Shown here in pieces: positions 1 to 64,000 of a DNA stretch of 64,000 bases. Source of the DNA: Pelosinus propionicus DSM 13327 (GTDB lineage Bacteria; Bacillota; Negativicutes; DSM-13327). Under the pieces are notes generated by a model. The model saw only the letters and a list, made by a program, of their open reading frames with translations, did no database searches and was not told where the DNA came from. Position numbers and translations under genes: made by a program. The stretch covers positions 1-64,000 of the forward strand of contig NZ_FOTS01000025.1 of assembly GCF_900114615.1 (NCBI RefSeq), read 5' to 3'. Position 1 is the stretch's first letter. Each line of letters opens with the position of its first letter.

Positions 1-206
1 ATAAAAGTTTTGATAGTATCAGTAATGATTTCAGGTTCTCTTTGGTAGTTTTTTCGCACTTCTGGATGAGTAGCGCCTTCGCAGTATTTTTTAACAGTCT
101 GTCTTGATACGCCAAGGTCTTTTGCGATGGCGCGTATGGATTCTCCATCTGAATAACGGGCACGAATCGCTGAATAAATGTCCACCTCAATAATCACACC
201 TTTCAT
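1..206 (-). CDS. istA: IS21-family transposase IstA, N-terminal part
   Basis: Reading leftwards from ATG at 206, the sequence encodes MKGVIIEVDIYSAIRARYSD followed by GESIRAIAKDLGVSRQTVKK, a resolvase/MerR-like helix-turn-helix typical of the start of IS21 IstA transposases. A GGAGG ribosome binding site lies just upstream (about 209-213). Only 68 codons are inside the window and the DDE catalytic core lies beyond it. IstA is the DDE transposase of IS21 elements and normally works with the ATPase IstB, encoded downstream of it. The gene reads away from the integrase remnant at 317-982. What I see is the HTH segment; the family call is from memory and is fairly secure. Confidence 0.8.
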   Translation of the reverse strand, partial: MKGVIIEVDIYSAIRARYSDGESIRAIAKDLGVSRQTVKKYCEGATHPEVRKNYQREPEIITDTIKTF

Positions 207-316
207 TCCTCCCTGCAAAACATTTGATAATATTCTACAGGATTTTTATGATAGGTGGTAAACTAATTCAATATCAATATGACTTGAAGTGGTACACTTT
301 TAGAATATCATTCACA
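1..316 (-). mobile_element. End of an IS21-like insertion sequence
   Basis: The istA start (206) is followed by about 110 bp containing two similar subterminal blocks, AGGTGGTAAACT near 245 and AGTGGTACACTTTT near 289, as expected for IS21 multiple terminal repeats. A CA dinucleotide at 315-316 gives the TG...CA type end of this family. Immediately beyond it, the frame of a tyrosine recombinase becomes recognisable (VNGIELPK). The exact end is inferred, and the rest of the element is outside the window. Confidence 0.55.
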
Positions 317-982
317 GTTAACGGCATAGAACTCCCCAAAGTAGAGAAAAAGGAACGTGCTGTACTTTCTATAGAGGAATCTATTGCTTTTAGAGAAAAT
401 CCCAAACATAAAAAGCACCCCCTCTATGCTGCTTTCATGTTACAGTTACTAACAGGTATTAGAAGAGGTGAAGTCCTAGCATTAAGAGTTAAAGATATTG
501 ATTATAAAAACAGATTAATTCACATCCGAAAGAATGCCGTATTTCTTCCAAAGTCAGGCGTAGTAATGCAATCACCGAAAACTAAGGCTAGTATTAGATC
601 TATCCCTATGACAGAGGAATGCAAGACAATCCTAGAAAATCATAAGCAAATATCTAATGAGTTAAAGCTTTTCTTTTGTAATGAAAAAGGCAAACCCTTG
701 AACCCAAGGAACTATCAGCGAACCTTTGAAACCATCTTTGCGAAGGATTACGAAGGAATTACACTGCATAGCCTTAGAAGAACCTTTGCGACCACCATGT
801 GTGCCAACGGTGTGGACATGAGCACCACTGCAAAAATCATGGGACATACTGATATAAGAATGATTGCAGAGATTTATAACCAGCCTCAGTTTGACACCTT
901 GCTCACAGCAATGCAAAAGTATGAAACTGCATTAAAAACCCCCAATGCCACAGAAGAAGCACCTTCAGAACCACAAGAATAA
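317..982 (+). pseudogene. Tyrosine recombinase (integrase) catalytic domain, N-terminus lost to the IS insertion
   Basis: From about 317 the frame reads GIELPKVEKKERAVLSIEE, the usual linker into the catalytic domain, then TGIRRGEVLALRVKD (first catalytic Arg), TLHSLRRTFATT (HxxR box) and GHTDIRMIAEIYNQP with the nucleophilic Tyr. The arm-binding and core-binding domains (about 170 residues in the family) are missing. The in-frame residues before 317 belong to the IS end. The gene ends 80 bp before a tRNA-Val fragment at 1063-1107, the normal position of an integrase next to its attachment site. It is therefore the surviving end of an older integrated element. It is probably inactive, because the DNA-binding half is absent. 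Confidence 0.75.
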
Positions 983-1062
983 AATTCATAGATACTGTAT
1001 TTTTCACTGTATTTGTAACAAAAAAGGCTTCCAGCATATCGCCGAAAGCCTTGTATTTCCTA

Positions 1063-1107
1063 TGGTGGGGTTAGGCGGACTCGAACCGCAGACCTCTTCG
1101 ATGTCAA
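1063..1107 (-). repeat. tRNA-Val 3' fragment and distal attachment site
   Basis: On the minus strand this reads anticodon loop TTGACAT, the 3' half of the anticodon stem, a T arm with TTCGAGT and the end TAACCCCACCA, and then stops: the D arm and 5' acceptor strand are absent. It matches the intact tRNA-Val(GAC) at 22475-22551 exactly over 17 bp around the anticodon, but differs in the T stem. This suggests that strand exchange happened in the anticodon region and swapped tRNA 3' halves. It is the remote attachment site, shared with the older integrase just to the left. Confidence 0.75.
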
Positions 1108-1287
1108 GGTGAATATTATGTAAATTGTGTATAATTTATGTATAAAAACCATATTAACTTCGTATTAACTAGCCGTCTTAAACTCGGAATAATTCAGATA
1201 AATCAAGCATTTATTATAATTACGTTTAAAAAGCGTTATATTTATATATTATTCATTTTATACAATTATTTAATCCGATTTTTAGGT

Positions 1288-1311
1288 ACTTAGGCAGGCA
1301 TTAGGCAGAAC
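1288..1311 (+). repeat. Paired direct repeat, probable integrase arm-type sites (left end)
   Basis: Two tandem copies of a TTAGGCAG motif, 12 bp apart (1288 and 1300). The 24-bp block matches the one at 22425-22448 at all but three central positions and has the same orientation. In the circular form the two blocks would flank the attachment core on either side, which is how arm-type integrase sites are arranged. A weaker third copy lies at 2331-2351. Confidence 0.5.
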
Positions 1312-1636
1312 TCTCCTTATGCAATGGGTTTTAAGTCCTATGGAGTTATAACACTATTAAAAAACAATTTAAAAACTAATATAACACAAAGTCAATAATT
1401 GTGCGGGTTTCAGGCACAATTCAAGTTGTTGGATGGTAGGATGATATGAATGTGAACCTGAAACATTGCAGAAAGATTGCAGAAAATAACTCAAGCATTG
1501 CAGACATATTAATTGAAAAAAACATTCTATATTGCTGATTTTTTTAATGACACACATACCCATCCCCGCTTAAGTACCTTATAATAGAAAGAGATTGTCG
1601 CCAGCATCAATTTACGAAATAATCTGGAGGTACCCA

Positions 1637-2146
1637 ATGCACCGAACTTTATTATCACTTATCGTATTCATAATGTTCGCCGTAACATCAGTGTATGCTA
1701 CAGAGCCTCTGAAGGTAAAAGTATACGAAGACGAAACTACAAAAGTTGAGTTTACCCAAGAAGTTATTCCTTATAAAAATGATTTTCCTACTGGGCTAAT
1801 TTACCTATTCACTATACAAAATCATAAAGCACCAGATATAAACTTGACTGTTGTCCCCAAAGAAGGTAGTTTAGATGACAGTTTACTCAAAACCCAAAAC
1901 TCTTATATCACAAGCCTCAATGCTCGGATTAAAACTTGCGAAAAGCTACAAGTGAATAATCACCAAGCCTTTTGGCTAACTGCATTCGTCATGTACCCTA
2001 ATAATGATAAGCGCATATATTCTATGCTTGTAATTGACGGAACCGACCTTCGCTATTTTCTATTTAGTGCGCCAAAGGAATCTCAGTTCGAAACTACCCT
2101 TGCCGAATTCTCCTATATCATACAAAATATCGAAATCAAGAAATAA
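1637..2146 (+). CDS. Secreted protein of unknown function
   Basis: The start is ATG 1637, preceded by GGAGG (about 1625-1629) at good spacing; an earlier in-frame ATG at 1595 has no such site. The protein of 169 residues opens with a signal peptide (MHRTLLSLIVFIMFAVTSVYA, probable cleavage after VYA) and continues as a compact alpha/beta domain with a strand-rich centre (INLTVVPKE) and a C-terminal helix (FETTLAEFSYIIQNIEI). The layout resembles small PsbP/DcrB-like lipoprotein domains, but I cannot assign a family firmly. It is the first gene inside the element, stands alone, and has no obvious partner. Confidence 0.6.
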   Translation: MHRTLLSLIVFIMFAVTSVYATEPLKVKVYEDETTKVEFTQEVIPYKNDFPTGLIYLFTIQNHKAPDINLTVVPKEGSLDDSLLKTQNSYITSLNARIKTCEKLQVNNHQAFWLTAFVMYPNNDKRIYSMLVIDGTDLRYFLFSAPKESQFETTLAEFSYIIQNIEIKK

Positions 2147-2330
2147 CCCACCCTATTCTCTGACTGCGCCAGAGCTTTGTCTTTCTCCAGCCTTCACATC
2201 CTCCACACGCCACACCATCACGAAAACATATAATTCGAAAAATAAAATGGTATTGCAAAAAATACAATCACCAAGAAAGACCGCTGACGTATATAATGCG
2301 TTTTAACGGTCTTCTTTGATACAGTTGGCT

Positions 2331-2351
2331 ACTTAGCAGGTATTAGGCATA
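2331..2351 (+). repeat. Degenerate third copy of the arm-type repeat
   Basis: ACTTAGCAGG (2331) and ATTAGGCATA (2342) repeat the pattern of the block at 1288-1311 with several changes and a spacing of 11 instead of 12. It lies between convergent genes, so it could also be chance or a relic of an earlier integration end. Confidence 0.3.
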
Positions 2352-2378
2352 AGAATTTCTTATACAGAAAGAATGCAA

Positions 2379-4769
2379 TTAGTTTTTATTCTCAAATAAG
2401 TCATTTATTTCATATATGTTTATCCCGCCATTTAAATAGCTTTGCCTAATTACATTCTCTAATAATTTTTTGTCGTCAGTTTCATCTAGTATTTTCTTTA
2501 TTCTTTCATATTCCTTGTTGTTTAAAGTTTGAGAAGTAGTTTTAATTTTTATACCATGATTGTCTTTTATCTCATATTCATTTTTAATAATTTCAATCAT
2601 CTTCTTTATAAACGTCATAATTATTTGTAATTCGTCTCTGATTTCAACTACATCAATTTCATTGACTATGCGTAAATTCATTTGCTGAATGCCATTTACT
2701 ATTGCTTCAAGGTCATCTATTACAAGTTCTTCATATCCTTTAATAACATTTATTTCCTTAAGTAAATTACGATAATGTCTATAACTTACATATCCAAATC
2801 TAAAAAGATAATCTACATACATCTGTAATAAATTATTAAACATTTTATGCGAATTAAAATTTCCAATAACATTTAAAGAATTAATTTTATTTAAAATCCA
2901 AATATATGATTTTTTATCTTTTATAGAAAAATAATTTAACACATAAATTATTTCAATATCAAAATCAGTAGTTTTTTTCATTTTTAAGTAAAGTTCAAAT
3001 AGTGCTGTTCTATTTTTAAAATCTGCATCTATTACCAAGAATGACTTAAACAACTCAACAGCCCAAGGGATTCCCATTAAAAATATAGTTTCATTATCCA
3101 TTTTTTCAAATTTCATATGAAATAACTCATTATAAAATTTGTTAAATGCGGTAATCTGGTCATCAGGTTCTTGGGACAAAACCTCTTGAATCACTTTTTT
3201 TGCCACAAATTCATAATTAGTGTATCTGGATTTACCATTTTCTAAAAGACTCCAAATAATTCTATCTTTTTTATCATTTTCATTTCTACTATTTAACATT
3301 CTTTCTGGTTCCATTAATATTGATGGTATTTTTTCTGAAACATCTTCAATTAAATAGTGTTCGGAATTATAATTTAATAGTTTCAAAATACAATAATTTT
3401 CAATGTTTTGTTCATTCTTAAATAAATTTTCAACTATTTCTTTCTTCATATATATAATCTTAGAAATTGTATATTTTTGAGAATCAACATCAAATTTAAT
3501 TGTATCTATAATAGATTCAGCTACCTCTAACTCTTCATAAATAGCAGAATAAAAATGTTTTATGTAAAAAAAAGTTATCACTGTTTCCTTATTATGGTTA
3601 TATGGCTCATCCATTATTATAAGATTAATTTCATCTATAAAATGTTCAATAACCCTGACACTATAGTACTGTCTTTGAACATTTAAATAAGGTTCTTCAA
3701 TATCAAATTTTCTTTTTATAATATCAAATCGATATTGCTGTTGATAGTTTTGGAGAAATTTAAAATCTTCAAGGTTTAACACTTCTTGATTTATTTTTTT
3801 CTCTTGTAAAATAAACTCTATAAGCTCAAAAAAAGTTATTTTTGTTAAATTAATTTTAAATGGAATGTATTTTTCCAAATATTCATTAGTAAAACCAATA
3901 CATTTAAGTTTATTTTCATCATATTGATATAAGATTTTTATATTATCAGTACAAAGCTTCTCAGATAAATAAAATATCTTTTTAATAACTTTATCATCTG
4001 ATATTCTGTCAATATCCTCATATACTATTAATATTTCTTTATCAATAAGTTTTAACTCTTGTTTAAAGCCTCTAATAGTTTCTGAATATGAATAGTTCCC
4101 ATGAAAAAACAAGCCCAAAACTTTATTTATATTTGAATCTTCAACAATGAAGCTTTTAAGTTTTTTAGAATATTTAGAGACCATTCCATGTTTATACATA
4201 ACTTTTTCTATTTCATTTATTAAAATAAGTAGAATTTCATCAATGTTGCATGCCAGAATATCTATTTCAATTATTTCGTATTGAGTACGAATTTTTTTAT
4301 ATAATTGATTTACTATAAAACTCTTTCCAGTTCCCCATTCTGCATTTATTCCAATAGTATTAAAATTGTTTACATATTGTAAAAGTCTTTCTAAGTCCTT
4401 TTCCCTTTTATAAACTAGATTTTCTTCTATTTCAATATGTTTATCTTTTCTTTGTAACCAGTAACTCCGTATGGAAACAAACAATACTAATAGTAAAAAA
4501 GCTGATATATATATTACTTCAGACAAATTGATAAAAACAATCTCGTTGCTTTTTACTAAAAAGTATGACAGAAAATTACTGATAGTAAGGATGATAAGCA
4601 AATCAAAAACTTCTCTGCTCTTTTTTATTTTAAAATTCAAAAATATAAATCCCCAAATTATTGATAAAAAAATCAAATATTGCATTAAGCTCAATTTTAT
4701 AGCCGAAAAAACGATTAATGATATCAGCATTGTTTTTATAAAGTAATTCAATAAATTTTTTATTCCCAA
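2379..4769 (-). CDS. KAP-family P-loop NTPase with N-terminal membrane segments
   Basis: The predicted product has about 796 residues. The first ~100 contain several hydrophobic helices (for example LISLIVFSAIKLSLMQYLIF), followed by a KAP-type NTPase domain with Walker A AEWGTGKS near residue 150 and Walker B LIVYEDIDRIS near residue 250. The remaining ~450 residues are an alpha-helical, charged region with no motif I recognise. KAP NTPases are membrane-associated ATPases often found in phage-defence islands. The start is taken as TTG 4769, because AAAGGAG lies 8 nt upstream; the GTG at 4778 overlaps that site. The gene is very AT-rich. It is followed by no partner and stands about 130 bp downstream of the HEPN-PIN group on the same strand. 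Confidence 0.75.
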   Translation of the reverse strand: MGIKNLLNYFIKTMLISLIVFSAIKLSLMQYLIFLSIIWGFIFLNFKIKKSREVFDLLIILTISNFLSYFLVKSNEIVFINLSEVIYISAFLLLVLFVSIRSYWLQRKDKHIEIEENLVYKREKDLERLLQYVNNFNTIGINAEWGTGKSFIVNQLYKKIRTQYEIIEIDILACNIDEILLILINEIEKVMYKHGMVSKYSKKLKSFIVEDSNINKVLGLFFHGNYSYSETIRGFKQELKLIDKEILIVYEDIDRISDDKVIKKIFYLSEKLCTDNIKILYQYDENKLKCIGFTNEYLEKYIPFKINLTKITFFELIEFILQEKKINQEVLNLEDFKFLQNYQQQYRFDIIKRKFDIEEPYLNVQRQYYSVRVIEHFIDEINLIIMDEPYNHNKETVITFFYIKHFYSAIYEELEVAESIIDTIKFDVDSQKYTISKIIYMKKEIVENLFKNEQNIENYCILKLLNYNSEHYLIEDVSEKIPSILMEPERMLNSRNENDKKDRIIWSLLENGKSRYTNYEFVAKKVIQEVLSQEPDDQITAFNKFYNELFHMKFEKMDNETIFLMGIPWAVELFKSFLVIDADFKNRTALFELYLKMKKTTDFDIEIIYVLNYFSIKDKKSYIWILNKINSLNVIGNFNSHKMFNNLLQMYVDYLFRFGYVSYRHYRNLLKEINVIKGYEELVIDDLEAIVNGIQQMNLRIVNEIDVVEIRDELQIIMTFIKKMIEIIKNEYEIKDNHGIKIKTTSQTLNNKEYERIKKILDETDDKKLLENVIRQSYLNGGINIYEINDLFENKN

Positions 4770-4908
4770 GCCATACACTCCTTTCTAAACAAAATATGTT
4801 TTTAACTTTATCAGACATATAAGTCTATCAATTTACATTTTATATTAAATATCGAATCACAATGTAAAAAATAGATTTATTTCATGAAATCATCCTTCTA
4901 TCAATTTT

Positions 4909-5338
4909 TCACATTGTACTTAATAGCTTTGCAAATTCATTAAAAATCAAAGTCTGTATTTGCGGCAATTTCAAGAACTTAGGGTCATTACTAACAAAAA
5001 CTTCTATCGAGTTGGCATTTAGAGTCAAGGCTATTAGAGGCAGGACTACTATTTCCTCTGATTTTATCATATAACAATAAATCTTCTGAGGTAGCCCCGT
5101 TTGCGCCATATCCTGCGCCTTCAACATCATAAGAAAAACCCTGTGCAGGAAGGATAGTTGCAAGCTTATGAATTGATAAGCATTCTTCTCGCTTCTCCGC
5201 ATTTTTTATATATTTTAGCTCAGCTTCTTGAATAGCAATACCATAAAGAATAACATTATTTAATCTCATGTGTTTAAGTAAAAGCTCTTTAGTTTTGGAG
5301 TCTAAATATAACGCGTCATAAATATTAGTATCCAGCAT
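4909..5338 (-). pseudogene. PIN-domain protein, frameshifted
   Basis: The first frame (5338 to about 5045) begins MLDTNIYDALYLDSKTKELL, the usual PIN start with the first catalytic Asp, and runs to ATSEDLLLYDKIRGNSSPA. It then loses sense and stops at 4991. The adjacent frame supplies the missing end, LIALTLNANSIEVFVSNDPK, the C-terminal PIN block with a conserved Asp, ending at 4909. A small deletion near 5040-5045 explains both halves. PIN domains are metal-dependent RNases, commonly toxins. The gene sits 18 bp after the membrane protein in an apparent operon and no antitoxin is visible. A sequencing error cannot be excluded. Confidence 0.7.
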
Positions 5339-5356
5339 TATTCTCTATCTCTAAAA

Positions 5357-6583
5357 TCAATAACGAAAATTATTGTACATTATCATTTTGTATTTTTCTA
5401 AAGTATCCCTATTCACAAGTAAAACTACAAGTCTATTCGTTTCGCGAGTTGTCGGTTTCAAAAAAAGAAGATATTTTGCATCAGAAATAGGAAGTTTGTA
5501 AACTCTCCCAGAATGATATTCAATCACCGTATGATGTAAAAAAACATTTATGTAATCTATACTATCCAAATCACGTGTTCTATCGGGAATTACTGAAATT
5601 GTATTTTCAGAAATCTTTATTAATCGCTCATCATAAAATTGCTTAAATATTCCTTGCAAAAAATAATCTTTAGAAATGGGATAATTTATATTTAAGACAC
5701 CTTCTGCTTCCGTAGAAAATATTAGATTTAATGTACTATTAAATGCAGGAAATGTAGCTTTACGACCAAAAATCCAGTCTCTATACCATAGCGTATTAAA
5801 ATAAGATATACTTTGCACAATAAAAATAATTGAAGCTAGAAATATTATTGTTACATATTTACTTACTTTAGCCTTTCGCTTTATCCTCTTCAATTTTAAC
5901 CCCCATCGAAAAGCTCTTCCGAGTAAACACATAAAAGATAAGGATATCAAAAAGAAAGCATAATGCCAATTACTATGCTTATCAGAAAGTATAATAATAA
6001 AAAACACAAAAACCGAGACAGTTACGGCATATTTATTTTTCTCTCCCCAAATTAGTCCTTTGCTTTTAGCCAACTCAAATAATTGACTAAAACTCAATTT
6101 ATAGACACGTACCTTATGTAATAACGCCAAAAACCATTTGATTAGAAAAATAAAATATCCTGGCAATAGTATTAAACCAACATTTGCCATTCTTTTTATA
6201 ATCGGTAACTCCCAATTATTTTTCATTTCAGCAAAGTAATTATATCCGAATATCGTAGTGAATATTAAGTATGATGCAAAAATCGAAAACACAGGATTTT
6301 TCAGTCTTATGGTTTTGTAAATCATATATGGTATAACTACAATGCCAAATGGGATTAAGACCAATATGGTAAAAACAAGTAATGCTACTTTTTGATATGA
6401 GCCAAATAAAGCAATATCAACAATATATTCTCCAAAAGAAAAATCCAACAGCCTTGTATATACTATATAATCATTGAAATATATTAGCACAACAAATAAT
6501 AATAAGTAACCTTTAATTTTACTTATTACAGAAATAAACTCTCCTAAGAATGACCACTCGCTACTTGAATTTATTTTGCTCAT
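5357..6583 (-). CDS. Multi-spanning membrane protein, unknown function
   Basis: 408 residues from ATG 6583 (GGGAG ribosome binding site upstream). I count about seven hydrophobic segments in the first 270 residues (for example YLLLFVVLIYF, VALLVFTILVLIPFGIVVI, YAVTVSVFVFFIIIL, YVTIIFLASIIFIV), then a soluble C-terminal domain of about 130 residues with mixed strands and helices. I recognise no family. It is in the middle of a tightly spaced minus-strand group (HEPN protein, 278-residue protein, this gene, PIN pseudogene; gaps 40, 21 and 18 bp), so it may act as a membrane effector or anchor in that group; this is inference from position only. Confidence 0.6.
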   Translation of the reverse strand: MSKINSSSEWSFLGEFISVISKIKGYLLLFVVLIYFNDYIVYTRLLDFSFGEYIVDIALFGSYQKVALLVFTILVLIPFGIVVIPYMIYKTIRLKNPVFSIFASYLIFTTIFGYNYFAEMKNNWELPIIKRMANVGLILLPGYFIFLIKWFLALLHKVRVYKLSFSQLFELAKSKGLIWGEKNKYAVTVSVFVFFIIILSDKHSNWHYAFFLISLSFMCLLGRAFRWGLKLKRIKRKAKVSKYVTIIFLASIIFIVQSISYFNTLWYRDWIFGRKATFPAFNSTLNLIFSTEAEGVLNINYPISKDYFLQGIFKQFYDERLIKISENTISVIPDRTRDLDSIDYINVFLHHTVIEYHSGRVYKLPISDAKYLLFLKPTTRETNRLVVLLVNRDTLEKYKMIMYNNFRY

Positions 6584-6604
6584 TCGAATTCTCCCACTAT
6601 ATCT

Positions 6605-7441
6605 TTAATCGTCTTTATAATACTTGTCCCAATTATTATAATCCGTCAATTCACAAAATTTAGGGGTTTGCAACTCAACAACTTCTATAATTTCTGATGC
6701 ATCTAAGTTGCGTCTTATATACATTTCAAACACTGATGGCGGTTCTGGATTTTCTATATCACTAGCGATAAGATTAGAAAAAAAACGTTCAGCCAAGCTA
6801 CTACTATAATGTTCAATATCGTTTACAGGTATTGAACATATAAGAATACATGGGGTTCCAAGTTTTTTTAGTGTAAGTGCAATGTTTTTGTCATTTTCAT
6901 GTCCCCAGTACACTCCCTCCCCACCCCAGGAACGAAAAAAGCGATAAATTCCATTAATATCATTTCTCAATAATGAACAATTAGCAAAAAAGCAAATCCG
7001 CTCTGTCCGAACGCCATGTTTGTTATGGAGTATTTCATTAATATCTTGACTATTAATTAGGTAATCAAATTCTTCTTTTAATAGATATCCGTGTTGGTGA
7101 GCCGATATTAATCGTTCTTGAACTAATTCTTTCGATAAAATCTTCATTCCATTTCTTTTTATATTTTCAATTTCATAATCAATCAATTTAGTACAATGAT
7201 AAGCAACGAAATTATTGGGTTTTAATAATTTTTCTGTTTGCCAAATAACCTCCTGATACTCTGCCTTAAAAGGATTTAAAGGAGGATTATATCTTAACTC
7301 AACATTTTTGATAGACCTGAATTCTATATCTTTCTTAAATTTATGATATGCAATAATCAATTGCTTTTTTTGCGTTGCAATCTCTAAGAAATTTCTAGGC
7401 CAAGTGCTCCTATCTTCAATTTCCATTGATAATTTCCTCAC
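6605..7441 (-). CDS. Unknown protein, possible ADP-ribosyltransferase-like fold
   Basis: 278 residues from GTG 7441 (GGTGG upstream), or 273 from ATG 7426, which has GAGG at suitable spacing; the choice is open. It is a soluble protein. The stretch VAYHCTKLIDYEIENIKRNG recalls the H-x-T and following helix of ADP-ribosyltransferase folds, and FRSWGGEGVYWG could be the next core strand, but I cannot identify a full catalytic triad, so this remains a weak suggestion. It lies between the HEPN protein (40 bp upstream) and the membrane protein (21 bp downstream) and is probably co-transcribed with both. Confidence 0.55.
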   Translation of the reverse strand: MRKLSMEIEDRSTWPRNFLEIATQKKQLIIAYHKFKKDIEFRSIKNVELRYNPPLNPFKAEYQEVIWQTEKLLKPNNFVAYHCTKLIDYEIENIKRNGMKILSKELVQERLISAHQHGYLLKEEFDYLINSQDINEILHNKHGVRTERICFFANCSLLRNDINGIYRFFRSWGGEGVYWGHENDKNIALTLKKLGTPCILICSIPVNDIEHYSSSLAERFFSNLIASDIENPEPPSVFEMYIRRNLDASEIIEVVELQTPKFCELTDYNNWDKYYKDD

Positions 7442-7481
7442 ATGTCAACCCACCTAATAATTATCATTAAAAAACAACACG

Positions 7482-8810
7482 TTAATCTTTTTTCTTTTTT
7501 AGTTTTGCTCTCAATCGGTCTGCTTCCTTTTTAATATCTTCTAATGTTTTATATCCTATATCACATAATACAAGACAATTTAACGCCATATATACCGCCA
7601 TTTTTGAGACATGATATAGGTCATTGGGGGTAACTGCTTCATATTCACCCCTATGTACAATTAATGAGCGTTTTTCGTAAAGGTCTTTAATTTGCTTATC
7701 ATAATCTTTAATTTTTCTACTTGAGTCAAGTTTAAAACCGCCATATGTTAAAACTGTAGCAAGTCCATTTTCAACCAACTCAGTGACACCTTTATTATCA
7801 GGAGGATTATATATTAATGCTTCTATCCCTGACCAATATTTAATAAATGTATGAGTTAACGAATAATCATTTTGAGCTTCACCAATCCAATAGATACTTG
7901 TTAAAACCGCTTGTTCAAGTTCTGTGTGTTCGACTTTATTTATAAGAAATATTAACTTTGAAAAAAAATCAGTGTCTTGAAGATTTTCTAGTAGTTTTGG
8001 ATTAACCTCAAAAGGAATTAATATTTTATTTGTAACTTGAAACTGCCAATTTTCATGACCAGCATTATCAATAAAAACTGTATTTTCTTCTGCTATATAT
8101 GCTTCCGCAAGAAAATTAACTTTTAATGAATTGTCGGTTGAACCACCTTTATAAAGTATACAAATTAAAAAGCGAATGATATTTAAAGTTTCTCTTAATT
8201 TCCTAATCGCCTTATTTTTTGCTATATCTTTATCGCCAAAAACTTTACAGCGTATAATTACCTTGTTAAGCAATTGCCTTCGCCTATCAGCTTCGGGTAA
8301 TTTAGCAAAATCAACCTTTAAAAGTTCACTAATATACATTTCATTAGAATTAAATATTTGGACTTCTCCTAACTGAATAGAAACGTCTTCTAGTTTTAGA
8401 CCATCCACTATTCGATAAAATGTATATTCCTCACAGTCAGCAAGGCATTTTTCAACTATAGCTCTTGCATTCTTAGCTGAATGGATTTCTTGTGGCTTTT
8501 CCAATACCTGTGCAATTTCATACCCGATATTTCTTTCTATTGTCCTTTTAGTGATTATATCTGCTATTCCTTTTATAGAATATATATCATCAGCTATTTT
8601 TTCAAATTCGCAAGTAAGCTGTGGTGGCATATATATTATTCTATTGTTGTAATTTAATCCTTGCAACTTGTCCAACTTATCTTTTTCCTCAAAACTCTTA
8701 GGGCTATCAGTTATATATTTTTTTAAGTTAGTTAACTGCATCCAACTAGCTTTAAATCTGCCTAATATTTTCCTAAAATCCTTACCATCCAATATTTGGT
8801 TACTGTTCAC
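7482..8810 (-). CDS. HEPN-domain protein (ApeA-like C-terminus), predicted RNase or defence sensor
   Basis: 442 residues. The C-terminal ~150 residues carry a HEPN signature: THTFIKYWSGIEALIY, then DKQIKDLYEKRSLIVHRGEY with the R-x4-H motif (RSLIVH) that forms the RNase site of HEPN proteins. The N-terminal ~280 residues are of unknown fold and may sense a trigger, as in other large HEPN defence proteins. The start is GTG 8810, because AAGGAGG lies 9 nt upstream; a longer frame from TTG 8831 would place that site inside the gene. It is the first gene of the minus-strand group ending in the PIN pseudogene. Function is inferred from family and neighbours. Confidence 0.7.
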   Translation of the reverse strand: MNSNQILDGKDFRKILGRFKASWMQLTNLKKYITDSPKSFEEKDKLDKLQGLNYNNRIIYMPPQLTCEFEKIADDIYSIKGIADIITKRTIERNIGYEIAQVLEKPQEIHSAKNARAIVEKCLADCEEYTFYRIVDGLKLEDVSIQLGEVQIFNSNEMYISELLKVDFAKLPEADRRRQLLNKVIIRCKVFGDKDIAKNKAIRKLRETLNIIRFLICILYKGGSTDNSLKVNFLAEAYIAEENTVFIDNAGHENWQFQVTNKILIPFEVNPKLLENLQDTDFFSKLIFLINKVEHTELEQAVLTSIYWIGEAQNDYSLTHTFIKYWSGIEALIYNPPDNKGVTELVENGLATVLTYGGFKLDSSRKIKDYDKQIKDLYEKRSLIVHRGEYEAVTPNDLYHVSKMAVYMALNCLVLCDIGYKTLEDIKKEADRLRAKLKKKKD

Positions 8811-9068
8811 AAACAAATTCCTCCTTCCCAAAATCTCCTAATTATAATAATAACATTAAATAATAAAGAAAAAAGCAATAAATTTAGATTACTGCTACAA
8901 TTTGACGCTCTAGGCTTTTATAAGCGTCTATTTCAGCATGGGAATACATATTTTTACCCCACTATTTGCTCATAACTTACTGCATACGAAGAAAGTTCCA
9001 AAAACGAGAGTATTTTATAGCAAATAAGTTATAATCTAAAAATATATTTGAAAATAGCTTAAAATAAC

Positions 9069-9097
9069 TTGAAATGGCTAAATTGTCCTGATACAAT
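9069..9097 (+). promoter_or_regulatory. Predicted sigmaA-type promoter
   Basis: TTGAAA (9069-9074) and TACAAT (9092-9097) with a 17-bp spacer. Transcription would start near 9104, just before the folded leader at 9132 and the plus-strand gene series. The rest of 8811-9131 is AT-rich and I see nothing else in it. Confidence 0.55.
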
Positions 9098-9131
9098 AAA
9101 ATCAATACAAGTTAATAAAATTTAAAAAGAT

Positions 9132-9234
9132 GAATGGTTTTTTCTCTATCCTCCATCAGGAGGTAGAAGTGTACCGACCGCTCCCCAAAAGGGAAAGGTC
9201 TACCACTTCACAGAGAAACAAGCCATTCTTTTTT
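9132..9234 (+). ncRNA. Folded leader RNA ending in a terminator-like stem
   Basis: The ends pair (GAATGG 9132-9137 with CCATTC 9223-9228; TTTCTCT with AGAGAAA), enclosing two more hairpins: CCTCC/GGAGG around ATCA, and GAAGTG...CACTTC with ACC/GGT and CCC/GGG inside. The outer stem is followed by a run of six T (9229-9234). It lies between the promoter at 9069 and the HTH gene at 9270, so it may be a small RNA or a transcription attenuator of the module. I do not recognise the class. Confidence 0.5.
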
Positions 9235-9269
9235 ATTACCAAAATAACAAGGAAAGGAACGTAACCACC

Positions 9270-9443
9270 ATGGATAAAAAATTTTATAACCTCTACGAAG
9301 CCGCCGCGCTCTTAGGCATTGGCTACAGCACTTTACGCCTCCATATCCAAGAAGGCCGAATCCCGTTCATTATAATAGGCAAACGAAAGTTTGTTACCTC
9401 CACGACTATCCAGCAAATTGAAAACTCCGCCTCTGCCCGATGA
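9270..9443 (+). CDS. Excisionase-like helix-turn-helix protein
   Basis: 57 residues from ATG 9270, with GGAAAGGAAC upstream. NLYEAAALLGIGYSTLRLHI is a MerR/excisionase-type winged helix-turn-helix, followed by IPFIIIGKRKFVTSTTIQQ, the usual wing and end of small excisionase-family proteins. Such proteins bend attachment-site DNA during excision or act as regulators. It is the first gene of the plus-strand module and its stop codon TGA (9441-9443) forms part of the core of the first hammerhead-like motif. Confidence 0.7.
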   Translation: MDKKFYNLYEAAALLGIGYSTLRLHIQEGRIPFIIIGKRKFVTSTTIQQIENSASAR

Positions 9444-9502
9444 TGACCAATTTGGCCATTGGTCGAAACGGTCTCACATAGTTGAGACTATCGCGAAAGG
9501 CC
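9429..9502 (+). ncRNA. Hammerhead-like ribozyme motif, copy 1
   Basis: Core CCGATGA (9437-9443), stem II GACCAAT/ATTGGTC (9445-9451/9458-9464), GAAA (9465-9468), stem III GTCTCA/TGAGAC (9471-9476/9483-9488), then TATC (9489-9492) as predicted cleavage site and GCG starting stem I. Stem I is the weakest of the three copies: TGC/GCG, an internal loop, then GCC/GGC. Departures from the consensus are C in place of U4, one extra U after A9, and a C-A mismatch at the base of stem III. The stop codon of the HTH gene supplies positions 7-9 of the core. Confidence 0.5.
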
Positions 9503-9532
9503 ACAAATAACATCCAACAGGAGTGATTTACT

Positions 9533-9907
9533 ATGTATCAACCCCGCATACAAACCCTTTGCGGAACCCCAGAAGAATTGCTGGAAAAGTTAACAAGCAT
9601 GGCTTTGGCAAGCTACCAATCCACAAAAGTTCTCATCAATTATGATAAAGAAACTGATACCGAAGTTGAAATTGATGTGCTTTTCGACAAAGCCTTAGTC
9701 ACTGAATCATGCGAGGATTGGCTGACTGACCAGGGTCATGACAGCGAAGAATGGGATGACGATGGAGTAACCGCTTTTCTCGATGAGTATTATCCTAACC
9801 AATATGATGAAATAGCCTGGGAAGTTGCTGAGTTTTACGTTAGAGAGCAACTAGAGGAAATAAATTTAAAAGTAGAAAACCTCGAATCCATTTCAGTTTT
9901 CTATTAG
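9533..9907 (+). CDS. Acidic protein of unknown function
   Basis: 124 residues from ATG 9533 (CAGGAG upstream). Strongly acidic in the middle (ESCEDWLTDQGHDSEEWDDD) and at the C-terminus, soluble and without signal peptide. Acidity and small size recall DNA-mimic anti-restriction or element-maintenance proteins, but there is no family evidence. It is flanked on both sides by hammerhead-like motifs, so its mRNA segment may be released from the neighbours by cleavage. Confidence 0.6.
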   Translation: MYQPRIQTLCGTPEELLEKLTSMALASYQSTKVLINYDKETDTEVEIDVLFDKALVTESCEDWLTDQGHDSEEWDDDGVTAFLDEYYPNQYDEIAWEVAEFYVREQLEEINLKVENLESISVFY

Positions 9908-9908
9908 C

Positions 9909-9979
9909 TCCGCCCGATGATGGCACGGTTGGCTACCTGTCGAAACAGCCTCCACTGCGGGGCTGTCGCGGAAAGCCGC
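9909..9979 (+). ncRNA. Hammerhead-like ribozyme motif, copy 2
   Basis: Stem I TCCGC (9909-9913) pairs with GCGGA (9968-9972). Core CCGATGA (9914-9920), one extra T, stem II GGCA(c)GG/CC-TGTC (9922-9928/9936-9941), GAAA (9942-9945), stem III ACAGCC/GGCTGT (9945-9950/9961-9966), and C 9967 as predicted cleavage position. After cleavage the new 5' end could form the hairpin GCGG-AAAG-CCGC (9968-9979) ahead of the next ribosome binding site. The core departs from the consensus by C in place of U4. Confidence 0.6.
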
Positions 9980-10010
9980 AAAAAATAATATTTTAAGGAG
10001 TTGGTCTTTA

Positions 10011-10463
10011 GTGAAGAACTTAGCTAAGAAACTCACGAAAAATCATTTAAACGCTTTGAAAACTGAGGTAAAACGAGCACAATCGGAATATCTAACGACT
10101 AACATATCAGATAGGTTTTCGATTCATGTTGTAGTGAACGATAGCCTAGAGATTTTTACAGACTACAACAACATACAATCTGACAATCAAATTTGCATAC
10201 ACATTTGCAGTAGAGGAGCAGAAGCGGACTGGCGGCATTTCGCGCAGGAAAAGGGCGACTTAGACAGTTTCTTAAGGCGTAATATGATTGTGCTAGGAAA
10301 TGAGAGCTTTACAGAACGTCTTAATCTGTTAGAGCAGCAATTCTCATTAACCTTTACTGAATACAAACAAAAGACGCTTGACTGGATAATGACACGATTT
10401 TGGCCTACTCAAGAACTAATAAATAGTGCAATCGCTAGATATCAAGAAAATTTTTCCGCCTGA
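10011..10463 (+). CDS. Unknown element-encoded protein
   Basis: 150 residues from GTG 10011 with AAGGAG about 10 nt upstream. The N-terminus is basic (MKNLAKKLTKNHLNALKTEVKR); the centre has predicted strands (FSIHVVVNDSLEIFTDY, NQICIHICSRG), and the C-terminus is helical. No motif or family recognised. It stands between hammerhead-like copies 2 and 3, and its stop codon TGA (10461-10463) forms positions 4-6 of the copy 3 core, so translation and ribozyme folding would compete at this point. Confidence 0.6.
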   Translation: MKNLAKKLTKNHLNALKTEVKRAQSEYLTTNISDRFSIHVVVNDSLEIFTDYNNIQSDNQICIHICSRGAEADWRHFAQEKGDLDSFLRRNMIVLGNESFTERLNLLEQQFSLTFTEYKQKTLDWIMTRFWPTQELINSAIARYQENFSA

Positions 10464-10525
10464 CGATTGGCATGGTTGGTGACCTGCCGAAACAGTCCCC
10501 ATACGGGGCTGTCGCGGAAAACCGC
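10452..10525 (+). ncRNA. Hammerhead-like ribozyme motif, copy 3 (most canonical)
   Basis: Stem I TTTTCCGC (10452-10459) pairs perfectly with GCGGAAAA (10514-10521). Core CTGACGA (10460-10466) fits the hammerhead CUGANGA consensus; stem II GGCA/TGCC plus GG/CC (10469-10475/10483-10488); GAAA (10489-10492); stem III ACAG(t)CCCC/GGGGCTGT (10492-10500/10505-10512); C 10513 is the predicted cleavage site (GTC). Two T (10467-10468) sit unpaired between the core and stem II. GCGG can instead pair with CCGC (10522-10525) after cleavage. It precedes the replication protein gene by 20 nt. Confidence 0.7.
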
Positions 10526-10545
10526 AATAAAAGGAGTATTTAATT

Positions 10546-11625
10546 ATGAATAAGAACAACAATTTATTAACAGCTATTTCCCTTATCCGCAGCGACAACT
10601 TTATCCTAATAAACCGCGATTTAATTCACGCAATAGGGCTTGAAGAAACTACGATTTTTTCAGAGCTTTGCTCAAAATATGCTTACTACTTGCAACAAGA
10701 TAAGTTAGAGGAAGATGGTAGTTTCTATTGCACGGTCGACACGCTTGAAATTATGACATCTATCACAGAAAAACGCCAACGCAAAGCCCTGAACCGCCTT
10801 CAAGAGCTAGGAATCCTACAAATTCTTTTAAAAGGAATACCACATAAAAGATTCATTCTACTTGATGAAAACCTACTTAACATTATTGCGGTATTAATTA
10901 AACAGGGCACAGAAAACCAAAGAATTCTTAAAGACAATTTGACTCAAAAAGCAAAGCTTAAAGCGCAAGCTACAGAGCGGGCACGACAGGAAAAATCACA
11001 GTTCCGACAAAATAGCGGAATTAGTTCCATCGAAACAGAGGAACTTGTTCTGTCAAAACGGCGGACAATTAATAATAATAGTATTAGTAATAAGATAAAT
11101 AATAATAAATCCCTTATTGGGGTTACTGCCCCGAATCAGTATGCAACTTTTCTTGAAAAAGAAGATGTTGAGACTGTTATAGCAGAAGATACTATTTCAA
11201 GCCCAGATAACAATAGTAGCAAGAATACTCCTTCTTCCCCAAAAGTGAAAAAACTTATTACCTATACTAATGAGGGGTTTATTACCTTTTGGGATAACTA
11301 CCCCAGAAAGGTTGATAAAGCAAAAGCCTATAAAGCATATTTAATACTTCTTGCATCTGGATATACCGAAATACAATTAAATACAGCCTGTAAAGATTAT
11401 GCTACAGAGTGCAGTGTTTCCAGAAAAGCTGAAAAATATATTAAGTACCCTTCATCTTTTCTCGAAGTAGAATATTTGGGTAAATACCTTAATCCTACTA
11501 CTTCTTCAAATTCTACTACAGCAACAGCTACACTTTCATTTGAGGAAAGGTTGAATGCAGCTACGTCAAAACGGCAATCTTCATCAAACAGAACATGTCT
11601 CGGTTGGGATAATTTTGACTGCTAA
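10546..11625 (+). CDS. Replication initiation-type protein (winged helix N-terminus, DnaT/phage O-like C-terminus)
   Basis: 359 residues, AAGGAG upstream of ATG 10546. Residues ~15-115 form a winged-helix region (TIFSELCSKYAYYLQ, FYCTVDTLEIMTSITEKRQR, KALNRLQELGILQI) as found in plasmid and phage replication proteins. Residues ~125-235 are a low-complexity linker rich in Asn, Ser and Lys. Residues ~240-325 contain FITFWDNYPRKVDKAKAYKA and a following helical region, the FWxxYPRK domain of DnaT-like and phage replication proteins that binds single-stranded DNA. The gene probably serves autonomous replication of the excised element. It is separated from the upstream gene by hammerhead-like copy 3. 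Confidence 0.65.
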   Translation: MNKNNNLLTAISLIRSDNFILINRDLIHAIGLEETTIFSELCSKYAYYLQQDKLEEDGSFYCTVDTLEIMTSITEKRQRKALNRLQELGILQILLKGIPHKRFILLDENLLNIIAVLIKQGTENQRILKDNLTQKAKLKAQATERARQEKSQFRQNSGISSIETEELVLSKRRTINNNSISNKINNNKSLIGVTAPNQYATFLEKEDVETVIAEDTISSPDNNSSKNTPSSPKVKKLITYTNEGFITFWDNYPRKVDKAKAYKAYLILLASGYTEIQLNTACKDYATECSVSRKAEKYIKYPSSFLEVEYLGKYLNPTTSSNSTTATATLSFEERLNAATSKRQSSSNRTCLGWDNFDC

Positions 11626-11730
11626 AGAAGCAATGCCGTATTATGTATCACTGCACCAAATGTCGATTTTTTCTTCTTTGCTGTTCAATCTATTCTCTAA
11701 CCTCCCAAAGTGGCTTAATGGGGAAAACAA

Positions 11731-11756
11731 GAGGTCTAGGATATGTCCTAGGCCTC
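11731..11756. terminator. Hairpin after the replication gene
   Basis: GAGG-t-CTAGGA pairs with TCCTAG-g-CCTC around a TATG loop, 105 bp after the replication gene. There is only a weak T-rich stretch after it on the plus strand and TTGTTTTC on the minus strand, so it may work poorly or mainly as a processing barrier. Confidence 0.45.
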
Positions 11757-11923
11757 AATTTATGGATATTAATCTAGCATCGAGCCAAGCTACCGCATGT
11801 TATTGTACCTTTAGCTGCTCCCATATCCCATCAGGTTATTTCACTTTCTAGGGAATTTTATATAATGCAAGATATTATTAGAAATTCCTGCATTATTTTG
11901 TTATCATCACCTATATGTAAACA

Positions 11924-12048
11924 GATGCCTATAAAGGCATCACAACCTTTGTTTAAGTAAAAGAATGGGTTCCTAACAATTTAAAAGGCTTCTGCCTGAT
12001 TCAGTGCACAGTCAGGTAGAAGCGCAAAGGCGTTTCTCCTGACTTTTT
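11924..12048 (+). promoter_or_regulatory. Attenuator-like leader before the RadC-like gene
   Basis: After a perfect hairpin GATGCCT/AGGCATC (11924-11941) come three segments that can pair in two exclusive ways. GCTTCTGCCTGA (11988-11999) pairs with TCAGGTAGAAGC (12012-12023); the latter also begins a strong terminator, GTCAGG-t-AGAAGCG with CGTTTCTCCTGAC (12011-12043), followed by TTTTT. This is the layout of an antiterminator/terminator switch. The signal is unknown; an antisense RNA as in plasmid rep control is possible. Bases 11757-11923 show nothing further. Confidence 0.55.
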
Positions 12049-12077
12049 ATGCAAATAAGAAAATGGAGGAATGACAA

Positions 12078-12542
12078 ATGCTTAAAGCTCAAAAAATAGG
12101 TAGAATGTATCGTATCCCGAACTTTAGCTTAACTTTAATTCGGGAAGGCTCTTATCTAGTGGATTGCAAAACCATTCGCAGTCCAGAAGATGCCTACAAA
12201 ATTGCCAATATGGAGCTAGAAAACAGCCCTAATGAAAAATTTCTAGTGCTTCTCCTAACAACAAAAAACACCGTTATAGGCATATCTATTGTATCCAGCG
12301 GCACATTAAACGCCTCGCTTGTTTGCCCACGGGAAATCTTCCAAAGAGCAATTCTATCCAATGCCGCAAGTCTAATCTGCGTTCATAATCATCCCAGCGG
12401 AAACCCTACGGCTAGCAATGAAGATATTACACTTACTAAAAAGCTAGCCGAGGCAGGAACTCTCCTTAATATACCCGTTCTGGACCACGTTATTATCGGG
12501 GATGGCAAATATATAAGCTTTAAAGAGAGAGGTTTATTATAA
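12078..12542 (+). CDS. RadC-like JAB (MPN+) domain protein
   Basis: 154 residues, TGGAGG upstream of ATG 12078. It is the JAB/MPN+ domain of RadC-family proteins: LICVHNHPSGNPTASNEDIT carries the metal-binding H-x-H...S...D motif, and LDHVIIGDGKYISFKERGLL is the typical end. Chromosomal RadC also has an N-terminal helix-hairpin-helix part; here only the catalytic domain is present, as is common for plasmid and phage copies. Its role is unclear in general; in mobile elements it is usually grouped with replication and anti-restriction genes. It overlaps the next small gene by one base and lies after an attenuator-like leader. Confidence 0.85.
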   Translation: MLKAQKIGRMYRIPNFSLTLIREGSYLVDCKTIRSPEDAYKIANMELENSPNEKFLVLLLTTKNTVIGISIVSSGTLNASLVCPREIFQRAILSNAASLICVHNHPSGNPTASNEDITLTKKLAEAGTLLNIPVLDHVIIGDGKYISFKERGLL

Positions 12543-12718
12543 TGACAACGATTCGCTTTAATAGCCAATCCTATCTCGTAGAGGTTCTGAGCATTGCCAA
12601 CAATGGCACCATAACTGTCCGTTACGAGGATGGACATGAAGAATGGATTTATCCAGAGGATTGGAAACGATACCTAAAAAATCAAAGTGACTATGAATTT
12701 GAACTTAAGCACCAATAA
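12542..12718 (+). CDS. Small protein of unknown function
   Basis: 58 residues; its ATG shares a base with the stop codon of the RadC-like gene, so the two are translationally coupled. It begins MTTIRFNSQSYLVEVLSIAN and ends in a Trp/Tyr-rich charged part (DGHEEWIYPEDWKRYLKN). It looks like a small beta-rich fold of two or three strands, with no recognisable family. It is followed 2 bp later by a strong terminator that closes the plus-strand module. Confidence 0.65.
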   Translation: MTTIRFNSQSYLVEVLSIANNGTITVRYEDGHEEWIYPEDWKRYLKNQSDYEFELKHQ

Positions 12719-12720
12719 TT

Positions 12721-12750
12721 ACAAAAGACTCGCCAAGGCGGGTCTTTTGT
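12721..12750. terminator. Rho-independent terminator
   Basis: ACAAAAGAC-t-CGCC, loop AA, GGCG-g-GTCTTTTGT: a near-perfect stem with A/T runs on both sides. It ends the RadC-like pair on the plus strand and could also stop minus-strand transcripts. Confidence 0.85.
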
Positions 12751-12828
12751 GTATAGAGATTGATTTAGTTGTATATGTACTGGTATTTTTTTGTTGTGCC
12801 GCATATGCCACTCCCATAAAATGGGTGT

Positions 12829-13281
12829 TTACTTTTTTCCGCCTTTTAAAATTTTAAATGTTTTCCGCTTAACGTTTTTATCCTGAGAGATAACAGCAAA
12901 ATCTATATCTTCTCTATGGAGCATTTCCCATTCTACAAAATCTTCGTCAATTTTCTCTTCTTTTATATTGTCTTCGGCCTCTTCGTCATCTCCATTTCCA
13001 AAAAAATCCGATTCCTCTTCATTCCAAGATGAGAACGTCTCGCTTTCTTCACCTTCTGATATCATTATGTGGAAAGGAACTTCGCTTGAGATGAGATTAT
13101 ATCTAATTATTAATTTATCCCATAGCTCTCCTCGCCAAAGAATCTTATTTTTGTCATTCTCTTTTTCCAATGTTGCGTTCTGGGAAAATTTATCCACTTT
13201 AACTCCAAATGAATTTAATTCTTGGATAACAGATTTCTCTTTGCTACATGCTTCAAACATTACGATTTTTAGAATTTCCAT
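12829..13281 (-). CDS. Acidic protein of unknown function
   Basis: 150 residues from ATG 13281 with AGGAG upstream. The N-terminal half looks like a small alpha/beta domain (MEILKIVMFEACSKEKSVIQ). The middle is very acidic (DFFGNGDDEEAEDNIKEEK), and the last 12 residues are basic (KNVKRKTFKILKGGKK). No family recognised. It is downstream of the 212-residue gene on the same strand, with a 49-bp gap, so the two are probably an operon. Confidence 0.55.
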   Translation of the reverse strand: MEILKIVMFEACSKEKSVIQELNSFGVKVDKFSQNATLEKENDKNKILWRGELWDKLIIRYNLISSEVPFHIMISEGEESETFSSWNEEESDFFGNGDDEEAEDNIKEEKIDEDFVEWEMLHREDIDFAVISQDKNVKRKTFKILKGGKK

Positions 13282-13330
13282 AAATACGCTCCTTGCTGTA
13301 ATTAAAATTCAGCTAAATAACAACATCAAT

Positions 13331-13969
13331 TTAAAAGGCAATCTCATCAGATAAAAGCAAATTATACAGTGCATCATTTGCTCGATACAGGATTCTTGGT
13401 TTTTCCTTATTCTCCGTATAATCTTTATCAATATCAATAAAATTGTATTTGTCCAATAAATCAAGCGCGTTTTTTAATCCTTTGGAATGAAAATCATGTT
13501 CAGTGGTAAGAAAAAGAGCCAGGTCCATCTGGTCTTGCCATGGTCGCGTTTGCCCCTCCTGAAATTTATCGCCGCATCTGATACGGAACAGGGCGGCTAT
13601 CGCCATCGGAAGCGCCAAGAAAAACTCTTCTGATTTAAACGTTCCTTTAATCCTGGAAAAAATATCTGCTGCCGTGATTGCACTGTCTGACTTTAAAAAT
13701 TCTGTTGAACGCTTTATCATTTTTCCACTTATAAGGTGAGTTTTCCTTGTTTCAGCCTCATTTTTCGATGTATCCTTAAACGCAAAGGGATATTGCTTAA
13801 TCAATGCCTCGATGTCTTCGTTTATATCTTCCAAATTCTTAAATCTAAATTGATTTTTGCCCATACGATTTGCCTCCTCCAGATTCCGCATTTCCCTATT
13901 GTGCAAGTCCGTCATGAAATTTAAGAACTCATCCCATTTGTCAAAAGTAATTCTAATTTCATATGTCAT
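13331..13969 (-). CDS. Unknown protein, helical C-terminal domain
   Basis: 212 residues from ATG 13969 (GGAG upstream). The N-terminal ~55 residues are charged, the rest is mostly helical, and the last part (GLKNALDLLDKYNFIDIDKD, PRILYRANDALYNLLL) resembles a winged-helix or replication-associated domain, although no motif is decisive. It is first in a two-gene minus-strand unit with the acidic 150-residue protein. Convergent to the RadC module and specific to the element; function unknown. Confidence 0.55.
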   Translation of the reverse strand: MTYEIRITFDKWDEFLNFMTDLHNREMRNLEEANRMGKNQFRFKNLEDINEDIEALIKQYPFAFKDTSKNEAETRKTHLISGKMIKRSTEFLKSDSAITAADIFSRIKGTFKSEEFFLALPMAIAALFRIRCGDKFQEGQTRPWQDQMDLALFLTTEHDFHSKGLKNALDLLDKYNFIDIDKDYTENKEKPRILYRANDALYNLLLSDEIAF

Positions 13970-14133
13970 AGCGTCATCATCTCCTTTTGCTCATTATAGT
14001 ATAGATATTTGAAGCCCATTGCCATTTTCCGTCCCTTTTTTGCATCAACGCAAAATATTTTTTTCATATAGAGCCAAATAAAATAGCTAGAAGTCACCTA
14101 ACTTGACTTCTAGCTGTATAAAATAAGCTTGAA

Positions 14134-14319
14134 TTATTTTGAGATTTTATAAGCTATTCTCTCAAAAAGAATCGCTAACGTCTGTAATACGATTAAAAGC
14201 AATACGCAGAAAAAGATTTTTTCTTGATAATCAAAGTTTTTGATAAAAGGAAATACGTTGAATAAAACTTTATTAAAGTAGTAGATATAGTTACTGGCTG
14301 ATACGATTAACCATTCCAT
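14134..14319 (-). CDS. Small membrane protein
   Basis: 61 residues, AAGGGG 8 nt before ATG 14319. One clear membrane helix near the C-terminus (IFFCVLLLIVLQTLAILF) and an amphipathic aromatic N-terminal part (WLIVSASNYIYYF). Size and layout would suit a holin-like or toxin-like peptide, but there is no direct evidence. It lies 24 bp downstream of the secreted 121-residue protein on the same strand. Confidence 0.5.
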   Translation of the reverse strand: MEWLIVSASNYIYYFNKVLFNVFPFIKNFDYQEKIFFCVLLLIVLQTLAILFERIAYKISK

Positions 14320-14343
14320 AAAATCAACCCCTTATATTTTAAG

Positions 14344-14709
14344 CTACCAGCGATAACCTAAGTCTGCTACGACACGCCAATGTCCAATTTCCGTATAAGA
14401 AACACCTGAAATATTGAATTGCCAATTAAGCGTACCACCTGCTGGTACAAATGCGTTAACGTTAGCAAAATTGGCACTTGTAAGTAACGATTGCCCATTC
14501 TCATCGACACGATAAACCTCCAGACGGGCAGTATCTACGATGCCATTTTGATTTCCTTTATTAATTAAAACGCCTGTAACAACGAGCTTACCATTGTCAG
14601 CAAAATAAACATTTGCTGGACTAAAGGCAATGTCTGCGTTTGCCGATGCGGTAGATACAATGCCCAGTATAAACACCACTATTACGAAAAGCATTGAGTA
14701 CTTCTTCAT
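14344..14709 (-). CDS. Secreted small beta-rich protein
   Basis: 121 residues with a signal peptide (MKKYSMLFVIVVFILGIVST, cleavage probably after ASA near residue 23). The mature part reads as an immunoglobulin-like or SLAP/FxLYD-like beta sandwich: FADNGKLVVTGVLINKGNQN, then ARLEVYRVDENGQ and LNWQFNISG. Such domains occur in surface-associated proteins. It is encoded between another secreted protein (upstream) and a small membrane protein (downstream), all on the minus strand, which suggests an envelope function for this little group. Confidence 0.6.
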   Translation of the reverse strand: MKKYSMLFVIVVFILGIVSTASANADIAFSPANVYFADNGKLVVTGVLINKGNQNGIVDTARLEVYRVDENGQSLLTSANFANVNAFVPAGGTLNWQFNISGVSYTEIGHWRVVADLGYRW

Positions 14710-14774
14710 TATTATCCATTCCTTTATTCTGAAATTATAACAATCTTTTATTTTAGAAATTTTATTAACAGAGA

Positions 14775-15683
14775 CTATTTATATATTTTTAGATTTCCAC
14801 TAGCGCCCATGCTGGAAACTAATCCTGAAAGAGAATTAACTCCATCATCAATTGTTTCAATATTGGAAACGATAGCTCCATTTACTATTAAATTTGCTGT
14901 TATTGTATGTCCACGTAAACTAACCTCAACGTGTCCAGGCACTTTTGTTAAAGCACTGTTTATTAGTCCATACTTAGTTGGTAAATCATATGCAGCTTCT
15001 ATCCCACGATATCTTAATCGCAATTGATATGTTCGATATGTATTATATTGACTGTCTCCATGTTGCTTGCTGAGTACATTAACTTCAACAAAAGCACCAT
15101 TATCTGTTTTTACATGTATCCAAGCATCCCCGCTATAATCCATTTCACTGCTTGTAATACCAGATATGACAACTTTTTGAACGGGGGTATTAACTCCTGT
15201 CTCAGGATTTTCCATCCGCCATCCGTTTCCTGTTAATGGTCCATTGTATATTAAGTTGCCACTGTTATTTATTCCATCATCCGTCTGTGGAGCAGAAACA
15301 GTAGATTTACTATTTAAATTACTCAACACCACTTTGGGAATAGGCCATTCCTTATCATAATTACTCCAACTCAAGTTCTGTTTTTCCCAACCAGTAAGTT
15401 TTTCTCCTGGATAACTAAATACACCAAATTCCAGATATGTCCATTGATTTTTTTCAATGGACATAAGCATACTGTATAGATTGGTTGGATTTTTTTCCAT
15501 GACTACAAAGCGTATGATATTGGGATTTCCATTGTAAGATGAGATTGAATTCAGGTCGACATAGGTAGTCATCCCACTTTCGTCCTTATCCACCGAAACC
15601 CAGTTTGGGGCGGCAAAGGCAGTAGCCGAAAGAAGCAGCAGTATTAAAAGCAGTAACCCCATCCTCAAAAACCGTTTTTTCAT
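14775..15683 (-). CDS. Secreted protein with surface-adhesin E-like N-terminal domain
   Basis: 302 residues from ATG 15683 (GGGTG upstream). A signal peptide (MKKRFLRMGLLLLILLLLSA, cleavage after AFA) is followed by PNWVSVDKDESGMTTYVDLN, closely resembling the opening of surface-adhesin protein E-type domains. A middle Ser/Asn-rich linker leads into a second beta-rich domain. It is exported, and probably cell-surface bound or released. No catalytic motif. It shares strand and spacing with the 121-residue secreted protein downstream (65-bp gap). Confidence 0.6.
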   Translation of the reverse strand: MKKRFLRMGLLLLILLLLSATAFAAPNWVSVDKDESGMTTYVDLNSISSYNGNPNIIRFVVMEKNPTNLYSMLMSIEKNQWTYLEFGVFSYPGEKLTGWEKQNLSWSNYDKEWPIPKVVLSNLNSKSTVSAPQTDDGINNSGNLIYNGPLTGNGWRMENPETGVNTPVQKVVISGITSSEMDYSGDAWIHVKTDNGAFVEVNVLSKQHGDSQYNTYRTYQLRLRYRGIEAAYDLPTKYGLINSALTKVPGHVEVSLRGHTITANLIVNGAIVSNIETIDDGVNSLSGLVSSMGASGNLKIYK

Positions 15684-15766
15684 TCACAACACCCTTTCAT
15701 TTATTTTCGTAGGTATAAACAGAAATAGTTAAGTTCGATAACCGTTAATTGTTGGTTAAACCGCTA

Positions 15767-15988
15767 TTAGCTGCTCTCTTTTTCTATGGAGGCTGTACTC
15801 TCGTTTAAAAGTTCTGCTACGGTTACTCCCAGTACGGTAGCAATTTTTTTGAGACTTTGAATGGAACCCTCCGACTGTCCATTTTCAATTCTGGATACCA
15901 AGGAATTATCAATGCCCGCTTTTTCAGCAAGTTCCAATTGCGTTATTCCTTGCATTTCCCGCAAGGCTCTAATCCGTTTTCCTTGCAT
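15767..15988 (-). CDS. XRE-family DNA-binding regulator
   Basis: 73 residues, GGAGGTG before ATG 15988. A single Cro/C1-type helix-turn-helix: IRALREMQGITQLELAEKAG followed by IDNSLVSRIENGQ, the recognition helix. Nothing else is attached. It is divergent from a second XRE regulator (16126-16431), and the 137 bp between them hold a large inverted repeat, so the pair could form a CI/Cro-like switch controlling the element. Confidence 0.85.
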   Translation of the reverse strand: MQGKRIRALREMQGITQLELAEKAGIDNSLVSRIENGQSEGSIQSLKKIATVLGVTVAELLNESTASIEKESS

Positions 15989-16013
15989 TTAATTCACCTC
16001 CTAATTACATGTT

Positions 16014-16061
16014 ATTGAATTTTATGCAATTAGTCAATGATATTTTTGCATGAAATTCAAT
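16014..16061. promoter_or_regulatory. Inverted-repeat operator between divergent XRE genes
   Basis: ATTGAATTTTATGCA (16014-16028) faces TGCATGAAATTCAAT (16047-16061), matching at 14 of 15 positions. A third half site, TTGAATATAATGCA (16097-16110), overlaps the likely -10 region of the rightward gene. Three sites of one half-sequence in a divergent promoter region is the expected layout of a repressor switch. Confidence 0.7.
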
Positions 16062-16125
16062 ATTTTTTATTATTGTTTTCCTTGCTATAATAAAATTTGA
16101 ATATAATGCAAAGAGGTATATAAGC

Positions 16126-16431
16126 ATGGACAATATAGGTGCAACCATTACGTATTTTCGGGAACAGGCTGGGATATCGAAAAATAAACTTGCTCAGTTA
16201 ATTGAAGTGGACGCCTCACTTATCACTCGGATAGAAAAAAACGAAGCAAAGCCATCGTTTGATTCTTTTTTCCGTATTTGCGAAGCCTTGTCAATATCGC
16301 CAGCCGAGTTTTTCGCTACTGAAACCAAAACTATTGACCCTTCACTAAGTCGGCTTACTAAAGCCGCTGAACAACTTACGGAAGAAGAACGGAATAAATT
16401 TTCCGAATTAATTAATTTACTGAAGAAATAA
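16126..16431 (+). CDS. XRE-family DNA-binding regulator
   Basis: 101 residues, AGAGGT upstream of ATG 16126. Residues ~7-60 are a Cro/C1-type helix-turn-helix (ISKNKLAQLIEVDASLITRI); the C-terminal ~35 residues are a helical tail (AAEQLTEEERNKFSELINLL) that could dimerise. Its gene ends 36 bp before a terminator-like hairpin into which the Thoeris-like cassette appears to have been inserted. Regulation by the operator half sites in front of it is likely. Confidence 0.85.
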   Translation: MDNIGATITYFREQAGISKNKLAQLIEVDASLITRIEKNEAKPSFDSFFRICEALSISPAEFFATETKTIDPSLSRLTKAAEQLTEEERNKFSELINLLKK

Positions 16432-16518
16432 ATTGTTTGATTCATAAGCAGGAACTTCACTTTCTTAAAGCCACCTTTGCGGTGGCTTCAGACTGTAGAC
16501 AAAGTAGTTTCATAAAAA

Positions 16519-16555
16519 TAGGCATGTATATTTAACTCATAAATATACATGCCTA
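16519..16555 (-). terminator. Terminator of the Thoeris-like operon
   Basis: TAGGCATGTATATTTA pairs perfectly with TAAATATACATGCCTA (16-bp stem, loop ACTCA). On the minus strand it is followed by TTTTTA. It lies at the left end of the cassette. Between it and the macro-domain gene (16556-16828) I see nothing beyond AT-rich sequence. Confidence 0.8.
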
Positions 16556-16828
16556 CGTTTTCAATAATTTTCGTTTTCTGAAATTATTCTGCAACAACTT
16601 TTAAGTTGAAAGACTGCTAGCCATACTATAATGCATGAAAATTCATTCATAGTTTCGTGTTCAAATAACATCTATGAATTATTTCAATATGACTTCTTAG
16701 ATTTATTCCGCTTTACTATCACACGATGAAACACTATATTGCACTTATTTTTCAATCGTGTAAGCTGAAATTTTTGTTTTGATATATTGAATTGTAGTTT
16801 CCTGTGTTTAGTTAGAATATACCATTAA

Positions 16829-17686
16829 TTATTTTCCTATGTCATTGATGGAAAAACCAATGTTTTTCTTGCAAACAATACGTAGCTTGTGCGGATTTTT
16901 TATTTTATGAGAACTTAATTTATACGACAAAATCATCATGTCAACTAAATCTTGCTGTGAAAAAGATGCTCCCGCTCCACCATCAAATGACGTTGTTCCT
17001 GCGCCTAATACTGGTACGCATACATCATTTTCAGAATAGTTATTCTCTAATTCCTTCCACAACCAATCCAAACACTCAAGATACTCGTCACGAGAAAAGA
17101 ATCGCCCTTTACCTTTTTCATCTAATTTTGCAAACGCCATCAATAAGTCATCGCCATTTGGTACTATGGTTCCTGAATCATACCGTGTTTTACGCAGATA
17201 TTTTGATTTGCTTTGGGCTGGTATAATTTGCGCAGAACTGATTAACTGTTGGACATCTAAATCTGGATGCAATTTTAAATACTGGCCGCATATGGAACCT
17301 GGATTTATATCTGGCGTTGCGTTACCTACTTGTGTTGTAAAACACTCATCAAAATTGATTACTCGCTTGCATTTCCTCTTTTCGAGAATATCTCCATACT
17401 CTACAATAATCGAATAATTTTGACCTTTGATTGTAATACTACTGCGAAATTTCAAAAAAGCCATATATAGAAACGATGTTACAACACAAACAAGCAAAAA
17501 GCACATAAGACGAGAAATTATAATATTAACATCTTGAGCATCTAAACGCGCAAACCATTCACATTGTTCAAGAGTCTCTTTCGTTATCCATTCATATTTT
17601 CCAAAGAATGCCTCTGGCACAAAGGTAAATATACCTGTGACGGTAGCAAATGCTAGAGTTACCCTCTTTACGACGAAATCAATCAA
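16829..17686 (-). CDS. TM-macro effector, type II Thoeris ThsA-like
   Basis: 285 residues from TTG 17686. Two hydrophobic helices (LAFATVTGIFTFVPEAFF near residues 9-27 and IISRLMCFLLVCVVTSFLYM near 57-76) precede a cytosolic macro-type domain, in which DDLLMAFAKLDEKGKGRFF, VCVPVLGAGTTSFDGGAGAS and KLRIVCKKNIGFSIND are the core blocks. In type II Thoeris such a TM-macro protein senses a histidine-ADP-ribose signal made by the TIR partner and disrupts the membrane. The start TTG overlaps the TIR stop codon (TTGA), so translation is coupled. The family is recalled from published Thoeris descriptions; no search was run. Confidence 0.7.
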   Translation of the reverse strand: MIDFVVKRVTLAFATVTGIFTFVPEAFFGKYEWITKETLEQCEWFARLDAQDVNIIISRLMCFLLVCVVTSFLYMAFLKFRSSITIKGQNYSIIVEYGDILEKRKCKRVINFDECFTTQVGNATPDINPGSICGQYLKLHPDLDVQQLISSAQIIPAQSKSKYLRKTRYDSGTIVPNGDDLLMAFAKLDEKGKGRFFSRDEYLECLDWLWKELENNYSENDVCVPVLGAGTTSFDGGAGASFSQQDLVDMMILSYKLSSHKIKNPHKLRIVCKKNIGFSINDIGK

Positions 17687-18291
17687 AATCCAAGTACCTC
17701 TTTTATGTATGAATAGTCTCCAACTTTCTTCCCATTAGAATCGATTTTCCAGAATGGTTTCGCATCATTTTCGTAACATTTCATATATGTGGGAAGCCAA
17801 TTTGATTCATTACGTGTAGAATTATATACGATAATGATTGTTTTTTTCTTCTTTTGGGACTGTTCAAATTCATGACGAAGGTAAGAACACTTATTTATGT
17901 TTCCGTAATCGTCATTCTCGCTAGGCGTGGAAACACTGAAAACTGTACACGCTTTAGCGCCGTTGGTATTTTGCTTATATGGTGTACAAGTACACTCCCA
18001 TTGTTCTTTAGAAATACGTTCGCATCCGCTTCCTGCTGTTCGAGAAGCAGTCATATCGCCCACAATAAAAATCGCTGCCGACGAAGCGTTAATTTGGCGA
18101 TTAAATTCGGCTTTCAAATCACAAATTCGGCAATCATCGCTATTAGCCACACTGCCAGACGACACCTTCGACATATCAATAAAATCGACTTTATGGAGAT
18201 TATCCATTCCCCATTTATTCAATTCCTCTACTACATTTTTATCACCATTTAGCTGGTCATAGTCCGCGCTGATGTAAACTTGCTTACTCAT
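17683..18291 (-). CDS. TIR-domain signal synthase, Thoeris ThsB-like
   Basis: 202 residues from ATG 18291 (AAAGGAG about 10 nt upstream; a GTG at 18300 touches that site). It begins MSKQVYISADYDQLNGDKN, the first TIR strand; DLKAEFNRQINASSAAIFIV is a central helix-strand pair; YLRHEFEQSQKKKKTIIIVY holds a Glu in the usual place of the catalytic residue. TIR enzymes of Thoeris systems cut NAD+ on infection and make a cyclic or conjugated ADP-ribose signal for the effector encoded beside them. It is translationally coupled to the TM-macro gene, and both lie in the inverted-repeat cassette. Confidence 0.7.
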   Translation of the reverse strand: MSKQVYISADYDQLNGDKNVVEELNKWGMDNLHKVDFIDMSKVSSGSVANSDDCRICDLKAEFNRQINASSAAIFIVGDMTASRTAGSGCERISKEQWECTCTPYKQNTNGAKACTVFSVSTPSENDDYGNINKCSYLRHEFEQSQKKKKTIIIVYNSTRNESNWLPTYMKCYENDAKPFWKIDSNGKKVGDYSYIKEVLGF

Positions 18292-18371
18292 GCAAATCAC
18301 GCTCCTTTGGGGATAATTTTAATATTTCAAACTATACAAGGTCGTTAATAACAACTGTAACATTTTAGTAT

Positions 18372-18401
18372 ATTATAGCACAAACAATCTTATCTCGTCA
18401 C
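18372..18401 (-). promoter_or_regulatory. Predicted promoter of the Thoeris-like operon
   Basis: On the minus strand, TATAAT at 18377-18372 with GTGACG about 18 bp upstream (near 18396-18401), 80 bp before the TIR start. The -10 is perfect and the -35 is moderate. Confidence 0.45.
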
Positions 18402-18561
18402 ACCGTTAGCCGTCTTTACAATTTATATTATGAGAAGTGTGCTGATGGAGGTGTAAGCTATTTTGATTTTATATGTACTTCAATCAGGTACAATGCTAGG
18501 CATCTTCGAAAATTCAAATTTGTAATAATCTCATTTTTACATTGAAACCCATTAAAAGCCA

Positions 18562-18663
18562 TCAAAACTCCATCTCTTCATCGTCTGATATTTGCTCCAC
18601 TAACTTCGGATTTGCTTCAAAATTGCCTGTTTTTGTGTTGTAAATATTAAAATGTATAATCAT
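18562..18663 (-). CDS. Possible 33-residue peptide upstream of the TIR gene
   Basis: ATG 18663 to TGA 18562 encodes a peptide starting MIIHFNIYNTKTGNFEANPK and ending SDDEEMEF, with protein-like composition. It overlaps a five-codon frame (MYNRL) that has AAAGGA in front of it, and the start lies inside a perfect hairpin (18649-18680). It could be a real small protein, a leader peptide, or the surviving C-terminus of a lost gene. No homologue known to me. Confidence 0.25.
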   Translation of the reverse strand: MIIHFNIYNTKTGNFEANPKLVEQISDDEEMEF

Positions 18664-18680
18664 AAGCGATTATACATTTT
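18649..18680. repeat. Perfect hairpin at the right end of the cassette
   Basis: AAAATGTATAATC pairs with GATTATACATTTT around ATAAGC. It mirrors the long AT-rich hairpin at the left end (16519-16555). It has no T tract suited to termination of the Thoeris operon, so its role is open: structural end signal, incoming-transcript barrier or leader control. Confidence 0.5.
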
Positions 18681-19287
18681 GTGAATTCCTTTATATACTT
18701 TGTCTACAGTCTGAAGCCACCTTTGCGGTGGCTTTTCTTTTTGCCGAAAATACAACTATAATCTTATTTTTATACTGGTCAAAAATAACCATCTTCCACG
18801 ATTTAAAAACCACTGAAAAGGAACCCAAAAGCAGACTGTAGAGCAACTAATAGGAATATAGAACCACGTCAGTCGTTTGGAAATTTTTTCAGGATAAATT
18901 GAATCGCAAAATTGATTGAGTTGAAACCTTTTCAGTCGTTGTTCATTAAAAAGTGTCGCTGAAATACCTTAAAGTGCATTATACGGTAATTGTAAATACC
19001 ATGTTTAAAAAATAGCGATATTTTTAAAATTATTTTCACAAAATGGTAGATTAAGGTCTTTTCTATTTCAGTATTCGCAATATTTTAGATAGGATATAAA
19101 TGTATAGCTTTACCACTATGAATTGTGGCGTTGCTTTCGACAATGGCATACAATCGGGACCAGTGAGTACCCAACTGGCTGATATGGGCCCTTCTCGCTT
19201 CGAGTGGGATAAAGAATCAGGAGGATAGGGAAAAGTAAAGGTCTACGCCTTGAAAAAAACGTAAAAGACAATTAAATAAAAAAATTA

Positions 19288-20175
19288 CCGACAATTGCCA
19301 AATTGTCGTTCATATAGTTGCATATCTCTCTGGTGTGCGGAGATATCGGCAAAGCCAGCCGATAGACTTCGCTTTGCAACCGCCAATGCTGTAGCCAACA
19401 GTATGCAGGTTGTAAGGGAGCCGCGATGTGCATGGAAACATGCAAGCAATCGTGGCACTGAGGGCTGTCAAGCTGAAATGCTTGGCTTCTACTCATTATC
19501 TTACAGAGATGCGGATTATGGGCGACCGAGACATGGCTATGCAGACGTTCTTCTGTATAGCTTGATTACAACTAAGTGGGTGTAAATCCCATCGGTGGGG
19601 TGCGGGAAACCGTACAACGCTGCCAAGCGAGGGAGCGGATAGGGTTTAACCTATCGGGAGTAATCCCAAACGTGATATAGCTTAACTCGTCAACCCGTCG
19701 AAGCGTCGACGGTAATGCACCTTGAAATGGTGCTACTTGGTGATATCTGGCATGGTGCTAGGTTCTAACCGCCTTGACCCCTGTACTCCGACCGAAATTG
19801 CGAAAGCAAAAGTAAGGCGGGCCTTCTATATTCCTCCGCTTGAGGATACAGGGCGAAGCGCAACACCTACCCCAGATGCATAGTAGTTGTAGTCTAATCG
19901 GGTAAGGTCCGACTGGTACGGATAAAACCGTACACAAGGACTGGAAGCGAGAATTAGTAGAGTTTGAGCTGCGATGCGCAGAACAGTGTCAAAGCGAAGC
20001 CGAATGGTGTGGCAACCATTTCATTAAGGCTGCTTGAAAGTTCCACCTCTCCAGATGGAGATATGCAAAGGGGTGGCTCCCCTTCTGTGCCGATATTTTA
20101 TTCGTTTACACCCTATCGATACAGAAGGCGAGCCAGCTTAGGCGGGAGCCTGTCCATGTAGTACGACGGGAGTTG
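19288..20175 (+). ncRNA. Large structured RNA of unknown class (about 0.9 kb)
   Basis: No convincing gene, but dense pairing. GNRA-capped hairpins read only on the plus strand: GCATG-GAAA-CATGC (19430-19443), GTGCGG-GAAA-CCGTAC (19600-19615), TTGC-GAAA-GCAA (19798-19809), AGGC-GGGA-GCCT (20140-20151). Others are CGACAATT/AATTGTCG (from 19289), CCGTCGA/TCGACGG (19695-19712) and GTACGG/CCGTAC (19916-19933). Longer-range pairs: CCCTGTA with TACAGGG (19779-19785/19847-19853) and CTTCTGT with ACAGAAG (20082-20088/20121-20127). Base composition is richer in G+C than the flanks. Size and context resemble giant ornate RNAs such as GOLLD or ROOL; an ORF-less group II intron is the main alternative. 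The 5' limit is uncertain. The stretch 18735-19287 before it is AT-rich with nothing clear. Confidence 0.65.
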
Positions 20176-20180
20176 AAACA

Positions 20181-20831
20181 ATGGTCTATGAAGATGAAGC
20201 TTGGCAGGAATTTTTGGAACAAATCATTCGTCTCGTTGCGCGACACGGATATAAATACTTTTCCTTATCTAAGTATCCGCTTGAGAAGAAATCCTTCAAA
20301 TGTGACGCAACGGATAAAAAATTGACTACCAAATATAGGGCAGAGGCAACGTCAATGCAAAGATATAGAGGCAAAAAGAAAGGCTTTTGCGCCTATTACT
20401 ACCTTCGTTGGAAGGAGTATATCGTAATCTTGAAAACACCTGGGCAGGTTCCTCCTGGCATAATTCAGGATGATGCCTTCTTCTCTATAGCAAAGCACTC
20501 TCTAAAAATCAGAATAAGTGCCTTTATCACGGTAGAAATTTTTGAGCGCGATGGAAAAATTTCCGCCAAGTTGGCCGATGAAACCTATTGGGAATTGAAA
20601 AATAAGCTCTTCTATGTGGCTAACAGTGCGCAAAAAGCACGCAATCCCCAGCAACTAATCGAGGCATTTAAAAAATTAAACGGCCTTCCGTGCTGGCGAG
20701 GTATTCTACAACAAAAAAGCAGATTAAAAAGATACTGCTTAAGTCTTGCAAAGAAAAGAGGACTAAAGCTACATTCCAATGACCTGCACTTTAGAATTCT
20801 CCGTCACGCGAATAAAAAAATGGCTAACTGA
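20181..20831 (+). CDS. Basic protein of unknown function next to the large RNA
   Basis: 216 residues, GGGAG 8 nt before ATG 20181. Soluble and Lys/Arg-rich, with aromatic strands in the middle (GFCAYYYLRWKEYIVILKTP) and a strongly basic helical end (QQKSRLKRYCLSLAKKRGLK). I recognise no family: no HNH, RuvC, reverse transcriptase or LAGLIDADG motif. The start lies a few bases after the end of the structured RNA and a strong terminator follows, so RNA and protein probably share a transcript. The composition would suit RNA binding. A ribonucleoprotein partnership is inference. Confidence 0.6.
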   Translation: MVYEDEAWQEFLEQIIRLVARHGYKYFSLSKYPLEKKSFKCDATDKKLTTKYRAEATSMQRYRGKKKGFCAYYYLRWKEYIVILKTPGQVPPGIIQDDAFFSIAKHSLKIRISAFITVEIFERDGKISAKLADETYWELKNKLFYVANSAQKARNPQQLIEAFKKLNGLPCWRGILQQKSRLKRYCLSLAKKRGLKLHSNDLHFRILRHANKKMAN

Positions 20832-20843
20832 CCTCAACACGAT

Positions 20844-20891
20844 AACAAAACCCGCTCTCTTGCCCTTTATGGCTTGAAAGCGGGTTTTGTT
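20844..20891. terminator. Strong terminator after the RNA-protein unit
   Basis: AACAAAACCCGC pairs perfectly with GCGGGTTTTGTT around a 24-nt loop. A- and T-rich arms make it usable in both directions. Confidence 0.85.
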
Positions 20892-21071
20892 CATGTCGTA
20901 AAATTTTATAACAAATATGTTATAAAATGTTTAATTATAATATATTTTTATAAAAAGGTCCAGAAAATTTTTCGTTTTTCTTAAAAATCGCCTACATTGC
21001 GCTAAAGAATATGCTATCCTGTAAAAGTAGTAAGTCCATTAGAGCTACTAAAACAACAGGAAGGTGATTTT

Positions 21072-22364
21072 ATGGCTAAGAAGAAAAAGGAAAACACACG
21101 AGGCGAACGTGGTTTAGGCACAGTTATCAAAAAGGACAACGGAATTTTTGAAACGCAGGTTACAGTCGGTTATGACCCTATCAGCAAAAAGCGTATTCGA
21201 GAAACATTTTCTTCTTCCGACAAAGAGGAAGTAAAAAACAAGCGGCTAGAATTTTTACAGCGACGTAATCGATTTAACGGGATTTATGATAAAGATATTA
21301 CACTTAGCGAATGGATTATGGAATGGCTAGAAGATATAAAATCCATATCTCTCGCCAAGACAACTTATGCAAAATACAATACGCTTATTAAAACACATAT
21401 TATCCCCCGCTTAGGTAGCTTCCCTCTAAGAGATATCACGCAAAAACACATCCAGCAATTTATAAATACCATCTATAAAGAAGGCACCCCAAGGAAGCGG
21501 GGGGAAATTTCAATTAAGGGTACACCATTATCTCCAGCTACTGTTGTAGAGTGTCATAGCATATTGTTTGCTTCTTTAGATTTAGCTACAACCCCCGACA
21601 AAGGGCTACTAGAATACAATCCTTGTTCCCATACCGAACTGCCAAAAATCAAACGTCGAGAACGGGATATATTTCAGGATGAAGATATTTGCTTAGTACT
21701 GCAAGAGGCAAGAAAAGCCGATATCGCGGCGGAAGAAAGGTATAAAAATTTTAAGAAAGAGGAAATTTGTTGCTGGCATTTAGCAATCCGCTTACTGTTT
21801 GAAACAGGGTTAAGACGCGGCGAACTCTTAGGATTAAGGTGGAAAGATGTAGACCTACTTACAAGCAATGTTAAAATACAGCAATCCTACGTTTCTTTAA
21901 ACGGGCAGGGAATACCAAGCCAATTGAAAACAAAAAGTTCCTACCGTGGTCTACCTACACAAGTGAGCACAACACAGGAATTAAAGCTTTGGAAAGAAAA
22001 ACAATGGCAAATAAAACTACGTAATAAAACTCTTTACAAAGACCAAGGGTATATATTTACCAATCATATAGGTTTACCAATCGACCCTAATTGGTTTTCT
22101 ACGAAGCTAAAAAAATTACAAGCGAGATTAGGAATTAAAGAATTGTCCCCACATTGTACGCGGCACACAGTAGCCACAAAATTATTACAACAAGGTGTTC
22201 CTATTTCGGATGTACAGGCTTGGGGTGGTTGGGGTTCTCCACGTGTTTTGTTGGAACATTATTCTCACGCTTTACCTTCCAATAAGAACAAAGTACTAAG
22301 CATTTTAGGCGACCTTACAAAAGAAAATGAGCCTTCTGCAAATACAGAAAGCCCAAATCACTAA
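21072..22364 (+). CDS. int: Tyrosine integrase of the element
   Basis: 430 residues, full length for Tn916/phage-type integrases; GGAAGGTG upstream of ATG 21072. An N-terminal arm-binding domain (GLGTVIKKDNGIFETQVTVG, residues ~14-70), a core-binding SAM-like domain (LSEWIMEWLEDIKSISLAKT, ~78-180) and a catalytic domain with TGLRRGELLGLRWKD (Arg ~246), SPHCTRHTVATKLL (HxxR), GGWGSPRVLLEHYSHA (Trp/His and the Tyr nucleophile near 397). All active-site residues are present. The gene ends 110 bp before the tRNA-Val attachment site, with arm-like repeats in between, so it is the recombinase of the element spanning 1091-22519. Confidence 0.95.
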   Translation: MAKKKKENTRGERGLGTVIKKDNGIFETQVTVGYDPISKKRIRETFSSSDKEEVKNKRLEFLQRRNRFNGIYDKDITLSEWIMEWLEDIKSISLAKTTYAKYNTLIKTHIIPRLGSFPLRDITQKHIQQFINTIYKEGTPRKRGEISIKGTPLSPATVVECHSILFASLDLATTPDKGLLEYNPCSHTELPKIKRRERDIFQDEDICLVLQEARKADIAAEERYKNFKKEEICCWHLAIRLLFETGLRRGELLGLRWKDVDLLTSNVKIQQSYVSLNGQGIPSQLKTKSSYRGLPTQVSTTQELKLWKEKQWQIKLRNKTLYKDQGYIFTNHIGLPIDPNWFSTKLKKLQARLGIKELSPHCTRHTVATKLLQQGVPISDVQAWGGWGSPRVLLEHYSHALPSNKNKVLSILGDLTKENEPSANTESPNH

Positions 22365-22379
22365 AAAACCTTTTTATAT

Positions 22380-22408
22380 AGCGCTCAGGTCTAGACCACC
22401 TGAGCGCT
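22380..22408. terminator. Terminator after the integrase gene
   Basis: AGCGCTCAGGT pairs perfectly with ACCTGAGCGCT around CTAGACC, followed by ATTATTTTA. Located 16 bp after the integrase stop codon. Confidence 0.85.
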
Positions 22409-22424
22409 ATTATTTTATCGAAGC

Positions 22425-22448
22425 ACTTAGGCAGAAGTTAGGCAGAAC
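22425..22448 (+). repeat. Paired direct repeat, probable integrase arm-type sites (right end)
   Basis: CTTAGGCAG and TTAGGCAGAAC spaced as in 1288-1311, same orientation, 55 bp from the attachment core. Together with the left block it would flank the core in the excised circle. Confidence 0.5.
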
Positions 22449-22474
22449 CAACCATACCGAAGTGCCTTACATAC

Positions 22475-22551
22475 TGGTGGGGTTAAAGGAACTCGAATCC
22501 CTGACCTCTTCGATGTCAACGAAGCGCTCTAACCAACTGAGCTATAACCCC
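22475..22551 (-). tRNA. tRNA-Val(GAC)
   Basis: Minus-strand cloverleaf: acceptor GGGGTTA/TAACCCC, D arm AGCTCAGTTGGTTAGAGC, anticodon stem CTTCG/CGAAG with loop TTGACAT (anticodon GAC), T loop TTCGAGT, encoded CCA. It is the integration target: bases 22503-22519 are the attachment core. The 3' half was probably supplied by the element and still restores a complete tRNA. Confidence 0.95.
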
Positions 22552-22671
22552 TTTATATTGTAAATATGCTACAAAAATTATTATTTAGCGGAACACTCTT
22601 TATATTATAGAGCATTTAAACTTGCTTTGCAAGTAATTTTTATGTAGCTATATTATGATTACAACCTTTAC

Positions 22672-23187
22672 TCAATAATCACTTTCATATTCTCTAATTA
22701 TTTCTTGAAGACGACTTAAATTATCGATAAGAGCTTCATTGGCATCGTCCCTTAATTCTTGAAGTAGCGTAATGATCTCTTCATAACTTGATTCGAGAGG
22801 CAGATCTCGTGTTTTTTTGATATCAACATCAATCTCTTCTAAGATCATAATTTCCATGATTTCTTCCATTTTTTCTTTTCCTAACTGCTTAACGCTTTCC
22901 AAGGTACTTTTGAGCAACTCAGCTGTTTCCTCAGTAACTTCTTTAACGCTAAGAATGTAATCCTCTTCTGTACGCTCAATCGTATAAAAAAGGTTACCTC
23001 GCTCATTTGATCCTTCAAAAATAAATGGATCACCAAATTTTATGGCCTCTAGTATACGCTCTTCAACTTCTAAATAAATATCGTCAAGACCTGTATGGCT
23101 CGTTTTTTCATCTCCAAAAGTCAGAGAGTATGTTTTTCTTTCTTGTCCCACATTCGTATTGATTCTGTCATTTTCAAAATCGCGCAC
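22672..23187 (-). CDS. Unknown acidic helical protein
   Basis: 171 residues from GTG 23187; GGAGG lies 7 nt upstream, whereas an ATG two codons earlier nearly touches it. The N-terminal ~90 residues look alpha/beta (TYSLTFGDEKTSHTGLDDIY); the rest is a charged helical region, possibly coiled-coil (ETAELLKSTLESVKQLGKEK). No known family. It stands alone on the chromosome side of the tRNA, before the DMT transporter. Confidence 0.6.
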   Translation of the reverse strand: MRDFENDRINTNVGQERKTYSLTFGDEKTSHTGLDDIYLEVEERILEAIKFGDPFIFEGSNERGNLFYTIERTEEDYILSVKEVTEETAELLKSTLESVKQLGKEKMEEIMEIMILEEIDVDIKKTRDLPLESSYEEIITLLQELRDDANEALIDNLSRLQEIIREYESDY

Positions 23188-23341
23188 TTGCATTCCTCCG
23201 TATTTATCCCTTATTCTTTGAAATAACTAAAGATAATTCGACTGCAAGCTAGATTATTCCTCTTTCTTTGAGTGATAGATGAGCAAGAACCTTCATTTTC
23301 TGAGAATCTATAAAATCATAACGCTTTTAGTTACTATTCAT

Positions 23342-23791
23342 TTAACTTAATAGTAACTTTCCTCCAATTGCCAATAATACTAGACCTATTATTTGATTCC
23401 ATCCGTAGCTGCTTTGCTCTAAGCCAAATGCACCAAAGTGATCAATCAGTATAGCTGTCAACACTTGCCCTACGATAATTGCTGTTGTTGCATTGGCCAC
23501 TCCTACCTCTGGAATGCTGGCAGCTACAAGATAAATAATTCCCACGCCAACTATTCCGCCGAAATAGACATACCAAGGAGCCTCTGCAAATGCAGATAAA
23601 TTCCCCTTCCCCATTCTCAATCCAAATAATAGCAACCCAATCAGAATTGTACCTGTAATATGTACAACAAAAGTAGTCTCAAGAAGACCAATCACTTTAC
23701 TCAATCCTGCATTTAAAGCCCCTTGTACTGCCATAAGAACACCAGAAATAAACGCCAATAATAATGCTAATGTATTCCCTGATATATCCAA
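23342..23791 (-). CDS. DMT-family small membrane transporter (DUF606/YdcZ type)
   Basis: 149 residues from TTG 23791, chosen because GGAG lies 8 nt upstream (the GTG at 23800 overlaps it). Five hydrophobic segments, beginning with ALLLAFISGVLMAVQGALNA, a repeat hallmark of the YdcZ half of the drug/metabolite transporter superfamily. VGVANATTAIIVGQVLTAIL is the second conserved repeat. Substrate unknown. Family members often work as a pair or homodimer with opposite topologies; no partner gene adjoins it here. Confidence 0.8.
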   Translation of the reverse strand: MDISGNTLALLLAFISGVLMAVQGALNAGLSKVIGLLETTFVVHITGTILIGLLLFGLRMGKGNLSAFAEAPWYVYFGGIVGVGIIYLVAASIPEVGVANATTAIIVGQVLTAILIDHFGAFGLEQSSYGWNQIIGLVLLAIGGKLLLS

Positions 23792-23930
23792 TCTATACAC
23801 TCCTTAAGACAAATATCGTTCTTCTCTCTTAGAGTAGTATCTTATTTGAATTATCTTTATATACTAGCTAATAAATCAAAAATATTTAAAAACACTTTTA
23901 GCCTAAAAAAAAATACAGGCTTTGCGCCTG

Positions 23931-24521
23931 TTAGTCTAAAATGTATACAATTACTTTTTTTCTCCCGAATTGCATTGCCTCACTATGGCTATCAAAGGCT
24001 AAATCAATCTTATTCCCCTTTATAGAACCGCCGATATCATCTGCGATTGCATGGCCATAGCCAGGAATAAATACCCTTGTTCCAAGGGGAATTACATTAG
24101 GATCAACAGCTACAATTCCTTTACGTACTAAATTGCCACCATATGTATGATTGGAGTTTCCATCATCATAAGCACTATATGCAGATGCACTCATATTTAA
24201 GGATCTGCTATACCGGCTTGGATTCGAGTCAGCGCTGCCAGGACGCCCTAAGAACAGTAAAGTCTCTTTACCAACAATTCCATCAGCTATTAATCCGTTG
24301 CTAGTTTGAAAATCTTTAATTGCTTTTAATGTCGCATTCCCAAAAACACCATCAACTTCATCAAAATAGAAACCTTTTTCTAAAAGTGATTTTTGAATCA
24401 TCTGCACATCTTCACCGCGCATACCAAACTTAATCAGTTTGTCCCCAGGAGCAGCAAAAACAACAGCACTACTCAGCAGCATGAAAAAAACTAATGCTAC
24501 TGATACATAAACCTTTTTCAT
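23931..24521 (-). CDS. Cell-wall protein with peptidoglycan-binding and 3D domains
   Basis: 196 residues, AGGTG before ATG 24521. Signal peptide (MKKVYVSVALVFFMLLSSAV, cleavage near FAA); peptidoglycan-binding-1 domain at ~32-88 (MRGEDVQMIQKSLLEKGFYF, DGVFGNATLKAIKDFQ); C-terminal 3D domain at ~105-195 with the conserved aspartates (VDPNVIPLGTRVFIPGYG, DDIGGSIKGNKIDLAFDS). 3D domains carry the fold of lytic transglycosylases of the MltA/Sps type. A c-di-AMP riboswitch upstream fits this role, since that signal commonly controls wall hydrolases. Confidence 0.9.
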   Translation of the reverse strand: MKKVYVSVALVFFMLLSSAVVFAAPGDKLIKFGMRGEDVQMIQKSLLEKGFYFDEVDGVFGNATLKAIKDFQTSNGLIADGIVGKETLLFLGRPGSADSNPSRYSRSLNMSASAYSAYDDGNSNHTYGGNLVRKGIVAVDPNVIPLGTRVFIPGYGHAIADDIGGSIKGNKIDLAFDSHSEAMQFGRKKVIVYILD

Positions 24522-24579
24522 TTGTTCACCTCTCTTTGATAACGTCTTGGAGGTTATTGATTATGCCACACGCAATAAC

Positions 24580-24722
24580 ACAAAAACTCCTAACGTTCAG
24601 CCTCCGGGGTTAGCTGTCGGGATAGGGAAAAGAGAGAGATAAGAACGCGCCCCTCCGTTGTAACGGATTATCCCCTGTAATTATATTGGTTCCCCCGTAC
24701 CTATAAGGATTCGGCATTGTAA
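24580..24722 (-). promoter_or_regulatory. c-di-AMP riboswitch (ydaO/yuaA type)
   Basis: On the minus strand the leader reads GCCGAATCC (24714-24706), GGTACGGGGGAACCA (24701-24687), GGGGATAATCC, and near the end CAGCTAACCCCGG and GGCTGAACG. These are the conserved blocks of the ydaO class. It precedes the 3D-domain wall protein gene by about 60 nt. In this class ligand binding normally lowers expression. Confidence 0.9.
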
Positions 24723-24763
24723 ATATAATACTATATTTTATTCAAATAGTCAAAATTGGATAT

Positions 24764-25471
24764 TCAAATGCCTAACAAATCTGACATTTGTTTAGTTACT
24801 ATACCGGTAATCTCCATATTATGCTCTGCTTGATATGCTTCAACAGCTTGCTTCGTTATGGTTCCAAAAATACCGTCTGCTCGGCTATCCAGATAGCCTA
24901 ATTCCTTTAACTTCATTTGTAATATGGCAACATCTGATCCCGTTATCTGGTACTTAAGGGGTCGTTCTACTTTTATTTTGCGCCCTTCAATACGCACAGG
25001 AGTGCCTATCGGTACCCACTCAAATAACTCTTCCACATCTGTATTGCGCATGCGAATGCAGCCATGACTAGCAAACTGCCCTACAGACCAAGGCTTATTG
25101 GTACCATGAATCCCATATATACCCCAAGGTACATTAAGACCAATCCACCGAGTACCAAAACCAGTTCCCCAGTTGTAATCTTTCCATACAACATTCCATT
25201 CTCCAACAGGTGTTGGTGTCTTATTCTTGCCTACAGCAATTCTATATTTCTTATGCAAATTTCCATCACTATACACTTCTAAAATTCTTTGGGATATTTT
25301 AATCACCACACTTACTGTTCCTGTAGGTGCAACTATTGTTTGATTTTCAATCGCTGCTAATTCCCTCTCATCCATATATTCAAAACCTACTATTCCAAAT
25401 ATAAGACTCATTAGCAATAGAATGGCAATGCTATAAAAGATCTGATGACGCCTAATCTTCACCACTGTCAC
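24764..25471 (-). CDS. L,D-transpeptidase (YkuD) with peptidoglycan-binding domain
   Basis: 235 residues from GTG 25471 (AGGAGG 7 nt upstream). An N-terminal membrane anchor (IFYSIAILLLMSLIFGIVGF), then a YkuD catalytic domain with GIYGIHGTNKPWSVGQFASH and the SHGCIRM motif holding the catalytic Cys and His, and a C-terminal peptidoglycan-binding-1 domain (DVAILQMKLKELGYLDSRAD). It forms 3-3 cross-links or attaches proteins in the envelope. It lies upstream of the riboswitch-controlled wall gene on the same strand but is read separately. Confidence 0.95.
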   Translation of the reverse strand: MTVVKIRRHQIFYSIAILLLMSLIFGIVGFEYMDERELAAIENQTIVAPTGTVSVVIKISQRILEVYSDGNLHKKYRIAVGKNKTPTPVGEWNVVWKDYNWGTGFGTRWIGLNVPWGIYGIHGTNKPWSVGQFASHGCIRMRNTDVEELFEWVPIGTPVRIEGRKIKVERPLKYQITGSDVAILQMKLKELGYLDSRADGIFGTITKQAVEAYQAEHNMEITGIVTKQMSDLLGI

Positions 25472-25581
25472 ACTATTTCCTCCTCACTAGAGCACTCTGT
25501 AAAAATGTATGTATTTAAGTAGGAAAATAGTATAATAGTTTCAGACCCTGTTAAACTTCAATGAATTGGAGGCATTTTCTT

Positions 25582-26803
25582 TTGTCGACGATAAAACTAT
25601 ATTACGAAAACGCATATACTAAAGATTTTACCGCTAACATTACTAAAATCACGCCTTTACCGAATAATAAGTGGGCACTCTCTCTAGATCGCACTGCTTT
25701 TTATCCAACCTCTGGCGGTCAGCCCTTTGATAAAGGCATGCTTGATAACCTACCTGTTATCGATGTGCACGAAGATGGCGAGGATATTATTCACATCACA
25801 GAAGGATGTCCTGTAACAAGTAAAGTCGAAGGGCATCTAGAATGGAAAAGACGCTTTGATCATATGCAGCAACATAGCGGTCAACACCTTTTATCCGGTG
25901 CATTTTTTTTCTGTATTACAGGCAAATACAGTTAGTTTTCACTTAGGTACAGAATCAAGTCAAATTGATATAGATCTAGAAACCTTGACATTTGAAAACC
26001 TAGTAGAAGTAGAAGAATTCGCCAATCAAATTATTTTTTCTTCAAAAGCATTACATACTTATTGGGCAAATCAGGACACGCTTCACTCATTTCCTTTACG
26101 AAAATCACCCATAAAAGATTTTTCTGAAATTCGGTTAGTTGAAATCGCTGATTTTGATTATTCTGCATGCTGTGGCACCCATGTTGCGACTACTGGTGAA
26201 ATAGGCTTGATTAAAATACGCAGTTGGGAACGAAAAAATAATGGAGTTCGAATTGATTTTGTATGCGGCTGGCGTGCTCTGAGAGATTATCAACAGAAAA
26301 ATTCAACCATTCAACAAGTATCAAACCGACTGTCACTTCCTTCCACTGCCATTCTCCAAGGAATCGAAAAGCAATTATTAAAAACAGAGGCGCTGAGTAA
26401 AGAATTAATTAGCATAAAACAAGAATTCTATCACAATCTTGCCACTACTTTATTCCTACAGGGAGAAATCATTGGTAATTATAAATTAATCGTTCATGTC
26501 CTAACAAATACAACTCCTAATGAAGTCAACAGTCTTGCCAAAGAGTTAGTTAGCAATCCCCAGACAATCGCCTGTATTTGCGGAACCAATACGGATGAAA
26601 CGAAGATTCATCTTGTATTTTCAGCCTCACCAGACGTTCCCCTTTCTATGAATCACGAATTAAAGAACATTTTACCATTGCTTGATGGCAAAGGCGGAGG
26701 CAGCCCACAATCTGCTCAAGGAGGCGGCAGTAAAATCGATCAATTGCCAAATGCGCTCACTTTAGCAACAAGTCATATCAAAGAACAATTGTACCTACTA
26801 TAA
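25582..26803 (+). pseudogene. AlaX-type alanyl-tRNA editing hydrolase, interrupted by a frameshift at a T8 run
   Basis: The first frame starts at TTG 25582 (GGAGG 9 nt upstream) with STIKLYYENAYTKDFTANIT and continues to MQQHSGQHLLSGAF, the zinc/editing motif. At eight T (25902-25909) the sense switches to the next frame, which reads SVLQANTVSFHLG and carries on through DYSACCGTHVATTGEIG, the second metal motif, to a Gly-rich DHHA1-like end (LLDGKGGGSPQSAQGGG). The whole would be about 406 residues, normal for the long AlaX form. Seven T would restore one frame. It may be a true mutation, a slippery site, or a sequencing error. The intact protein removes wrongly attached Ser or Gly from tRNA-Ala. 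Confidence 0.8.
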
Positions 26804-26808
26804 AAAAG

Positions 26809-26852
26809 CAGTTCTAGCTTGTACAGCCTCACTAGGCTACAAACTAGAACTG
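26809..26852. terminator. Bidirectional terminator
   Basis: CAGTTCTAG pairs with CTAGAACTG, flanked by AAAAAA and TTTTTTT. It serves the convergent AlaX and 3D-domain genes. Confidence 0.85.
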
Positions 26853-26860
26853 TTTTTTTA

Positions 26861-27589
26861 TTAATTCAACACATATACTTTTACTTTTTGAATGCCATAG
26901 TCAAGAGCATCCTGACGGTCATTAAATACTAAATCAATGCGATTTCCTTTAATTGCGCTTCCTTGATCTTCAGCGATAGCTTCACCATAGCCTTCAATCC
27001 ATAATTTTGTTCCCATAGGAATTACTTTTGGATCTACAGCTGCTACTCCTGATCGGACCTTACTTCCTACATAAGTCTTAGTATCCCATTTGCCGTTGTC
27101 TAATGTTCCTGGTGCATATGCTGTAGCTGTCATATTTAGAACCTTTTTATAATTCTGTGGAACCGCAGTTAAAGAATCGTTTTCATTGACAGCTTTAGGT
27201 GCTAATATCTGATTATTAAAGAATGTAGCAATCGCTGTTAACTCTTTTTCATAAGGAGCTACTCTGTTTATAATCCTTTGCCCCATTTGCTCACGCAATG
27301 CATCTTGAAGCGTCTGATTTACGTTAACTTGTTCTAATATATTGCTGCCGGTGTTGATTTGATTAGACTGACTTACAGCTGTTTTCGCCAGCGTCTCAAG
27401 TACCTGTTGCTTATTGCCTTGTTCCCATTGATTTTTTAATAGTAATAATTGTTGTATTCGATCGACATTAGCCTGCTGTGCTGCAATTTGTGCCAATTGG
27501 TCATTTAATGATGCGGCATGGGCAGGCACTATGGGAGAAAAAAATTGAACAACCACAACTGCTGCAATACTCGCAATTATTTTTTTCAT
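26861..27589 (-). CDS. Secreted 3D-domain protein
   Basis: 242 residues, GGGG before ATG 27589. Signal peptide (MKKIIASIAAVVVVQFFSPI, cleavage after AHA), a Gln/Asn-rich helical region (~30-130, ANVDRIQQLLLLKNQWEQGN) probably coiled-coil, then a C-terminal 3D domain (VDPKVIPMGTKLWIEGYGEA, EDQGSAIKGNRIDLVFND). It is a paralogue of the wall protein at 23931-24521 with a different N-terminal module and without a riboswitch. A role in cell-wall turnover is likely. Confidence 0.85.
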   Translation of the reverse strand: MKKIIASIAAVVVVQFFSPIVPAHAASLNDQLAQIAAQQANVDRIQQLLLLKNQWEQGNKQQVLETLAKTAVSQSNQINTGSNILEQVNVNQTLQDALREQMGQRIINRVAPYEKELTAIATFFNNQILAPKAVNENDSLTAVPQNYKKVLNMTATAYAPGTLDNGKWDTKTYVGSKVRSGVAAVDPKVIPMGTKLWIEGYGEAIAEDQGSAIKGNRIDLVFNDRQDALDYGIQKVKVYVLN

Positions 27590-27688
27590 TTGAAATCCCC
27601 TTTCAAAAATACATACATGGGTAAAGCCTATCTATGTCATTTTAACACACAGTTTACATAATTAATAACGGTAATTACTGCCTAAAAG

Positions 27689-27719
27689 AAAAGAAGCGGC
27701 TTTAAAAACCGCTTCTTTT
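27689..27719. terminator. Terminator of the amidohydrolase gene
   Basis: AAAAGAAGCGG pairs with CCGCTTCTTTT, directly after the M20 amidohydrolase gene on the minus strand. Confidence 0.85.
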
Positions 27720-27742
27720 CTAACTATCTTACTTTATTGCAT

Positions 27743-28972
27743 TTACTTTGCCAATTGCAATAACGTTTCTGTCAGTACATCAATTCCAGACATGATTTCA
27801 TCAATTTCAGTATGTTCTTCCCCATTGTGGCTAACACCATTTTGCGACGGAACAAAAATCATCCCAGTAGGTGCTAGGTAAGCTAGATTCATTGCATCAT
27901 GTCCAGCTCGACTATGTATCATTTGATGAGGTACCCTCTTTTCCACACATACCTTTTTAATAAGGCTCATAATATCTTTATTCATAGTTACAGGCTTTTC
28001 TGCAGACAGTAACATGATAGAAGCCCCTACTTCCTGACCTTCTGCAATCGTACTGATCGCATCTTTGATATCCTGCAAACATTCAATCGTGCTTTCATGA
28101 TTTGTACCACGAATATCTACCCACATTTCTACTACACCTGGAATCACATTAATGGCTCCTGGGTATACATTGAGCATCCCCACAGTGGTAACTGTACCAT
28201 ATTTTGACTGTTCTAAGCCGATTTCATGTATTGCCAGTATAATCATAGAAGCACTAACTAATGCATCCCGTCTTTCTTCCATAGGGGTAGAGCCAGAATG
28301 AGCAGCCACCCCTTCTACTTTGATTTTAAGTCTTGTAGGAGCAGCAATTGTTTCAACAATACCGATTTTTTTTTCTTCTTTTTCCAAAACTCGTCCTTGT
28401 TCAATATGAAGTTCCACAAAAGCCTTTATTTCCTCGGCAGGTCTTACCGCTTCGCCAATACGCTCTATATCGAGCTGCTGTTGTTTTATTGCCTCCGCAA
28501 AACTTAATCCTGCTTGATCTTTAGCCTTCCTCCATTCAGAGATATTCGCTAAGCCAGCCATAGCTTTACTGCCTACTGTAGCACAGCCAAAACGGCTTGA
28601 TTCTTCACAAGCAAATATGATTAGTTCTAACGGATGAGTTAACTTCCCTTTTGCTTTTAAACGACTAATAGCTACTAAACCACCAATTACACCAATTACG
28701 CCATCATACTTTCCACCGTCAGGTACAGTATCTAAATGTGATCCCGTAGCTACGGCTGGCAGTGATTCATCCTTACCTTCTAGTCGCCCAATTATATTCC
28801 CAATTTGATCAATAGTGATTGTAAGACCAACTTCCTCCATTAAACTAATCACATACTTCTGTGCCCCTGCAGCAGTTTCTGAAAAGGCTAAGCGAGTTAT
28901 GCCCCGTGGTCCTTTGCCAAAATGGGAAATCTTCTCTATTTCATTCATTACCCATTCCTTACTTCTGTCCAT
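27743..28972 (-). CDS. M20-family N-carbamoyl-amino-acid / allantoate amidohydrolase
   Basis: 409 residues from ATG 28972 (AAGGGGG about 8 nt upstream; the ATG at 28978 is too close). Zinc-binding blocks of the HyuC/AllC group: VATGSHLDTVPDGGKYDG (His, Asp), FACEESSRFG (Glu-Glu) and FVELHIEQGRVLE; the dimerisation domain includes GVAAHSGSTPMEERRDA, and the last ligand His lies in FVPSQNGVSHNGEEHTE. The enzyme hydrolyses N-carbamoyl or ureido compounds in nitrogen scavenging. The substrate cannot be decided from sequence, and no other purine or hydantoin gene is nearby. Confidence 0.85.
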   Translation of the reverse strand: MDRSKEWVMNEIEKISHFGKGPRGITRLAFSETAAGAQKYVISLMEEVGLTITIDQIGNIIGRLEGKDESLPAVATGSHLDTVPDGGKYDGVIGVIGGLVAISRLKAKGKLTHPLELIIFACEESSRFGCATVGSKAMAGLANISEWRKAKDQAGLSFAEAIKQQQLDIERIGEAVRPAEEIKAFVELHIEQGRVLEKEEKKIGIVETIAAPTRLKIKVEGVAAHSGSTPMEERRDALVSASMIILAIHEIGLEQSKYGTVTTVGMLNVYPGAINVIPGVVEMWVDIRGTNHESTIECLQDIKDAISTIAEGQEVGASIMLLSAEKPVTMNKDIMSLIKKVCVEKRVPHQMIHSRAGHDAMNLAYLAPTGMIFVPSQNGVSHNGEEHTEIDEIMSGIDVLTETLLQLAK

Positions 28973-29019
28973 CAGCATCGCCCCCTTATGAAGTCACTTA
29001 GCTTCTATATACCAAAATC

Positions 29020-29691
29020 CTAACCTAATATATCGTGTTTTACTTTCTCAATACCTAGACGTTCAATCATATTCCCCATTCGTTCATAATTCTTTCCATT
29101 TGCTTTATAATATAAAACTACTTTATCTACTAAAGCTAGTACGGCTTCCACTGGTACATGCTCTTGCAACACATCAGCAATTCGTGCTTTTACACCAGCA
29201 CTGCCACCAATCAAAACTGTAAATCCTTTTGGTGTTCCAATTAGCCCCAGATCTTTCACTGCAGACTCACTACAGGAGTTTAAGCAACCCGAAATACCCA
29301 TCTTGAACTTAGATGGAAGCTGCATACCATGATACTTCGCGTCAAGTTCCAATCCAATCGATACTGCATCTTGTTGTGCACGCTTGCAGAAATGAGTTGC
29401 CGGGCAAATTTTAACGCTACGGACACATAAACCCACGGCATGCCCTTTGTCCATATCCAGATCTTTCCATGCATTATCAATTTGATCTTTGTCAATACCA
29501 ACAATGGCTATACGCTGAGCACTTGTCAATTTAAGCGCTTGTGCACCATATTTTTCAGCTACATCTGCGATCTTACGCAATACATTCACATCAAAAATAA
29601 TACCACCAGGTATATGCGGTGCGATTGCATAGGTTTTTTTGTCTCGCTGTATCACAGCACCCTTTTCTAAGATATCTTTTTTAATTTCCAC
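29020..29691 (-). CDS. Small nitrite/sulfite reductase-type redox protein
   Basis: 223 residues from GTG 29691 (GGAGGAG upstream). It contains the ferredoxin-like half domain (ITSAQRIAIVG-type region, here KLTSAQRIAIVGIDKDQI) and the [4Fe-4S]/siroheme block: VKICPATHFCKRA plus GISGCLNSCSESAVKDLGLI, giving four cysteines in a C-x5-C ... C-x3-C pattern. It is about a third of the length of a full assimilatory reductase, so it belongs to the short single-copy form found in anaerobes, of uncertain substrate. No partner flavoprotein adjoins it. Confidence 0.8.
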   Translation of the reverse strand: MEIKKDILEKGAVIQRDKKTYAIAPHIPGGIIFDVNVLRKIADVAEKYGAQALKLTSAQRIAIVGIDKDQIDNAWKDLDMDKGHAVGLCVRSVKICPATHFCKRAQQDAVSIGLELDAKYHGMQLPSKFKMGISGCLNSCSESAVKDLGLIGTPKGFTVLIGGSAGVKARIADVLQEHVPVEAVLALVDKVVLYYKANGKNYERMGNMIERLGIEKVKHDILG

Positions 29692-29807
29692 TATATCTCC
29701 TCCTTATAAACAACAAATAGTACTAGACTATCATTATAAATTATCTGCATAGTGGAAATTTCCTGCTTTTTAAAGATTTTTTTATGAATAAATGTCAACT
29801 GCAACTT

Positions 29808-29838
29808 TAAAATGAAGTGCGAATCGCACTTCATTTTA
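29808..29838. terminator. Terminator, near-perfect palindrome
   Basis: AAAATGAAGTGCGA pairs with TCGCACTTCATTTT with one central base. It overlaps the stop codon of the 44-residue membrane peptide gene. Confidence 0.8.
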
Positions 29839-29970
29839 ATTATATAAGAGAGAAATGATAACTGCCAACAAGCTCGCAGCTCCCAATATGCCACCAATGG
29901 TAAGGGCTGTTTTATTTAAATTCCTCATATCCTGCCGATGATGGGCACGTTTTCCCATTCCTTTAGCCAT
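29836..29970 (-). CDS. 44-residue membrane peptide
   Basis: GGGGG 7 nt before ATG 29970. The peptide has a basic start (MAKGMGKRAHHRQDMRNLNK) and one membrane helix (ALTIGGILGAASLLAVIISL). It has a good ribosome binding site and its own terminator, so it is probably real. Function unknown. Its neighbour upstream is the zinc-ribbon peptide at 30000-30152, only 29 bp away. Confidence 0.6.
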   Translation of the reverse strand: MAKGMGKRAHHRQDMRNLNKTALTIGGILGAASLLAVIISLLYN

Positions 29971-29999
29971 CACTTAACCCCCTTATATAATTTTATTTA

Positions 30000-30152
30000 T
30001 TACATCTTGAATTTGAACTTATTTTGACAATGCTGACAAGTAATCTCTTCGCTGTTTACGACGTTACACATTGGCAATTCAATCATCAAGCCACAGAAAG
30101 GGCATATAATCTGCACCTCATTTTGCACCTTACATTCTCGTTTCTTGTACAT
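30000..30152 (-). CDS. 50-residue zinc-ribbon peptide
   Basis: GGAGG before ATG 30152. Two CxxC knuckles, CPFC (residues 17-20) and CQHC (39-42), separated by 18 residues, with a basic tail (NKFKFKM): a minimal zinc ribbon. Such peptides may bind nucleic acid or a partner protein. Probably co-transcribed with the membrane peptide downstream. Confidence 0.65.
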   Translation of the reverse strand: MYKKRECKVQNEVQIICPFCGLMIELPMCNVVNSEEITCQHCQNKFKFKM

Positions 30153-30265
30153 ACTAAGCCCTCCTTCATATTTTATTACATAATATGAAGAAACATTCTA
30201 ATTTGTTAAATTCTAACCATATGATAAATACAATTCCCTATATTCAGACTATTTCCTGCTAAAAT

Positions 30266-30295
30266 AAAAATCGCGAAATAGAATTCGCGATTTTT
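30266..30295. terminator. Terminator after the ferritin-like gene
   Basis: AAAAATCGCGAA pairs with TTCGCGATTTTT around ATAGAA. Located 11 bp after the stop codon on the minus strand. Confidence 0.85.
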
Positions 30296-30305
30296 AGTAT
30301 TCTTA

Positions 30306-30803
30306 TTAAGTTAGTGAATCTAATATTTTGCGTAATTTAACTACATGAGTTTGTTCTTCAGCCTTTAATGAAGTAAAGATTTTTTTGGCATCTTCAAATT
30401 TAGATTTACTCGCTAATTCATCATAAAATAATATTGAATCTTTTTCTGCTTGTATAGCCATTTGTAAAATTTCAGGAATCGTAGTAACTTCTGCAATTTT
30501 GATTTCAGCATTTTCAGCTGTTGGAAAGATATGTCCCTCTGCTAGCACAGTAAGGTACCGTGAAGTCTCTGCATCAAATAAATATTCATCAGAAGCAGCT
30601 TCTTTATTTTCATTTACCTTAGCAAAGATCTTTGTAAATGTTTCAAAATGAATAATTTCTTCATTTTTCAATAGACAGAATAAATCTTTATGAGCATCTT
30701 CTGTTGCTTTTTCAAAAGCTTGTTGGTAAAAATCACGCCCTCTTTCCTCTATTGCCATAGCAATTCTTAATCCTTCTAAATCACTAAATAATTTTACGTC
30801 CAT
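30306..30803 (-). CDS. Ferritin-like diiron protein (rubrerythrin type, no rubredoxin)
   Basis: 165 residues from ATG 30803 (GGGGG upstream); an earlier in-frame start at 30854 lacks a site. A four-helix bundle with ligand glutamates: AIEERGRDFYQQAF, LKNEEIIHFETFTKI, QAEKDSILFYDELA, LKAEEQTHVVKLRKIL. The C-terminal rubredoxin domain of full rubrerythrins is missing. In anaerobes such proteins reduce hydrogen peroxide or store iron. Divergent from thiol peroxidase, which fits a joint oxidative-stress role. Confidence 0.85.
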   Translation of the reverse strand: MDVKLFSDLEGLRIAMAIEERGRDFYQQAFEKATEDAHKDLFCLLKNEEIIHFETFTKIFAKVNENKEAASDEYLFDAETSRYLTVLAEGHIFPTAENAEIKIAEVTTIPEILQMAIQAEKDSILFYDELASKSKFEDAKKIFTSLKAEEQTHVVKLRKILDSLT

Positions 30804-30929
30804 TTCAATACCCCCTAAGTAAAAATACAGCTTCTCTCCTCTAATTATTTCCACAATATAAAAGAAACTCCTGCAAAACTACATGAAATACCAGTTTTTT
30901 CTCACATTTTAATTATAAAAATTTAAAAA

Positions 30930-30950
30930 TTATTTAATAATAATTATCAT
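30930..30950. promoter_or_regulatory. Possible Fur/PerR-type operator
   Basis: TTATTTAATAATAATTATCA in the divergent region between the ferritin-like and thiol peroxidase genes resembles AT-rich Fur-superfamily boxes such as the PerR box. The region is very AT-rich, so a chance match is possible. Confidence 0.3.
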
Positions 30951-31014
30951 TTACATTTCATATGACACATGTTACCATATAATAGTATATTATAATTACA
31001 AGGAGGCATCTCAA

Positions 31015-31527
31015 ATGACAAAACGTAATGATATTGTAAAGTTCGGTGGTAATCCAGTCACATTAATAGGAGCAGAAATTAAAGTTGGTGACAAAGCTCC
31101 TGATTTTACAGTGCTAAATCCTGATTTATCCTCTCTATCACTTAAAGATACAAAAGGTCAGGTACGAGTGATTAGCGTTGTGCCTTCCATTGATACATCT
31201 GTTTGTGATATACAAACTCGCTGGTTCAATGAAGAGGCTGCAAAAATTGATGGTCTAACAGTGTTATCCATCAGCGTAGATTTACCTTTTGCGTTAAAGA
31301 AATATTGTGCAGCTCAAGGTATTGCTACGATCAAAACACTATCTGATCACAGGGAGCTCGATTTCGGGCTAAAATATGGATTTGTCATTGAAGAATTACG
31401 TCTTCTATCTCGTGGAACTGTAGTGATTGATAAAGATGACATTGTACGCCATGTAGAATATGTTGCTAATATTGGCGACCAACCCAATTATGATACAGTA
31501 ATGGCTGTTGTAAAACAATACTTATAA
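31015..31527 (+). CDS. tpx: Thiol peroxidase
   Basis: 170 residues, the usual length; AAGGAGG before ATG 31015. Peroxiredoxin fold: VGDKAPDFTVLNPDLSSLSL, then SVVPSIDTSVCDIQTRWF with the peroxidatic Cys, and LPFALKKYCAAQG with the resolving Cys of atypical 2-Cys Tpx. It reduces peroxides with thioredoxin. It stands alone on the plus strand and is followed by a strong terminator. Confidence 0.95.
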   Translation: MTKRNDIVKFGGNPVTLIGAEIKVGDKAPDFTVLNPDLSSLSLKDTKGQVRVISVVPSIDTSVCDIQTRWFNEEAAKIDGLTVLSISVDLPFALKKYCAAQGIATIKTLSDHRELDFGLKYGFVIEELRLLSRGTVVIDKDDIVRHVEYVANIGDQPNYDTVMAVVKQYL

Positions 31528-31543
31528 TATCCAGCCTCATCTA

Positions 31544-31576
31544 AAAAGTCCCTTATCAACTTGATAAGGGACTTTT
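31544..31576. terminator. Terminator after tpx
   Basis: AAAAGTCCCTTATC pairs with GATAAGGGACTTTT around AACTT. Suits both convergent genes. Confidence 0.9.
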
Positions 31577-31601
31577 GGATACAAAGAGAGACGTAACACG
31601 A

Positions 31602-33503
31602 TTAAATTATATTGCGTTTGTATTTTGCATATGCAATTTTCAATTCTTCTACTTTACCATACATTTCAATCTGAAGAGCAGATGCAGTATCATAATCACC
31701 TGCTGCAACCGCATCATTTACTCGCGTAAAAATGGATTTTTGCGCAACAGTATCTTTAGCCAGTTCCAATCGCAAAGAATTCACCTTATCCCATAAATAT
31801 AAATCATAGTCCACTGCACTGTCAGCATCATGTAAAGATTTAGCTGCTTTTACAATCGCAAGGTTTTCAGGGATAATTCGTTTCAATAATTCCGTTGACC
31901 AGCGAATTAATGCGCCTGCTACGAAAGCATCCAAAATTTCTTGACGAAGAATATTTCCCGCTTTAATAACTTCTGTCTTCGCAGGGAACCTCTTCAAGTT
32001 CTCCATATTTTCCCAAACAGTAGCTGGAGGTTTACCAAATAGGCGATTTCGCTCTTCTTCTTCATAATCTTCAAATACATCATGTTCACTTCGATAAGCA
32101 CGGTCTGTTTCAAGATAAAATCCAGGAGCCCCTGCCTCTTTTGATAATTCGGCTAATATTTCTTTTGTATTCTTGCCGGACGCAACAACAGCTTTCACAC
32201 CATCAAGCATGCTTAAATAGATTGCTGATAATGCAACATACGTATTCGTGTATGGATTAGCTGCGCGAACCTCAAAACGAGTCGCTAATGGATTGTTAAC
32301 ATCCCGCACAAGTCCAGCAAGAATCGTACGATTACGCGAAGGTATCTCTGGAGTATGGCCAAGAGAAGTTACGATACAAACCGGTGCTTCAAAACCTGGT
32401 TTCAAACGATTTAAGGCATCATTAGTGGCGGTAATAAAAGGATTAATCGCTTCATAATTTTTTAATAATCCCATTAAAGAGCCATAGCCAACAGCACTCA
32501 TAAAGTCTTCTTTCATATTGGTAGGAGCAAATAAGTTAACGAGCTTACCTGATTTCATTTTCGCAGCAAAACCTACATGTGTATGTTCGCCATTACCAGC
32601 AACACCAATAATAGGTTTCGCTTTGAAGGTAACCTCAAGACCATTGGCTCTAAATACTTCTTTTACCACAATACGAGCTTGCAGCTCATTATCTGCAGCT
32701 TGCAGGGCATCAGCAAAACGCCAGTCAATCTCCAACTGCTCGCAAACATGGGTCAAATTACCGGCCTCATCAATAGTAGCTTTAATACCACCAACTTCTT
32801 TATGCCCCATTTCTGTTTTTAAACCATAGTTATCTAGCATTACAATCGTTTGCTCTAATGCTGTACGAACAGAGCCACGAGTACGCTGCCAGTATTGTTC
32901 TTGCATAGTTTGAGATGCAGAAAGTTCAGCAACTTCGGCTTTATCGACGGGAGTCTTCACCCAGAACTCAAGTTCAGTGCCTGAAGTAAAGATAATATCT
33001 TCAATTTCTTCACCATTAATGTGTTCAAGACCAGCTACTTTAGGATATTTCTTGAATAAAGTTTTCAGCTCGTCTTTTATGTAATTAAGACTATCGGCTA
33101 GAATTGCACGGGAGTCAACACGTAAGCCGTTATGAACTAAGAATGCAGGAATACGAAGGGTACCAACAGGTTTACCAGTTACTTCATCGATATTATTAAA
33201 ATTATAATCAACAAACCAATTCACACTGGAATCAGCAGGCATATCTACTTTAGCATTATTTAAGGTAGCAATTCCTGTCAGTACTACTGAGGAACCATCG
33301 GTTTGTACTGCACTTCCTTGAAAGAAATCATCCATATCTTTAAGAAATAATTCCATAGGGATTTTCTCGTCAGTATCATTACCTGCAAGATCAACGCCTA
33401 CCAAGGATATAAATTTAATTTCAGAATGCTCTTTTAATAATTCAACCAATTCATTACTAGCATATTTCCCAGTTGGGATTACATAAAGCAATTCACTTGC
33501 CAT
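31602..33503 (-). CDS. Glutamine synthetase, long GlnA-like form
   Basis: 633 residues from ATG 33503 (GAGGTG upstream). The catalytic blocks are present: GTELEFWVK, TEMGHKEVGGIKATID, GNGEHTHVGF (ammonia/substrate loop), PEIPSRNRTI and TRFEVRAANPYTNTYVALSA. It is about 190 residues longer than type I GlnA, with extra sequence at the C-terminus (after KRFPAKTEV). This long form occurs in Clostridia-like anaerobes next to other nitrogen genes. The role in ammonia assimilation is likely but could be specialised, since a GSIII gene lies directly upstream. Confidence 0.85.
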   Translation of the reverse strand: MASELLYVIPTGKYASNELVELLKEHSEIKFISLVGVDLAGNDTDEKIPMELFLKDMDDFFQGSAVQTDGSSVVLTGIATLNNAKVDMPADSSVNWFVDYNFNNIDEVTGKPVGTLRIPAFLVHNGLRVDSRAILADSLNYIKDELKTLFKKYPKVAGLEHINGEEIEDIIFTSGTELEFWVKTPVDKAEVAELSASQTMQEQYWQRTRGSVRTALEQTIVMLDNYGLKTEMGHKEVGGIKATIDEAGNLTHVCEQLEIDWRFADALQAADNELQARIVVKEVFRANGLEVTFKAKPIIGVAGNGEHTHVGFAAKMKSGKLVNLFAPTNMKEDFMSAVGYGSLMGLLKNYEAINPFITATNDALNRLKPGFEAPVCIVTSLGHTPEIPSRNRTILAGLVRDVNNPLATRFEVRAANPYTNTYVALSAIYLSMLDGVKAVVASGKNTKEILAELSKEAGAPGFYLETDRAYRSEHDVFEDYEEEERNRLFGKPPATVWENMENLKRFPAKTEVIKAGNILRQEILDAFVAGALIRWSTELLKRIIPENLAIVKAAKSLHDADSAVDYDLYLWDKVNSLRLELAKDTVAQKSIFTRVNDAVAAGDYDTASALQIEMYGKVEELKIAYAKYKRNII

Positions 33504-33710
33504 TCCAATCACCTCTTAAATATTATAAATATAATTGTACCACGTTATACCTATGATAAATTTTACAGTAGAATTATATCCTCCTTATTGAGAAATTTTT
33601 CTTTATTTAATCTATTATACTATTAATAACAAAAATTACAAAGATTATACTGATAGATTATTATATATAAATTAATTAAGTCTGTTCGTGTTTGATAGCG
33701 AACACAAAAA

Positions 33711-33740
33711 ATAAAGCTTGGCAGCATAGCCAAGCTTTAT
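33711..33740. terminator. Terminator of the GSIII gene
   Basis: ATAAAGCTTGGC pairs perfectly with GCCAAGCTTTAT around AGCATA. It lies 14 bp after glnN on the minus strand. Confidence 0.9.
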
Positions 33741-33754
33741 TTAGAAAATACCTA

Positions 33755-35848
33755 TTATACATTAAATAACAAATCACCGTAAGTTGGCATCGGCCAAACG
33801 TCTTTATCTACTAAAGTTTCAAGCGTATCAACAACTTCACGAAGTACTATCATTTTTTCAAATACATCGAATCGGAATAATGAAGCTTGCTTATAAGTGT
33901 CTCCATGAGCGTTTGAAGCCTTCTCTACAGTTTCTTCAAGAACAGCAATATTTTTCTTTAATGATGCTGTCAACGAAGATACTTCTGTTAATAATTCAGT
34001 TTGAGCTGTCAAATCCGCTGCTACGCCTGTAGCTTTAATTGTATTTATTGATACCGCAAGATTTGTGGCAAACTTGATAACGGAAGGAAGAATTTGTCTC
34101 TTCGCCATTTCAATCATTGTTAACGCTTCAACATTGATCGTTTTGATATAATTTTCAAGAGCGATTTCATAACGGGATTCCATTTCTACTTTACTTAATA
34201 CAGCATGTTTCTCCATAACTGCTATGTTCTTTTCAGAAATAAGAGCTTTAATGGATTCTACTGTAGTTCTTAAATTTAGCAATCCTCTTTTTTCAGCCTC
34301 AACAACCCATTCATCTGAATATCCATTGCCATTAAATACTACTCTTTTATGATTGGTAACATATTCAGTAATAAGTGCTTTTACTTCAGCATTTGCATCT
34401 GCAGCATTTTCTAATCGATCAGCAACTTCATTTAGTATTTCTGCTACAATCGTATTTAAGGTAATGTTAGGCTCAGCGATGGAAGCGGAAGATGGGCACA
34501 TTCTAAATTCAAACTTATTACCAGTAAACGCAAATGGAGAAGTTCTATTTCTATCAGTTGCATCTTTTGGTAATGGAGGCAACGTAGTAACACCAATTTC
34601 CATATTACCACCATTTTTAGAACTTGTAGCTCCACCATTTTCAATCTGTTCAAGAATATCTTGCAATTGCTCTCCTAGGAATATTGATATAATAGCTGGA
34701 GGGGCTTCATTAGCACCGAGTCTATGATCATTTCCTGGATTTGCAGCTGACACTCTTAATAAGTCAGCATATACATCGACAGCCTTTATAACTGAACACA
34801 AGAATACAAGAAATTGCTGATTATCATGAGGAGTACGGCCTGGTTCCAGTAAATTCATTCCATCATCGGTTCCCATAGACCAGTTATTATGCTTACCGGA
34901 ACCATTAATTCCAGCAAATGGTTTTTCATGTAGTAAGCACACAAGATCATGTCTCAAAGCAACCTTTTTCATTACATCCATAGTAAGCTGGTTGTGATCT
35001 GTTGCTATATTGGTAGTCGTAAATATTGGAGCTAACTCATGTTGCGCAGGAGCAACTTCGTTATGTTTAGACTTAGCTGCAATTCCAAGCTTCCAAAGTT
35101 CTTCGTCTAATTCCTTCATGTAGGCAGAGATTCTTTCTTTAATTGAACCAAAATAATGATCTTCTAATTCTTGCCCTTTTGGAGGTTTCGCACCAAAGAG
35201 TGTTCTTCCCGTAAATATTAAATCTTTTCTTTGTTCATATGTTTTCTTATCAACAATAAAGTATTCTTGCTCTGGTCCAACGGTTGTAATAACTCGATTC
35301 GTCGTTGTATTTCCAAGAACTCTTAATACACGTAATGCTTGCTTGCCTAATGCTTCCATTGAACGCAATAAAGGAGTCTTTTTATCGAGAGCCTCTCCAG
35401 TATAAGAACAAAAAGCTGTTGGTATACACAACGAATCGTCTTTTACAAATGCAGGTGACGTACAATCCCATGCAGTATATCCTCTGGCTTCAAAAGTAGC
35501 TCTAAGTCCACCAGATGGAAACGAAGAAGCATCTGGCTCTCCCTTAATTAATTCTTTCCCTGAGAATTCCATGATCGCTTTGCCATCAGAAGTTGGTGAT
35601 ATAAATGCATCATGTTTCTCTGCAGTGATACCTGTCATCGGTTGGAACCAATGAGTGAAATGGGTTGCACCTTTTTCAAGAGCCCAATCTTTCATCGCAT
35701 TAGCCACTACATCTGCCACTACCGGATCTAAAGGGAGCCCCTCCTGAATGGTCTTCTTTAAAGCTTTATATGTAGCTTTTGGAAGACACTCCTTCATAAC
35801 TGCATCATTAAATACGTTTGAACCGAAAATTTGACTTAAGTTGCTCAT
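33755..35848 (-). CDS. glnN: Type III glutamine synthetase
   Basis: 697 residues, typical of GSIII. Hallmarks: the N-terminal [20 protein letters not shown] block, [73 protein letters not shown] and [20 protein letters not shown]. It makes glutamine from glutamate, ammonia and ATP. GSIII and the long GlnA-like gene downstream are separated by a terminator, so expression is separate. The lysine cluster upstream releases ammonia, so placing two synthetases here may help control ammonia or recover glutamine. Confidence 0.95.
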
Positions 35849-35972
35849 CTACAAAAACCCCTCTCAATTTTTCATATTGCACTAGTGTTGATTCCAAATA
35901 CAACTTGCATTAAAACCTGCTAAAAAAAAGATGACAGGTTGAATATTTTTTTATATAGCAATAAATTGCTAC

Positions 35973-36012
35973 AAAAAAAACAGACCCCTCCACTTGTTCA
36001 GTGTAAGGAGTC
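35973..36012 (-). terminator. Terminator of the lysine operon
   Basis: On the minus strand GACTCC...GTG/CAC...GGGGTC forms an imperfect stem followed by TGTTTTTTTTG. It lies about 70 bp after ctfB and ends the permease-kamA-ctfAB transcript. Confidence 0.7.
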
Positions 36013-36081
36013 ATCGTTGACTCAAAATTTTCATTTATATTAATATTATAACACAAAAACGTTTTTTGTCTAGCTACATCT

Positions 36082-36741
36082 TTAAAAAATACCAAGATTA
36101 TCTTCGGAAAAGAATAATTGAGCACCTGTTGCAGCAACTACTTCTTCTACTGTAGTGCCTTCGGCAATTTCAGTTAAATATAGCCCATCTTGATGAACAG
36201 CAATAACTGCCATATCCGTAATAATTAAATCAACTTCAGCCTTAGCTGTAAGTGGTAAAGAACACTGCTTTACAATTTTTGCAGTTCCATCTTTATTATT
36301 ATGTTCCATAGCAATGATGATTTTCTTTGCACCAACAACTAGATCCATAGCTCCACCCATACCTGAAATTCTTTTTCCCGGAACCATCCAATTAGCCAAA
36401 TTTCCCTGTTCATCCACTTCTAAAGCCCCTAGTACTGTGGTATCAACATGACCGCCTCGAATAATAGCAAATGACATAGCACTATCAAAGCAACATCCAT
36501 TCTCTTGAATTGTAACTGGTTTTCCCCCAGCATTTACAAGATCCTTATCTGCCAACTCCGCTTGCGGCTCCGGCCCAATTCCCAAAAATCCGTTTTCAGA
36601 GTGTAAAACAATAGAGACTCCGTGAGATAGATAATTTGCTACTAAAGTCGGCATGCCAATACCTAAATTAACAACATCGCCATCATGCAGTTCTTTAGCT
36701 ACCCGTTTAGCAATACGAACCCGTTTATCCATTTGAGCCAT
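36082..36741 (-). CDS. ctfB: Butyrate-acetoacetate CoA-transferase subunit B
   Basis: 219 residues from ATG 36741 (GGGAGG upstream). Family I CoA-transferase beta subunit: DGDVVNLGIGMPTLVANYLS, then VLHSENGFLGIGP with the catalytic Glu of the SENG motif, and MGGAMDLVVGAKKIIIAMEH. With the alpha subunit (4 bp upstream) it moves CoA between butyryl-CoA and acetoacetate, the last exchange of the lysine fermentation route after Kce yields 3-aminobutyryl-CoA and acetoacetate and Kal produces crotonyl-CoA. It could also be named atoA. Confidence 0.9.
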   Translation of the reverse strand: MAQMDKRVRIAKRVAKELHDGDVVNLGIGMPTLVANYLSHGVSIVLHSENGFLGIGPEPQAELADKDLVNAGGKPVTIQENGCCFDSAMSFAIIRGGHVDTTVLGALEVDEQGNLANWMVPGKRISGMGGAMDLVVGAKKIIIAMEHNNKDGTAKIVKQCSLPLTAKAEVDLIITDMAVIAVHQDGLYLTEIAEGTTVEEVVAATGAQLFFSEDNLGIF

Positions 36742-36745
36742 AAAG

Positions 36746-37396
36746 CTACCTCCCTTTGACCAAAAGATCGACAAAAATTCCTGGGGTTATCACATTATCA
36801 GGTTCAATTGCTCCTGCCTCTACGATTTCTTCCACTTCAACAATGACAGTCCTAGCAGCCATAGCCATTAAGGGATTAAAATTTCTAGCCGAAAAACGAT
36901 AAATCAAATTTCCGTGACAATCAGCTTTATATGCTTTTAATAAGGCAACATCTGCTTTTAGAGGTTCTTCTAGCAAATAAGTTTTATCCGCTACCACTAT
37001 TTGAGTTTTTCCTTCTTCTACTACTGTCCCAACTCCTGTAGGAGTCAGTATTCCCCCTAAACCAGAGCCACCAGCACGAATTTGCTCCGCCAGAGTTCCC
37101 TGTGGAGTTAAGATAATTTTCAAATCCCCTTCTTCCATACATCTGCCACTCTCAGGATGTCCGCCAATATACGATGTATATAATGTGGACATCTGCTTAC
37201 TATCTTGCAGTTTACCTACACCAACTCCTGGAAAAGCACTATCATTTGTTATGACCGTTAGATTTTTTGTGCCTTTGTCTACCAACGCCTGCACTAACCC
37301 TTCAGGCGTTCCAACACCTAAAAACCCGCCAATCATAATACACATTCCTTCTGAAATATCTTTCACAGCTTCGTTTGCCGTACAAATCTTTACCAT
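36746..37396 (-). CDS. ctfA: Butyrate-acetoacetate CoA-transferase subunit A
   Basis: 216 residues, GGTG before ATG 37396. Family I alpha subunit: EGMCIMIGGFLGVGTPEGLV, then VITNDSAFPGVGVGKL, IILTPQGTLAEQIRAGGSGL and DVALLKAYKADCHGNL. Co-transcribed with ctfB (4-bp gap) and kamA (32 bp upstream). The pair closes the lysine pathway by regenerating acetoacetyl-CoA for cleavage to acetyl-CoA. Confidence 0.9.
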   Translation of the reverse strand: MVKICTANEAVKDISEGMCIMIGGFLGVGTPEGLVQALVDKGTKNLTVITNDSAFPGVGVGKLQDSKQMSTLYTSYIGGHPESGRCMEEGDLKIILTPQGTLAEQIRAGGSGLGGILTPTGVGTVVEEGKTQIVVADKTYLLEEPLKADVALLKAYKADCHGNLIYRFSARNFNPLMAMAARTVIVEVEEIVEAGAIEPDNVITPGIFVDLLVKGR

Positions 37397-37428
37397 AAAT
37401 CACCTTCCACCTCCTAATAAGCCATCTA

Positions 37429-38709
37429 TCATTTCATAATCAATAACTCAGAATTCTCGGTTTTTACATCATTTTTTCTTTCTATTGAGGAAATCGACGA
37501 TAAGGATTTATCACCGCTTAACATTCCTGCTAATCCCACTGTTGTATCAAGGTGATAACCACCGCACACTTCACAAGGTGCTTCTGGATCTACATAATGC
37601 TTTGGCTCTGTGTAAGTAGTAAACACACCTTCATAATTTCGCAGTACGGTTTTACTAGCATTTTGAGAAACTAAATATTGAGGCATAACCGGAATCTTGC
37701 CGCCGCCTCCCGGCGCATCAACGACGTAAGTAGGAACGGCTAATCCTGAAGTATGCCCTCTTAAATATTCAATCGCCTGAATTCCCGAACTAATAGGTGT
37801 TCTAAAATGTTGTATGCCTTGTGACATATCACATTGATAAATATAATAGGGTTTTACTCTTATTTTTAATAATTGCTGCATCAGCTTTTTTATTAATTCT
37901 GGGCAATCGTTAACTCCTTTTAAGAGAACCGCTTGATTGCCAAGAGGTATTCCAGCATCCGCTAAGGAAGCACAAGCCATACTGGCAGCCTCTGTTATTT
38001 CTTTAGGATGGTTAAAATGGACATTCACATAAATTGGATGATATTTTTTTAAAATTGTGCATAAGGCAGGAGTAATTCTTTGCGGTAAAACTACGGGTGT
38101 ACGAGTGCCGAAACGGATAATTTCTACGTGCTTTATTTGTCGTAATTCTTTCAGAATATATTCAATTAATTCATCACTAATTAGAAATGCATCACCACCA
38201 GATAAAATTACATCTCTGACTACCGGCGTTTCTCTTATATATTGAATACAGTTGTCAATTTGTTGTTTCGTACGTGCTTGATCACAAACTCCGGCAATCC
38301 GCCTTCTGGTACAATGACGACAATACATAGAACACTGATCTGTGACTAAAAACAGTACCCGGTCAGGATATCGATGAGTCAGTCCCGTAACGGGTGAATC
38401 TTGATCTTCGTGTAAAGGATCAGCCATATCAAATTGACCAAACTGTAGCTCCGTTGCTGTTGGAATTGCTTGTTTACGCATAGGACAATTTACATTTTCA
38501 ACATCAATTAACGTTGCATAATAAGGAGTGATTGCCATTCTTAGACTTTGCAGGCAACTTAAAATTCCTTCTTCTTCTTTTTGAACTAATGGAATAACCT
38601 GTTTTAGCATGGAGAGTGACGTAATCCGATTCGCTACCTGCCATCGCCAATCCTGCCATTCTTCTTCTGTTACATTGCTCCACAAAGGAATATCATGATA
38701 ATCACGCAT
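37429..38709 (-). CDS. kamA: Lysine 2,3-aminomutase
   Basis: 426 residues from ATG 38709, where GGGAG lies 8 nt upstream; an ATG at 38748 has none. Radical SAM enzyme: LVTDQCSMYCRHCTRRR carries the CxxxCxxC cluster motif; VILSGGDAFL the SAM-binding GGD; PTYVVDAPGGGGKIPVMPQY the PLP/zinc-binding region; CEVCGGYH a further Cys pair. It converts L-lysine to L-beta-lysine, the first step of the pathway. It lies downstream of the lysine permease with a 61-bp gap and upstream of ctfA. Confidence 0.97.
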   Translation of the reverse strand: MRDYHDIPLWSNVTEEEWQDWRWQVANRITSLSMLKQVIPLVQKEEEGILSCLQSLRMAITPYYATLIDVENVNCPMRKQAIPTATELQFGQFDMADPLHEDQDSPVTGLTHRYPDRVLFLVTDQCSMYCRHCTRRRIAGVCDQARTKQQIDNCIQYIRETPVVRDVILSGGDAFLISDELIEYILKELRQIKHVEIIRFGTRTPVVLPQRITPALCTILKKYHPIYVNVHFNHPKEITEAASMACASLADAGIPLGNQAVLLKGVNDCPELIKKLMQQLLKIRVKPYYIYQCDMSQGIQHFRTPISSGIQAIEYLRGHTSGLAVPTYVVDAPGGGGKIPVMPQYLVSQNASKTVLRNYEGVFTTYTEPKHYVDPEAPCEVCGGYHLDTTVGLAGMLSGDKSLSSISSIERKNDVKTENSELLIMK

Positions 38710-38770
38710 TTTATTAACTCCCTTCGCCAATTGACTCCATAAACTCATTCGTAATGAAGTCAGATCTGTA

Positions 38771-40270
38771 TCAAACTAAATTCTTGTTCAAGTCTACTTT
38801 TTCCAAAGCGACTACTTTCGTTTTTTTAGAAAACTTATACCCTAGATACGTTGCTAGGAAAATAGGAATACCCACATAGGAAACGGCTAATCCATACCAG
38901 TCTACTTCCCCGCCTAAAAAAGCATTATAATTTTGTCCAATGATTACGATACCACAAAGTACCATCGCAAAAAGAGGACCAAACGGGAACCATTTTGCTT
39001 TATATTTAAGTTGAGATGTATCAAGACCTTGCCGGTTAAATGCTTGACGGAAACGATAGTGGCTAATAGCAATACCCAGCCAGGCAATGAAACCAATCAT
39101 TCCCGTAATGTTAAGCAGCCATGTATAAGCAGTACCTTCTCCAACTAACGAGGAAAGAAAGGCTAAAAAACCAATAGCAGAAGTAGCATAAAGAGAATTA
39201 GTTGGAACTCCGCGTTTATTGACTTTGCCAAAAATCCGAGGAGCTTTGCCTTCTTTTGCCATCGCATACAGCATACGAGTTGAAGCATATAATCCTGAAT
39301 TCGCACAAGATAACACGGATGTGAGTATGATTGCATTCATTAGGGAAGCTGCTGCCGTAAATCCAGCACGGCTGAATACTAGCGTAAAGGGACTGACAGC
39401 GACATTTTCCACATCACCTTTTAATAAATTTTCATCCGTATAGGGCAGGATAAAACCAATAACAATTAAAGCACCGATATAAAATAGGAGAATGCGCCAA
39501 AATACCGTATTAATCGCTTTTGGTACATCTCTTTCAGGATTTTCACTTTCCCCAGCAGCAATACCAACCAGTTCAGTTCCTTGGAAAGAAAAACCAGCAA
39601 TCATAAAGATTGCTAATATTGCACTAAATCCACCAACAAAAGGAGCCTCTTGGATTTGCCAATTAGTGAACCCTGGCGAAGCCCCTCCAGCAATCCCTAA
39701 AATCATTAATGTTCCTATCACCAAAAAGACAATAACGGTTATAACCTTAGCACCTGCAAACCAATATTCACTTTCACCATACGCTCTTGTTGATAAGTAA
39801 TTAAGAGCAAATAAAATAATCAAAAAGAGTCCACTCCAATAATAACCAGGAATGTCAGGGAGCCAAAATTTCATTATGATGGCACCCGCTACTAATTCTA
39901 CTGCAATACAGGTTGCCCAATTTAACCAATAGTTCCAGCCAATTGCAAAACCTAAAGCCGGATCAACAAACCTTGCTGCATAAGTTCCAAAAGATCCTGG
40001 AACAGGTAAATAAGTTGCCATTTCTCCTAGACTAGTCATAAGAAAATACACCATAATCCCAATGACACCATAAGCTACTAATGCGCCACCCGGACCTGCA
40101 GTACTGACCGATGCACCACTTGCCAAGAATAACCCCGTGCCGATAGCACCACCAAGTGCTATCATATTCATGTGACGGGCTTTTAAACTTCGCTTTAATT
40201 CCTCTTTGCCTCCAACACCTGTCTTCTCTCCAAGGCTTTGGATTTTCCCTGTTTCCAGGTCGGCATTCAT
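38771..40270 (-). CDS. lysP: Lysine-type amino acid permease (APC family)
   Basis: 499 residues from ATG 40270 (GGAG 8 nt upstream). Twelve membrane segments; hallmarks SLKARHMNMIALGGAIGTGL and YLPVPGSFGTYAARFVDPAL, GFSFQGTELVGIAAGESENP and LSCANSGLYASTRMLYAMA. These match amino acid permeases of the LysP group. Directly upstream of kamA and downstream of a sigma54-type promoter, so lysine import is the obvious role; the substrate is an inference from context. Confidence 0.85.
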   Translation of the reverse strand: MNADLETGKIQSLGEKTGVGGKEELKRSLKARHMNMIALGGAIGTGLFLASGASVSTAGPGGALVAYGVIGIMVYFLMTSLGEMATYLPVPGSFGTYAARFVDPALGFAIGWNYWLNWATCIAVELVAGAIIMKFWLPDIPGYYWSGLFLIILFALNYLSTRAYGESEYWFAGAKVITVIVFLVIGTLMILGIAGGASPGFTNWQIQEAPFVGGFSAILAIFMIAGFSFQGTELVGIAAGESENPERDVPKAINTVFWRILLFYIGALIVIGFILPYTDENLLKGDVENVAVSPFTLVFSRAGFTAAASLMNAIILTSVLSCANSGLYASTRMLYAMAKEGKAPRIFGKVNKRGVPTNSLYATSAIGFLAFLSSLVGEGTAYTWLLNITGMIGFIAWLGIAISHYRFRQAFNRQGLDTSQLKYKAKWFPFGPLFAMVLCGIVIIGQNYNAFLGGEVDWYGLAVSYVGIPIFLATYLGYKFSKKTKVVALEKVDLNKNLV

Positions 40271-40364
40271 GAAATTCACTCCTTTTCAATGAATATTTGG
40301 AATTTTTGATTAATAACTTGACCGTGTTACTAGTCAGTCAGAACTTTAGATCTTATTATAAAGA

Positions 40365-40382
40365 TTGCAATAACCATGCCAA
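40365..40382 (-). promoter_or_regulatory. Sigma54 promoter before the lysine permease
   Basis: Minus strand TTGGCATGGTTATTGCAA: the -24 TGGCAT and -12 TTGCA elements with the required 5-bp spacing. Transcription would start near 40355, giving a leader of about 85 nt. A matching site precedes kdd, and the sigma54 activator lies within the cluster. Confidence 0.8.
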
Positions 40383-40512
40383 CAGCAGTATCAAGAATGA
40401 TTCGCTTATTTATTATGGCTGAATACATAGTTTTTTCTTATTATGACTAATCTTCGGCACTAGAATGAAGACAATGAGCGATGCGATTACACTTTGCAAC
40501 CTATTTTATATT

Positions 40513-40600
40513 TGCTCATTTTTCGGCAAACTGCCGAAAAATGAGCAGAAGCCACAAAGATTCAGCAGTATTGCAACTACTAAATTTTAAGGCTTCTGCT
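40513..40600 (-). other. Hairpins between kce and the permease promoter
   Basis: TGCTCATTTTTCGGCA (40513-40528) pairs perfectly with TGCCGAAAAATGAGCA (40532-40547). Next to it AGCAGAAGCC (40544-40553) can pair with GGCTTCTGCT (40591-40600), sharing four bases with the first stem. No good T tract follows, so this may be a processing or weak termination structure downstream of kce. The rest of 40271-40641 holds the sigma54 promoter and otherwise nothing clear. Confidence 0.4.
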
Positions 40601-40641
40601 ATCTTTTATTTCATGAAAGCTTTATATTCATTTTATTGCCT

Positions 40642-41457
40642 TCACTGGATTAATCCTAAAATTCTTCTGGCCTGTTCGGGAGTAGCAACTGGTCGACCTA
40701 TTTCTTTTGCAATTCTTGCTATACGCTCTACTAGTTGAAAATTACCATCGGATAATACACCTTTTGTATAATAAACATTATCTTCAAAGCCAACGCGCAC
40801 ATGTCCTCCTAAAACAATCGCCATCATCCCAAGAGACAACTCACTGCGTCCAATCCCCGCGACTGTCCAAGTTGACCCTGCTGGTATAGACTCTATTAGA
40901 TGCAGTAAATGCCTTGCTTCTCCTGGTATACCTCCAGGAACCCCCATCACAAAATCAAAATGCAGAGGCAACTGCAAGATTTTCTTTTGCACTAAACGCA
41001 GTGCATTATAAATCATTCCCACTTCGAATACTTCAATTTCTGGTTTGACTCCCTGGTCCACCATTGCTTTTGCAAAAAATTCAACCATAGGCATCGGGTT
41101 AGAAAATATTTCTTCACCAAAATTAACTGTGCCTGTGGTCAATGTTGCCATCTCGGGCTTTAATTGTATAGGCTGCAAACGTTCATCGGCTGTCATCCAG
41201 GATGCTCCACCTGTAGATGTTTGAATAATTACATCACTATTTTTTTTGATCAGTGCAATGGTTTCTTGAAAGATGTCCTTTGCTTGCGTAGCCTTACCGT
41301 CTTCATCTCTAACATGCAGATGAATGATAGAAGCTCCCTTTTCAGCACACTGTATAGCCTCATTGGCAATTTCTCTAGGGGTAAGAGGCAAATTGGGATT
41401 ATCTTGGCGAGTAGCTTCTGCTCCTACAGGGGCAACGGTAATAATAAGCGGCTCCAA
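40642..41457 (-). CDS. kce: 3-keto-5-aminohexanoate cleavage enzyme
   Basis: 271 residues from TTG 41457 (AAAGGGG 8 nt upstream, within the end of kal). BKACE-family TIM barrel: MEPLIITVAPVGAEATR at the start, then GASIIHLHVRDEDGKATQ with the zinc-binding His-x-His, TTGTVNFGEEIFSNP, VMGVPGGIPGE, WTVAGIGRSEL and HVRVGFEDNVYYTKGV. It reacts 3-keto-5-aminohexanoate with acetyl-CoA to give 3-aminobutyryl-CoA and acetoacetate. It nearly abuts kal (1-bp gap), so the two are coupled. Confidence 0.95.
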   Translation of the reverse strand: MEPLIITVAPVGAEATRQDNPNLPLTPREIANEAIQCAEKGASIIHLHVRDEDGKATQAKDIFQETIALIKKNSDVIIQTSTGGASWMTADERLQPIQLKPEMATLTTGTVNFGEEIFSNPMPMVEFFAKAMVDQGVKPEIEVFEVGMIYNALRLVQKKILQLPLHFDFVMGVPGGIPGEARHLLHLIESIPAGSTWTVAGIGRSELSLGMMAIVLGGHVRVGFEDNVYYTKGVLSDGNFQLVERIARIAKEIGRPVATPEQARRILGLIQ

Positions 41458-41458
41458 C

Positions 41459-41848
41459 TTATACACCCCTTTGCTTTTCTTTAGGAACCACACAAGTTCC
41501 GCTAGCGATGCAAACTACAACAGGATCGGCTAATACAAAGGCTGCAGACTTATATTGAGCAGCCTGATCTAATGAAATAACTTTTGTGGCAATAAACTCC
41601 ATTCGTCGTGATGTATTACCAAGCTTGATAATCTTACCCCGCGCCTCGATAAAATCGCCTGCATAAACAGGGGCGGTAAATTCCACATTATCATATGCAA
41701 CAAATAGCCCTTCATCACCATCGCTGCGAATTAATAATTCAGTTGCTACATCACCAAATAAATCTAACATTCGTGATCCATTTACCAGCCCTCCTGCATA
41801 ATGTGTGTCATGTTCGCTCATTCGAATCCGTATTAAAACATCTTCCAT
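41459..41848 (-). CDS. kal: 3-aminobutyryl-CoA ammonia lyase
   Basis: 129 residues, GGAGGAG before ATG 41848. Single hot-dog domain: [20 protein letters not shown] (helix with the likely catalytic residues), then [20 protein letters not shown] and a C-terminal strand region. Length and sequence match Kal, which removes ammonia from 3-aminobutyryl-CoA to form crotonyl-CoA. Between kamE and kce in the operon, as in other lysine fermenters. Confidence 0.93.
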
Positions 41849-41881
41849 ACTCTCCTCCCCTTATGGCTCTTAATAGATAAA

Positions 41882-42646
41882 TCAACTCGTTTCTTTATCG
41901 TTATCCCATATCGTCTTGCGTTTTACTTCCTGAACAAGAAATGACGCTACGTGCTCTGCATAGGTATTGGAACTAAAACCAGCGTCATATCCTAACTCTT
42001 TTGCTAACTCATGACTAATTCGAGGTCCCCCCACTACTAAGGTTACTTTATCCCGCAATCCTTCCGCTTCCAGCATATCTACAAGTCTTGTCAAATTCGT
42101 AATATGAATATTCTTTTGGGTTACTACTTGAGATATTAAAATAGCATCTGCTTGAATTTCATAGACTTTATGAATGACTTCTTCGCAAGCCACTTGCGCT
42201 CCCATATTTACAGCATTAATTTCATGATAACTTTCTAAACCTTTATGCCCATTAAAACCTTTTATGTTCATGATGGCGTCGATACCGACAGTATGAGCAT
42301 CACTCTCAATACACGCTCCCACTACATTGAGTTTCCGTTTTAGATGGGTGCGTATAAAGTCATCAATTTCTTTTTTCGACAATACCTCTAATGCAACTTC
42401 AGGAATCGAAATCTCATCAAGATTTACTCCGTGACTGCACTTGCCATAAACAATGAAAAAACTAAATGTATCGCTAATTCCCTCAGCATGAGCAACCGCT
42501 ACCTCTTCGAGTCCCATACTAACTGTCAACTGCCTAGCTGCTTCTTTAGCTGCATTCGATAAAGGAATCGGCAGAGTGAAAGCTAGCTGCACCATACCGT
42601 CATTTAAGGTATCACCATAAGGTTTAACATACTTCACATTAACCAT
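41882..42646 (-). CDS. kamE: Lysine 5,6-aminomutase beta subunit
   Basis: 254 residues, AAAGGAGG before ATG 42646. An N-terminal dimerisation/PLP part (VKPYGDTLNDGMVQLAFTLP) and a C-terminal B12-binding Rossmann domain with the DxHxxG motif in IESDAHTVGIDAI and VVGGPRISHELAKE. With KamD it moves the 6-amino group of beta-lysine to carbon 5, using adenosylcobalamin and PLP. The start overlaps the kamD stop by 8 bp. Confidence 0.96.
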   Translation of the reverse strand: MVNVKYVKPYGDTLNDGMVQLAFTLPIPLSNAAKEAARQLTVSMGLEEVAVAHAEGISDTFSFFIVYGKCSHGVNLDEISIPEVALEVLSKKEIDDFIRTHLKRKLNVVGACIESDAHTVGIDAIMNIKGFNGHKGLESYHEINAVNMGAQVACEEVIHKVYEIQADAILISQVVTQKNIHITNLTRLVDMLEAEGLRDKVTLVVGGPRISHELAKELGYDAGFSSNTYAEHVASFLVQEVKRKTIWDNDKETS

Positions 42647-44201
42647 TACTATTTCCTCCTTTTAACATAAGAGGAATAAAAGGATTGAGATAACTGTATT
42701 CCTTTACAATAACTCCCTGCAAACCTTTACCGCCTTCAGAGGTTCGCGAGATATCGGCAAAATAGCCTAATGTCAGTGCTCTCATCAACCCTACATCATT
42801 AATTTCTTCCAATAAGCTAACTGCCTTTTCCAATACCTCCTGGGCTCTTTGGTGAATAAATCCGCCTTCAGGAAAATATATTTCGTCCGCGATTCCTCGC
42901 AAATTATTAAAAACATATTTAGCAGATTCAATACTTAAAAATCGATCGTGAATAAGAGGGGTATGAATGGCTTCTGTTAATATACCTAAAAGATGCAAAC
43001 TCTGCCCTGTCATAATGGAACAAACATTGAACAAAGTATCTTGCACATGCCCTTTAAAAATATTTCCTGTCATATATTTAGTCGGTGGCATATATTTAAT
43101 GGGGCTTTTTGGAAAAACTTCTCTTACTAATTGTGCTTGGGCCAATTCATACATAAAACCATTAGGAGTTTGTGGATCGATTTCAAACGCATGCCCCAAG
43201 CCGAGTTGCTCAGAGGCCATATTACACCGAAAAGCAAACTGTTCATTTATTAATTCAGAAGCTAAAACGGTATGACCACTTTCAATGGCATCTGCTGTGG
43301 TTAAATAATTATCTTCCCCTGTATTGATAATAATACCAGCATAGCCATTGATTAATCTGGAAAAGTACTGATCTACAAACGTACGCTTCATATTAATATC
43401 TCGAAAAATAATTCCATACATGGAGTCATTGAGCATCACATCTAAACGTTCTAACGCCCCCATAACTGCAATCTCAGGCATACAAAGTCCTGAGCAATAA
43501 TTGGTCAAATAAATATAACGATTAACTTCTTTTCCTACTTCGTCTAACGCTTGGCGCAAGATCTGAAAATTAGCCTGTGTCGCATATGTACCGCCAAAGC
43601 CCGTAGTTGTAGGTCCATAAGGAACATAGTCTAGCAAACTTTGCCCTGTTGTTCTAATAACGGCAATAATATCAGCCCCTTGCCTAGCAGCAGCCTTCGC
43701 TTGAATTGCATCCTCATACACATTGCCAGTTGCTACAATAACATATAACATAGGCTCCTGTCCCTTGCCTAAATTTGCTATCCATGCCTCTCTTTCTTGA
43801 CGGCGGTCTTTAATCTTTTCTAAAGAACAAGTAGCCAATTGCAAAGCTGCTTCTTCAATTTCACAATCTGAAACTCTAGGTAAATCTAGTAAACGAATTT
43901 TTTTATTTATTATGCATTCTGCCAACTGCTGAGATGATAATTTGGTATGGATCAACCCGTTTACGAACCAATACATGACTCCTTTTCCAAGTACTCCCGC
44001 ATTGTGTAATTCTTCAACGATCCCATTTACTAATGGTACCCCTGCCTGATCAACTCCATCGATCCCCAATAATCTTAAAACAGATCGCTCTACTGCTACT
44101 GTGCTATGAGCATCAATGTGCTCATGCACCTGGTCTACAATTTGTTTTGCATGTTTTCTACCGCGGTCAATAACATCCTGATTCAATTTAAGTTTTTTCA
44201 A
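42639..44201 (-). CDS. kamD: Lysine 5,6-aminomutase alpha subunit
   Basis: 520 residues from TTG 44201 (GGAGGGG 6 nt upstream), close to the 516 residues of the clostridial enzyme. Diagnostic blocks: TVAVERSVLRLLGIDGVDQA, PMLYVIVATGNVYEDAIQAK, DIIAVIRTTGQSLLDYVPYG, TTGFGGTYATQANF and NTGEDNYLTTADAIESGHT. It is the TIM-barrel catalytic subunit. Its start lies inside the last codons of the activator gene (14-bp overlap), which ties its translation to that gene. Confidence 0.97.
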   Translation of the reverse strand: MKKLKLNQDVIDRGRKHAKQIVDQVHEHIDAHSTVAVERSVLRLLGIDGVDQAGVPLVNGIVEELHNAGVLGKGVMYWFVNGLIHTKLSSQQLAECIINKKIRLLDLPRVSDCEIEEAALQLATCSLEKIKDRRQEREAWIANLGKGQEPMLYVIVATGNVYEDAIQAKAAARQGADIIAVIRTTGQSLLDYVPYGPTTTGFGGTYATQANFQILRQALDEVGKEVNRYIYLTNYCSGLCMPEIAVMGALERLDVMLNDSMYGIIFRDINMKRTFVDQYFSRLINGYAGIIINTGEDNYLTTADAIESGHTVLASELINEQFAFRCNMASEQLGLGHAFEIDPQTPNGFMYELAQAQLVREVFPKSPIKYMPPTKYMTGNIFKGHVQDTLFNVCSIMTGQSLHLLGILTEAIHTPLIHDRFLSIESAKYVFNNLRGIADEIYFPEGGFIHQRAQEVLEKAVSLLEEINDVGLMRALTLGYFADISRTSEGGKGLQGVIVKEYSYLNPFIPLMLKGGNSNG

Positions 44202-45663
44202 TACATTCCCCTCCTGATAAGGAGTCACCTTTCTTATCCCTTTTGAGCAAGCCATATATTTTCAGTTTATATTGTATGGTCTGGCGAGGAATACCCAACG
44301 ATAAGGCCGCCTTTGATATATTTCCTTCACTTCTTTCTAAAGCATGAATGAGAGCACTTCTTTCAACAGTTCCTACTATTTCCGGCAGGTTCTTGCCGTT
44401 CAATTGACAATAGATTTCGCGACTATGCTCGTCATCATAGTTACGCAAATGATCTGGGATATGTTCGATTTCAATAATATGGCCGGAGACGATATTCATG
44501 GCATGCTCAATGGCATGCTGCAATTCTCTAACATTTCCGGGCCAAGAATATTTTAAGAATACCTGTTCCACTTCTTCGCTTATTTTTTGCACCGAACAGC
44601 CTAATTTCACATTATACATCATAATAAAATGCCCGACTAAGACAGTAATATCACTTTTTCGTTCTCGCAAAGAAGGTACATGCAGCGCAACTACATTTAA
44701 TCGATAATATAGATCAATACGCAATTCCTTTTTCCGGACTGCTTCTTGGGGATCTACATTCGTACAAGCAATGACTCTAGTATCTACTTCTCTTACCTTA
44801 TTGTCACCTAAGCGGCGCAGCGTTCCGTCTTGCAGAACTCGAAGCAGTTTACTCTGCAATTCCAAAGGCATAGAATTGATTTCATCTAAAAACAGAGTTC
44901 CTCTGTCAGCAAGTTCAAATAATCCTGGACGATCTTCCGCTCCTGTAAAGCTTCCCTTTACGGTTCCAAATAAAATACTTTCCAACAGCGTTGCAGGAAA
45001 GGCAGCACAGTTTTGTGCAACAAAGGGTCCGTCCTTACGAGAAGACGCGTTATGGATGGACTGTACTACCAACTCCTTTCCTGCACCAGTTTCACCAATT
45101 ACCAATACTGGAGAAGAAGTTGATGCCACTCTTTGACTAACCACTTTAAGCTTAACCATTAGGTCGTGACTGCCAATAATATCATTGAATGTGTATTTTG
45201 CAAAACTAATTTCTGTCTTCTTCACTTTTTTCAAGTTAGTTGATTTTTTATCTAACAGTACAGCCTGCAGGTCCATCACTCGATCTGACATCTCTTTAAT
45301 TTTTGTAATATCTCGAGACAAATCACAAGCACCCACTAATATACCCTCTCGATATAATGGAAAAGTAGAATAATGAATCGTAATAATTCGTCCTGTCCTG
45401 CTTACGATCGTTTGCTGCTGATCCAATACTGGCTTACCAGTAGCCAATACCTCCATCAAACTGCTGGTTTCAAGCGTCAATGAAGGATATACCTGAAGAA
45501 CGTGCTTGCCCATAACTTCAGTAGCCTGTAATCCTTCGACTTCTGCCGCTGTCTGGTTGTAATAAACTGTTATTCCCTCGCAATTTATTACATGTACCGC
45601 CTGATCAAGACGATCTAATACTAAATCAAGACAGCTATCGCTGCCGTCCAATTCATTGAGCAA
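44188..45663 (-). CDS. Sigma54-dependent activator of the lysine cluster (PAS, AAA+, Fis-HTH)
   Basis: 491 residues from TTG 45663 with GGGGGAG upstream. A PAS domain at ~12-120 (VINCEGITVYYNQTAAEVEG); AAA+ domain at ~160-390 with Walker A GETGAGKE, the sigma54-contacting loop as GSFTGAED (GAFTGA with Ser), Walker B GTLFLDEI and YSWPGNVREL; C-terminal Fis-type helix-turn-helix (LERSEGNISKAALSLGIPRQ). The PAS domain probably senses a pathway metabolite. It sits between the KamB-like gene and kamD, and the sigma54 promoters before kdd and lysP are its likely targets. Confidence 0.92.
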   Translation of the reverse strand: MLNELDGSDSCLDLVLDRLDQAVHVINCEGITVYYNQTAAEVEGLQATEVMGKHVLQVYPSLTLETSSLMEVLATGKPVLDQQQTIVSRTGRIITIHYSTFPLYREGILVGACDLSRDITKIKEMSDRVMDLQAVLLDKKSTNLKKVKKTEISFAKYTFNDIIGSHDLMVKLKVVSQRVASTSSPVLVIGETGAGKELVVQSIHNASSRKDGPFVAQNCAAFPATLLESILFGTVKGSFTGAEDRPGLFELADRGTLFLDEINSMPLELQSKLLRVLQDGTLRRLGDNKVREVDTRVIACTNVDPQEAVRKKELRIDLYYRLNVVALHVPSLRERKSDITVLVGHFIMMYNVKLGCSVQKISEEVEQVFLKYSWPGNVRELQHAIEHAMNIVSGHIIEIEHIPDHLRNYDDEHSREIYCQLNGKNLPEIVGTVERSALIHALERSEGNISKAALSLGIPRQTIQYKLKIYGLLKRDKKGDSLSGGECIEKT

Positions 45664-45687
45664 TCTACTCCCCCCAATACTGAGTAA

Positions 45688-46707
45688 TCAAAACTTTATT
45701 TCTTGTACCACATCCATTACAGGTATAGGTGCTAATGCAGCACCCATCTTCTGAAGCAAAACACCAGGATCAATCCCTTTTCCACCTGGATATACTGGAT
45801 TTATCGTTACCCCTAATAAAGAAATTGGCTGTAAGGCCTGAATCTGTATATTACGAGCTTTTAGCTGACGCCATAAATCAACAGTAATAAAAATCTTACT
45901 ACCATCTTGAACCACTACGGTAGGGATCTGTTGTTTTTTTAGCAAGGCCTGAGCTATCCCATCTCCCACCGCTCCTCTAATGATAAGAGCCGTGCAATCG
46001 TCTTTTAGTACTGTTAGCCACTCTGCACTACTTAAAAGAGATGTTTTTACGAAATATTCCTGCCACTGGCTATGACGATTTACCAATACCTTAGCACTTG
46101 ATTGGTTATATCGTTTAGCATAATCTTTATTGCAGTTTGGTATCGTTAACTGTTCTACGCGACATGCCGTAATACGAAGTAATTCCTCTATATCACGACT
46201 TAGAGTCGCTCCAGTGGCTAAAACAATTTGGCCACTAATCAAGGGATCAGCAGAACTTTGCCGATCAAAAGCCCCATCAACCAATGTACACCTTGTTCCC
46301 CAGCGAGTTAAACATTGCAATAATTGCCTTACATCTTCATTTCTGCTTGGCCCTGCCAAAACTACCTGATTCACAAACTTTGCTTTCAAAATAAGCACAT
46401 TACCTAAAGGGGTCCAAATATCTGTTTTCTGAAGATAATCCCATCGATTTGGGTCTATACTAACTTTTTCGGCAGTAGCCACTATTGTTTGGGGCTGCAC
46501 AACAATCGAAGGTTTCGCTAAATGAGTCAGAGCATCAAAGCTTTCTCCATCTCTTCCAATTGATGTCAGTCCTAAGGCTATGCCTTGTGAATGTAAGACT
46601 TTTTGTATATAATTTAAAGTTACCGTTTTACCTACGTTTTTTGCCATGCCAATAATCGTTAAAGCTTTAGGAGTTGTCACTGAAATTTCATTCCAATTCA
46701 GCATCAT
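45688..46707 (-). CDS. P-loop protein of the lysine cluster (KamB-like)
   Basis: About 339-341 residues; start uncertain (TTG 46713 overlapping the kdd stop, or ATG 46707 or 46704). A P-loop near the N-terminus (LTIIGMAKNVGKTVTLNYIQ), then a domain of alternating strands, and a C-terminal block with LLGVTINPVYPGGKGIDPGV. Homologous genes of unclear role accompany kamDE in other lysine fermenters (called kamB; chaperone or reactivation functions have been suggested for such B12-mutase neighbours). The usual MutS-like companion kamC is not in this cluster. Confidence 0.65.
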   Translation of the reverse strand: MMLNWNEISVTTPKALTIIGMAKNVGKTVTLNYIQKVLHSQGIALGLTSIGRDGESFDALTHLAKPSIVVQPQTIVATAEKVSIDPNRWDYLQKTDIWTPLGNVLILKAKFVNQVVLAGPSRNEDVRQLLQCLTRWGTRCTLVDGAFDRQSSADPLISGQIVLATGATLSRDIEELLRITACRVEQLTIPNCNKDYAKRYNQSSAKVLVNRHSQWQEYFVKTSLLSSAEWLTVLKDDCTALIIRGAVGDGIAQALLKKQQIPTVVVQDGSKIFITVDLWRQLKARNIQIQALQPISLLGVTINPVYPGGKGIDPGVLLQKMGAALAPIPVMDVVQEIKF

Positions 46708-46709
46708 CT

Positions 46710-47750
46710 TCAAGCATAAAGGTCATGAAATATTTTCCATAAAATTGGGCTTTCTCGAAGAGTTTCCAAGGCAACGATTGCATGATTCCGGCAATAGCCA
46801 TTCCCCACTAACATAGTTACATCTTTGCCTATTCCTTCAGCCCCAAGAGCAGCACCGGTAAAGCTGGTCGCCATGCTAAAGAAATATACAGTTCCTTTAT
46901 CTTTTGTAGCCATAATTGAGGCCATTTCAGTATTAGGTATATTAACGCAATTGATTGTGACATCTACCATCTGTCCGTTTGTAACCTTAGATACAGCTTT
47001 CATTACTTGCAGCGGATCTGTAGCATCTACTTGCAGTACTTCATCGGCATAACCTAGCTGTCGCATTCTATCACAACTTCCTTTACCTGAACCTAAGCCA
47101 ATCACTTTACCTGTTACTCCTGCTCTCTTTTTCGCCTCATACAAACAAAGCATACCAGATTTACCACCGCCGCCAATAATGAGTACATTTTGCCCAGGTC
47201 TTACTAAATGAGCAGTTTGTGCTGGTGCACCTGCTACATCCAAGACCGCCAAAGCTAAGGATGGTGACATATCTAAAGGCAAAACTGCATAAATACCGCT
47301 GCTGAATAAAATAGCTTGAGCATCAACTTCAACCTGTTCTTTTTCAACATGAATTTTTTTAATCTTCCGAATTTTTAATGGAGTTAATGATAATGAAACC
47401 AATGTAGCAATTCGGTCTCCTACCTTTACAGGCAGCTGACCTGTCCATGCAGGTCCAATTCTACTTACCGTTCCCATTAACATTCCACCAGAGCCAGTAA
47501 TGGGATTGTGATGTTTTCCCCGCTTTTCTACGATATCAAGCATCATCCTTTCCATAGCACCACTATCGTTCTCTACAGCTTTTTTGATCTGCGTAAAACT
47601 TGCTGCATCAATATTTAAGGTATCAACTTCTATTAGTAACTCATTATCATAGATTTCCATAGTATTATCAATTTTCCATGCTGGCTGAGGCAAAACACCT
47701 TGAGGCTCCATTACTCGATGAGTACCATAGGGACAACCGATTCTTGCCAT
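46710..47750 (-). CDS. kdd: L-erythro-3,5-diaminohexanoate dehydrogenase
   Basis: 346 residues from ATG 47750 (GGAGG 9 nt upstream). It begins MARIGCPYGTHRVMEPQGVL, the characteristic Kdd opening, with a NAD(P)-binding motif GQNVLIIGGGGKSGMLCLYE in a zinc-free MDR-like fold, and MVDVTINCVNIPNTEMASIM. It oxidises 3,5-diaminohexanoate to 3-keto-5-aminohexanoate, releasing ammonia. First gene of the minus-strand lysine operon, preceded by a sigma54 promoter. Confidence 0.96.
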   Translation of the reverse strand: MARIGCPYGTHRVMEPQGVLPQPAWKIDNTMEIYDNELLIEVDTLNIDAASFTQIKKAVENDSGAMERMMLDIVEKRGKHHNPITGSGGMLMGTVSRIGPAWTGQLPVKVGDRIATLVSLSLTPLKIRKIKKIHVEKEQVEVDAQAILFSSGIYAVLPLDMSPSLALAVLDVAGAPAQTAHLVRPGQNVLIIGGGGKSGMLCLYEAKKRAGVTGKVIGLGSGKGSCDRMRQLGYADEVLQVDATDPLQVMKAVSKVTNGQMVDVTINCVNIPNTEMASIMATKDKGTVYFFSMATSFTGAALGAEGIGKDVTMLVGNGYCRNHAIVALETLRESPILWKIFHDLYA

Positions 47751-47876
47751 AATAAACACCCTCCAATATATTCTATTTTTTGAAATATAATCCTCTTTTT
47801 AAGAATTTCAGATGACTCTTGAACTCACCTCCAACTCAATTGATAGGATAAGGTATTGTTTCTCTAACAGACTACT

Positions 47877-47894
47877 ATGCAAATTACGTTCCAA
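47877..47894 (-). promoter_or_regulatory. Sigma54 promoter before kdd
   Basis: Minus strand TTGGAACGTAATTTGCAT: -24 TGGAAC and -12 TTGCA with 5-bp spacing; transcription would start near 47867. The remainder of 47760-48007 shows no other clear site. Confidence 0.75.
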
Positions 47895-48007
47895 CCTAAA
47901 ATAGCCCTCCACTCCGCTAATTTTCTCTGTTTCTATTCTTACTCGAACCAATATATGCCTAAAATTCGGCATGTACTGAATGATTCATATAAAATATGCA
48001 TAAATCA

Positions 48008-48046
48008 ACGCCCAAAAACCAGCATCTATCTGCCGATTTTTGGGCG
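48008..48046 (-). terminator. Terminator of rmuC
   Basis: ACGCCCAAAAA pairs with TTTTTGGGCGT around an 17-nt loop. It lies 15 bp after the rmuC stop codon and separates it from the lysine operon. Confidence 0.85.
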
Positions 48047-48060
48047 TATTCATACCTATA

Positions 48061-49407
48061 TTATTCTTTTTCTTGAGTTGCTGCTATTTCTGCAATATCT
48101 GTTGCATCTAATATATTTAACGCTTCCTCTTGAGGAAGTTCTTGTACATTTTTTAGCTTCCTTTCTATATTGCGGGACTTTCGTGCAGCTACATCAATAG
48201 AGTTACTTGCCTCCTGCAGTTTTTTATGAGTCTTATCTAATAAATCACCAAATTTGCCAAATTCAGTTTTTACAATACTAAGCAACGACCAAACTTCCGA
48301 GCTGCGTTTTTCAACTGCCAGGGTCCTAAAGCCCATTTGCAAGCTATTAAGCAACGCTGATAAGGTCGTAGGGCCTGCAATCATTACCTTGTAATTTCGC
48401 ATAATGGTATCACAAAGTCCTGGGCGCCGCAGCACTTCAGCATATAATCCTTCAATTGGCAGAAATAAAATCGCAAACTCTGTAGTATGAGGAACACAGA
48501 CATATTTAGTTGCAATCTCTTTTGCTTCATTTTTAATTCGATTTTCTAAAGCCTTGGCTGCTTCTTCCGCTAAAATAGCGTTGGCTTGCTCTTGTGCCTC
48601 TAATAAACGCTGATAATCTTCTTGCGGAAATTTCGCATCTATTGGCAGCCAGACAATGCTTGCTTGGGTATCGCGGCCAGGAAGCTTAATGGCAAATTCA
48701 ACTCTATCATTGCTTCCTGGCTTCGTTGCAACGTTTTTAGCATACTGTTCAATAGTTAGAATTTGCTCTAATAAATTCTCCAATTGTATTTCGCCCCATA
48801 TACCTCGGGTTTTGACATTGGATAATACTCTTTTTAGATCACCAACACCTGAGGCCAGAGTCTGCATTTCACCTAGCCCTCTATGTACCATTTCTAACCT
48901 TTCACTAACCAGCTTAAAACTCTCGCCTAAACGCTTTTCCAAGGTCTGATTTAATTTCTCATCTACCGTTTGTCTCATCTCTTCAAGTTTGCTGCCATTC
49001 TCTTCACGAAGTACGTGCAATTGTTTTTCTACCGTTTCACGCATACGCTCTAACTTTTGTTCATTCATTTGAGTCAGTCCCTGTAATTGCTGAGAAAATG
49101 TTTCTAATTGCGTTAATTGCAATGTCGTATTTTCATTCATTCTTTTTAAGATTGATTCATTTAAATTACTAAGTGTATTTGCTACTTCCTCTCGCAAAGC
49201 TCTGGCGACAAGATTATTTTCGCCTCGATTCTTAGCCATCTCATCATTTACAATTCTCTCTACCCTTTCAATCCCTTTTTCTATGCTTATCAGTTGAGCG
49301 GCAAACTCTTGATGCTGATTTTTTCCAATTCGGAATAATATTGCAATGAGCAGAAAAATAATAATTCCAATACTACAAAAAATGAATATTATCATCACTG
49401 TTGACAA
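48061..49407 (-). CDS. rmuC: DNA recombination protein RmuC
   Basis: 448 residues. An N-terminal membrane helix (MIIFIFCSIGIIIFLLIAIL), a long coiled-coil region (~35-200, rich in Gln/Glu/Leu heptads), then the RmuC nuclease-like domain: VKTRGIWGEIQLENLLEQIL, VWLPIDAKFPQEDYQRLLEA, and LPIEGLYAEVLRRPGL. RmuC limits inversions at short repeats and is predicted to cut DNA. Single-gene transcript. Confidence 0.93.
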   Translation of the reverse strand: MSTVMIIFIFCSIGIIIFLLIAILFRIGKNQHQEFAAQLISIEKGIERVERIVNDEMAKNRGENNLVARALREEVANTLSNLNESILKRMNENTTLQLTQLETFSQQLQGLTQMNEQKLERMRETVEKQLHVLREENGSKLEEMRQTVDEKLNQTLEKRLGESFKLVSERLEMVHRGLGEMQTLASGVGDLKRVLSNVKTRGIWGEIQLENLLEQILTIEQYAKNVATKPGSNDRVEFAIKLPGRDTQASIVWLPIDAKFPQEDYQRLLEAQEQANAILAEEAAKALENRIKNEAKEIATKYVCVPHTTEFAILFLPIEGLYAEVLRRPGLCDTIMRNYKVMIAGPTTLSALLNSLQMGFRTLAVEKRSSEVWSLLSIVKTEFGKFGDLLDKTHKKLQEASNSIDVAARKSRNIERKLKNVQELPQEEALNILDATDIAEIAATQEKE

Positions 49408-49536
49408 AATAAATCCTCCAATTATTTATTTTTTCCTTTAGAACAATCATATAAAATCCGAATCAGGGAAAAATATTTTAGGAACCCGTTTTCTAAACGT
49501 ACTTCTTGGGTAAGCTATAGGCGGGGAGGTGATATT

Positions 49537-49650
49537 ATGGAAAAACGTCAAAATGAAACTTGCAAAGAAAACAAAAACAAATCACAAAAGGCTTCTACAG
49601 AATTCGCTAAAGAAATTTGTCCTAAAGATAAGAAAGAAAATAAGAAGTAA
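49537..49650 (+). CDS. 37-residue very basic/charged peptide
   Basis: GGGGAGGTG before ATG 49537. The peptide begins MEKRQNETCKENKNKSQKAS and ends KDKKENKK: Lys/Glu/Asn-rich with two cysteines (positions 9 and 28). It has an excellent ribosome binding site and a terminator two bases after its stop codon, so it is probably a real small gene, perhaps spore- or stress-related. A longer overlapping frame on the same strand is not supported. Confidence 0.55.
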   Translation: MEKRQNETCKENKNKSQKASTEFAKEICPKDKKENKK

Positions 49651-49651
49651 A

Positions 49652-49682
49652 AATAAGAGGGTGGCAAAACCACCCTCTTATT
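49652..49682. terminator. Terminator after the 37-residue peptide
   Basis: AATAAGAGGGTGG pairs with CCACCCTCTTATT around CAAAA, followed by TTTTT. It can also serve the convergent peptidase gene. Confidence 0.9.
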
Positions 49683-49731
49683 TTTTTACGGCTTTCCCTA
49701 TACCATCTCTTTCTATTCTTCTATCACTGAC

Positions 49732-52656
49732 TTATTTTAAGATATTCACTATATGCTGAAATAAATTCCCATTATCTTTGATTTTCTGTTCATTTCCTAA
49801 AACACACAGGTAATTTTGTTTCATGGCATCTTCCATCAAATCAGCCAGCTTAGAAATATCACTTTGCTCTGTCGCTAAGATTTCATCTCGTTCTTGTTGA
49901 ATCATAGCCTGAGAAATATTTCGAATATAATTATTAGCTGCTCTCTCTCCTTTTTGCGATGGCGTTAAAGGTGTATCGAGCTGGCTCATGGTACCAATCA
50001 CATACTTAGTCATCTCTCTTTGATCAACAGAAAAATTACGCAAATAATTTGCAGTTTCATCATATACAGTTAATGTCTCTTTTAAATTAGGATCTCGATA
50101 AGAGCCTAGTACCATATTTCCATTACGTTCTAACCTTGCAAAACCCCCATACGCTCCTCCTTGAACGCGCACACGTGTCCACAGGTAGTCATAACGCAAA
50201 ATCGTTTCTAATACTTTCAAGCTCCCATGATAGGGATATCCCAACTTACGGAAATTTGCTCCTTTAACTACATACTGCACTTTTCCAGACGTCATAAGCC
50301 CTTCATTGCAATGACTATTTTCAAAATGATACACAGCAGGCTTTTCTGTTGTTGAAGCTAAACAAGAGTGAAACTCAGAAAAAGCTTTTTGAAATTCACT
50401 ATAGTTTTCATCTTCAACAGTTACGCTTACCAGTAAGTTTTCTTTATTAAAGATAAAGCCAGCTACGATTTCAAGATTCTTATAAACTTCTTCTGACTTT
50501 GCCGCAAAATCTTTTTCTAGTGCAGCTACAAAATCATAAAAGGCTAACATCCCTACCTCATTATATTGCGCAATAGGAGAAAAATAGGATAATACACGAT
50601 TTGTCGCCAGCTGCTGCCCACGTCGGAACAAATTCATATCCCAATTGGATTTTATTTCTTGAATCAATTCCTTCATTCTTTTACTATTGTCAAAGCGGCT
50701 ATGAGCAATGATCTGCTCAGTTAAGTTTAATAATTGAGGCAGCTTTTCCACCAAGGATTTGCCTTTAACTATAAATTTCGGTAAGTATTTTGAATCATTC
50801 GCATTTTCTGTGAAAACTGCTACATCAAAAACAATCCCCCCTGTATTCTTGTTTACTTCATTGGATAGCGCTGAGTATTCATATTGCTGAGTAGAAATCT
50901 TTCCTAATATCTCTGATAATAAGTACATATACGGTAAATATTCTTGAGGTACTAGACATGTATCAAAATACATATTCACGTAGGCAATAGCATTGGTACG
51001 AAGTGGATGCAGTAAAACAGGCACTCCTAATTCTTCTTTCTCTATTACTATTAATTCTTCTGATTTTACTTCGATATCTTGCCGAGTGAGTAGAGGAATG
51101 GTCGCTAAGGCTTCTGGTGAATCTGCTGTTTCTTGTAATGTCTTTAAGCGCTTTGTTTGTTCAACTAACTCATTAATTTCAGCATCAGATAAAGATGCTT
51201 TATATTCAGCTAAGTATTTACGTAGTTCTTCATCTTTTTCTTCTGCTAGACCATGCTTTGGTTTTAAGATTACCAAAGCTTGATGATTATTGTTGAGCAG
51301 GTACTTCTCGATCAACTGTTCAAAGTAATTGTTTTTTAATGCAGCTTTTATTTTTACTAAGTCATCCTCATACCCTAAATGAATAAAAGGGCTTGCATCA
51401 TACAACCAGCTATCCATGCATTTAATATTATAGACAAGTCCTCTAGGCCGAGTCCCATAATTTGCTTCTCGTAACGTAAATTCAAAAATGTTAATACATG
51501 CTTCAATTAATTCTTTGTCAATACCCACTCGGACCAGTCTTTTAAGTTCTTCATCTACAACTTGAATAAATTTTTCTTTTTCACTTTCATTAGAACCCGT
51601 AATAACAACCCCAAAAGTAGGCTGTAGTATACTTTTCACAAAAGTCCCTACCACATCTTTACCAATTTCTGCTTCAATCAAAGCATTTCGTAAAGGTGCA
51701 GCCGGCGTTTCAAGAAGTAGGTACTCTAATATTTGAAAAGCTAGACAAATCTCTGAATTAGTCGCTTTCCCTAATACGAAATTTCTACTTAAAAACGTTT
51801 TATCTTCTATATTCTCACTAGGGGCAATTGAATATTCAAAAACATTTTCCACTTTTTGTTTAAATACAGGCTGTAAAGCAATTTGAGAATTCACTTCAAT
51901 TTTTTCAAAATTACTTAAATATGACTCATCCAAGAACTTTAAATTATCAAGTATGTCTAAATCTCCATATAAGAAGATATATCCATTGGAAGGATGGTAG
52001 TATTTCTTATGAAAATTTATAAATTTCTCTTGGGTTAAATCGGGAATAAACTCAGGATCACCACCTGATTCTACACCATATGCAGTATCAGGGAATAAAG
52101 ATTCAAAATTTTTCTTTTCCAATATTGCATCTGCTGAAGAAAAAACCCCCTTCATTTCATTATATACTACTCCTTTATAAGTAATTTCATCCAATGGATT
52201 CTCCAATTCATAATGCCAGCCTTCCTGCATTAGCGTTTCTGGAGCATTATATATATTGGGATAAAATACTGCATCCAAATATACGTCCATTAAATTACGA
52301 AAATCCTTACTATTGCGACTTGCTACTGGATACATTGTCTTATCAGGAAATGTCATGGCATTTAGATAAGTATTCAAGGAACCTTTTACTAATTCAACAA
52401 AAGGCTCCTTCATGGGAAATTTACGGGAGCCGCACAATACAGAATGCTCAACAATATGAGCAACACCTGTACTATCTTCCGGAGGTGTGCGAAACGTAAC
52501 AGAAAATACTTTATTATCATCATCATTTTGCAAATATAACAATCGCGCGCCACTTTTTTCATGATAAAATTTTCTGGCAAGCGAACTTATTTCATCAATT
52601 TTTTCTTCTTCTTCCAAACGAAAACCATGATATAAACTGCCTTTTATTAAATCCAT
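49732..52656 (-). CDS. M16C-family zinc metallopeptidase (presequence protease-like)
   Basis: 974 residues from ATG 52656 (AAAGAGGT 7 nt upstream). The inverted zinc motif is in VAHIVEHSVLCGSRKFPMKE (HxxEH near residues 61-65), the distal Glu in YNEMKGVFSSADAIL, and the C-terminal half holds the RVQGGAYGGFARLERNG and YLRNF regions of the inactive partner domains. Full length for the bacterial PreP/falcilysin group, which degrades peptides inside the cell. Stands alone. Confidence 0.93.
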   Translation of the reverse strand: MDLIKGSLYHGFRLEEEEKIDEISSLARKFYHEKSGARLLYLQNDDDNKVFSVTFRTPPEDSTGVAHIVEHSVLCGSRKFPMKEPFVELVKGSLNTYLNAMTFPDKTMYPVASRNSKDFRNLMDVYLDAVFYPNIYNAPETLMQEGWHYELENPLDEITYKGVVYNEMKGVFSSADAILEKKNFESLFPDTAYGVESGGDPEFIPDLTQEKFINFHKKYYHPSNGYIFLYGDLDILDNLKFLDESYLSNFEKIEVNSQIALQPVFKQKVENVFEYSIAPSENIEDKTFLSRNFVLGKATNSEICLAFQILEYLLLETPAAPLRNALIEAEIGKDVVGTFVKSILQPTFGVVITGSNESEKEKFIQVVDEELKRLVRVGIDKELIEACINIFEFTLREANYGTRPRGLVYNIKCMDSWLYDASPFIHLGYEDDLVKIKAALKNNYFEQLIEKYLLNNNHQALVILKPKHGLAEEKDEELRKYLAEYKASLSDAEINELVEQTKRLKTLQETADSPEALATIPLLTRQDIEVKSEELIVIEKEELGVPVLLHPLRTNAIAYVNMYFDTCLVPQEYLPYMYLLSEILGKISTQQYEYSALSNEVNKNTGGIVFDVAVFTENANDSKYLPKFIVKGKSLVEKLPQLLNLTEQIIAHSRFDNSKRMKELIQEIKSNWDMNLFRRGQQLATNRVLSYFSPIAQYNEVGMLAFYDFVAALEKDFAAKSEEVYKNLEIVAGFIFNKENLLVSVTVEDENYSEFQKAFSEFHSCLASTTEKPAVYHFENSHCNEGLMTSGKVQYVVKGANFRKLGYPYHGSLKVLETILRYDYLWTRVRVQGGAYGGFARLERNGNMVLGSYRDPNLKETLTVYDETANYLRNFSVDQREMTKYVIGTMSQLDTPLTPSQKGERAANNYIRNISQAMIQQERDEILATEQSDISKLADLMEDAMKQNYLCVLGNEQKIKDNGNLFQHIVNILK

Positions 52657-52865
52657 TCCATTACCTCTTTTCAAAAAATTTCATTCTTATTATCTTATTC
52701 GCTATCATAGGAACAACGTCCTGCAAATGGGGTTTTCTAGAACACGATTCAAGATTCCACGTCACTACTATATGCCAAATGGATTAAAAGATTGACGCTA
52801 GCAGAGTAAAATGAGAAAATATACTATATGTCCAAGATATTATAGTGCTAGAAAGGATGTTTAAT

Positions 52866-53042
52866 TTGGAAACTTTAATTTATTACTCTTCCATATTAGG
52901 TGGCATTTTGCTATCTGTTACTCTCATTTGGGTAGCAATTTATAATTTTAAAATCTCCCAAACTAAAAAGGCAAGTTTATTTCTTCTCTCTGGATTATCT
53001 CTTGGAATCTTACTTATTTATAATATCCTATTTCCACAATAA
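52866..53042 (+). CDS. Small two-helix membrane protein
   Basis: 58 residues from TTG 52866 (GAAAGGA 7 nt upstream). Two hydrophobic helices (YYSSILGGILLSVTLIWVAI and ASLFLLSGLSLGILLIYNIL) joined by a short basic loop. No family recognised. Ends 13 bp before the convergent YdjM-like gene. Confidence 0.55.
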   Translation: METLIYYSSILGGILLSVTLIWVAIYNFKISQTKKASLFLLSGLSLGILLIYNILFPQ

Positions 53043-53055
53043 AAATTTATTTAAA

Positions 53056-53394
53056 TTACCAGCCTCTAATCTTAAATATTTTTGAACTAAATGTCGATTG
53101 CAGGGCATCTCCAAACAAATGTGAGATACATCCTAAAAATACATAAGGCGCAGCCCCTTTTATGCATAAAAAAGGAACTGATAAAACAGCACCCCCTAGC
53201 AAGGTATGACAAAATCCCCTATGACTCATAAAGCCTACAAAAATATTTAATCTGCCAAGCATCGATTTGTGATGATCAATATCCGGCAATATACTGCCAA
53301 TCACTATAAATAAAATATCCATAGGCCGTATCGCGAATTCTAGACTAAAAAAAAGTCCTATAATAATATGTATTACCCAATTGAAAATAATCAC
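53056..53394 (-). CDS. YdjM-like membrane-bound hydrolase (DUF457)
   Basis: 112 residues from GTG 53394. GSILPDIDHHKSMLGRLNIF carries the Asp-x-Asp-His motif and SHRGFCHTLLGGAVLSVPFL the conserved His-Arg-x3-His; both are diagnostic of DUF457/YdjM. Shorter than the ~190 residues of E. coli YdjM, and lacking the last helices. YdjM is SOS-regulated in E. coli, and two LexA-type boxes lie directly upstream here, which supports the same control. Confidence 0.8.
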   Translation of the reverse strand: MIIFNWVIHIIIGLFFSLEFAIRPMDILFIVIGSILPDIDHHKSMLGRLNIFVGFMSHRGFCHTLLGGAVLSVPFLCIKGAAPYVFLGCISHLFGDALQSTFSSKIFKIRGW

Positions 53395-53455
53395 CTATTT
53401 CATCATGTATTATAAATTATGCTGCATCGTTTTATATAATTTTTTCAAACAATTA

Positions 53456-53500
53456 CGAACATTCGTTTGTATTTTTATACTAAAGCAAACATTCGTTCTT
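53456..53500 (-). promoter_or_regulatory. Two LexA (DinR) boxes
   Basis: CGAACATTCGTTTG (53456-53469) and GCAAACATTCGTTCTT (53485-53500) fit the Gram-positive SOS box (GAAC-N4-GTTY in one strand or the other). They lie in the divergent region between the YdjM-like gene and the PAS/GGDEF gene, 62-106 bp from the former. Confidence 0.7.
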
Positions 53501-53550
53501 GTAAAGAGAATTTGAAAATTTTTTCGCTGAAATACTAGGAGGACGTATTC

Positions 53551-54432
53551 ATGGATATGATTAAAAACTTGGCATTTTTAGACTATTTATTTGATGGAAT
53601 CTATTTAGTTGATAAAGAAGGTACTATTTTATTCGCTAACCACTCAGCGGAAAAGATAAGCGGTCACATTGCAACCGAGATCGTAGGACATAAGTACAGC
53701 GATGACATTCTTCAAGAAGATTCTAATAAAAAAGAGCCCTTTTGTTTATCAAATCCTATCCTTTCTGAAAAGGCAGTTTACCTACGCCATAAAGATAACT
53801 CTTTAATTCCAATATCAATTCGCTTGATTCCCTTATTAAACGACGAAGGTTTAAACAATGTCACATTAATAGCCTTTACTAAAACTATTTTTATTGAAAA
53901 CATGAATCAAGTAAAAGACTTAGCTCGCAAAGCATTTATCGACACTCTAACTGGACTCCCTAACAAAGAATATCTCGACAGTAAACTAAAAAGTTTATTG
54001 ACATCTACAGAAATTCAAAATAATAATACGTTAGGTCTGTTTTTTGTTAAACTCGATAATCTGAAACAAATTAATGACATTCATGGGACATTAGCAGGAG
54101 ACATGACATTAAAGGCAATTGCAAAAAATCTATTTGACAATAAGCAACACCCCAACAATATCATATGCCGATGGGATAGCAGTCTATTTTTCGTCTTAAC
54201 TAATTTTGATAAAAAATTCCTTATGCTAAATTGGGCCTCAAAAATAAAAAACGTATTGCAAGAATTAACCGTGCCTGGTTACAATAATCTTTCAACAACG
54301 ATTTATATCAGTGGAGTGATCTCTCCGTTAGGGGAAAATTTGGACAATCTTTATGTTGCTTTAGACGAAGAACTAAAAAATAGCTATCAATCAGGTAGTA
54401 ATATCAGTATTCGCGATCTTCCAACTACATAA
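53551..54432 (+). CDS. PAS protein with degenerate GGDEF domain
   Basis: 293 residues, AGGAGG before ATG 53551. PAS domain at ~8-110 (GIYLVDKEGTILFANHSAEK), GGDEF-type domain at ~125-290 starting with AFIDTLTGLPNKEYLDSKL. The catalytic signature is replaced: CRWDSSLFFVLTNF stands where CRWGGDEF is expected, so the GG and acidic residues are lost. It is therefore unlikely to make c-di-GMP and may act as a sensor or scaffold. The LexA boxes upstream could also affect this divergent gene. Confidence 0.85.
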   Translation: MDMIKNLAFLDYLFDGIYLVDKEGTILFANHSAEKISGHIATEIVGHKYSDDILQEDSNKKEPFCLSNPILSEKAVYLRHKDNSLIPISIRLIPLLNDEGLNNVTLIAFTKTIFIENMNQVKDLARKAFIDTLTGLPNKEYLDSKLKSLLTSTEIQNNNTLGLFFVKLDNLKQINDIHGTLAGDMTLKAIAKNLFDNKQHPNNIICRWDSSLFFVLTNFDKKFLMLNWASKIKNVLQELTVPGYNNLSTTIYISGVISPLGENLDNLYVALDEELKNSYQSGSNISIRDLPTT

Positions 54433-54445
54433 TTATTTATTATAA

Positions 54446-54475
54446 AGCGCCTGCCACAATGTGGACAGGCGCTTA
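54446..54475. terminator. Bidirectional terminator
   Basis: AAGCGCCTGCCACA and TGTGGACAGGCGCTTA form a long stem between the convergent PAS/GGDEF and thioesterase genes. Confidence 0.85.
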
Positions 54476-54479
54476 TGAT

Positions 54480-54914
54480 TTAGTCTTGATTATCTTCAAA
54501 CATCCCAATAACAAAAAATGTACCTCGTGTTTTTGCCAGAATTTGATTTTGGCTATCTATGATCTCACTTTCCGCTACCATTGTAGTTTTCCCATTATGA
54601 ATGACTTTTCCTATGGCTTTTATAGCAGATTGAGCTACTGCCCCTTTAATAAAATTCATATTCATTTCAAGAGTCACTACTTTCTTCCCGGTGGTAGCAC
54701 ATGCAATTCCCATAGCTGAATCACCCAAAGAAGCTAAAGCACCACCATGAGCGATGTTATACAAATTTGTATGTTTACCAGCAAGCACAGGCATATGAAG
54801 TTCTACCTTGCCTTCTTCCACATGTCCAATAGAAATATCCAATAATTTGATATACGGATTTTCGTTATAAATCGTAACGAGGTTCTCTTTTAACCATTCT
54901 GTAATGTTTTCCAT
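54480..54914 (-). CDS. PaaI-family hot-dog thioesterase
   Basis: 144 residues. Hot-dog fold with the PaaI signature NIAHGGALASLGDSAMGIAC (catalytic Asp, His-Gly-Gly) and KKVVTLEMNMNFIKGAVAQS. It hydrolyses acyl-CoA esters of aromatic or fatty acids; substrate not predictable. Single-gene unit. Confidence 0.88.
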   Translation of the reverse strand: MENITEWLKENLVTIYNENPYIKLLDISIGHVEEGKVELHMPVLAGKHTNLYNIAHGGALASLGDSAMGIACATTGKKVVTLEMNMNFIKGAVAQSAIKAIGKVIHNGKTTMVAESEIIDSQNQILAKTRGTFFVIGMFEDNQD

Positions 54915-55076
54915 ATTAATCTGCTCCCAACATTCTATTACTTCTAGCTGCTACTATGTACTATATAGTATGATTAGGTAATTCGAATCCTATTATGAAC
55001 CTTAACTTCTTTTAAAGGGCAATGCCTTCCAGTAGACCATTTGACTTTAACAACAACTAAACACTTATATAAAAAG

Positions 55077-55107
55077 TAAAAACTCTCGCAGATTGTGCAA
55101 GAGTTTT
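55077..55107 (-). terminator. Terminator after the CNNM/CorC-type gene
   Basis: AAAACTCTCGCA pairs with TGCAAGAGTTTT, 6 bp after the stop codon. Confidence 0.8.
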
Positions 55108-55112
55108 CAATT

Positions 55113-56411
55113 TCATGATACTTTTTGAATCAGAACTCTATTTACACGCATAACGTCAGCCTCTGTAATAATAAAGTCATATCCTTCATAAGAAATTTTT
55201 CGATTTACCTCAAGAGGTAACTCCGTTCTTGCGCAAATCCAGCCACCAAGAGTATCCACATCCTCTGTTGGAAGCTGTAAGTCAAAAAAGTCATTAAATT
55301 CCTCTATCAAGATACGTCCATCTACTAAATGAGCATCTTTTTCATGACTTTCAATTAACGGACGTTCATCGTCAAACTCGTCATGCATTTCCCCTACAAT
55401 TTCTTCTAGAATATCTTTTACTGTGACAAGTCCCGCAGTACCACCGTATTCGTCTATAGCAATTGCTATCTGCGCCTTATTTTTCTGCAGAAGTTTTAAA
55501 ACAGAACTAATCTGCATCGATTCAGGTACAGCCAGCACATTTCTCGTAATGCTTTCCAAATCAGGCTTAGCGGTTAATGCAAGTGGCGATAAAAGATCTT
55601 TAATATGAATAAAGCCAATTATATTATCTTTATTGGAATCACATACAGGATATCGCGTTTTTCCTTCTTGTATTGCGACCTCCAGGTTATCCTTATAAGA
55701 CTTTTTAATGTCCAAACATACCATATCTGTTCGTGGAATCATTACCTCACGAGCATGTCTTTCCGCAAAGTCGAATATATTATCCATTAGGGTTAATTCT
55801 GTCTGATTTATAAAACCTTGTCTGTGACTCTCCTCCATAAGAATACGTATTTCTCCTTCTGTATGGGCAGATTCACTATCAGTTGCAGGCTCAACACCTA
55901 ATAATTTCAAAAACTGATTCGCCGTTCCATTCATAAACCAAATAAAAGGATACATGATCTTATAAAAGGCAATTAAAGGGGGAGCCGCCCACATAGTCAC
56001 TTGCTCTGCTTTTTGAATTGCCATTGATTTAGGTGCCAATTCGCCCAAGATAATGTGCAGAGAAGTAATTACAGAAAAGGCAATCACAAAAGAAATAGTT
56101 GCAATGATTTCTTGCGATAAACCAAATACCAAAAGCAGTGGAGCAATAATGCTGGCAACTGCCGGTTCACCTACCCAACCCAATCCAAGAGAAGCTAAGG
56201 TAATCCCTAGCTGACATGCTGACAAATAGGCATCCAGATTTTTGGTTAAACGTTGCGCAAATTTCGCTCTTACATTTCCTTCTGAAACCAACGTTTCGAT
56301 TCGAGTGCTCCGAACCTTAACCATGGCAAATTCTGCGGCAACAAAGAATCCATTTAACATAACCAAACCTAAAACCAAAATTGTATTAAACATTATAGAC
56401 GCAGGGTCCAA
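55113..56411 (-). CDS. CNNM/CorC-type membrane protein (DUF21, two CBS, CorC_HlyC)
   Basis: 432 residues from TTG 56411 (AGGGA upstream). DUF21 domain with four membrane helices (TILVLGLVMLNGFFVAAEFA, ITLASLGLGWVGEPAVASII), a pair of CBS domains at ~205-335 (REVMIPRTDMVCLDIKKSYK, IAIDEYGGTAGLVTVKDILE) and a C-terminal CorC_HlyC domain. The family is linked to divalent cation export or maintenance, often called hemolysin C-like. The leader (56412-56694) shows no riboswitch I recognise. Confidence 0.92.
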   Translation of the reverse strand: MDPASIMFNTILVLGLVMLNGFFVAAEFAMVKVRSTRIETLVSEGNVRAKFAQRLTKNLDAYLSACQLGITLASLGLGWVGEPAVASIIAPLLLVFGLSQEIIATISFVIAFSVITSLHIILGELAPKSMAIQKAEQVTMWAAPPLIAFYKIMYPFIWFMNGTANQFLKLLGVEPATDSESAHTEGEIRILMEESHRQGFINQTELTLMDNIFDFAERHAREVMIPRTDMVCLDIKKSYKDNLEVAIQEGKTRYPVCDSNKDNIIGFIHIKDLLSPLALTAKPDLESITRNVLAVPESMQISSVLKLLQKNKAQIAIAIDEYGGTAGLVTVKDILEEIVGEMHDEFDDERPLIESHEKDAHLVDGRILIEEFNDFFDLQLPTEDVDTLGGWICARTELPLEVNRKISYEGYDFIITEADVMRVNRVLIQKVS

Positions 56412-56658
56412 TAAATATCCCTATTATCCCTCATCCATTGGGGAAATAGGACACCTCCTCTATTTTATATATTGTAACATTATACCACATTTTTTAAATT
56501 ATTTAAAATAGATCTAGCCTCTATTCGATTAATACTACACTCCATTAGAGCGATACATCATCATTTTCTTTAAAATTCTATATATTTCTTCGTATATTAC
56601 GAATTCTTTCCTTTTTAAATGATGTTAAAATACGATACTATTATCTTCACATAAAACA

Positions 56659-56687
56659 AAAAAGCTTCGTATATATACGAAGCTTCA
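56659..56687 (-). terminator. Terminator of the first tRNA cluster
   Basis: AAGCTTCGTAT pairs with ATACGAAGCTT; on the minus strand TTTTTTGTTTT follows. It lies just downstream of tRNA-Leu. Confidence 0.85.
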
Positions 56688-56694
56688 ATTTACG

Positions 56695-56783
56695 TGGTGC
56701 CGAGGACCGGAATCGAACCGGTACGGAGATTTCTCTCCGACGGATTTTAAGTCCGTTGCGTCTGCCAGTTCCGCCACCCCGGC
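56695..56783 (-). tRNA. tRNA-Leu(TAA)
   Basis: Acceptor GCCGGGG, anticodon loop CTTAAAA (anticodon TAA), a long class II variable arm (GTCGGAGAGAAATCTCCG), T loop TTCGATT, encoded CCA. Confidence 0.95.
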
Positions 56784-56830
56784 ATAAGTCAGTTATGCCA
56801 AACTGTTTAGGCAGTGTATTAAACTTTGAT

Positions 56831-56904
<74 letters not shown>

Positions 56905-56909
56905 TTTAA

Positions 56910-56984
56910 TGGAGCGGGAAACGAGATTCGAACTCGCGACCCTCGCCTTGGCAAGGCGATGCTCTACCGCTGAGCTATTCCCGC
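56910..56984 (-). tRNA. tRNA-Gly(GCC), copy 1
   Basis: Acceptor GCGGGAA, anticodon GCC within TTGCCAA, T loop TTCGAAT, encoded CCA. Same sequence as the copy at 61555-61629. Confidence 0.95.
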
Positions 56985-56992
56985 ATTTAAAA

Positions 56993-57069
<77 letters not shown>

Positions 57070-57081
57070 TTTAAAATTGAA

Positions 57082-57157
57082 TGGCGACCCAGATCGGATT
57101 TGAACCGACGACCTCCGCCGTGACAGGGCGGCATTCTAACCGCTAAACTACTGGGCC
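57082..57157 (-). tRNA. tRNA-Asp(GTC), copy 1
   Basis: Acceptor GGCCCAG, anticodon GTC within CTGTCAC, T loop TTCAAAT, encoded CCA. Same sequence as the copy at 61637-61712. Confidence 0.95.
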
Positions 57158-57322
57158 ACTGCATAGTCACAATGTCTATTATACTACATTGCAACCGACA
57201 TGTCAACTGTTTTTTTCGTGAACCCAATGGATTCATTTTTTTACCAGCTGCAGTCCTTAGCCACAGATATTATTATAGCATATAACCTTTTATTGTCAAG
57301 TACTTTCGTAAATTAGATTTTC

Positions 57323-57685
57323 TTATTGCCCTAAAACTTTTTTAATGGTTTCAATCACTTGAATATTATCAAAAGGCTTTACTATGAAATCTGATGCACC
57401 AGCATTAATTGCATCCGTAATAATTGATCTTTGCCCTAGCGCAGTAACCATTACAATTCTAACCAAAGGGTTTTCTTCAAAAATATGTTTGACTGCTTCT
57501 ATTCCATCCATTTTAGGCATGGTAATATCCATTGTTATTAGATCCGGTTTATGATGTCGATAAAGTTGCACTGCTTCCATGCCATCCCCAGCTTCACCAA
57601 CTATCTCATGACCATTGTCAATCAATACTTTTTTCAGCATCATGCGCATAAAAGCAGAATCATCACAGACTAATATTCTTGCCAC
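57323..57685 (-). CDS. CheY-like response regulator
   Basis: 120 residues from GTG 57685. Single receiver domain: ARILVCDDSAFMRMMLKKVL (acidic pocket), KPDLITMDITMPKMDGIEAV with the phospho-acceptor Asp in TMDITMP, VMVTALGQ (Thr) and FIVKPFD (Lys). No output domain, as in chemotaxis CheY. It follows the tRNA cluster and a 223-residue unknown protein on the same strand, 64 bp away; no chemotaxis operon is in the window, so its kinase lies elsewhere. Confidence 0.93.
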   Translation of the reverse strand: MARILVCDDSAFMRMMLKKVLIDNGHEIVGEAGDGMEAVQLYRHHKPDLITMDITMPKMDGIEAVKHIFEENPLVRIVMVTALGQRSIITDAINAGASDFIVKPFDNIQVIETIKKVLGQ

Positions 57686-57749
57686 TTAAATTCAAACCTC
57701 CTACAATTAACAACTTGCATCTCTTTAATTTTCTTTACATAATTCCATT

Positions 57750-58412
57750 TCAATTTAATTGCATTCTTATCTTTTCCAATTCTGTTCTCAAGTGACTTGC
57801 AACAAGCTTTTGTAATTCTGTCAAATCTTTTGTATCAAAAAGAGCTAATATAATTGGAGTTCCCTTTATGCGTGTTTCTCCAAAAAATTCATCTCTAAAT
57901 ACATTGTAGTAAATAGTTAAATTGCTATTAAAGTTAAAATCACTGTAATCAACAATAATATAGGAGCCATTAATCACTTTTACAGGCTCATCTGGTTTTA
58001 TAAATAACTCAAAACCGAGCAAATTTTGAGGATATTCTTCTTCAAACGACCAATCCATTATTTTTTTTTCATGCACGATGCTCTCAATATTTTCTTTTGT
58101 GAAAAAACTTAATTGATTTAAGACGCCTTTGAGCCGCTGAATTAATATTTTTTCTAGTTGTTGTATGTCACCAACAATAAAATTCACATCAAAATACTCG
58201 ATTAAACCAATCACTACACGAGCAAAATATTCTTTTGTCGCTTGATCGTATAAAACGGTAAAACTTTTATGTTCTACTTTATTTTGATACGTAAATATGC
58301 AATACTGTGTATCACGTTTCTCCAACTCAATTAATAGTGTAAATTTGCCAAACTCCTTTGGTAATTTCTTCAATAATTCCCATTCATCTACTTCTGCTAT
58401 GATTTTTTCCAT
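57750..58412 (-). CDS. Unknown soluble protein
   Basis: About 220 residues; start ATG 58412 or one of two TTG codons just upstream, with AAAGG before them. Mixed alpha/beta: FGKFTLLIELEKRDTQYCIF, YIIVDYSDFNFNSNLTIYYN and a helical C-terminus (KDLTELQKLVASHLRTELEK). I recognise no family. Possibly co-transcribed with the CheY-like gene downstream (64-bp gap), which would suggest a signalling link. Confidence 0.6.
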   Translation of the reverse strand: MEKIIAEVDEWELLKKLPKEFGKFTLLIELEKRDTQYCIFTYQNKVEHKSFTVLYDQATKEYFARVVIGLIEYFDVNFIVGDIQQLEKILIQRLKGVLNQLSFFTKENIESIVHEKKIMDWSFEEEYPQNLLGFELFIKPDEPVKVINGSYIIVDYSDFNFNSNLTIYYNVFRDEFFGETRIKGTPIILALFDTKDLTELQKLVASHLRTELEKIRMQLN

Positions 58413-58548
58413 ATACAACAATACCTTTCACTCTGGACTACTCTTACTTATTCTGTATTCATACTTAAAAACCTGCTGCGTTATCACCAAATATAATAAA
58501 AATGAATATCATGTCATAACTCAATCAAATCGATTAGGAGGGGAATCC

Positions 58549-59619
58549 ATGAAACGCAGCATAAAAATCATAACAATACTATTACTGGTACTCTTCATGA
58601 CTGCCTGCAGCCAAAATCCGACTACACATGATACGGTAAGCAAAGGTCCTGCTTGGGCACCTGAAGTGTCACCATTGCCTCAAGAAACAGTTGTCAAAGT
58701 AGGCATGAAACAAGTTGTATCCGATGCAGGTATACTGATTGGCACGGCTAAGAACTATTACAAAGATCTAGGCATTAAAATCGAACCGGTACAATTCAAC
58801 ACTGGTCAGGAAATGATCAACCAATTAGCGGCTGGACAATTAGATGTAGGCGCTACTGTTACATCTTCAGGGTTATTTAACGCCATGTCTCGTGATATTC
58901 CTATAAAAATCGTTGCAGATAAAGGCATCAACCTTCCCGGGCAAGGTTATTATCGTCTCGTAATCCGTAAAGATCTAACAGATACAATAAAAGATTATAA
59001 AGATTTACGAAATAAAAAGATCGCCATTGTTGGTACGGCCTCTCTTGATGAAATCGCTTTATCTAGAGTCCTACAAAAAGGAGCATTAACTACGAATGAT
59101 GTCGATATTCAGATAATCCGTTCTTTTCCTGATATGCTGGTATCCTTCGGTAATAAAAGCATTGATGCAGCTATGATCATCGAACCTTTTGTCACTCTTA
59201 GCATAAACAAAGATTTGACTGATCCATGGAAAGACCCTGTGGATTATGATCCTGATGCCCAAACAGCCTTGTTAGTCTATGGAACAAGTATGACAAAAAA
59301 CCCAGCTGTAGCTAACCGTTTTATGACTGCTTACATACAGTCGTTAAGAGACTATAACGATGGTTTTGTAAAAAATAAAAATAGATCTCAGATCATTGAT
59401 ATTCTCTGTAAATACTCTGTAATTAAAGACCCTGCTTTATATGAAAAAATGTTTCCCACAGGTTTAAATCCGAATGGATATGTTCGCACAAAAGGCATTC
59501 TCTTGGATTTGGATTGGTATAAAGAAAATCACTTATTAAAATCAGATATAAAGTATGAAGATGCCGTAGATAATCAATATGTCGATTTTGCAGTAAAAAC
59601 CTTAGGAACATATCAATAA
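58549..59619 (+). CDS. ABC transporter substrate-binding lipoprotein (SsuA/NMT1 type)
   Basis: 356 residues from ATG 58549 (AGGAGGGG upstream). Lipoprotein signal peptide ending in the lipobox FMTAC. The mature part is a periplasmic-binding-protein-like II fold of the SsuA/TauA/NMT1 group: VKVGMKQVVSDAGILIGTAK, GQEMINQLAAGQLDVGATV, DLRNKKIAIVGTASLDEIAL, IDAAMIIEPFVTLSI. Typical ligands are sulfonates, nitrate or thiamine precursors; no riboswitch or linked metabolic gene points to one. First gene of a three-gene operon. Confidence 0.88.
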   Translation: MKRSIKIITILLLVLFMTACSQNPTTHDTVSKGPAWAPEVSPLPQETVVKVGMKQVVSDAGILIGTAKNYYKDLGIKIEPVQFNTGQEMINQLAAGQLDVGATVTSSGLFNAMSRDIPIKIVADKGINLPGQGYYRLVIRKDLTDTIKDYKDLRNKKIAIVGTASLDEIALSRVLQKGALTTNDVDIQIIRSFPDMLVSFGNKSIDAAMIIEPFVTLSINKDLTDPWKDPVDYDPDAQTALLVYGTSMTKNPAVANRFMTAYIQSLRDYNDGFVKNKNRSQIIDILCKYSVIKDPALYEKMFPTGLNPNGYVRTKGILLDLDWYKENHLLKSDIKYEDAVDNQYVDFAVKTLGTYQ

Positions 59620-59648
59620 TATAAACCTTAGCGCTTGGAGATGATTGC

Positions 59649-60422
59649 ATGATAAAACAAGATTATTCTTCGTTACTCATTCGAATACTGTCCATATTAT
59701 CCCCATTGAGCATTCTCATTCTTTGGGAAGTCATGGCTCGTGTTCATATTATTGATACCCGTCTACTATCCAGCCCTAGCCTAATACTACATGCTTTCAT
59801 TCCGCTGCTCTTGTCTGGTGAGTTATTGTATAACACTGCCGTAAGTGTTCAACGCGTATTATGGGGTTTTCTTGCTGGTTCTGCCCCCGGCATCGTGTTG
59901 GGCATTGGCATGGGCTTATCTCCTTTAATCCGTTCAGCTTTTGAACCAATGATTGCTGCCACATACCCGATTCCTAAGCTAGCGCTAATGCCTCTCATTT
60001 TATTAGTTTTTGGGCTGGGGGAAACTTCTAAAATTTTCACAATTGCAATTGGTGTTTTTTATTTAGTTGTAATCAATACCATGGCCGGAGTATTAAGCAT
60101 TGATAAAATTTACTTGGACGTCGCACAAAATTTTGGCGCAAATCGCAAAAACTTTTATCTCACCGTTGCTCTTCCCGGCGCTCTCCCTATGATCTTTGCA
60201 GGGTTAAAACTAGGTATGGGCATGGCTTTAATTCTAATTGTAGCAGCCGAACTTTCTGCCGCAAAAGCTGGAGTCGGCTGGATGATATGGCGTGCCTATG
60301 ACATGTTTGCCATCGAGCAGATGTTTATAGCACTCATCACACTATCTTTTTTAGGTTATTTATTTTCCTTACTCCTCGATGCATTAGAAAATTGGGTTCT
60401 ACCATGGAAAAAACAAGTCTAA
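59649..60422 (+). CDS. ABC transporter permease (SsuC/TauC type)
   Basis: 257 residues, GGAG before ATG 59649. Six membrane segments, BPD-transport fold with the coupling-helix region VAQNFGANRKNFYLTVALPG and start SILSPLSILILWEVMARVHI. It lies 29 bp after the binding-protein gene and 16 bp before the ATPase gene, and partners both in importing the unknown organic anion. Confidence 0.92.
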   Translation: MIKQDYSSLLIRILSILSPLSILILWEVMARVHIIDTRLLSSPSLILHAFIPLLLSGELLYNTAVSVQRVLWGFLAGSAPGIVLGIGMGLSPLIRSAFEPMIAATYPIPKLALMPLILLVFGLGETSKIFTIAIGVFYLVVINTMAGVLSIDKIYLDVAQNFGANRKNFYLTVALPGALPMIFAGLKLGMGMALILIVAAELSAAKAGVGWMIWRAYDMFAIEQMFIALITLSFLGYLFSLLLDALENWVLPWKKQV

Positions 60423-60438
60423 AAAGGAGATGCATAAA

Positions 60439-61251
60439 ATGGCCTATGAGAAAGAAAGCATCTCAGTTACAAATCTCAGTAAAATCTTCCATACAACTTC
60501 TGGCGAAATCACAGCCTTACAAGATATTTCATTATCCATCGGCGAAGGAGAATTTTTCTGCATTGTAGGCCCTAGCGGTTGTGGTAAAACAACGCTACTT
60601 CGCATACTAGCAGGCTTGGATAGTTCTTCAGGAGGCACCATCAGCCTCAAGACAACCAATGTAGACCGTCCGATCAACTCTATGGTTTTTCAAGAACAAT
60701 CCATTTTCCCCTGGATGACAGTGATCGATAATGTTTCATACGGATTACGCATGCGCAATATCCCCAAAAAGGAACGGTATGAAATAGCTAATCATTATAT
60801 TGAAATGATTGGCCTCAGTAAATTCACTCACGCCTATCCCTCTCAATTATCTGGAGGTATGAAACAGCGAGTCAGTGTAGCTCGCGCTTTTGCTAACGAT
60901 CCTGAAATCCTATTAATGGATGAACCCTTCGGCGCACTAGATGAGCAAAATCGTATCCTCCTGCAGCATGAATTATTGAGGATCTGGGAAGAAGCAAGGA
61001 AGACGACTGTTTTTATCACCCACAGTATCGATGAAGCCTTATGTTTAGGAGATCGGATCATGGTGATGAGCGCCAATCCAGGTATGATTAAGACAATTAT
61101 CACCAATGACCTCCCCCGCCCTCGAAAGATATCAGAAATACGTACTTCACTGCAATATAATCAATTATTCCAATCCATTTGGCAGATCCTAAGAGATGAA
61201 GTAACAAATAGCAAAGCTAACTCTTCCACAGAAGAAAAAAGCAACTACTAA
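60439..61251 (+). CDS. ABC transporter ATPase (SsuB/TauB type)
   Basis: 270 residues from ATG 60439 (GGAG 9 nt upstream; an ATG at 60430 is too close to it). Walker A GPSGCGKTTLL, Q-loop FQEQSIFPW, signature LSGGMKQRVSVARAFANDPE, Walker B ILLMDEPFGALDEQ and the switch His in FITHSIDEAL. Third gene of the operon; a terminator hairpin overlaps its end. Confidence 0.95.
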   Translation: MAYEKESISVTNLSKIFHTTSGEITALQDISLSIGEGEFFCIVGPSGCGKTTLLRILAGLDSSSGGTISLKTTNVDRPINSMVFQEQSIFPWMTVIDNVSYGLRMRNIPKKERYEIANHYIEMIGLSKFTHAYPSQLSGGMKQRVSVARAFANDPEILLMDEPFGALDEQNRILLQHELLRIWEEARKTTVFITHSIDEALCLGDRIMVMSANPGMIKTIITNDLPRPRKISEIRTSLQYNQLFQSIWQILRDEVTNSKANSSTEEKSNY

Positions 61252-61271
61252 ATTAGTAAGTTGCTTTTTCA
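61238..61271 (+). terminator. Terminator of the ABC transporter operon
   Basis: AAAAAGCAACT pairs with AAGTTGCTTTTT around the stop codon region of the ATPase gene. The stretch 61272-61438 shows nothing clear. Confidence 0.85.
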
Positions 61272-61438
61272 TAAAAAAATTTATTGATTCCGAACATTTC
61301 TACACTATTTTTCACTAAGCCTCTATCAGCTTACTTCTTTTTCAAACTGAAAGGATGACTAAGAATCTTCCAGGACGTTTATATTACCGACTATCATAAC
61401 AACACAAGGTATCCTATTTAGAAAATTTAAATAAACTT

Positions 61439-61468
61439 AAAAACGACACGATAAATATCGTGTCGTTT
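61439..61468 (-). terminator. Terminator of the second tRNA cluster
   Basis: AAACGACACGAT pairs with ATCGTGTCGTTT; on the minus strand TTTTTAAG follows. Confidence 0.85.
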
Positions 61469-61477
61469 GCAAATTTC

Positions 61478-61552
61478 TGGCAGGGGCAGAAGGACTTGAA
61501 CCCTCAACCAACGGTTTTGGAGACCGCTACTCTACCAATTGAGCTATACCCC
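61478..61552 (-). tRNA. tRNA-Trp(CCA)
   Basis: Acceptor GGGGTAT with encoded CCA end, anticodon CCA within CTCCAAA, T loop TTCAAGT. Confidence 0.93.
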
Positions 61553-61554
61553 TA

Positions 61555-61629
61555 TGGAGCGGGAAACGAGATTCGAACTCGCGACCCTCGCCTTGGCAAG
61601 GCGATGCTCTACCGCTGAGCTATTCCCGC
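61555..61629 (-). tRNA. tRNA-Gly(GCC), copy 2
   Basis: Same sequence as 56910-56984; anticodon GCC, encoded CCA. Confidence 0.95.
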
Positions 61630-61636
61630 ATAATAA

Positions 61637-61712
61637 TGGCGACCCAGATCGGATTTGAACCGACGACCTCCGCCGTGACAGGGCGGCATTCTAACCGCTA
61701 AACTACTGGGCC
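61637..61712 (-). tRNA. tRNA-Asp(GTC), copy 2
   Basis: Same sequence as 57082-57157; anticodon GTC, encoded CCA. Confidence 0.95.
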
Positions 61713-61832
61713 ACATTGCCGCATCATTCGCCGACTTAATAATAATAACATAACTTTATCATAAATACAAGAAGTTTTTAACGAATTATGTTAATTTCTT
61801 TTATGGTTCAATTATTATAATGTACTACTTAT

Positions 61833-62405
61833 TTATAATTTTCGGCTGCCACGTTTTGTCATTGGAATATTTTGAGAGCACAATGGACAATCTTCAGATT
61901 GATAGGTTTTTACATCCAAGTGCAACAAAGCTTGATGAGGTACACCAAAATCAACTTTTCCGCCGCTGCGATCTACTAATATACCCACTCCAACAGGAAT
62001 TCCACCATGTTCTCTAACAACATCAAGAACTTCTTGTACCGATCCTCCTGTTGTAATAATATCTTCAACAATTAATACTCGTTCTCCAGGCTGAATGACA
62101 AATCCCCGCCGCAAAGTCATTTTTCCATTTTCCCTTTCGGTAAAAATCGCACGAGTTCCTAAGTGTTTCCCCACTTCATGAGCCAATAAAATTCCACCAG
62201 TAACAGGACCAATTACTAATTCGACCTTATCGTGGACAAATCGTGCTGCCAGTGTCTTACATAATTTAGCTGTATGCTCTGGATATTGTAAAACTTGAAA
62301 TTTTTCTACATATTGTGGGCTATGTAATCCCGAAGTTAATAGAAAATGGCCTTCTAAAATAGCCCCCGTATCAAGGAATAACTGCTTTACGTCTTCTTCT
62401 TTCAT
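61833..62405 (-). CDS. pyrE: Orotate phosphoribosyltransferase
   Basis: 190 residues. PRPP-binding loop RVLIVEDIITTGGSVQEVLD, and LVIGPVTGGILLAHEVGKHL. The C-terminus has a Cys pair (CPLCSQNIP) as in several Firmicutes forms. It attaches orotate to PRPP to give OMP. The start overlaps the pyrF stop by 4 bp (ATGA), so translation is coupled. Last gene of the pyr operon in this window. Confidence 0.96.
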   Translation of the reverse strand: MKEEDVKQLFLDTGAILEGHFLLTSGLHSPQYVEKFQVLQYPEHTAKLCKTLAARFVHDKVELVIGPVTGGILLAHEVGKHLGTRAIFTERENGKMTLRRGFVIQPGERVLIVEDIITTGGSVQEVLDVVREHGGIPVGVGILVDRSGGKVDFGVPHQALLHLDVKTYQSEDCPLCSQNIPMTKRGSRKL

Positions 62406-63121
62406 GCTAAATCCCTCATTTCTCGTAAAATGTCTTTTACAGCTTGTCTCGGATTTGCCGCAGCAGTAATCGGTCTACCAATCACCAAATGATGCGCACC
62501 ATTTTTTAAAGCCCCTGCAGGCGTGGCAATGCGACTTTGATCGTTAATTGCTGCACCATTAGGTCTTATGCCAGGCGTTACAACAATAAACTCACTGCCA
62601 CATGCTTTCTGAATTTGTGCGGCTTCTTGAGGAGAGGCTACCACTCCATCCATTCCTGCTTTTTGCGCTAATTTTGATAAATGAATTACCTGCTGGGACA
62701 AATCAACATTATACCCAATACCTGACCATTCATTCTCATTCATACTCGTTAAAACTGTCACTGCAATCAATTTGGGACGCCGCGCCTGTATCTCAATGGC
62801 CTTATTTTTTACCGCTATAGCTGCCGCCTGCATCATAGAAAATCCGCCCGCAGCATGAACGTTAAGCATTGTTGCCCCTAACTGCGTTAAAGTCGCCAAT
62901 CCTTGTCCTACTGTATTTGGTATATCATGCAGCTTCAAATCTAAGAATATGTCTTTATTCTGCTGGCGCAGATAGGTAATGACTTGACTTCCTACACTAT
63001 AAAAAAGTTCCATACCAACTTTATAATAACTAACACTATCCCCCAACTGACCCACAAGCTGCCGGACCGATTCCATACTATGCACATCTAAGGCAACTAT
63101 CAAACGCTGATCACTGCTCAT
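62402..63121 (-). CDS. pyrF: Orotidine 5'-phosphate decarboxylase
   Basis: 239 residues. LIVALDVHSMESVRQLVGQL at the start and the catalytic DxKxxD block in DIFLDLKLHDIPNTVGQGL; phosphate-binding GIRPNG and LVIGRPITAAANPRQAV at the end. It converts OMP to UMP. Lies 17 bp downstream of pyrD and overlaps pyrE. Confidence 0.97.
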   Translation of the reverse strand: MSSDQRLIVALDVHSMESVRQLVGQLGDSVSYYKVGMELFYSVGSQVITYLRQQNKDIFLDLKLHDIPNTVGQGLATLTQLGATMLNVHAAGGFSMMQAAAIAVKNKAIEIQARRPKLIAVTVLTSMNENEWSGIGYNVDLSQQVIHLSKLAQKAGMDGVVASPQEAAQIQKACGSEFIVVTPGIRPNGAAINDQSRIATPAGALKNGAHHLVIGRPITAAANPRQAVKDILREMRDLA

Positions 63122-63138
63122 TCATTCACTTCCAATGC

Positions 63139-64000
63139 TTATATATTTACTTTACCTACCAGTTCACGTACGTGAGATAAACCTCGCTGTCTTATATAAC
63201 TCTCTATCCCCTCTGCCACAGTCTGAGCAGCGCAAGGATTGATAAAGTTTGCTGTTCCCACCGCCACAGCAGTCGCTCCTGCCAGCATGAATTCAACAGC
63301 ATCCTCTGCTGTTACAATGCCACCCATACCAATCACTGGCACCTTTACTGACTGTGCAACTTGCCACACCATACGTACTGCGATTGGCTTAACTGCCGGA
63401 CCAGATAATCCTCCTACTACATTTCCAAGTACAGGGCGCCATTTATGAATATCAATGGACATGCCCAATAAAGTATTAATAAGCGATATGGCATCGGCTC
63501 CAGCATCTTCTACAGACTGGGCCATAGCAACAATATCAGTTACATTTGGAGATAGTTTTACGATCACTGGCAAATCCGTATTTTTTTTAACTTGTCTTAC
63601 CACCGCTGAGGCACTATCACAGTTGGTACCAAAAGCGATCCCTCCCTCTTTTACGTTAGGGCAAGAAATATTAAGCTCCAGACCATCAACACCAGATGCA
63701 TTAAGAAGAGCTGCCAATTCACCATATTCTTCAACTGTATTCCCTGAAATGTTGACGATAATTGGTACATCATACGCATTTAAGTGCGGCAATATCCCGG
63801 ATAAAAATTCATTCACGCCTGGATTTTCCAAACCGATAGAATTTAGCATACCAGCAGGAGTCTCAGCAATTCTCCGCCCCTGATTACCATGCCTTGGCAG
63901 TAGAGTTGTTCCCTTTACAACAACTGCACCAATTTTATTTAAGTCTACAAAATCCTTATATTCTAACCCAAAGCCAAAAGTTCCTGAGGCGGTCATAACA
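63139..64000 (-). CDS. pyrD: Dihydroorotate dehydrogenase B, catalytic subunit (N-terminus beyond the window)
   Basis: About 287 codons are visible. Frame continues past the window edge: the first residues seen, [17 protein letters not shown], normally follow about 15 residues of PyrDB. FMN-barrel motifs: [51 protein letters not shown] with the catalytic Cys, [13 protein letters not shown], and [20 protein letters not shown]. The PyrDB type pairs with PyrK, expected further upstream. It oxidises dihydroorotate to orotate. Confidence 0.96.

Follow-up and report, generated by a model that had tools for sequence, protein, structure and literature searches.

The 64,000-nucleotide stretch of Pelosinus propionicus DSM 13327 DNA analysed here (the window) contains a plus-strand operon of four consecutive genes. 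The first (9270 to 9443) encodes a 57-aa HTH_17 protein that is excisionase-like, the second (9533 to 9907) and third (10011 to 10463) encode proteins of 124 and 150 aa with no family match, and the fourth (10546 to 11625) encodes a 359-aa replication initiation protein that matches phrog_270 (6e-14) and Lactobacillus phage replication proteins. Three copies of a hammerhead ribozyme motif are placed exactly between these four genes of an integrated mobile element. The full order of features is a promoter-like site, a structured leader, the HTH_17 gene, copy 1, gene 2, copy 2, gene 3, copy 3, the replication initiator gene and a terminator-like hairpin. The promoter-like site (9069 to 9097, plus strand; TTGAAA, a 17-nucleotide spacer, TACAAT and an extended −10) is a weak candidate from a consensus scan that counted 15 such sites versus 11.4 in shuffled sequences, which is not above shuffles. 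The hairpin (12018 to 12037, plus strand), likewise of a type whose count is not above shuffles, could be the transcript end of the ribozyme operon.

The leader (9132 to 9229, plus strand) folds as a very stable three-way-junction RNA (−46 kcal/mol, z of −7.5 relative to shuffles). It is present as a single copy, has no match in Rfam and is absent from 20 related genomes. It may be a further RNA with a function in regulation or processing, or it may represent an origin of replication or transfer. The 17-bp direct repeat GACCTCTTCGATGTCAA occurs at 1091 to 1107 and at 22503 to 22519, and its second copy lies within a tRNA gene (22478 to 22551, minus strand) adjoining an integrase gene (21072 to 22364). 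These repeats likely served as attachment sites when a 21.4-kb element integrated. The element also carries a Thoeris-like pair (16829 to 18300, minus strand), in which the ThsA macro-domain protein is matched at 2e-42 and the TIR-like ThsB falls just under the cut-off. Four minus-strand genes (2379 to 8831; 799, 408, 278 and 449 aa), divergent from the ribozyme operon and lacking a Pfam match, are cargo without assigned function.

Structurally, the motif copies (copy 1, 9429 to 9510; copy 2, 9906 to 9985; copy 3, 10452 to 10531; all plus strand) each comprise a core, a stem II hairpin, GAAA, a stem III hairpin, UC, and a GCG(G) strand that pairs with the 5ˊ side. An initial annotation of this DNA had reported three such motifs between consecutive genes, which direct reading confirmed, with identical predicted cleavage sites after C9492, C9967 and C10513. 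Both reading and model alignment find the type I order in all three copies, namely an open stem I, C3 to A9, a closed stem II, G12 A13 A14, a closed stem III, H17 and the return strand of stem I. The GAAA sequence (9465 to 9468 in copy 1 and 10489 to 10492 in copy 3), the A15.1-U16.1 pair and C17 are common to all copies. As previously described, copy 3 has the textbook CUGANGA core (CTGACGA, 10460 to 10466) and a stem I formed by 10452 to 10459 and 10514 to 10521. Copies 1 and 2 carry C4 (CCGATGA at 9437 to 9443 and 9914 to 9920). A G-C pair closes stem II in every copy, but it follows A9 only after one extra nucleotide in copies 1 and 2 and after two (U) in copy 3. In copy 1, stem I is broken or weak and a C-A mismatch occurs in stem III beside the cleavage-site pair. 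A MAFFT alignment of the three copies has 78% mean column identity. With the pseudoknot described below outside the folding model, the minimum free energy fold is the three-way junction for copy 3, and other structures for copies 1 and 2.

The motif is also interwoven with the coding regions. As the initial annotation had noted, the stop codons of two upstream genes are built into the core: the TGA of gene 1 (9441 to 9443) supplies U7-G8-A9 of copy 1, and that of gene 3 (10461 to 10463) supplies U4-G5-A6 of copy 3. The TAG of gene 2 (9905 to 9907) sits at the edge of copy 2, ahead of the core. In all three copies, loop II (UUGGYNA) pairs with the nucleotides directly 3ˊ of stem I to form a pseudoknot (9453 to 9457 with 9499 to 9503 in copy 1, 9930 to 9934 with 9974 to 9978 in copy 2, and 10477 to 10480 with 10521 to 10524 in copy 3). 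Its successive pairs in copies 1, 2 and 3 are U-A, U-G and U-G; G-C in each; G-C in each; C-G, C-G and U-A; and C-G, U-A and a mismatch, which include compensatory changes. The CCGC strand 3ˊ of stem I, which had been assigned to a hairpin that refolds after cleavage, is thus mainly one side of this pseudoknot in every copy, an interaction missed previously. In copy 1, the pseudoknot can form and the product hairpin cannot.

The genome was searched with R3, a covariance model derived from 23 textbook relatives (CUGANGA, no insertion, G10.1-C11.1) and free of window sequence. When it was run against the whole 5.4-Mb genome, the three window copies were the only matches at E≤1, with scores of 42.5 bits for copy 3 (E of 4e-7), 38.3 bits for copy 2 (E of 5e-6) and 19.9 bits for copy 1 (E of 0.30). 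Given this search, the three copies are not chance occurrences, and copy 1 on its own is below significance. The R3 matches, together with the covarying stems described below, bear out the type I layout originally proposed. The Rfam hammerhead models, a search also suggested at that stage, gave no match above gathering for any window copy. RF00163 (Hammerhead_1) had no match to the window copies at E≤10. The top plus-strand match in a 91-base search with copy 3 was RF03152 (RAGATH-1-hammerhead) at 16 bits and E of 1, far below its gathering threshold of 56.3; this model aligns the core correctly and leaves its first 24 positions unmatched. Apart from RAGATH-1-hammerhead, lax thresholds around the copies gave chance matches alone and no plausible ribozyme. 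In four relatives (L036, L143, L106 and L023), Hammerhead_1 is the top Rfam match at the motif, with 20 to 27 bits relative to a gathering threshold of 34.

Because a protein-based search yielded no close relatives of the operon proteins, including that of gene 2, relatives were sought by the RNA and DNA pattern of the motif. The patterns derive from the window copies, and conservation of the core among the relatives is therefore partly built in. A strict pattern found 16 stretches in viral contigs, about 10 of them real; another pattern, and one with stems I and III unconstrained, each found at least 120. Genome contigs gave at least 118 matches from Clostridia, Paenibacillus, cyanobacteria and others, and some of these that have long gaps are likely due to chance. 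A fixed-length consensus pattern was rejected as a search tool since it returned chance matches alone. After a pairing filter was applied to all loci, at least 324 distinct copies were obtained. Within the host genus, family and order, motif copies were not found outside the element. Among 398 genomes sampled from the phylum, 18, including that of the window, had a match at E≤0.001.

Evidence for the fold comes from an alignment of 150 relatives taken from the matches listed. The top pairs in an all-against-all analysis of column covariation belong to stems I, II and III and to a pair between loop II and the tail (37-113), which among these matches is CG in 83 cases, UA in 33, GC in 6 and AU in 4. 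Changes on both sides of a pair occur in 624 cells versus 213 in shuffles, and the covariation score is 0.380 versus 0.109 in shuffles and at most 0.054 for slid structures, again for relatives among the matches listed. Covariation in stems I to III leans on the alignment model, which lacks the pseudoknot, and that of the pseudoknot is independent of it. Consistent with this pairing, at least four Watson-Crick pairs between loop II and the tail are possible in 63% of relatives among the matches listed versus 24% after tail exchange. The earlier observation that the stems keep their pairing while their sequences differ is upheld in independent relatives. Covariation in homologous elements, whose absence had been named as grounds for doubting the motif, is present in all three stems and in the pseudoknot.

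The pattern of base conservation is that of a hammerhead core. Among the matches listed, C3, G5, A6, G8, A9, A13, A14 and A15.1 are invariant in the 150 aligned relatives and N7 varies. No variation occurs at these eight positions, and position 7 is unconstrained, in 25 aligned copies that the scan pattern does not match. In that alignment, A15.1-U16.1 is present in 149 of the 150 relatives among the matches listed, position 17 is C in 148 and A in 2, and 146 have a C-G pair beside A15.1-U16.1 that copy 1 lacks. The 3ˊ strand of stem I is GCGG in 250 of 324 copies among the matches listed, a bias that is partly derived from the pattern. Of these same 324, 27 carry C4, and about three quarters have one or two extra nucleotides, usually U, between A9 and stem II or as a bulge right after its first pair. 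Because both features are common in the family, they are best viewed as tolerated variants rather than decay, and they are no sign that the window copies are dead. The initial suggestion of a variant class therefore holds in a mild sense, in that C4 and the nucleotides inserted after A9 recur across the family.

Relatives share the genomic context of the window copies. For 136 relatives with sufficient flanking sequence among the matches listed, 129 have an upstream stop codon between −150 and +30 of the core, and in 92 it lies within about 15 nucleotides; the peak of stop codons at +4 arises partly because CUGA contains UGA. A downstream start codon with a ribosome-binding site is present in 112 of the 136, at a median of 28 nucleotides past the motif. 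Adjacent copies are on one strand in 121 of 122 pairs among the matches listed, with a median spacing of 728 nucleotides. The placement between consecutive operon genes that was first noted in the window is therefore shared by independent relatives.

Several of these characteristics have precedents. Hammerheads that flank single genes or small blocks of genes in prophages were described by Perreault et al. in 2011, who proposed that long transcripts are cut into single-gene mRNAs (PMC3088659). Cleavage in vitro has been observed for prophage hammerheads in tandem, and those of Agrobacterium also cleave in E. coli; a pseudoknot between stems I and II is found in about 40% of hammerheads and in all three types (PMC3088659). 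Bacterial hammerheads are enriched in the vicinity of Mu-like phage genes and of one another, and known alignments allow one or two inserted nucleotides (PMC10085705). Clustered prophage hammerheads, pseudoknots and the U4C change have thus been known since 2011, and the window copies are new members with a recurrent core variant missed by Rfam. They have in common with the prophage clusters of Perreault et al. the flanking of genes, the pseudoknot and the proposed cutting into single-gene messages. They differ in being a tight series, all of type I, within a 21-kb element integrated at a tRNA gene, where three genes are each followed by a ribozyme. Two copies also have C4, and one or two nucleotides are inserted after A9. 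Relative to Hammerhead_1, which has the same 5ˊ to 3ˊ order (stem I, CUGANGA, stem II, GAAA, stem III, UH, stem I), stems II and III are longer in the window copies, which also contain a 3ˊ pseudoknot strand and the inserted nucleotides. RF02276 (Hammerhead_II) has the same core and a pseudoknot; however, it is circularly permuted, with stem II open rather than stem I.

Taken together, the three motifs are very probably type I hammerhead self-cleaving ribozymes of a bacterial and phage lineage, apparently cutting the operon RNA into single-gene mRNAs. As the nascent RNA of the operon (9270 to 11625) emerges, stems I, II and III would form in each copy, and loop II would pair with the four to five nucleotides directly 3ˊ of stem I to bring stems I and II side by side. 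Pseudoknots align these two stems in other fast natural hammerheads. Self-cleavage would then occur co-transcriptionally after C17 (9492, 9967 and 10513). Each upstream message would end beyond its stop codon with stem III as a 3ˊ hairpin and a 2ˊ,3ˊ-cyclic phosphate, and each downstream message would begin with a 5ˊ-OH approximately 33 to 44 nucleotides ahead of its start codon, leaving the ribosome-binding site free. Judging from their context, the copies would thereby convert a single transcript into four single-gene mRNAs, possibly with altered stability or expression ratios. Copy 3 is predicted to have the highest activity and copy 2 is probably active, and the activity of copy 1 is doubtful and may be weak given its stem III mismatch, broken stem I and C4.

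These same departures could instead indicate degenerate hammerheads, in which the fold is inherited and C4 (copies 1 and 2), extra U nucleotides (two in copy 3) and weak stems (copy 1, with its mismatch and weak stem I) have made some or all window copies inactive. The U4C change reportedly causes a considerable loss of activity in vitro, yet it is tolerated in a viroid, where it supports infectivity (PMC3088659). Moreover, relatives among the matches listed that carry C4 (27 of 324) or extra nucleotides (about three quarters) keep the other core bases and covarying stems, and copies 2 and 3 have an intact pseudoknot and stems, which makes degeneration unlikely. Far less probable still is a structured signal between genes without ribozyme activity, for instance an RNase III processing site or a protein-binding element. 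Processing sites can be intergenic hairpins, and Rfam offers no match above gathering, but a signal of this kind would have no need for hammerhead core bases, and the unpaired bases that are invariant among the matches listed are precisely those of the core, with position 7 free and position 17 restricted to C or A.

An addition to the ribozyme interpretation, rather than an alternative to it, is that the stem I strand refolds with CCGC after cleavage to form a 5ˊ hairpin that blocks religation and protects the downstream message. Copies 2 and 3 could form this hairpin (GCGG-AAAR-CCGC). A complement of at least four nucleotides is present in 60% of all relatives among the matches listed versus 45% after tail exchange, and in 30% versus 16% of those with other stem I sequences. 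In L128 (GTAGC-GTCTC-GCTAC), L276 (ATGGG..CCCAT), L049, L076 and certain other relatives, a second sequence able to pair with the 3ˊ strand of stem I lies a short way downstream, which would give a hairpin at the 5ˊ end created by cleavage. However, the enrichment over the permutation control is modest, the strand is also used by the pseudoknot, and the hairpin is absent from copy 1 and from most relatives with other stem I sequences among the matches listed. A universal post-cleavage hairpin is thus rejected, and what persists of the original proposal is a hairpin that copies 2 and 3 could form and for which relatives show enrichment; its role as a switch is rather doubtful.

The hammerhead interpretation can be extended, tentatively, to the family as a whole. 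It is conceivable that a widespread bacterial and phage type I subfamily outside Rfam, with extra nucleotides after A9, C4 allowed and a pseudoknot between loop II and the 3ˊ tail, punctuates whole operons gene by gene, with a ribozyme placed directly behind every stop codon and ahead of the next ribosome-binding site. For some family members, the cut strand might refold as the 5ˊ hairpin, making the cut irreversible and protecting the new 5ˊ-OH. Regarding the role of bacterial hammerheads, the window operon provides a small, testable system for asking whether mRNA stability and protein ratios are determined by cleavage, as it offers three natural variants of graded quality (a U4 core, C4, and C4 with weak stems) in one operon ending in a replication initiator. 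Standard RNA models miss this common bacterial type I form, which has matches in 18 of the 398 phylum genomes sampled, and counts of hammerheads in phages and mobile elements are therefore probably well too low.

The largest series among the matches listed, in L091, has nine copies in 6.4 kb that mostly alternate with single small genes. Known ribozymes on contigs that carry relatives also favour the hammerhead interpretation: on phage contig L009, a bona fide Hammerhead_II lies alongside a relative of the motif. Another phage contig (L035) is a region of mixed ribozyme classes, in which two twister-sister ribozymes (556 to 626 and 1081 to 1152, minus strand) adjoin a type I hammerhead relative.
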